IMG/VR virus record: IMGVR_UViG_3300021962_000645
Coordinates: 1-24,016 of that record
Reading direction: 5' to 3' (one strand)
Source of the DNA: a virus
Length of the DNA: 24,016 nucleotides
Shown piece after piece: positions 1 to 24,016 of the stretch (position 1 is its first letter; each line of letters opens with the position of its first letter). The position numbers and the translations under genes were made by a program. Below the pieces are notes generated by a model. It was given only the letters and a program-made list of their open reading frames with translations. It was not told the origin of the DNA and made no database searches.

Positions 1-2190
1 GATGCCGTTGGTGCCGGTGGCGGTGGGGGTGAAGTAGGTGGCTGTGACGTTGGAGGCGAACGCCACAGCGTTCGTAGCGGCTGTGACCACCATAGTATTC
101 TGGACCAGGATGTTGTTATAGAGTGTCCAGTTCCCTTGGCTCGACCCCGATAAGGTCTGATACGCCTGCCAATGCGCCGTACCGGAAGCGTTAGCCCATT
201 TAAATGCAGGTTGAGTATTGTTATCGCCTTTAGCAACGAAACTCGGGTTTGTTCCAGTAACATTTACCGTAGTGGTGCCCGTAACAGCCCCCGTCGATGT
301 AATCGCGCCCGAGGCAATGGTGCTGCCGAACGTCGCCGCACCCGCCGGGGTAATCCCCAGAAGTCGCGTCCACGTAAGCACCCCGTCAGCCGCGCCTGTC
401 ACCGCTGTTTCTGCTACGAAGTCGCCAGCAGCATCTTGTCCGAGCGCGATGCGCGACGAAGCGTTTGCCGTTCTGCGCCGGAAGCTGCCATCATAATAGT
501 AGTTGGCCCCGTAAGACGCCGCCGAGCCGGTGTCCGCCTGCATAGAACCGACGCCAAAGAATACGTGCGGGTAAGAGGCTATTGCAGGGGCCGTAGTACC
601 AACAGCGAAAGAAACCGCGCCGCTTGTGCCGATCTGAGTATTTACCTGGGCCTTAAGCAAACTTGTCGTTGACCGCAGCACCTCCGTCGTCGAGGCGTAC
701 AAAGCAGGCGTGTTAGCGGCGGCGAGGCCGAGGCCGTTGGTGCCGGTGGCGGTGGGGGTGAAGTAGGTGGCGGTGACGCTGGAGGCGAAGGTGGCTGCGC
801 CTGTTGAGCCGATAGTAAGGTGGTTCGTAAAGGTTATCGCAGTATCCACTGTGCCCGCCGCCGCCGACGCATAGACCAAGCCGCTGCTGTCAATGTACAA
901 CTGCTCTGCCCGCTCAGTTCCGTTATTATATTTGGCCGTGCCGCTGTCTAAATAACCGTTGACGATGATGTTGATAACACCAGCGTTCGTTTGCGTGCCG
1001 ATAGTGACGCGACCTGCCGCAGAGCTACTTCCTCCCATTTGAATTTGCGGAAAAAGACCAACGGTTCCTTTGTAGGCAGTCGCGTCAGTCGTGACCATTA
1101 CCCTGCCCGCATTGACACTTAGCAGGCCCGCAACAGTGGTTGCCAATTGAAGCGTCGTCAGCGCCGAAGTCGAACGCATCACCTCAGTCGTATTAGCGGC
1201 GAGCGCAATCGTATTCGCTGCCGTGAGGTACAAGCCGTTAGCGGGAACGGTGGCGCTGCTGGGGATGAAGGCCGTGCCCGTTACTGCGCCACTCGCCGTA
1301 ATCGTCGCAGCCGTCAGCGTCCCAGTCAGAGTCGGGGATGCACTCAGCACCATGTTGCCCGTGCCCGTGACGGCGTTGCTTAGAGTGATGCCGCCGTAGA
1401 TCAAGGCGTTGGAAAGTTGCAGCCTGCCGCTGGTGTCGAAGCGGGCGGCTTCGGTAGTCCCGTTTACATAAATTGCAGGCGTCCCAGCCGCCGCGAGGCC
1501 GAGGCCGTTGTTGCCGGTGGCGGTGGGGGTGAAGTAGGTGGCGGATATATTCGCGGCGAAGGTGGCTGCTTGCGAAGCCCCAAACGTGCAGGCAAGCGTG
1601 CCTCGATTGTAAATGAATACGTCGCCGGTGGCATTGAGAGCAGAAATTACTGTTCCGCCCGCACCATTAGAAAAGAACTCCATACCGGCTGCACGTTGGT
1701 TGTTAAGGGTGGTAAACGATGCCGCATATCCGAATACGCCGCCAGCGTTAGTCGCTGAACCACCAACGCCCCAACGCATCCCTGTGTAAGAGGCTGTTCC
1801 GTCAGTCTGGTTCTGGAACTTAAACTCTAAGCCGCTGGCGCTGTCGTACCGCAGAGTCGTCGGGAGGTTCAACGTCGTCAGCGCCGTCGTAGAACGCATG
1901 AACTCAGTCGTGCTCGCATACAGTGCAGGAGTATTTGCAGCAACAAGGCCGAGGCCGTTGGTCGCTGCAGCGGTGGCGGTGAAGTAGGTGCCTGTTACTG
2001 CTCCAGTCGATGTAATCGCGCCTGAAGCAATGGTGCTGCCGAACGTGGCCGCACCTGTCGCGCCAAACGTGCTGCTGAACGTGCCAGCCGCAGCCGTCAG
2101 CGTCCCAGTCAGAGTCGGAGATGCACTCAGCACCATGTTGCCGGTGCCAGTGACGGCATTGGAGAGAGTGACGCCGCCGTAGGTAATGGC
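1..2190 (-). repeat. Mosaic repeated modules inside the tail fibre gene
   Basis: Several modules recur in frame. Module A (TYFTPTATGTNGLGL type) is seen near 1-60, 723-788 and 1494-1560, with a diverged copy near 1946-1990. Module B (VTGTGNMVLSASPTLTGTL) is seen near 1310-1415 and 2093-2190. Module C (AATFGSTIASGAITSTGAVTG) is seen near 281-343 and 1994-2056. Nucleotide identity between copies is high by eye. The copies alternate with unrelated segments rather than forming a simple tandem array, which suggests module shuffling or duplication in a fibre shaft. Confidence 0.75.
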
Positions 2191-2946
2191 CGCATCAAAC
2201 TGCGTTGCGCCAACGTGGCGGCTAGTCGTGCCCACCCACAGGGCCTTTTGCATCGATATACCGCCAGCCGTGATGATCGAGCCGGTGGTCGCGCTCGTCG
2301 CGTCCGTGGTGAGCGTCGATGAGATTGCGCCGCTCGATGTAATCGCGCCCGCATTCCACGCGCCTGTCGTGATGGTGCCAATAGAGACAAGCGACGAAAG
2401 CGTTGTGACATCCGTCGCCACCAGCGTTTTCGTTCCGGTCGGGAGCGTGTAAACGCCGGTATCGTCGGCGGCAGTAAAAGAGATAGATTTGAGCGCGGTA
2501 AGCGTCTTAGCTGCGGCTATCGTCAGAACACCAGTACCTGTCGTGAACGTGTTACCGTTGACGGTTAACGCGACGAGAGCCCCAGTGAGCGTCATAGCAA
2601 CAAGGTTGCCTTTGATCGTTCCTGAAGAGTCAGTCCACACCGACAAGCTGGCCGGAATAGAGCAGCGGATCGTCTTCGTACCAGCCGAGAAATTTACGGC
2701 AGACCCGCCGTTGGACGAAGTAATAACGGTTGTGCGTTGAAACGTGTCCGGCGTCCCGGTGACAACTGTGCCGATGCCGTTTTCCCACTCCGTGCCGGTC
2801 ACGTTCTCCGCGACATATGGAACAAGCGTACCGTTGCTGAGCGTGCTGAAGGCGACACGATTGAGGGCAACCGCAGCTAACGTAAACGTGCCCGTCCCCG
2901 TTGTCGTTGAGGTCTGCTCAATCCTGTTGCCGATTGAAGTTGCCAT
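1..2946 (-). CDS. Tail fibre protein, repetitive (partial, C-terminus outside window)
   Basis: The frame is open for all 982 codons from ATG 2946 to the window edge, so the C-terminus is missing. The start overlaps the upstream stop (TGATG) and has AGGA about 7 bases upstream. Residues 1 to about 115 form a Thr/Gly-rich N-terminal domain of the type that begins many siphophage tail proteins (RIEQTSTTTGTGTFTL, then EWENGIGTV). The rest is a low-complexity, Thr/Ala/Ser/Gly-rich shaft of recurring modules such as TATYFTPTATGTNGLGLAA, LSNAVTGTGNMVLSASPTL and FGSTIASGAITSTGAVTG. Such repeats are typical of trimeric beta-rich fibres that bind the host surface. As the last gene after the tail-tip genes, it is most likely the receptor-binding or side fibre. 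Many fibres of this type end in an intramolecular chaperone domain (S74), but that part is not in view. Confidence 0.85.
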   Translation of the reverse strand, partial: MATSIGNRIEQTSTTTGTGTFTLAAVALNRVAFSTLSNGTLVPYVAENVTGTEWENGIGTVVTGTPDTFQRTTVITSSNGGSAVNFSAGTKTIRCSIPASLSVWTDSSGTIKGNLVAMTLTGALVALTVNGNTFTTGTGVLTIAAAKTLTALKSISFTAADDTGVYTLPTGTKTLVATDVTTLSSLVSIGTITTGAWNAGAITSSGAISSTLTTDATSATTGSIITAGGISMQKALWVGTTSRHVGATQFDAAITYGGVTLSNAVTGTGNMVLSASPTLTGTLTAAAGTFSSTFGATGAATFGSTIASGAITSTGAVTGTYFTATAAATNGLGLVAANTPALYASTTEFMRSTTALTTLNLPTTLRYDSASGLEFKFQNQTDGTASYTGMRWGVGGSATNAGGVFGYAASFTTLNNQRAAGMEFFSNGAGGTVISALNATGDVFIYNRGTLACTFGASQAATFAANISATYFTPTATGNNGLGLAAAGTPAIYVNGTTEAARFDTSGRLQLSNALIYGGITLSNAVTGTGNMVLSASPTLTGTLTAATITASGAVTGTAFIPSSATVPANGLYLTAANTIALAANTTEVMRSTSALTTLQLATTVAGLLSVNAGRVMVTTDATAYKGTVGLFPQIQMGGSSSAAGRVTIGTQTNAGVINIIVNGYLDSGTAKYNNGTERAEQLYIDSSGLVYASAAAGTVDTAITFTNHLTIGSTGAATFASSVTATYFTPTATGTNGLGLAAANTPALYASTTEVLRSTTSLLKAQVNTQIGTSGAVSFAVGTTAPAIASYPHVFFGVGSMQADTGSAASYGANYYYDGSFRRRTANASSRIALGQDAAGDFVAETAVTGAADGVLTWTRLLGITPAGAATFGSTIASGAITSTGAVTGTTTVNVTGTNPSFVAKGDNNTQPAFKWANASGTAHWQAYQTLSGSSQGNWTLYNNILVQNTMVVTAATNAVAFASNVTATYFTPTATGTNGI

Positions 2947-3719
2947 CAGAGTTCCTGCTGCAGAGAGTATGTTTTGCTGTAGCGCGCTGTAGAAGCGTCG
3001 TTAGGCTGGCGTAGCATTGATGTTGACGCCACGCGCGACAGCATGGCTGTTTCGAGCGCACCCGTGTCCCGCATGAAGACGAATTGCGTTCTTTTCCCAA
3101 GCGCCTTCTCTATGGTCAGCGCCTGCGTCCTGTCGGCTTCACTCATCACATCGTAAGTCACGTCGATGACGCGGAACGACGCACCTTCCGACGCGAACGC
3201 GACACCGGAGTGCCGCGACCTGTCGATTTGCGCGGTGTCGTCAAACCCTTCGCCCCATCCGAGAGAGAAGTTTGCGGACGGCTCCCACAACTCCCCCGCC
3301 CAAGCGCGGCCAATATCGAAATAGCCCTCGACAGAACGGCTTGCTGCCACGATGTCGCAGCGCCAATATCTTGGGCTTACTTCGGCGGTTAACGTGTCCG
3401 CGTGCGCACCATACAGGGGGTCAACGCCGCACGCCACAACGCCAGAGTCGTATAGCTCTGAGTTGCCGGAAGCCACAGCAGAAAGCCTGTGCCGCACAGT
3501 GTCTGCGCTTGCAAGCGTGCAGCCAAACAGAGCGAGAAGCTGGATTGGCACCGCCGACCCGAAGTCAACGGTAAAATATGTTGTGGTCGATGTCCCTGAG
3601 CGCCAAAGCTGCTGGACTATGCGCTCGCCAAGGTTCGTGGCGGGCAAGCCAGACGATTCATCGCCCGCCGCAATCGTCCCGTCGCTGACATAATCGGTAT
3701 ATCCGAAAGCGGAGGTCAT
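2946..3719 (-). CDS. Putative tail-tip / baseplate protein (257 aa)
   Basis: A 257-residue protein that I do not recognise by name. ATG 3719 lies just after the upstream stop (TGATCGATG), and its TGA overlaps the fibre start. The N-terminal half contains a beta-sandwich-like stretch (TYFTVDFGSAVPIQLLALFGC, about residues 47-67, then ALASADTVRHRL-like segments) of the kind seen in discoidin-like or carbohydrate-binding folds. The C-terminal half (DVTYDVMSEADRTQALTIEKALGKRTQFVFMRD) looks like phage tail proteins that pack against the tail tip. It lies between a larger tail protein and the fibre, so a role in the tail tip or fibre attachment is inferred from position. No catalytic motif is visible. 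Confidence 0.7.
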   Translation of the reverse strand: MTSAFGYTDYVSDGTIAAGDESSGLPATNLGERIVQQLWRSGTSTTTYFTVDFGSAVPIQLLALFGCTLASADTVRHRLSAVASGNSELYDSGVVACGVDPLYGAHADTLTAEVSPRYWRCDIVAASRSVEGYFDIGRAWAGELWEPSANFSLGWGEGFDDTAQIDRSRHSGVAFASEGASFRVIDVTYDVMSEADRTQALTIEKALGKRTQFVFMRDTGALETAMLSRVASTSMLRQPNDASTARYSKTYSLQQEL

Positions 3720-3722
3720 CGA

Positions 3723-5369
3723 TCAGCCCCACAGAACAAAGTTAGCGTGGTCGGCGGAACCGTCCACCTCTTCCGCGATTACGCGCGCGTACCACTGATC
3801 GCCGCCATTAATCCGCGTATGTGTAATCGAGACCATCCCACCCGCCTCCACAAGATTTCCGGCAGGCCCCATTAACACCTTAACAACTTGACGCTGAAAT
3901 CCTAACATACGGATGAGCCTGTCGCACTCTGTTTGTGCGTCAGCTTCTTGATCAAAAAACGATTCCAAGACCGGAACGTCTTGCCAGTTTGGAAAGTCGT
4001 ATTGCGCTTCTGGGCTCTCTGACGACACGACGCTATATGCTTCCGCAAGAAACTGTCTGCGTGCCGCCGACACGCTCGATGCCAAATCTTCGCCGCGCTG
4101 AACAGTCCAGTTTCTTGCGTAGGCGACTCGCTGCCGCCCTCGCGGCGGAGATGTGCCCGCTGGCGGGTCTATGTAGTAGGCCTCCTGAATGTCCCACGAC
4201 ATGAAGTCAATGCCGGGCTCTGTCTCGTCCGGCTCTTCAAGACGCCCAACGGTTATCTGCTGATCGAGAGACCCGCCCCACCATGCAGCACAATGCCGCG
4301 CAAGCTGTGAGAGCGCATCTTTGGCGATAATCGTTTCCGAAGTCCGATACCACCCGATTACGCCGGTAACATCCACGTCGAGCGCAGTAAACGCCGCTGT
4401 ATAAATGTCGGCAGCGGAGATTCCTACAAAGTCTTCCATCATACGCACCATGATTGCGCCGGTCGTGTTGATGTAGGAAACGACCGCATCGCCTTTAACA
4501 TCTGCCGTGACAAGCCCTGTCGGGGTCGTCTGCAGCCGGATAAGGCCAAGAGCTTTGCAAGTAGCGTAATAGCCAGCCGGTATGACCCGAGCGATCAGGG
4601 CGGCATAGTCAGCGACATCGGCGTCGAATGACAGCGCAGCACCACGATCATAGGCAGCGTCAATCGCCTGTGCCTGCCTCGCATGAAACTGGTAGACGAG
4701 GTTCGTCGGATCGACGAACACCGGAGTGACGTTTAAGCATTTACCGAAGCAAAGCGGCAACGGCTTGCCCGCAAGCTCAGATGTCCCGTTGACGCCACCG
4801 GAGCCGTCGTAAAACGACTGCTGCAACGTAACGTCCAGGCGGTACGATTCGTCGCGCGCAGAAATTGACAAGCGGTTTTGCGAGCCACGCCAGCCTGTGC
4901 CGCGCCCCGAATAGATCGTCTCAAAGTCGGAATACGCATAGGTGTCGAGACCGAATTTCACGACGACCTTCCGCCCATCCAACGTATACTGGCGCAGATA
5001 ATCGTCAAGGCCACCGTCGTTATTCTGAAGCTCAATGCCAACCGTTTCTGAGGCAACATTGCGCTCACCTTCTGGGGCGACCGGCAGTGACCGCGTCAGG
5101 CGCAGGGGCTGTTCCGCGCGCCCGACAAAATACTCGCTGCCAAAAGTTCCTCCCGGCGGCGTGACATACCCGATGTCCGAGAAGAGCAGTGTAACAACGT
5201 CCGGCGCGGGCTGATCCCCGGCGTCGGGGATTGTGCCAACCATATCAACGCCGATCATTTGCCCGAACTGCCGCAGGTCGCGCGTGGCCGCAAGCTGTGC
5301 TGGGTATAGCTCGATAAGAAAGCAGTGCCCTGTGTCCGCGTAGCAGGCGGTCTCAAATGCGGTTGGCAT
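3723..5369 (-). CDS. Putative baseplate hub / minor tail protein (548 aa)
   Basis: A 548-residue protein starting at ATG 5369, three bases after the tape measure stop (TAGCGATG), with GGTGG as a modest ribosome binding site. Directly after the tape measure gene, siphophages encode the distal tail and tail-associated (hub) proteins, and the size suits a hub-type component. Visible stretches include an N-terminal FLIELYPAQ segment, a central segment around DESYRLDVTLQQSFYDG followed by GKPLPLCFGKCLNVTPVFVDP, and a beta-rich C-terminal end (VEAGGMVSITHTRINGGDQWYARV). The central part resembles tail proteins that describe a circular hub domain. No peptidase, lysozyme or nuclease motif is apparent. 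The identity as a tail protein is secure from context, but the exact role is not. Confidence 0.72.
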   Translation of the reverse strand: MPTAFETACYADTGHCFLIELYPAQLAATRDLRQFGQMIGVDMVGTIPDAGDQPAPDVVTLLFSDIGYVTPPGGTFGSEYFVGRAEQPLRLTRSLPVAPEGERNVASETVGIELQNNDGGLDDYLRQYTLDGRKVVVKFGLDTYAYSDFETIYSGRGTGWRGSQNRLSISARDESYRLDVTLQQSFYDGSGGVNGTSELAGKPLPLCFGKCLNVTPVFVDPTNLVYQFHARQAQAIDAAYDRGAALSFDADVADYAALIARVIPAGYYATCKALGLIRLQTTPTGLVTADVKGDAVVSYINTTGAIMVRMMEDFVGISAADIYTAAFTALDVDVTGVIGWYRTSETIIAKDALSQLARHCAAWWGGSLDQQITVGRLEEPDETEPGIDFMSWDIQEAYYIDPPAGTSPPRGRQRVAYARNWTVQRGEDLASSVSAARRQFLAEAYSVVSSESPEAQYDFPNWQDVPVLESFFDQEADAQTECDRLIRMLGFQRQVVKVLMGPAGNLVEAGGMVSITHTRINGGDQWYARVIAEEVDGSADHANFVLWG

Positions 5370-5371
5370 CG

Positions 5372-8300
5372 CTAGGCCACCAGTGCGCGGTCTTGCGCGA
5401 ATTGAAGTTGACGAGTGAGTTCACGGATCGCAGAGAGCAGGGCGGCGTTGTCCTTGCCGCCAGAGCTTGTCGATGTAAGTTCTTTGCGCAACGCACGAAG
5501 CTCGTTGACCATCTCCGACGTGTCGAACATCGACCGACTGTCGGTGTTGCTGTAGACGCGGCTCCCTTGCGGAAACTGCACGATTTCTGCGCCGCGCTCA
5601 CCGACAAGCGACATGCCGCCCTGCGTGACACCGCCAGTGGCGTATGTCGGGAGACCGTATTGAGAGGCAAGACTATTGATCATATCGAGCGCAGAGCCCG
5701 AGTATGAGATGATTGGATCAAGGTATGCCACATTTCTCGGATGCGTTGTCGTCTTGCGCTGAGTGCGCAGTGCGGTGTCCACAGCGCGAATACTTCCCCC
5801 CGTATCAATCATGTTCGCGATAGGCATGCCGCTGCCAGGGGAAGCAGCGTCCCATGTGAGAAGGTCTGCTTTGATCTTAGAAAGCGATGTCGCAATTAGG
5901 GCAGCTACTTGCTCGCTGGCAGAGGGCGGTGCTGGGCTACCACCACCGCCACCACCGCCACCGCCACCGCCACCACCCACTGGGAGCGCGTCAGCAGGGG
6001 GAGGAAGTGCTGCAAGCTCGTTGATCGCGGCGATCACCCGCTGCAACTGACCAACGACCGATTGTGTCCCGATATAAATCTGCTGGACAATATTAACGCC
6101 GCTGCCGCCATCGGCCTGTATAGCCTCCAGGATAGCGCGAGAAATCGCATTATCCGTCCCAGCGACTTGCGCGATAATTTGTTGCAGGCTGGCCGAGGCC
6201 GAAAGCTTGCTCACAATAGCCGTAGCGTTCGTGTCCGCAGCGCCGGTCAGCACGCTCAGCGCATCACGGACCTGATCCGCTTCGGCGACATCGATAAGCC
6301 CGTCAGCCGTCGTTCTCCGCAACGTATCGACCGCGCGCACCAGAGCACTGCTCTCCTCGATGCCAGCGCCAATCAACTCAATGCGAAGCCTATCAAGGGC
6401 TGACGTGACGGCAGGAAGCTCGTCTACAGACAGCCCGTCTGCCAGAGCCGTGGTGATCGTGCGCGCGTTCTCCGAGCTTCCTATGATGACGCCCGCAAGA
6501 CCCCTTTCCAGGGCGGATGTATTGCCAATCGAGGTTTGCCGCAGCGTCTCCAGCGCGCCGCGCGTTGCTTCCGCTTCCGCGACATCGATCAGGCCGTCCG
6601 CTGTGGTGTTCAGCAGCGTGTCGATAGCGGAGACGATACTTGAGGTTGACGCGACACCAGCGCCGACCAGCGTCTCACGAAGGCGGTTCAACGATGTCGT
6701 GACGCCAGCCACTTCACTTGCGACCAACCCATCAGAGAGCTTTGCTACGACCGACTGCGCGTCAGCGCGGGCCGTAGCCGACGCGGATATGATCGATTTG
6801 GCTATGTCGCCAGCCGCCATACTGAGTATGCCGAGTGCTGCGCGTGTCGGGCCAGCCTCTTCAACGCTGATCAAGCCGTCTGCTGTAGTGCGAAGCAACG
6901 TGTCGATAGCGGAGACGATACTTGAGGTTTCTGCGACACCAGCGTTGACCAGCGTCTCACGGAGGCGGTTCAACGAGGTCGTGACGCCAGCCACTTCATT
7001 TGCGACCAACCCATCAGAGAGCTTTGCTACGACCGACTGCGCGTCAGCGCGGGCCGTAGCCGACGCGGATATGATCGATTTGGCTATGTCGCCAGCCGCC
7101 ATACTGAGTATGCCGAGTGCTGCGCGTGTCGGGCCAGCCTCTTCAACGCTGATCAAGCCGTCTGCTGTAGTGCGAAGCAGCGTGTCGATAGCGGAGACGA
7201 TACTTGAGGTTTCTGCGACACCAGCGTTGACCAGCGTCTCACGGAGGCGCGTCAACGAGGCTGTGACACCAGCCACCTCGCTTGCGACCAGCCCATCGGA
7301 GAGCTTCTCCACGACCGACTGCGCGTCGGCGCGAGCCGTAGCCGACGACAAGAAAATCGCTAAAGAGATAGCATCAGTGGAATTGCTGATAAGCGCACCG
7401 ATGTTGTTCAGGGCGGCGATCTGCTCAAGCAGCAGCGCCTGATCGACCGTCTGCTGGGACATGTTGTCCTTGGTGAGCTTTAGCAGTTCGGTCTGCACGT
7501 CATAGAGCTTCGCCTGATAGTCGGCGGTCGCGCCAAACGTGTCTGCCGAAAAGCCCGCCGACTTCAGCAGGCCCTGCACAAACGAGAAGTCGTCGGCATA
7601 GGCTGCGGTGCTCGCGTTGACGCTCTTCGACTGACCAAGAAACGCCTGCGCCAGCCCTCCGAGGCTTCGCAATGCATCCATGTCGCCGCCACGAGCAGCG
7701 GTACCCGCCGCCTCAAGCTGGGCTTTCGACGCGGAATACTTCCCCATCGGGCTAAGCGTCGATAAGTCGCCCACCATGAGCCCGCTCAGGGTTTGTTTGA
7801 TCGATGCGCTGACCGATGCGTATTGCTCAGAAAGGCTGTGCGCAGACTGCGCGGCGCGCTGCGAATTACCAATGAGCGCGTCTATTGCGGAGGACGCGCT
7901 AGAGATCACGTCCTCAAACAAGCTCTTTGCAGCGTCCGCCACGCGAGCGAATGCAGGCGCAACGGCCATCAGACTGGCATAAAGCGCAGCGCCCGATTGC
8001 GTCGAAACGTCAATGCCTAAAACCAGCGCCGCAAATTGGTCTTTCGACGTTACCGCCGAATAACCAAGCCTCGCCATCTCAGACGCTGTCGCAGCAATTA
8101 TCGGCGCAAGCTGCTGAGCTTCGGTCAAGAAGTTTTCTACAAAGAACTCTGCCTGTTCCGTGAATTGGTCTAAGCCGCCCGACAATTGAACAAGCCTGTC
8201 CCTGGCCTCAACCGAAGCGAGGCCAACCGCGCCAAAAGTTTTCCCCATCGACGCCAGCGTGAGATCGACAACTTGAAATTCACGGGCGACACGCACAAGC

Positions 8301-11122
8301 GTTTCAAACGCGCCTTCGCCAACCATCTGCATTTTCTTAAGACCGGGCACAACAGCCGCAGCTATATCGTCGCCAACTTTACCGAAGATCGCATTAAGCT
8401 GTTCTTGAATTTCTGTGCCAGTCATATCCTTAAACGAAATTTTGCCGAGCGAAACCTTAAAGCCGTCGATTATCGCATCTGCGCTGGTCACGCCAATTTC
8501 ATTGGCCGCAGTAAGTACACCAGTCCGCAAGCTTGCTATAATTGTGCTGAATTGATCCGCAAGCCCTGCGTCAAGCGGGCTGTTAGCCGTCGAAACCTTC
8601 TGCGAACTGCTGACTTTCATCCCGAGGAAGCTAGTTGAGCTTGATTTTAATATTTGATTGTAAACGTCACCGGCAATGCCACTAACGATAATGTCTCCGA
8701 CCTTTTGCGATCCGAAATTAACGCCGAAGTCTTGAAGCGTTTTTGTAGTCTTACTGCTAATACCAAACAGCAAAAACATCGGGTCGAGCATGCCGGAACT
8801 TTTAGAGCCGAGCCCCAACTTACTTGTGTCGAACGCGCCGCCCGTAACGCCAATCGACCGCGCGAGCGTTGCAGACAACGAACCTATGTTCGTGTCGATG
8901 CTCCGCAACGCCTGCAACATATCATTACTGTACTCGAGCATTTGGTTCGAGTTTCTGGCAGCAAGCTCAAGCGACTTTCCAATGGAATCTGATTTCCCAG
9001 CGGCATCGCCAAGCACGGAGCCTGTACCTGCCGCTCCCTGCCGGTCCTTGGCATCAGTAGCGCCAGGGGCAGCAGCGCCGCCGCCGCCGCCGCCGAACAT
9101 CGCAACGCCAAAAGACGCAAGCGCCGCCGCAACGGTAGCCATCGCAATAAGATTATAAGGAAACGGAACGCTTGAAGCTGTCTTTGCTACTGCCGCCGTT
9201 CCGTCCGCCGACGCACGGACGCCTGAATTGGTAAGGCTGGAGACGGTTTGCGCGGCATCTTGCGCCATATTGGCGACCATGTTTCCCAACTGAAATGCGC
9301 GGTAGGCTGTTTCAACTGCTTGGAGCCCTTTGTACAGGGCTGTCTTTTCGCTAAATAATTGTTTGGCCGACCCCAACACATCGGCATTATATTGCAGTTC
9401 GTTGTCGGCGTTTTGTTTTGCGGCATCGGCTTCAGCCGCCTGCATTTTTAGTTTTGTCGTGTTCTCGTCGTACGTTCCGAGTTTCTTCTCCTCCTTTGCT
9501 GCTATCTTTATTTGCTTTAGCGTCTCATCTAGGGCCGTTACGACCGTCTGCTGCGCGACATTATAGGAAGCCATAACAACGCCCATATTCCCAATGGCCG
9601 CGCCAACGCTGCCAAACGCATCGGCCATACTCGTGGCGACTCGTTTAGTTTGCTTTTCTACACGCTCAAGAATTTCTAAATATGCGTTTGCCTCTGCAAG
9701 CTCGAACGTTCCGCCCCCGTCCTTCTCTACCCCACGCGCATTCTCTTCAGCCGTCTTCTTAATGCGGGCGCTGTTTTCTTCATTTATCTGAGCGACAACC
9801 CCATCGGCCTCTATAAGAATTCGCTCAGCTTCGTCCGCCTGACGCTGGAACTCACGCAAATTCTCGTCCACTGCCTTCTTAATGCGAGCGGTGTTTTCTG
9901 CATTTATCTGAGCAACGATGCTGTCGGTCTCTTTAAGAATCCGCTCAGTTTCGTCCGCCTCCTGCTGGCGGACTTTGATGTTATTTTCAAGCACCTTTAG
10001 TGAGCGATTAACAGCATCCTCCACCGAGGATTGGCTTGGAATTAAGCCCTGTGTGGTAATTACTGGCATTCTGGCAGGAACAGGAACAATGGGATTTTCG
10101 GCTGATCGAGGCTTGCCGCCTCGTGCTGCCATTTCAATAGGACCCCACACGTCGCCGTAACTAAGCGCCGCCTCCGCTGTCCAGACTTTCATATGAGCCC
10201 AGAACAACGACCACTTTCTGTCAGCAGCGTCTGCTCGCTTAACGAGGTCTTCATCAATAACAAGCCCGAGGTTCTTCATATTCGCCACAATGTTCGGGTC
10301 GGCCCACGCCTCTAGGACTTGCTCAATATCTTGCCCTGACTTCCCAAAAAGAACAGCTTCCACAGTCGCTCGTTTCGTTACATCCGAAATCTGAAGCAAA
10401 GCGTTTGCAACCAGGGGTAAAGAAGATTCAGGCGAGCCCGCCAAGTCCGCAGCCGTAAGGCCAATTTTGTCCAGCGCCTCAGTAACCGACTTCGATCCTT
10501 CTTGCGCTTCCCCCATGGTTCGGGTGAATTTTCTTAGCGCAGCGTCACCAACATCAGCGGACGCTCCGGAGTTAAGCGCAGCCGCTTTAAACGCTTGAAG
10601 CGCGTCCGTGCTTATTCCAATGCTCTTGGCTTGATCGTCTAGGTCCGCGACAGACTTAACAACGGAGGTGGTCCACGCCACAAGCGCACTCACAGAAAGC
10701 GCGCCACCAAACAAGCCAAGGACTTGATTAAGCTTCCCCAGCCCAACGCTGAAGGAAGCGGAAGAGGTCGTTGCACCATTGCCTGCCGCATTGAGCTTAC
10801 GATATTGCTCCTCTGCCAACCGCATCGCGGCTGTTGATTTTTCCGTAGAGATAATTCCATCAGCTTGATATGCAGCGATTTTCTGAATGGTCCGCTCATA
10901 TTCCTGCTGCGCGCGGATTGTTGGGTTGAGCCTCCCAAGAAGCTTTTCAAAGCCCTGCTCTGTGAGCCGAGTCGCGACTGTCGTCTTCTCTTGAGAGACT
11001 GTGATCCTCTCGGTCGAAGACACAAGCTCGTCCGCAGCCTTCCGCGCAGATTGCAATTTCTGCACAGAGTCGCCGACCTCGTACCCGAGGCGATAGACTG
11101 CGGTTTCGACAGTTTCAGTCAA
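5372..11122 (-). CDS. Tail tape measure protein (1916 aa)
   Basis: By far the longest gene in the window, placed directly after the tail assembly chaperones as is usual for tape measure proteins. These set tail length and are ejected through the tube during infection. An in-frame TGA at 11128-11126 leaves TTG 11122 as the likely start, giving MTETVETAVYRLGYEVGD. Features in order: a helical N-terminal region; a hydrophobic stretch at about 125-158; a charged coiled coil with two 40-residue repeats (about 380-461); a second hydrophobic stretch with a Gly run (VPFPYNLIAMATVAAALASF, about 649-680); a long helical region; four repeats of about 94 residues (about 1264-1640); 13 consecutive Gly codons at 5939-5977; and a C-terminal region with GGVTQGGMSLVGERGAEIVQFP, a common tape measure C-terminal motif. 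The length would predict a tail of very roughly 250-300 nm at 1.5 Å per residue. Confidence 0.95.
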   Translation of the reverse strand: MTETVETAVYRLGYEVGDSVQKLQSARKAADELVSSTERITVSQEKTTVATRLTEQGFEKLLGRLNPTIRAQQEYERTIQKIAAYQADGIISTEKSTAAMRLAEEQYRKLNAAGNGATTSSASFSVGLGKLNQVLGLFGGALSVSALVAWTTSVVKSVADLDDQAKSIGISTDALQAFKAAALNSGASADVGDAALRKFTRTMGEAQEGSKSVTEALDKIGLTAADLAGSPESSLPLVANALLQISDVTKRATVEAVLFGKSGQDIEQVLEAWADPNIVANMKNLGLVIDEDLVKRADAADRKWSLFWAHMKVWTAEAALSYGDVWGPIEMAARGGKPRSAENPIVPVPARMPVITTQGLIPSQSSVEDAVNRSLKVLENNIKVRQQEADETERILKETDSIVAQINAENTARIKKAVDENLREFQRQADEAERILIEADGVVAQINEENSARIKKTAEENARGVEKDGGGTFELAEANAYLEILERVEKQTKRVATSMADAFGSVGAAIGNMGVVMASYNVAQQTVVTALDETLKQIKIAAKEEKKLGTYDENTTKLKMQAAEADAAKQNADNELQYNADVLGSAKQLFSEKTALYKGLQAVETAYRAFQLGNMVANMAQDAAQTVSSLTNSGVRASADGTAAVAKTASSVPFPYNLIAMATVAAALASFGVAMFGGGGGGAAAPGATDAKDRQGAAGTGSVLGDAAGKSDSIGKSLELAARNSNQMLEYSNDMLQALRSIDTNIGSLSATLARSIGVTGGAFDTSKLGLGSKSSGMLDPMFLLFGISSKTTKTLQDFGVNFGSQKVGDIIVSGIAGDVYNQILKSSSTSFLGMKVSSSQKVSTANSPLDAGLADQFSTIIASLRTGVLTAANEIGVTSADAIIDGFKVSLGKISFKDMTGTEIQEQLNAIFGKVGDDIAAAVVPGLKKMQMVGEGAFETLVRVAREFQVVDLTLASMGKTFGAVGLASVEARDRLVQLSGGLDQFTEQAEFFVENFLTEAQQLAPIIAATASEMARLGYSAVTSKDQFAALVLGIDVSTQSGAALYASLMAVAPAFARVADAAKSLFEDVISSASSAIDALIGNSQRAAQSAHSLSEQYASVSASIKQTLSGLMVGDLSTLSPMGKYSASKAQLEAAGTAARGGDMDALRSLGGLAQAFLGQSKSVNASTAAYADDFSFVQGLLKSAGFSADTFGATADYQAKLYDVQTELLKLTKDNMSQQTVDQALLLEQIAALNNIGALISNSTDAISLAIFLSSATARADAQSVVEKLSDGLVASEVAGVTASLTRLRETLVNAGVAETSSIVSAIDTLLRTTADGLISVEEAGPTRAALGILSMAAGDIAKSIISASATARADAQSVVAKLSDGLVANEVAGVTTSLNRLRETLVNAGVAETSSIVSAIDTLLRTTADGLISVEEAGPTRAALGILSMAAGDIAKSIISASATARADAQSVVAKLSDGLVASEVAGVTTSLNRLRETLVGAGVASTSSIVSAIDTLLNTTADGLIDVAEAEATRGALETLRQTSIGNTSALERGLAGVIIGSSENARTITTALADGLSVDELPAVTSALDRLRIELIGAGIEESSALVRAVDTLRRTTADGLIDVAEADQVRDALSVLTGAADTNATAIVSKLSASASLQQIIAQVAGTDNAISRAILEAIQADGGSGVNIVQQIYIGTQSVVGQLQRVIAAINELAALPPPADALPVGGGGGGGGGGGGGSPAPPSASEQVAALIATSLSKIKADLLTWDAASPGSGMPIANMIDTGGSIRAVDTALRTQRKTTTHPRNVAYLDPIISYSGSALDMINSLASQYGLPTYATGGVTQGGMSLVGERGAEIVQFPQGSRVYSNTDSRSMFDTSEMVNELRALRKELTSTSSGGKDNAALLSAIRELTRQLQFAQDRALVA
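6200..7335 (-). repeat. Four ~94-residue repeats in the tape measure gene (282-bp period)
   Basis: The unit has the form ADAQSVVAKLSDGLV...RLRETLVNAG...IVSAIDTLLRTTADGLI. Anchor bases agcgtctcac recur on the plus strand at 6669, 6951 and 7233, giving an exact 282-bp period (94 codons). The copies around 6690-6950 and 6972-7232 differ at only about three bases by eye, so this duplication is recent or homogenised. The copy nearest the C-terminus (about 6200-6470) is clearly diverged. Copy number here would change tail length by 94 residues per unit. Confidence 0.9.
9740..9980 (-). repeat. Two 40-residue coiled-coil repeats in the tape measure gene (120-bp period)
   Basis: The unit reads roughly ADExERILxExDxxVAQINxENxARIKK and occurs twice. 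The anchor cgctcag appears on the plus strand at 9822 and 9942, a 120-bp period. The charged heptad-like composition indicates an extended helix. The two copies have diverged more than the 94-residue repeats. Confidence 0.8.
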
Positions 11123-11137
11123 GAGTCATTGGCCTTT

Positions 11138-11488
11138 CTACTTCTTCTCCGAGGAGATAGCCGCCTGAAGTCTGGACAACATAACAAGAGCCTTCGCCTC
11201 CCATGGTTCTAGATCAACCTCGTTCAACGCGCACCATGAGAAAAGCACAGACCACGAAATGACAGGGGGGGCCATACCCCCTAACTCAACGCCAGCCATC
11301 ACCAAGTGAAAGTCGTCCCAGAGGTATGCAAGCTCCTCTGGGATCGGCGGTCCGGTTACTATTGGCGATGCCTTGCGTGGCTTACCAAGAGCCGCCCACT
11401 GACGATCTGCGGCCTCTTGGTGCGACCGTTCAGAGGCCCCATCCACGCCTGATTTGCCGAGCCTAAATTCATACTCGGCAAATTCCAT
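11138..11488 (-). CDS. Tail assembly chaperone, T-like downstream part
   Basis: An open frame of 116 codons from the ATG at 11488 (TGATG overlap with the G stop) to TAG at 11138-11140. No convincing Shine-Dalgarno sequence precedes this ATG, and the frame is open further upstream through LASLIDQL, so the main product is probably the C-terminal part of a G-T fusion. The C-terminal half (YLWDDFHLVMAGVELGG, then PPVISWSVLFSWCALN and LEPWEAKALVMLSRL) matches the usual look of T-type tail chaperone segments: a Trp-rich helix, then a Trp-Glu helix near the end. In phage lambda the G and GT proteins hold the tape measure and recruit tail tube subunits; they are not in the finished virion. The position between tail tube and tape measure genes fits. 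Confidence 0.8.
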   Translation of the reverse strand: MEFAEYEFRLGKSGVDGASERSHQEAADRQWAALGKPRKASPIVTGPPIPEELAYLWDDFHLVMAGVELGGMAPPVISWSVLFSWCALNEVDLEPWEAKALVMLSRLQAAISSEKK

Positions 11489-11910
11489 CAACTGGTCGAT
11501 GAGGCTCGCGAGAAATTTGCGCGTTCACCGGAGAACGCATCGACCTGATCGCGTATCCACGCCATCGAGCGTTCCGCATAAAGCTCACGCGCGTTCTCCG
11601 AATTGAACGGCACATCGATGACGACGCCGTCGAAGCCGACAAGAAACCAGCCAGCAGAAAGCTCTGCCAGCAACTCCACACTGTCGGCTTCAGCTTGTTC
11701 GGGGTTCATTCGAGCGCGTCCACGAGAATTGATGGCGCGCTGTTGAATCTTACGGATGTGTTTGCGCGCAATGACGGAGTCACCGGAATACACATCGACG
11801 TAAGCTTCGGTGCCGTCTGCTGTGCGCAGCGGCTGACCCGTGAACGGATGAATGATTTGCATCCGCGCGGGCTTGTCAACTTCAAGGGCGAGATTGTCGA
11901 ACTTGCTCAT
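11138..11910 (-). CDS. Tail assembly chaperone G-T fusion, by predicted -1 ribosomal frameshift
   Basis: The zero frame from ATG 11910 reads to the slippery heptamer at 11518-11512. A one-base backward slip there continues in the T frame as ANF-LASLIDQLMEFAEYEF and ends at 11138. This gives 133 codons of G plus 124 residues of T, about 257 residues. The heptamer is A AAT TTC in the correct phase (X XXY YYZ). The T frame has no good ribosome binding site of its own. Programmed frameshifting at this locus is conserved across long-tailed phages. The fusion is inferred, not shown: the T frame could also be translated by reinitiation at TGATG. Confidence 0.72.
11452..11483 (-). other. Perfect 10-bp hairpin downstream of the G stop
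   Basis: On the minus strand, ATTTGCCGAG at 11483-11474 pairs with CTCGGCAAAT at 11461-11452 around a 12-base loop. It begins two bases after the TGATG junction and about 28 bases after the slippery heptamer. It may stimulate frameshifting or affect reinitiation at the T frame. It lies in coding sequence and could be coincidental. Confidence 0.5.
11488..11910 (-). CDS. Tail assembly chaperone, G-like (140 aa)
   Basis: I place the start at ATG 11910 (MSKFDNLALEVDKPARM) because AAAGGAAATAAAA gives a strong ribosome binding site just upstream. A longer version from ATG 12054 would overlap the end of the tail tube gene and read through a cluster of hairpins. The protein has an N-terminal beta-rich part (IHPFTGQPLRTADGTEAYVDVYSGD) and a helical C-terminal part ending WIRDQVDAFSGERANFSRASSTS. 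The WIRDQV...ERANF ending is typical of G-type tail chaperones and sits right at the frameshift site. It lies between the tail tube and tape measure genes. Made in excess over G-T, it would help load tail tube protein onto the tape measure. Confidence 0.82.
   Translation of the reverse strand: MSKFDNLALEVDKPARMQIIHPFTGQPLRTADGTEAYVDVYSGDSVIARKHIRKIQQRAINSRGRARMNPEQAEADSVELLAELSAGWFLVGFDGVVIDVPFNSENARELYAERSMAWIRDQVDAFSGERANFSRASSTS
11512..11518 (-). promoter_or_regulatory. -1 frameshift slippery heptamer AAATTTC
   Basis: On the minus strand the heptamer reads A AAT TTC, with AAT and TTC as zero-frame codons of the G gene (codon starts at 11517 and 11514). It therefore fits the X XXY YYZ rule exactly. 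It lies seven codons before the G stop, and the -1 frame from it joins the T frame without interruption. Confidence 0.75.
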
Positions 11911-11933
11911 TTTTATTTCCTTTGGCGGTAGGA

Positions 11934-11961
11934 GGAGAGGGTGCCCGCCAGCACCCTCTCC
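11934..11961 (-). other. Strong hairpin (11-bp perfect stem) in tail tube / G gap
   Basis: The arms ggagagggtgc (11934-11944) and gcaccctctcc (11951-11961) pair perfectly around a 6-base loop. No T-run follows on the transcribed strand, so it is not a classical intrinsic terminator. It may act as an attenuator, an RNA 3'-end stabiliser for the tail tube message, or a processing site. It ends 24 bases before the G start codon. Confidence 0.65.
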
Positions 11962-11977
11962 GGTTGCAACCACCCCT

Positions 11978-12007
11978 GCTGGCTCCGCAATTTTGTCGGG
12001 AGCCAGC
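11978..12007 (-). other. Second hairpin (9-bp perfect stem) in tail tube / G gap
   Basis: The arms gctggctcc (11978-11986) and ggagccagc (11999-12007) pair perfectly around a 12-base loop. It is the middle one of three consecutive hairpins in the 127-base gap between the tail tube stop and the G start. Confidence 0.6.
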
Positions 12008-12026
12008 ACGAGTGTCTCTCCTCGTG
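12007..12026 (-). other. Third hairpin (6-bp stem) just after the tail tube stop
   Basis: The arms cacgag (12007-12012) and ctcgtg (12021-12026) pair around an 8-base loop. It begins 11 bases after the tail tube TAA and is the first of the three hairpins to be transcribed. It is weaker than the other two. Confidence 0.4.
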
Positions 12027-12037
12027 TGCGGCGAGGA

Positions 12038-13290
12038 TTACGCTTCTGAGTCACAGATTTGGATCGTCGAGCCAGTAATGCCGGTGCTCGCCTCTGTGCC
12101 GTTATATTTCAGTGCCTGGAACGGCAGCGTGATCGATTGACCACTCTCCCCCTGCACCGGATTGTCGTCGCCCGTAAACTTCACGCGCGGTACATACAAC
12201 GTCATCGCTGGCGAGTTTACATCACTCGTGGTCGTCAGGTAAGCAAGAATGCTGATCTCGGTTTCGTTCTTGAAATCGTTGATCAATGTGGCGTCTTCGA
12301 GAAAGGCGGTCATCTGCCCAGTCAGGTTCGCGCGACCGAGGAAGATTTCGGGCACATAATTCTGACCAACAACAGACGCTGTGGACGGATTGAGGTTGTA
12401 CGCAAGGCTCAATCCCGTAACGACGCCGACCGTGGTGCCGCCAACCTGCAAGAGGCCGTTCACAGCGGCGAAGATGCCGGTGTGGTTTCCGCAGTCGGCG
12501 AAGTAAAGAACGGCGCGCTTGCTCCGGTCGTCACTTCCATGTCGCGGCCCATCAGCGTGAAGTCGCATGTCGCCATACCTTCTGCGGGCAGGCCGATGTT
12601 GAAGCCGCCGACGCGGCATTCTGTAAACAACTTCGCCAGATCGATGTCTTCGTAATAATGTTCGACACCGAACTTGCGCTCGACCAAGCTGGACGAGGGC
12701 TGCACAAGGCGCTGACCAGCGCTCGTAACAGTAAACGAAGAGTCTGGTGTGGCGTCCGTCGTCGGTGCAGGGTAGACAGCCACGACACGATTGCTGGTCC
12801 CGCTGAAGCCGGTGATCACATAGTTGGTCGCATTGTTTGCCGACGTTGCGAGGTTTGCAAACCGAAGAATGTGGCCGACGCGCATCCCAAGCGTCACCGG
12901 AGCGCCGCCAGCGAACGTAAACGTGCTCGTGACGCTGCTCGAAATAACCGAAGTCAGGTCGGTGTTGCTCAGAGACAACGCAGCCTCCCACGTTCCGCGC
13001 GAAGCGGCTTCAAAAAAGTCCTTGTACGACCCTGGGGACAATTCTCCGGTGATTGATCCAGTGACGCGCTTAGAACCGAGGCGCACATCCAACAATTGAC
13101 GGTCGTTACGAACTTCCGCCGAAGTGTACGGCGGACGGTCCAACTTCAGTGTGCTCGAAACGCGCCGAAGAATCTGCGCGCTGCCTGCAGCAGGGTCCGT
13201 TGCCGATACCGGCTGACTGTTGGAGGTGATAACACCCGTGGAATAGGCTTTATAAGTTACTCGCGCTGCTGCGCCGTCTGCGACAGACAT
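12038..13290 (-). CDS. Major tail tube protein, interrupted by an apparent -1 base frameshift
   Basis: The gene starts at ATG 13290 with a strong AGGAAA ribosome binding site. The first frame encodes 276 residues and stops at TGA 12462-12460, but the family-like sequence leaves that frame earlier, after FFTSPTAETTP. It resumes in the -1 frame as GIFAAVNGLLQVGGTTVGVVTGLSLAYN and runs to TAA at 12038, ending IQICDSEA. Adding one base in CCGG near 12477-12480 restores a continuous protein of about 417 residues. The C-terminal part (VPEIFLGRANLTGQMTAFLED, then MTLYVPRVKFTGDDN and TLPFQALKYNG) is characteristic of siphophage tail tube proteins that stack in hexameric rings. It sits between the tail terminator and the chaperones. 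The break is either a real mutation or a sequencing error; I see no slippery heptamer near it. Confidence 0.82.
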
Positions 13291-13359
13291 GGGGCTTTCC
13301 TTTCGTGTTCAAATTTGCGCTGCTGCGCTATCGGTTGCCCAAGCCAGTTCGGGCTTAAG

Positions 13360-13380
13360 CTAGTGCGGGCTTCACACTAG
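13360..13380 (-). other. Hairpin at the tail terminator stop, before the tail tube gene
   Basis: The arms ctagtg (13360-13365) and cactag (13375-13380) form a 6-bp stem around 9 bases, and the TAG stop of the tail terminator gene lies in one arm. A second small stem (AAGCC/GGCTT) and a GCGC/GCGC stem follow in the remaining part of the 86-base gap. No promoter was recognised. The gap may regulate expression of the abundant tail tube protein. Confidence 0.4.
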
Positions 13381-13823
13381 CCAGTCTGATCAAAGTAGAG
13401 GGAGGCTTCTGCCATTGCCCAAAAATAATTATCAACTTCTGACGACAATCCAGGGGGCGTAATGTCGGACCCGTTGCCTCCTGGTCGCGTGCTTGCATCA
13501 AAGCAAGAAACGTCGGCAGTCCGATAAGACCGAAGTGCGGCAGCAACTGTCTCGGCAAGATCGGTGGCAACCGAAAGGCCAACACCTCTCGGAACAAACA
13601 CATAGGCGTCCACGCGAGCGACGTTACGATAGCGATTTGACCCACGACCCCCACCATAAGAGGCAATAAACGCGCGCTCTGTCAGAAACTCGACGTAAAT
13701 AAACGAAGTGGGCGAGTCCTCAAGCGGGTTACTGTCCTCATTCTGCCAGCGCAAGGGAACCGCCGTAATTTGCGATTCAAGTCGGTCGCGTATAGCGGCA
13801 TAGGCTTGAGTCGTCGTGGTCAT
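13377..13823 (-). CDS. Tail terminator / tail completion protein (148 aa)
   Basis: I use ATG 13823, which overlaps the upstream stop as TGATG; a GTG one codon earlier is possible. The sequence AYAAIRDRLESQITAVPLRWQNED, then SFIYVEFLTERAFIASYGGG and ARVDAYVFVPRGVGLSVATDLAETVAAALR, fits the tail terminator-like family (DUF4128 type) in layout: an N-terminal helix, a central beta sheet and a second helix. Length is as expected for the family. It would cap the tail tube and join it to the neck. It is placed directly before the tail tube gene, as in most siphophages. Confidence 0.8.
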   Translation of the reverse strand: MTTTTQAYAAIRDRLESQITAVPLRWQNEDSNPLEDSPTSFIYVEFLTERAFIASYGGGRGSNRYRNVARVDAYVFVPRGVGLSVATDLAETVAAALRSYRTADVSCFDASTRPGGNGSDITPPGLSSEVDNYFWAMAEASLYFDQTG

Positions 13824-14530
13824 CACAAAGCCCGAATGATGATCGCGGGGGCCATAATCACCCGCCGAGAGGCGCTCTGATCGCGCTTGCGAAGACGCAG
13901 CGGAGCACTACTGCCACCACGTTGATTTCCTTTGGAGAGGTAATGTGAAGTCATTTTTCCCTTACCCGACCCAGCACCAAGATTGATGTATGTGAACTCG
14001 ATCTTCGCGGCGTTCCGGTAACGTGGCGCAAGAACCTTCTTAGCCACACGCTCATAAATGTGGTCAGCAACCTGTACGACGAAGCTTCGCCCAGCCTTCG
14101 TCTTGCCCACTTCAATCCGGCGAGCATATGGGACCGGATTTGCAATCATGACCACGTCTGTCGCCTTCAAATTAGCCGGAAGAACGTCCACCGGAGCCCC
14201 ATTCAGGAACAGCGTGTGGCCCCGCGCATAATCACCGCTTCGCACTGGGCTCGCTTCTTGGAGAGCGCGTAACCCAACCGCCGCAATCTCGCGGAAGTAG
14301 AAGTAGCGAAACACAATCGGCCCTGGAAGAATGACGGCGCTGATATCCGTCTGACCAACGCGGTTCGCGTACCCGACAGAATCCGGCTTTACACCAAAAC
14401 GAGTTGTCTGTTCTTGTAAGGTCTCCGCGTGACCCTCGCGCGCGAGCTTTATCAGCCGAGCCTTAGCCCCGGCCTCTTGATGTTTCGGCCAGGAGATGGT
14501 GACAGTCTGGCGAAAAGCAGAACTTGCCAT
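13823..14530 (-). CDS. Neck / tail completion protein, HK97 gp10-like (235 aa)
   Basis: A 235-residue basic protein starting at ATG 14530. The ribosome binding site is weak (AT-rich AATTAA), unlike its neighbours. The central ALQEASPVRSGDYARGHTLFLNG stretch followed by VVMIANPVPYARRIEVGK resembles the gp10-like tail-component family, in which a conserved VRTGxL-like turn and a later Tyr-Ala-Arg segment recur. The C-terminal part is Lys/Arg-rich with a Gly-Ser segment. It lies between a stopper-like gene and the tail terminator, the usual place for this family. The final role (neck versus tail completion) is not decided by sequence. Confidence 0.72.
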   Translation of the reverse strand: MASSAFRQTVTISWPKHQEAGAKARLIKLAREGHAETLQEQTTRFGVKPDSVGYANRVGQTDISAVILPGPIVFRYFYFREIAAVGLRALQEASPVRSGDYARGHTLFLNGAPVDVLPANLKATDVVMIANPVPYARRIEVGKTKAGRSFVVQVADHIYERVAKKVLAPRYRNAAKIEFTYINLGAGSGKGKMTSHYLSKGNQRGGSSAPLRLRKRDQSASRRVIMAPAIIIRAL

Positions 14531-14580
14531 TTAATTTATGCAATGCTCTTCGAGGATAGCAGTAATTTTTACCGACGCTC

Positions 14581-14922
14581 TCATCCTCGCACCTGTAGTT
14601 TGTAGACGAGTTTATCAACGCCGAGATATTTGGTCTCGACAGCCTTCACCGTCTTCTCGACGCCATCGACGATGATGTAGTCGTTTGCGCGCGGAGGCCC
14701 AGGCCACTGACGCTCTCCGATCTCGGTATCGGTGACAATTACTTCGGAATCACCCTGAACGATAGTGCCGATAAGTTCTTGCGGTGCGTAATTCTTGATA
14801 GTTCCGTAAACTACGACATCGAGCGGCTGAAGCACGCCGCCAGCGGCAAGATGTTTGCGACGAAGCGTCATCTGCCTACCAAATCTCGTCAACGCGCCGT
14901 AGATTGATGTGGCAACGCTCAC
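14581..14922 (-). CDS. Head closure / stopper-like protein (113 aa)
   Basis: I choose GTG 14922 because it overlaps the upstream stop as GTGA and has GAGGA about 10 bases upstream. A longer version from 15144 would lie on top of the preceding gene. ATG 14868 (MTLRRKHLAAGG) is an alternative start. The protein has a basic helical start, then a small beta barrel (LQPLDVVVYGTIKNYAPQELIG, then VIVTDTEIG and YIIVDGVEKTVKAVETKYLGVDKLVYKLQVRG). A barrel with a YIIVDG turn and a closing VYKLQVRG strand is typical of head-tail stopper proteins that plug the portal after packaging. Order and size agree. Confidence 0.7.
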   Translation of the reverse strand: MSVATSIYGALTRFGRQMTLRRKHLAAGGVLQPLDVVVYGTIKNYAPQELIGTIVQGDSEVIVTDTEIGERQWPGPPRANDYIIVDGVEKTVKAVETKYLGVDKLVYKLQVRG

Positions 14923-15344
14923 CGCGCAACGATCCTCGCCGACAATGATGTGTTTCCAGCGTATGTGCCCGTGCTGACGACTTTCATGCGCAGGCGATCC
15001 CCAAGGAAGCCGTCGAGCGCGGTGTCGTCCGCCATCGACCCGTCTGTCGGGACAACTTGTGTGATCTTCGGTGTCAGGCCAGAGAAGTTCAGCACCCCCG
15101 TCTCCGTTGCGGTGGCGAACAACACACACGCAATGTCGATCCACGAATTTCCGCCGTCAAGCGATGTCTGAATATACGCCTTCGTGTTGGTCCCACCCGA
15201 CCCGTAGGTGAACTTTAGCCAAACGCTGCAGGCCAGCATGCCTGTCAGGCTAGTGACAGCCGTGCAATTTGTTGTCGCAGCCGTCGTCACCGTTAAATCG
15301 GTGGCGCTGCTGTTTGTTGAAAGACCGAATTGACCGAGCGCCAT
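14919..15344 (-). CDS. Beta-rich virion protein of unknown role (141 aa)
   Basis: A 141-residue Thr/Ser/Gly-rich protein with a strong ribosome binding site (GAAGGAAG) before ATG 15344. The sequence alternates short hydrophobic strands (ACSVWLKFTYGSGG, AYIQTSLDGGNSWIDIACVLF, LRMKVVSTGTYAGNTSLSARIVAR), which suggests a beta sandwich. The SLDGGNSW segment is reminiscent of sugar-binding or Ig-like modules. The layout resembles the 145-residue protein at 17569-18006, which may indicate a related fold. The position between connector and stopper genes suggests a neck or capsid-surface component. I do not recognise the family. Confidence 0.65.
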   Translation of the reverse strand: MALGQFGLSTNSSATDLTVTTAATTNCTAVTSLTGMLACSVWLKFTYGSGGTNTKAYIQTSLDGGNSWIDIACVLFATATETGVLNFSGLTPKITQVVPTDGSMADDTALDGFLGDRLRMKVVSTGTYAGNTSLSARIVAR

Positions 15345-15357
15345 GTCGCTGCTTCCT

Positions 15358-15999
15358 TCAGTTTGCGGTGATCAGGCGGTAGCGATTAAGCTTCTGCATG
15401 ATGTCAACCGGCACGCCACTCTTGAAATCGTCAGGGGCGAATAGTTGGTAGCTGTAAAGCCCTTCAAGAATGTTCTCGCTCTTAAGCGTCGGATCGCGAG
15501 TCCGATTAAATCGCGCCAACTTAACTAGCGCGATAGCCGCAGCTTCGATATCGAGCGGAAGGTTGCGGCCCGTGTCATCCGGCAACAACCAGCCAGCGAC
15601 ATAGGTGACGACAACCTTGTCGTTGTCCCAGCTAATTGGGTCATCATCGCTCAACTGAGTAAGCAAGCCAGAGACCTTGCTCACTTCGTAATCGGCGGCA
15701 ACGAGCGTGTCGCCGTCAGCAACGACCGAAGTGATCGACACTGTCGGTGCGCGAGGTAGCAGCAGTTTGCTGTATGCGCCGTTCAAGCGGAATGTTTTCA
15801 CCAAAGTCTCTCGACCCAACGTCACCGTTCCATCTTCCGCGACAGCGGCCCCTACTATCCCGCAGATATCTAAGCTCACACGCTCGATAAGACTCTCGAT
15901 GTAATCGTCCTCGTCCGTTGATGTAAGGCCGAGGTCGTCCTTGACCGCATCAAGCGTTGTCAGGTTTGTACTGGTGGCTGCGGTTGTGACTGTGAGCAT
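15358..15999 (-). CDS. Head-tail connector protein, gp6-like (phiE125 gp8 type, 213 aa)
   Basis: ATG 15999 overlaps the stop of the preceding small gene (TGATG); a TTG one codon earlier is possible. The N-terminus LTTLDAVKDDLGLTSTDEDDYIESLIERVSLDICGIVG is the classic helical start of gp6-like connectors. A beta-rich middle follows (LLLPRAPTVSITSVVADGDTLVAADYEVSK), then a helical end with IEAAAIALVKLARFNRTRDPTLKSE. This arrangement matches the phiE125 gp8 family of head-tail connectors. The dodecamer-type ring would extend the portal and carry the stopper. Length is usual for the family. Confidence 0.85.
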   Translation of the reverse strand: MLTVTTAATSTNLTTLDAVKDDLGLTSTDEDDYIESLIERVSLDICGIVGAAVAEDGTVTLGRETLVKTFRLNGAYSKLLLPRAPTVSITSVVADGDTLVAADYEVSKVSGLLTQLSDDDPISWDNDKVVVTYVAGWLLPDDTGRNLPLDIEAAAIALVKLARFNRTRDPTLKSENILEGLYSYQLFAPDDFKSGVPVDIMQKLNRYRLITAN

Positions 16000-16121
16000 C
16001 AATAGTCCCCGAGGTTCGCCCAGATAATCGTGATCGTGCCACTGACAAGCACAGCACCGGTCGCGGAAATGTGGGCATCGCGTTCGGCTCGCGCAAGGTC
16101 ACTTTGTAAAAGCGCCGTCAT
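15999..16121 (-). CDS. Small coupled protein of unknown function (40 aa)
   Basis: ATG 16121 overlaps the upstream stop as ATGA, and its TGA at 16001-15999 overlaps the connector start as TGATG. The product begins MTALLQSDLARAERDAHISA and continues with a short hydrophobic strand (VLVSGTITIIWANLGDY). It fills the only space between the two neighbouring genes, and without it the coupling chain would be broken. The tight fit on both sides supports translation. It could be a small head or neck protein, or a coupling peptide. I do not recognise it. Confidence 0.55.
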   Translation of the reverse strand: MTALLQSDLARAERDAHISATGAVLVSGTITIIWANLGDY

Positions 16122-16333
16122 GGTGCCCTCCGCTGAGAGCGTGGAAGTTGCAGTGTGGTTTTTGCTTTCATCATCCGGTTCACCGGAGCCGCGCTGATTG
16201 CTTCATCAAAGTATTCAGCCTGTCCTGCCGCGATCATGTGTTGCGCCTGCGTAGCAGGCATCGCCGTAAAGACGTGCCCTTTCGGCCAATGCTGCCACGC
16301 ATATCGCAGCCTGACCGGCTTCAGCGTATTCAT
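16118..16333 (-). CDS. Small conserved-type phage protein (71 aa)
   Basis: I use ATG 16333, which overlaps the upstream stop as ATGA and has GAGGTG about 7 bases upstream; GTG 16339 is an alternative. The protein reads MNTLKPVRLRYAWQHWPKGHVFTAMPATQAQHMIAAGQAEYFDE. It has the look of a common class of short phage proteins found beside connector genes: a basic first strand, a Trp, a proline turn before a strand, then a helix with a small-residue turn and a final acidic strand. No function is known to me. A minor head or neck role is inferred from position. Confidence 0.65.
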   Translation of the reverse strand: MNTLKPVRLRYAWQHWPKGHVFTAMPATQAQHMIAAGQAEYFDEAISAAPVNRMMKAKTTLQLPRSQRRAP

Positions 16334-17502
16334 TTCCACACCTCGTCTGGGAGACCGTTTGTCTGAAATTTATGCGGAACTTGAAAGATCGGTTTGAGTT
16401 CGTTGCTGGGCCAAAGAATCATAAGCTCCAGGTGCCCGACAACAACCCTGTTCGCCGAGAACAGTTTCAGGCCCGCCTCATTCCACTGCTTCCAGAAGTA
16501 GATGTCGGCATCGACGCGGCCTTCGCCCCAGGTTTTATCCGGCGCAGGCTGGCTCCAGAGCCACGGCTTCGGCAGCTTGAGCAATGACGATGTCCTGATC
16601 AGCGTGAGACCGAAGTGCGCGGTCTTTAGCCGTGTAATGTCGTCTGCGAATGCTCCAGGGGGCAAACGGTCATAGCCAGAGACGCCCAACGGCATATCCA
16701 TTGTGAGCATCGGCCCGTGGCTGTGCCGCGCGGATTGTATCGGCGCAAGCGCATCCACTTCTGGGCGCTCCTGCATGATTTTTATCAGCTTCTCGACGTG
16801 CGCCTGCGTGTAGACGGTGTCGTAGTCGATTGTCAGGATTGCGTCTGGCTGATCTTCTTCGATAGTCGCCGTTAGCGTCCGCTCAAGACACGCTTCCCAG
16901 TATGCACCCATGTGCCTACGGAGCTTTATGCCGGTAGAGCCGAGCGCCTCGAACGCGCAGAAGAAGTTGTCCATAAAGCCAAGACGTGGAACCGACATCA
17001 CAGCAGAAACTTTGAATTTGCCGGAAACCTCGCGCTTGCGAGGCTTTGTGCCCTCAAGATTCAGGGACACGGGGAGCGCGGCGCAATCGTCTGACAATTC
17101 AGACTTCCATTTAACAATGTCGATGAGCCCGGCCAGTCGCATCGCTTCCGAGAGACACTCGTCGTCAAAGATCGCCTTGTGATGGTCGTCAGCGTCTACC
17201 TGCCCGCCCATCACATACCCCTGGACCGGGATATTGTCGCCTTTCAGGTAGTGCTCTGCGACCCACTTAAAATCCGGCACAGCAATTTTCATCGTGCCAC
17301 CGGGCTTCAACTTCGACACCCAGTGCGTAAGCACTTCTACGGTCTCGCCCCCGCCGAAATGTTCCAGCACATGGCTTGCGCGGATCACATCGACGGATGC
17401 GTCCTCGTAAGGCAGCGGATAAATTTCGCTGTTGTGCGCTCTTCCGAGCGGCGTAAATCCTTCCGGCGATACGGCACCGGCACCTAGATCGAGTTTCAAC
17501 AT
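16330..17502 (-). CDS. Bifunctional-looking methyltransferase / glycosyltransferase (390 aa)
   Basis: ATG 17502 follows a good GAGGA ribosome binding site. Residues 1 to about 150 look like a SAM-dependent methyltransferase: LDLGAG (4-9) as the SAM-binding motif, then VIRASHVLEHF (39-49) and LKPGGTMKIAVPDF (65-78), the order seen in Methyltransf_11-type enzymes. Residues from about 163 look like a GT-A glycosyltransferase: KVSAVMSVPRLGF, an AILTIDYD DxD-type metal site (D226, D228), and GEGRVDADIYFWKQWNEAGLKLFSANRVVVGHLE (327-359), which resembles the late part of such domains. The gene lies between the candidate decoration protein and the connector genes and is not needed for assembly in known siphophages. 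It may modify virion or host surface molecules; substrates are unknown. Confidence 0.75.
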   Translation of the reverse strand: MLKLDLGAGAVSPEGFTPLGRAHNSEIYPLPYEDASVDVIRASHVLEHFGGGETVEVLTHWVSKLKPGGTMKIAVPDFKWVAEHYLKGDNIPVQGYVMGGQVDADDHHKAIFDDECLSEAMRLAGLIDIVKWKSELSDDCAALPVSLNLEGTKPRKREVSGKFKVSAVMSVPRLGFMDNFFCAFEALGSTGIKLRRHMGAYWEACLERTLTATIEEDQPDAILTIDYDTVYTQAHVEKLIKIMQERPEVDALAPIQSARHSHGPMLTMDMPLGVSGYDRLPPGAFADDITRLKTAHFGLTLIRTSSLLKLPKPWLWSQPAPDKTWGEGRVDADIYFWKQWNEAGLKLFSANRVVVGHLELMILWPSNELKPIFQVPHKFQTNGLPDEVWK

Positions 17503-17526
17503 TGTTATTCCTCTGGCGGGAGGGAA

Positions 17527-17555
17527 CAGGGGCGCGGTTTTGATGCGCGTCCCTG
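17527..17555 (-). other. Hairpin between candidate decoration gene and enzyme gene
   Basis: The arms caggggcgcg (17527-17536) and cgcgtccctg (17546-17555) pair at nine of ten positions around a 9-base loop. The minus-strand order is decoration gene stop (17569), hairpin, then the enzyme gene's ribosome binding site. No T-run follows. It could reduce readthrough from the highly expressed capsid genes into the enzyme gene or stabilise the upstream RNA. Confidence 0.5.
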
Positions 17556-17568
17556 CTTAGGTTGTGAA

Positions 17569-18006
17569 TTAGCCCTGAACGAGATTCAGTGCATTGGCTT
17601 TGGAAGCAGTGATCGGAGCTTGTTCGCCTCGATGGAGGTTGGCGACACCAGCAATCACCATCGTTGTCTGCGGACTGGCCTTCACTTGAAGATACCGCTT
17701 GCGGGCACGACAATCGATGTTGAACTTCCAGACGTTTTGGTTCGTCGTCGTTGTGTAGGCGTTGGTCGCGATAGTGAAGTCCGTTCCAGACACCAGCCCC
17801 GAGATATTTGCAAAGCCGGAAGTGGTGTCGCTCTCTTGGAGCGTGAGCACGGACAGCGTGTTGCTGACCACGTCGGCGGTGCTGGCAATAACGTCGATTG
17901 TGACGAAATCGTACCCCTTCGTGTCAATGGTTTCGCCGGTTGCAGTCGCGCCGTTAGTTTTCGAGATCGGAATGATCGCGATGACAGCCTTGGATTGGGG
18001 AAGCAT
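17569..18006 (-). CDS. Beta-rich structural protein, candidate capsid decoration protein (145 aa)
   Basis: ATG 18006 lies three bases after the upstream TAA and has the best ribosome binding site of this region (GAAAGGAGAATAAG), suggesting high expression. The protein is Thr/Ser/Val-rich with alternating short strands (AVIAIIPISKTNGATATGETIDTKGYDFVTIDVIAST, then NVWKFNIDCRARKRYLQVKASPQTTMVIAGVANL). This suggests a beta sandwich. A small abundant protein right after the major capsid gene is commonly a decoration or cement protein. The family is not recognised, and a head-fibre or minor coat role is possible. Confidence 0.65.
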   Translation of the reverse strand: MLPQSKAVIAIIPISKTNGATATGETIDTKGYDFVTIDVIASTADVVSNTLSVLTLQESDTTSGFANISGLVSGTDFTIATNAYTTTTNQNVWKFNIDCRARKRYLQVKASPQTTMVIAGVANLHRGEQAPITASKANALNLVQG

Positions 18007-18007
18007 C

Positions 18008-18256
18008 TTATTCTCCTTTCGACGAATATTTCGTCGATTTCTTGTTTGTGAATCTCATTGCGGTGTCATCTTCGGCGGTAGCCGCTTCGACAACAGGGTC
18101 CGCAACAGGGCCGACTTTCAGGGCGTCGTGGACTGCCTTGGCTTGCGCCGGGGAGAGATCAACACCGATCTGCTCACCAGTGCTTGAGCGAAGGACAATC
18201 CAGAAATGACCGCTGCCGACAGAGCGCACGTTCACTTCAGCCTTCATCATTCTCAT
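18008..18256 (-). CDS. Small protein after major capsid gene, unknown (82 aa)
   Basis: ATG 18256 overlaps the capsid gene stop (TGATG). Two further ATGs lie within the first four codons, so the exact start is not certain. The first 50 residues read as a small fold (VNVRSVGSGHFWIVLRSSTGEQIGVDLSPAQAKAVHDALK): strand, strand, then a helix. The last 30 are low-complexity and acidic, then Lys-rich. The stop is followed three bases later by the next ATG. Position suggests a minor capsid or assembly factor, but I do not recognise it. Confidence 0.6.
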   Translation of the reverse strand: MRMMKAEVNVRSVGSGHFWIVLRSSTGEQIGVDLSPAQAKAVHDALKVGPVADPVVEAATAEDDTAMRFTNKKSTKYSSKGE

Positions 18257-19569
18257 CAATCACCAATGAGCGCGATGAGGGGTCCGGCGTCCGTGTTGTC
18301 GCCGAGATCATGGACATTGATGTCCACTCGTTCGGTCGCCTGAATGCCGATTTGGTCATATTCAAAGTAGCGGTCGTCCGAAGTCTTGACGCGGACGCCG
18401 CGACGCTCGCCCATGCGTGTAGACAACGACAGATCGCCGAAGAACAGCATGGCAACATCGGAAAGGTCGCCCGTGCTGGTCGGAAGCTTCTGGTCGATGA
18501 CGACTTCATAGCCGAGATAGGCGCGACGCGGCTTGCCGCCCGAGAGTTCGCCGATAGTGACGCCACCAGACGCCGCCATAAGCCGCTGGAACACCAGCGC
18601 CCAAGCAGGCTGCGAGCAGTACCACTTCGCGTTGCGTTCCGCGTATTTCGGGAGCGCCGCCATCACCGTCGCGAGATCGCTCGCGTCGATTTCGGCAAAC
18701 GTGTCGTGGTTTGTCGCTGCATCTTTCGCCGACGCCGTGTGCGTGCCATCGATGATTTTGACGCGACAGCCCGTAATACCGCCATAGGCGGACGATCCGG
18801 TGCCATTCCATCCGCAATCGTCTTCGAGAGACGCGAACGCATACGCCATTTCCTGCGCCAGATCGTCAGCGATGTTAATCACCGCGTCTTCCGCCAACTC
18901 CGTTGACATGCGCGACAGCGCGCCGATCTTCTTCGCCGACAGAGAGATTTGGTCCCACGACTTCTGGCTTTCGGTGATCGCCGCGTTTTCTCCGACGAAG
19001 TAAGCCGTGACGCCGCCGCTACGACGCGGAATCGTCATGCTGTCAGAGCCCATCGGCACCATGCGGCAGTTCTGCCGGAACATGCCGTACTCTTCGCGGA
19101 GATCGATGATCGCCGTCTCGAATTGCGTCGGGACAAGGAATCCGCCCGCCGTGTTCGTGCCTTCGGACTGCGCCTTCAGATGAACGCCGAGCCCGTTGTT
19201 GCGGCACCACTCAGCGGCCTGCTCGTTCTTGAACAGGGTCGCGCGGATGAACATGCCGGAGAGGTAGGCATCGTCTTCTGCGGTCGTGCCCTTGAACGCG
19301 ACCAGCTTACCGTAGCGGCGCTTCGGCACCGGGTAAGTCTTGGTCTCGGTTTCGATGACGGTCTTCGCCGTCGATGCGGTCAAGGCGTTCGCCTCTTCGG
19401 CGCGCTTGATCTTCGCGTCGAAGCCTTCGATGTCCTTCTTCAAGGCGTCGTAAGCAGCTTGATCGGCTGGCGCATCGACATAACCATCCGCATTCATTTT
19501 CTCCGCGAGTGCGGCGAAACTGTCAACTTTCTCCGCACGCTTAGCGCGAAGTTCTGCGATCTTGTTCAT
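18256..19569 (-). CDS. Major capsid protein, HK97 fold (437 aa)
   Basis: ATG 19569 has AAGG about 8 bases upstream. Residues 1 to about 130 are a charged, helical scaffolding (delta) domain (IAELRAKRAEKVDSFAALAEKM; YDALKKDIEGFDAKIKRAEEAN). The mature coat then begins around AQSEGTNTAGGFLVPTQFETAIIDL, the standard start of HK97-type phage coats. The E-loop/P-domain pattern follows (MVPMGSDSMTIPRRSGGVTAYFVGENAAITESQKSW), and the end contains GYEVVIDQKLP and the ERVDINVHDLGD segment. Its protease lies directly upstream and probably removes the delta domain near residues 130-138. It is the main shell protein. The gene pair and order (portal, protease, capsid) are standard. Confidence 0.95.
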   Translation of the reverse strand: MNKIAELRAKRAEKVDSFAALAEKMNADGYVDAPADQAAYDALKKDIEGFDAKIKRAEEANALTASTAKTVIETETKTYPVPKRRYGKLVAFKGTTAEDDAYLSGMFIRATLFKNEQAAEWCRNNGLGVHLKAQSEGTNTAGGFLVPTQFETAIIDLREEYGMFRQNCRMVPMGSDSMTIPRRSGGVTAYFVGENAAITESQKSWDQISLSAKKIGALSRMSTELAEDAVINIADDLAQEMAYAFASLEDDCGWNGTGSSAYGGITGCRVKIIDGTHTASAKDAATNHDTFAEIDASDLATVMAALPKYAERNAKWYCSQPAWALVFQRLMAASGGVTIGELSGGKPRRAYLGYEVVIDQKLPTSTGDLSDVAMLFFGDLSLSTRMGERRGVRVKTSDDRYFEYDQIGIQATERVDINVHDLGDNTDAGPLIALIGD

Positions 19570-19619
19570 CTGTTTACCTTGGATTGCGGTGGCCCAATGC
19601 CGCCGTTGCCGCCTGCCAT
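19566..19619 (-). CDS. Possible 17-codon leader ORF coupled to the capsid gene
   Basis: A tiny frame from ATG 19619 encodes MAGGNGGIGPPQSKVNR, and its TGA overlaps the capsid ATG as ATGA. No clear ribosome binding site precedes it. It fills most of the 72-base gap and could act as a coupling or leader peptide for the capsid gene. Coincidence is quite possible at this length. Confidence 0.25.
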   Translation of the reverse strand: MAGGNGGIGPPQSKVNR

Positions 19620-19629
19620 GATGCAGGGA

Positions 19630-19644
19630 TGAGGCTAAGCCTCA
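19630..19644 (-). other. Short hairpin at the protease stop codon
   Basis: The plus-strand sequence tgaggctaagcctca is a near-perfect palindrome with a 6-bp stem and a 3-base loop. The TGA stop of the protease lies in its first arm on the minus strand. No T-run follows, so it is not a classical terminator. It may mark RNA processing or stability between protease and capsid messages. Confidence 0.4.
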
Positions 19645-20487
19645 GCGTGCGCGTGCGCGTATAACGTCTTGATCGCGGGCGCGCTTTTCCTTTAGGCGCT
19701 GCTGACGTGCAGCGCGTTCGATGCGTTCGATGCGTTCGATAGACGCGGGGACCAAGCCCTGCTTCGCGAGAATGTCGGAGGCCCACCTAAGCAAGCGTGC
19801 ATCGTCGCCGACGCCGCCGACAATATCTTCGGCCAGCTTTAAGATGCGGGCAATGTCGCCACTGCGGAGAACTTGGTCGGTCGCCCAATCGAGAAGCGGC
19901 CCAACAGGAATGCCAGCGGCCTTTCCTTCAATCAGAGCATCCGCGTTCGCCGGGACAGGGACAGCGGAAAACTCCAAAAGCTCTTGTTCCAAGAAGTCGA
20001 TGCCGTTTCTGCGCTCTGGCGCATCGCTGAAGGCGTATTTTCGCGGGAGGAACCCGACGCTAGTCGCCGACAGGAAGCCTTGCTTATACATTTCGAAGAC
20101 GGTGTCGTTGAACTTCGCCATGCCGAGCGGCGTAAATTCAGCTTCGGCTTTCAAGGCACCGTCCTCGATCCAGACCTTCGGTGCTTTCGCCACGGGCAGC
20201 ATACGAGAGTCGTGCGCCCACAGAACCACCGGGTTCTTGCGGTACGCTTCCAGCTTCCAGCCATCGACAGAGATCGTGTCGCCCATCCGATCTACGCTCG
20301 CGGTGCTGATCTTGAACAGTATCGAGCGCGTCTCTTCCTGCGCTTTTACTTCCGCTACAAACGCGCTGCGGAGCGTTTTGTCGTACCCAGCCAAAGTAAC
20401 AGGTACGTTAGAAATAGGCACTGCGCTCTGTTGTTCTGCACGGAACTCTTCGACAGAGCCGACGCGCGGCAAATCACTATTGCTCAT
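19642..20487 (-). CDS. Prohead protease, S78 type (281 aa)
   Basis: I choose ATG 20487 (MSNSDLPRVGSVEEF), which has GGAG about 7 bases upstream and overlaps the portal gene by 11 bases. An in-frame ATG at 20559 would overlap much more. The layout is that of HK97-type proteases: KISTASVDRMGDTISVDGWKLE, then PVVLWAHDSRMLPVAK with the likely catalytic His92, then FLSATSVGFLPRK with the likely nucleophile Ser143, then QELLEFSAVPVPANADALIEG. A helical, basic tail follows, ending in ERIERIERAARQQRLKEKRARD. It would cleave the capsid delta domain inside the prohead. The neighbours, portal and capsid, agree. Confidence 0.9.
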   Translation of the reverse strand: MSNSDLPRVGSVEEFRAEQQSAVPISNVPVTLAGYDKTLRSAFVAEVKAQEETRSILFKISTASVDRMGDTISVDGWKLEAYRKNPVVLWAHDSRMLPVAKAPKVWIEDGALKAEAEFTPLGMAKFNDTVFEMYKQGFLSATSVGFLPRKYAFSDAPERRNGIDFLEQELLEFSAVPVPANADALIEGKAAGIPVGPLLDWATDQVLRSGDIARILKLAEDIVGGVGDDARLLRWASDILAKQGLVPASIERIERIERAARQQRLKEKRARDQDVIRARAR

Positions 20488-21811
20488 GTGTAGCTCCATT
20501 GATATGGCCGTTTGGGCGCGCAACTTCCTCGCGCGCAACAATTTCTTGTAAAAGTGCAATAGCCGCCTTCGCGGCCTTCGGCGAAGGCTCTGTTAGCGGC
20601 GGCTCCGCTGGCGTGGTGGCTGGCGGCGGCTCCGTGCCAGCCTCAATCATATTCAACGGCTGTAAATAGATGTCGCCGTTCTCAATATGGTTGAGGTTTT
20701 CGCGCTCGCGGATGTCGTTGACCGACAGCACGCCCCAGTTGCGCGCGATGGAGTAAGCATCATAGCGGCTTTTAAGGTCGCCACGCAGCAACGCATCAGG
20801 CAAGAACTCGAAGAAATATCCCTGACTGATTTCTTTTTCACTGAGCAGCGACATTTTTAGCGTCTGTTCCCAACGAACAAGCTCTGTCATCAGGCAGTCG
20901 GTAACGTATTCTAAGGACTGTTGCTCGATGTTGCTGAACGTCGCCTTCTCAAGATCACCGACCTTATGCGCGGGCATCCTATACATGCGCCAAATTTCGC
21001 TATTCTGAAACTTACGCATCTCCAAATACTGCGCATCGTTGTTGTTCATGCCGGTCTGTTCCCAAGCCATGCCGCCATCGAGAATGGCAACGCGGTTGGC
21101 TTTTTCGGACCCCTTGTGCTGCTGCTCCCAACTTGAACGAAGAACCGCCGCAGCTTCCGCCGTTATGGTCGATGGAACTTTCAGCAAGCCGGTCGGTTGC
21201 GCGCTGTTGCCGAAAAACGACGCGCCATATTTCTGCGCCGCGATAGCGAGACCCACCGTCTCTTTGTGATAGGCAATAGGCGATAGGCCAACGATACCAT
21301 CGAGCGAATTGCCGCGAAGATGAAACACCGTCTCCGATGTAAGCGTCCGCGAGTTCTTCCCATCGACACGATAAAAAAGTTCGCGCCCGTCTTCCGACAG
21401 CAGCACAGTTACTAATTCTGGATTAAGCGGCCATAGTGAAATAACTCTTCCTCGCGCGTCGAACTCTTTCAGCGCATAGGCGTTGCCACGAAGATCGACC
21501 TGCGCTTGCATAAGCTGGCGGAACTCAAACGCCGTCATGCGCGGGTTCGGGCTGCTGCGGATCAAGTCAAACAGCGGATGCTCGACTGCTCTGCGTTTAC
21601 CGCCGTCCGCCGCACGCTGATATAAAAAGCACGGCAGCTTGCCTACATCTTCCGAACGAACACGGACGCAGGCCCAAACGGCGGCAAGCCGCATAGCCGA
21701 ATCCACGTTCACGGCAACACCCGAAGTAGTGTCGTCACCACGAACCCAATCAATCAGCCACGACGCGGGTGCGCTGTTTGTCGTTGCCTTCCAGGGCCAC
21801 TGCCACGCCAT
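20477..21811 (-). CDS. Portal protein, HK97 type (444 aa)
   Basis: ATG 21811 overlaps the terminase stop (TGATG); a TTG one codon earlier is possible. Family traits are clear: an N-terminal DSAMRLAAVWACVRVRSEDVGKLPCFLYQR segment, PLFDLIRSSPNPRMTAFEFRQ, RGNAYALKEFDARGRVISLWPLNPE, FHLRGNSLDGIVGLSPIAYHKETVGLA, then WRMYRMPAHKVGDLEKATFSNIEQQSLEYVTDCL. The C-terminal end is Pro/Glu-rich (TEPPPATTPAEPPLTEPSPKA). The protein forms the dodecameric ring at one capsid vertex, the channel for DNA packaging and ejection. Length is normal for the family. Confidence 0.95.
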   Translation of the reverse strand: MAWQWPWKATTNSAPASWLIDWVRGDDTTSGVAVNVDSAMRLAAVWACVRVRSEDVGKLPCFLYQRAADGGKRRAVEHPLFDLIRSSPNPRMTAFEFRQLMQAQVDLRGNAYALKEFDARGRVISLWPLNPELVTVLLSEDGRELFYRVDGKNSRTLTSETVFHLRGNSLDGIVGLSPIAYHKETVGLAIAAQKYGASFFGNSAQPTGLLKVPSTITAEAAAVLRSSWEQQHKGSEKANRVAILDGGMAWEQTGMNNNDAQYLEMRKFQNSEIWRMYRMPAHKVGDLEKATFSNIEQQSLEYVTDCLMTELVRWEQTLKMSLLSEKEISQGYFFEFLPDALLRGDLKSRYDAYSIARNWGVLSVNDIRERENLNHIENGDIYLQPLNMIEAGTEPPPATTPAEPPLTEPSPKAAKAAIALLQEIVAREEVARPNGHINGATHEQ

Positions 21812-23520
21812 CAAGCGAGCCCCTGCCGCGCAATGATCGCGCGGCTTAGAGCTTCGCCGGGGTCTTCCTGCTTATTGAGCGCCGCGCCATACGCCATGAT
21901 GGCGGCGGTGATGCCGTCGATGCGCCCGGTAGATTTCTTTTTCGTCGGCATCATGTTTTCGTTTTTGTCTTTCTCGACAGCGAGGTTGGACGCCATCCAT
22001 TTCAGGATCGGATTTCCTCCGTGCTCCAGCTTCCGCGCGAACACGAGGTTCAAAAATTCCTTCGTCGGCAGGGAATATGATCGTAGGCCTTGGATAAACT
22101 CGACCACCGGCACACCTGCGCCCTGTAGTTCGATGGCAAGCTGCGTGGCCTGCCACGGATCGTAGGGGCACATCTGAATCTTATAGAGCCGGTGCCACTC
22201 CAGAATCTGGCTGGAGATCGACGCCTGATCGACAACGTCGCCGGGCGTTGCTTCAACCCAGCCCTCGCCGACCCACCGCTGGTATTGGACGCGGTCGCGG
22301 TCTTCGCGGTCCTGAATGTTTTCTGCGGGGCACCAGAACCTCGCCAGCAACTTCCAACGTTCGTTCGGACTTTGCGGCGGGAAGATCAGCGTGGCGGCGG
22401 TCAAATCGATCTTTGACGACAAGTCGAACGACGCGAAGCAGGGACGCCCGCGTAGCGCCATCTCGTCGAGCGGCGCTTCGTGGCAGTCGTTCCACCGCTC
22501 CATCGGGATGGCTTTCACCGCCGATGCAGTGCGGACATTCAGGCGTAAGCGTTTAAACGCAGCCTGCGCGGACGGGTTGCCTTTCGCCTTCGCGCACTGG
22601 CGGCGCATGTCGTCCAGCTTGACGCTAACCCCAAGGTTCGGGTTCGCCTTGATCCAGCAAGACTCGTCGTCCCAGCGATCTTCGGCGTCTATCGTCGCGA
22701 TATAGGCGAAGTAAGTGTCGTCTTCGAGCGCGCCGGTCAGCACCTTTTCGGCGTATTCGCGCTCCTGCGCGTAGACCGTCTCGACCTCGTCATCGCCAGC
22801 GGTCGTGATGATCCACAGCACGGGCTGGCGGCGGGCACCCAAGGCGGTATCGAGAACGTCGAGAAGCTCTCTCGTCGAATGTTTATGCAATTCATCTACA
22901 ATAATGTGGTGCGGATTGAGCCCGTCAAGCGTTCTAGCATCGGACGACAGCGGTTCGAACTTAGACGACTTCGCTTCGTGTACGATTGCTAACTTCAGTA
23001 CACGGAGCTTTTTCCTTAATTCCGGCGAAGCGCGCACCATGCGGCAGGCTTCGTCGAACACGATACGCGCCTGCTCCTTGCGGGTAGCTGCGCTGTAGAC
23101 TTCCGAGCCCGGCTCGTTGTCGGCGACGAGACCGACGATGCCGACGCCAGCGGCCTCCGTACTTTTTCCATTCTTACGCGCAACTTCGTGGTACGCCACG
23201 CGAAACCGGCGCGTGCCGTCCGCGCGCTGCCAGCCGTAGACGCTCCCTACACGGAACATCTGCCACGGCTCCAGCGTGAGCGTCTGCCCAGCGAACTCGC
23301 CCTTGCTGTGACGCAGCCAGGAAAACACGTTTATATAGTGCGCCGCAAAGTCTGGACGCCAGACCAGCCCTCGTGCTGGGCCGTTCTCTAGGTCGCGAAG
23401 GTGCCGGGCGCACGCGGCACGCGCCAGCGCACCGGCAATCACCTTCCCGGCAACCACGCGCCTCGCATAATCCGTAACCGGATCAGTTGAGATTTTGCGG
23501 ATTGGAGTCGAGGAAGGCAT
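21811..23520 (-). CDS. terL: Terminase large subunit (569 aa)
   Basis: ATG 23520 lies 38 bases inside the TerS gene. The ATPase shows an adapted Walker A with GKS (residues about 113-121, VARKNGKST), Walker B IIVDE (206-210, D209 and E210), and a coupling TTAG (239-242). The nuclease part has SFDLSSKIDL (D366), CPYDPWQAT (D454) and GRIDGITAAIMAYG near the end, the three places where acidic metal ligands are expected. The N-terminus DPVTDYARRVVAGK resembles alphaproteobacterial prophage terminases. It is the motor that cuts concatemeric DNA and pumps it through the portal. Length and motif order match the HK97-like Terminase_1 group. Confidence 0.95.
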   Translation of the reverse strand: MPSSTPIRKISTDPVTDYARRVVAGKVIAGALARAACARHLRDLENGPARGLVWRPDFAAHYINVFSWLRHSKGEFAGQTLTLEPWQMFRVGSVYGWQRADGTRRFRVAYHEVARKNGKSTEAAGVGIVGLVADNEPGSEVYSAATRKEQARIVFDEACRMVRASPELRKKLRVLKLAIVHEAKSSKFEPLSSDARTLDGLNPHHIIVDELHKHSTRELLDVLDTALGARRQPVLWIITTAGDDEVETVYAQEREYAEKVLTGALEDDTYFAYIATIDAEDRWDDESCWIKANPNLGVSVKLDDMRRQCAKAKGNPSAQAAFKRLRLNVRTASAVKAIPMERWNDCHEAPLDEMALRGRPCFASFDLSSKIDLTAATLIFPPQSPNERWKLLARFWCPAENIQDREDRDRVQYQRWVGEGWVEATPGDVVDQASISSQILEWHRLYKIQMCPYDPWQATQLAIELQGAGVPVVEFIQGLRSYSLPTKEFLNLVFARKLEHGGNPILKWMASNLAVEKDKNENMMPTKKKSTGRIDGITAAIMAYGAALNKQEDPGEALSRAIIARQGLA

Positions 23521-23977
23521 CTAGGTCTCGTTCTTGTTCGGCTGGCGGGCCGGGGGTGTTCTGCGCGAGCCGGTTGCGCGCGGCAGGCGTCCCGCCGAAC
23601 TCGCTGAACAGGCGCATCAGTGTCGCTTCGGCGTCGCGGCGGATTTTGATGTAGGGCGAAGCCTTGCCCTCCTCGTTCAAGTAGCCGTTGCGGTCGATTT
23701 CGGCGGTCGCGGTCTTGAACGTGACGCGGGCGGTCGCCCAAGAGCGCAGGCCGTCCTCATCGATGGCAGCGAGCGTGTCCCCCTCCATGATGCTGACGAG
23801 GTCGAGCCATTCGGCGCGCACTTCGGGCGACAAATCTGCTGGCGGCTTGCGCAGTTTCTTGGCGCGTGCCTGCGCTTTGGCCGGTTTTTCGTGCCGGTCG
23901 CGACGAAAAGTGCCATTCAGCTTATGTACGCTGGCGGGCTGTGCTTTGCGTCCTTGCGTACCTTTGTACCCAGTCAT
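23483..23977 (-). CDS. terS: Terminase small subunit, P27-like (164 aa)
   Basis: ATG 23977 lies 38 bases from the right edge of the window; GAGG lies about 11 bases upstream. The N-terminus is basic (MTGYKGTQGRKAQPASVHKLNG and a Lys/Arg-rich stretch). A helical core follows (LSPEVRAEWLDLVSIMEGDTLAAIDEDGLRSWATARVTFKTATAEIDRNGYL). The end contains RLFSEFGGTPAARNRLAQ, a recurrent feature of P27-type TerS proteins. The gene overlaps terL by 38 bases. It would recognise the packaging site on phage DNA and recruit TerL. A start further upstream cannot be tested because the window ends. Confidence 0.85.
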   Translation of the reverse strand: MTGYKGTQGRKAQPASVHKLNGTFRRDRHEKPAKAQARAKKLRKPPADLSPEVRAEWLDLVSIMEGDTLAAIDEDGLRSWATARVTFKTATAEIDRNGYLNEEGKASPYIKIRRDAEATLMRLFSEFGGTPAARNRLAQNTPGPPAEQERDLDAFLDSNPQNLN

Positions 23978-24016
23978 CTTGTGAATTGCCTCATTTTGCC
24001 GTTACGGATTCAAGGG

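Follow-up and report, generated by a model that had tools for sequence, protein, structure and literature searches.

A predicted methyltransferase-glycosyltransferase fusion enzyme that may modify a candidate capsid-decoration protein in uncultured HK97-type phages

A protein that joins a methyltransferase (MT) domain to a glycosyltransferase (GT) domain is encoded among the structural genes of a viral contig of 24,016 bases, which was analysed over its whole length and is called the window below. Judged from sequence and structure prediction, this enzyme probably glycosylates a protein of the virion and methylates the sugar so attached; the likeliest acceptor is deco14, which the adjacent gene encodes. 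The evidence for this lies in the two domains and their predicted folds, an invariant catalytic pattern, a near-obligate linkage of the GT to deco14, and a set of exchangeable sugar-enzyme neighbours. From it we infer catalytic activity, a protein acceptor, a sugar as the methyl acceptor, the order of the two steps, and a role in masking, altered adsorption or particle stability.

The fusion gene occupies 16330-17502 on the minus strand and encodes 390 residues. It begins with an ATG preceded by the ribosome-binding-like sequence AGAGGA, and its GC content by codon position is approximately that of the neighbouring genes. On the minus strand, the head side runs in the order TerS, TerL, portal, protease, major capsid protein (MCP; 18256-19569, HK97 type, PF05065 at 1e-45), an 83-aa ORF, deco14 (17569-18006, 145 aa, PHROG 5707 at 1.8e-11), and the fusion gene. 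There follow a 73-aa ORF (16118-16339), which overlaps the fusion gene at its 3' end and has no significant family match in Pfam or PHROG, and a head-tail adaptor (15358-16002, PHROG 442 at 3.1e-25), whose conserved place, judged by synteny, bounds the site on the downstream side. More connector genes, tail genes and the tape measure gene complete the series. The original prediction had placed an ORF of 390 residues here, between a candidate decoration protein and the connector genes. The ORF is exact, its relatives put it far beyond chance, and the placing holds, with the 73-aa ORF intervening on the connector side.

All of the motifs first read from the translation are present in the protein: LDLGAG (residues 4-9), LEHF (46-49), LKPGG (65-69), DYD (226-228), GEGRVDAD (326-333) and GHLE (356-359). 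An AlphaFold2 model, based on an alignment of 25 homologues, has a mean pLDDT of 89.2 and contains two well-predicted domains, with a weak linker near residues 159-161. The protein has no membrane segment (maximum 19-residue hydropathy 1.2), and there is no model for it in NCBIfam.

Two further features of the window concern its tail genes. A tail protein that is a single ORF in two relatives (427 aa in L010 and 405 aa in L028) is split over two frames in the window (12041-13308, minus strand; ORFs at 12460-13290 and 12038-12991). The frame break, near 12480-12540, could stem from misassembly or mutation, or could be a programmed frameshift. The tape measure gene carries a tandem repeat at 6587-7347, with a unit of 282 bp (94 residues), 2.7 copies and 93% matches.

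The N-terminal half of the fusion protein (residues 1-155; 17038-17502, minus strand) is assigned to the class I SAM methyltransferases. It matches Pfam PF08241 (Methyltransf_11) at 23.8 bits, above the cutoff of 21.2, and in a fold search among solved structures residues 1-159 matched the methyltransferase 3cc8 with Z 13.4. The LDLGAG segment (17476-17493, minus strand) is SAM motif I, and its glycines are strongly conserved: G7 is found in 90 and G9 in 87 of 90 distinct MT domains. An acid in motif II, which follows the second strand and binds the SAM ribose, is a usual, not universal, feature of class I methyltransferases. In the alignment, the 16 distinct members of the window's MT subclade all have Gly at position 20, and the other subclades have Asp or Glu there. 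Position 5 is always Asp in this subclade, so that Asp5 and Gly20 co-occur there, while most relatives have Asn5 and Asp20. One change may compensate for the other within the SAM site. A decaying MT half was considered, and the domain identities do not support it. Because the MT half is more conserved within the subclade than the GT half (60% versus 55% mean identity), it appears to be under constraint, and SAM binding by it is predicted. E47, H48, D106 and H108 are also kept.

The C-terminal half (residues 163-390; 16333-17016, minus strand) is matched by HMM in all loci and has a predicted GT-A fold. The closest solved fold to residues 163-382 is that of STIV A197 (PDB 2c0n; Z 18.8 over 178 residues, rmsd 2.7, 13% identity), followed by the human LH3 glycosyltransferase domain and mimivirus R699 (Z about 16), with many GT-A enzymes at Z 13-16. 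A sequence profile search of the PDB with the GT half returned chance matches only, and A197 was reached at E 0.81 with the whole-protein profile only. The link to A197 rests on the fold, since sequence profiles give no reliable match. Against the Pfam GT2 profiles, the GT half of the window scores 11.7 bits, below both cutoffs (23.3 and 27 for PF00535 and PF13632). Among 43 diverse GT domains, 17 are matched by PF13632 (best 1.3e-7) and 16 by PF00535 (best 5.6e-5) at E<=0.05. Given that relatives reach E 1.3e-7, GT2 kinship of the window protein is likely by sequence, though it is not filed as GT2.

R173, D226, D228, R259, D331, D333 and H357 are invariant in 103 of 103 distinct GT domains. 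From general knowledge of GT-A enzymes, we take D226 and D228 (within DYD; 16819-16827) to be the DXD metal site, D331 and D333 (within DAD; 16504-16512) to be the catalytic-base motif, and H357 (16432-16434) to be the third metal ligand, all on the minus strand. The original prediction of a SAM-methyltransferase-like half and a GT-A glycosyltransferase-like half is thus borne out by profile and structure searches. The MT half lies above its Pfam cutoff and has the predicted fold and an intact motif I, with the usual ribose-binding acid absent. The GT half has a predicted GT-A fold and an invariant DXD-type motif, and its relatives match GT2-type profiles.

A first scan of IMG/VR found 27 loci, of which 17 were full or nearly full fusions at 43-55% identity, and most of the others matched the GT half only. 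A profile scan of IMG/VR then confirmed at least 575 related contig stretches, the best 80 of which were kept for analysis. Relatives are also present at 8 loci in metagenome-assembled bacterial genomes, where contamination of the bins by phage contigs is possible. Among isolated phages in GenBank, the GT half had no match with either the window query or L022, and all matches fell in the MT half; a query with L089 likewise matched in the MT part only. For deco14, no match was found among isolated phages. Matches in plasmids were confined to the MT half. Samples of 369 and 390 cellular genomes yielded just two seed genomes and two standalone MT matches. Judged by these samples, it is not an ordinary host gene. 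The MT-GT family has no description in the literature searched, a search that left most subscription journals and all preprints outside.

The two domains appear to have been brought together more than once. In a tree of 104 GT domains, the presence of an MT requires six changes, at least five of them forced by supported branches. GT-only versions occur at the same site in some relatives, while L027 and L032 pair the GT with a different, CmoB-like methyltransferase, and in L035 a gene of its own, lying between TerL and portal, encodes a related MT. Because MT and GT are paired repeatedly, the pattern supports their acting in a single pathway. Unusual arrangements were also seen. A second downstream ORF in two relatives (L095:8297-9691 and L096:8297-9691) has the reversed domain order, in which a weak GT match precedes the MT match. 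Three others (L017:6421-9152, L048:3509-7149 and L056:2-1969) contain two GT-family copies each, flanking an adaptor-like gene.

The proposed acceptor, deco14, is a candidate decoration protein mainly by its place after the MCP. Its model is a beta sandwich (pLDDT 77.6), whose fold is matched best by YomS (Z 10.7) and XepA (Z 10.5). The Bordetella phage entry 3j4u_H, described in a paper on how jellyrolls secure the shell, matches at Z 7.1, which is within background. Ser and Thr make up 32 of its 145 residues.

Linkage between deco14 and the GT was examined in both directions. Of 102 GT-seeded loci, 100 have a deco14 homologue as the closest labelled gene upstream; on the downstream side, the closest labelled gene encodes the adaptor in 72 loci and a tail protein in 1, and 19 have no labelled gene there. 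Since this set was chosen by the GT, a reverse search was run with deco14 as the seed. It found a GT in 66 of 69 testable loci (30 with an MT and 36 without), an MT only in 1 and neither in 2; eight of the deco14-seeded loci lie on contigs that the GT-seeded set also contains. When the lineages shared with that set were removed, a GT was present in 18 of 19 testable lineages (defined at 85% deco14 identity). The lineage without it (L156-L159) has deco14 and adaptor matches 285 bp apart, and no GT or MT. This is a natural empty site, and differences between its deco14 and the GT-linked homologues could point to the residues that are modified. The reciprocal searches thus show a near-obligate pairing of GT and deco14 in the relatives found, with a deco14 query built from GT-linked sequences, which could miss remote deco14 relatives that have no GT. 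Because the linkage is reciprocal, deco14 is the best acceptor candidate. Within a single phage lineage, neighbours may stay linked through common descent and not because one is enzyme and the other substrate, and the presence of deco14 in virions is predicted.

In some relatives the interval between deco14 and the enzyme holds other genes, and in 39 GT-seeded loci the distance from the deco14 match to the enzyme exceeds 300 bp. In 19 loci it contains a group of FkbM-like methyltransferases, assigned by similarity; the three members tested singly all matched Pfam FkbM (E from 0.017 to 3.5e-5), and one exceeded the cutoff. Sulfotransferases are inserted in 6 loci and nucleotidyltransferase-like genes in 4. 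At the same site, four loci (L036, L038, L049 and L111) encode a GDP-mannose 4,6-dehydratase that has a cupin match at its C terminus and scores 374-389 bits against an NCBIfam gmd cutoff of 415. In L012, another GT lies downstream. The inserted enzymes are of the kinds expected for making and varying a glycan, and the site looks like an exchangeable glycan cassette. As all four dehydratase loci fall within the window's own MT subclade, a GDP-linked deoxy-sugar is a reasonable guess for the donor used in that subclade; the 24 kb of the window contain no GDP-mannose dehydratase gene. Also downstream, amid structural genes, L037 (7771-10789) has glycoside hydrolase genes, one of GH16 and one with a GH26 match below the cutoff, which separate its fusion gene from the adaptor.

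Taken together, these features would fit a soluble bifunctional enzyme encoded among late structural genes. Its GT-A half would move a sugar from a nucleotide-sugar onto a virion protein, with a metal held by D226, D228 and H357 and either D331 or D333 as the base, and the acceptor would most likely be deco14. The SAM-binding half would then methylate the transferred sugar, so that glycosylation would precede methylation, and the capsid surface would come to bear a glycan. The earlier proposal that an enzyme in this position modifies a capsid protein is strongly supported by the near-obligate deco14 pairing and by the other sugar enzymes at the site.

The acceptor might instead be another virion protein (MCP, adaptor or tail tube), with deco14 merely a conserved neighbour. 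The glycosylated proteins of mycobacteriophages are capsid and tail tube, the MCP gene is next but one to the GT and is also conserved beside it, and one locus (L025) has an MCP and a GT with no deco14 detected. Nevertheless, the deco14-seeded search returns a GT almost every time, and hundreds of isolated phages carry an MCP homologue but none of them matches the GT half, so we regard this reading as unlikely. A similarly low probability is given to the view that the GT alone acts and that the MT half of the window's subclade is a scaffold or binding domain, no longer a methyltransferase. The replacement of the acid at position 20 by Gly throughout the subclade would agree with it, as would the GT-only versions at the same site; on the other hand, motif I is intact, the subclade has a fixed D5 in place of the Asn of most relatives, the MT half is the better conserved of the two, and E47, H48, D106 and H108 are retained.

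Modification of a host surface glycan, leading to receptor change or superinfection exclusion, is less probable still. Phage GTs that alter O-antigen are known, and GT-A domains with MT and sulfotransferase neighbours are also found in envelope glycan pathways. However, the absence of a membrane segment, the fixed position of the gene among structural genes from capsid to connector, and the near-obligate pairing with deco14 all speak against a host target. Least probable of all, and only barely credible, is glycosylation of hypermodified phage DNA. Viral GTs that glycosylate DNA are known, as cited in PMC12619734, but a thymidylate-synthase-family gene, the usual maker of hydroxymethyl-pyrimidines, is absent from 14 related contigs of 30-98 kb, which are perhaps incomplete, and the gene adjoins a capsid gene.

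Beyond the window, the preferred reading of a virion-glycosylating enzyme with deco14 as acceptor can be extended, more tentatively, to the whole group. It is conceivable, at somewhat short of even confidence, that a large uncultured group of HK97-type phages has a near-obligate pair of genes, one for a capsid decoration protein and one for its dedicated glycosyltransferase, and varies the glycan by swapping methyltransferase, FkbM-like, sulfotransferase and GDP-sugar genes at one site, giving interchangeable particle glycotypes. This would suggest that self-glycosylation is central to a phage group that is widespread in the environment and has no match among the isolates searched. The fusion protein and deco14 also form a concrete candidate enzyme-acceptor pair that can be tested without the phage.

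Several known systems bear comparison. The LH3 glycosyltransferase domain and mimivirus R699 share the GT-A fold with the fusion GT at Z about 16, but are larger multidomain enzymes with 7-14% identity. LH3 acts on protein acceptors. STIV A197 is the closest solved fold, is likewise virus-encoded and, in the review PMC10551542, is described as essential for STIV, with B345, the coat protein, as its possible glycosylation target; the review treats both donor and acceptor as still to be established. Unlike the fusion, it has no MT domain, belongs to an archaeal virus with a different capsid, and has only 13% identity and no reliable sequence match.

For tailed phages, the literature searched shows virion glycosylation by phage enzymes in just a few mycobacteriophages. 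In those of cluster O, an O-methyltransferase gene is followed by three GT genes in tandem, and these enzymes modify capsid and tail tube (PMC11600133; also PMC12363180). This Corndog-like cassette was examined in the cluster O phage Wildflower, where the O-MT and three GT genes lie between portal and protease. As in the window, MT and GT genes stand among head genes; in contrast to it, they are separate genes, the MT is of TylF type, and one GT matches the GT25 profile. In Che8, gp108-gp110 are GTs reported as required for capsid glycosylation (PMC12363180); their genes lie at the far genome end, and no MT is annotated beside them. Profile comparison detected no homology to the fusion for the Wildflower MT and two of its GTs, or for Che8 gp109 and gp110. 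Probabilities were below 1% for all five mycobacteriophage proteins, which were single sequences on that side, so that very remote kinship is possible. On these five comparisons, the predicted glycosylation enzymes considered here are not detectably related by sequence to those of mycobacteriophages, and they would have a single fixed slot for varying the sugar. Outside detectable membership in that enzyme family, the fusion system is a candidate analogue of mycobacteriophage virion glycosylation and may work in a similar way.
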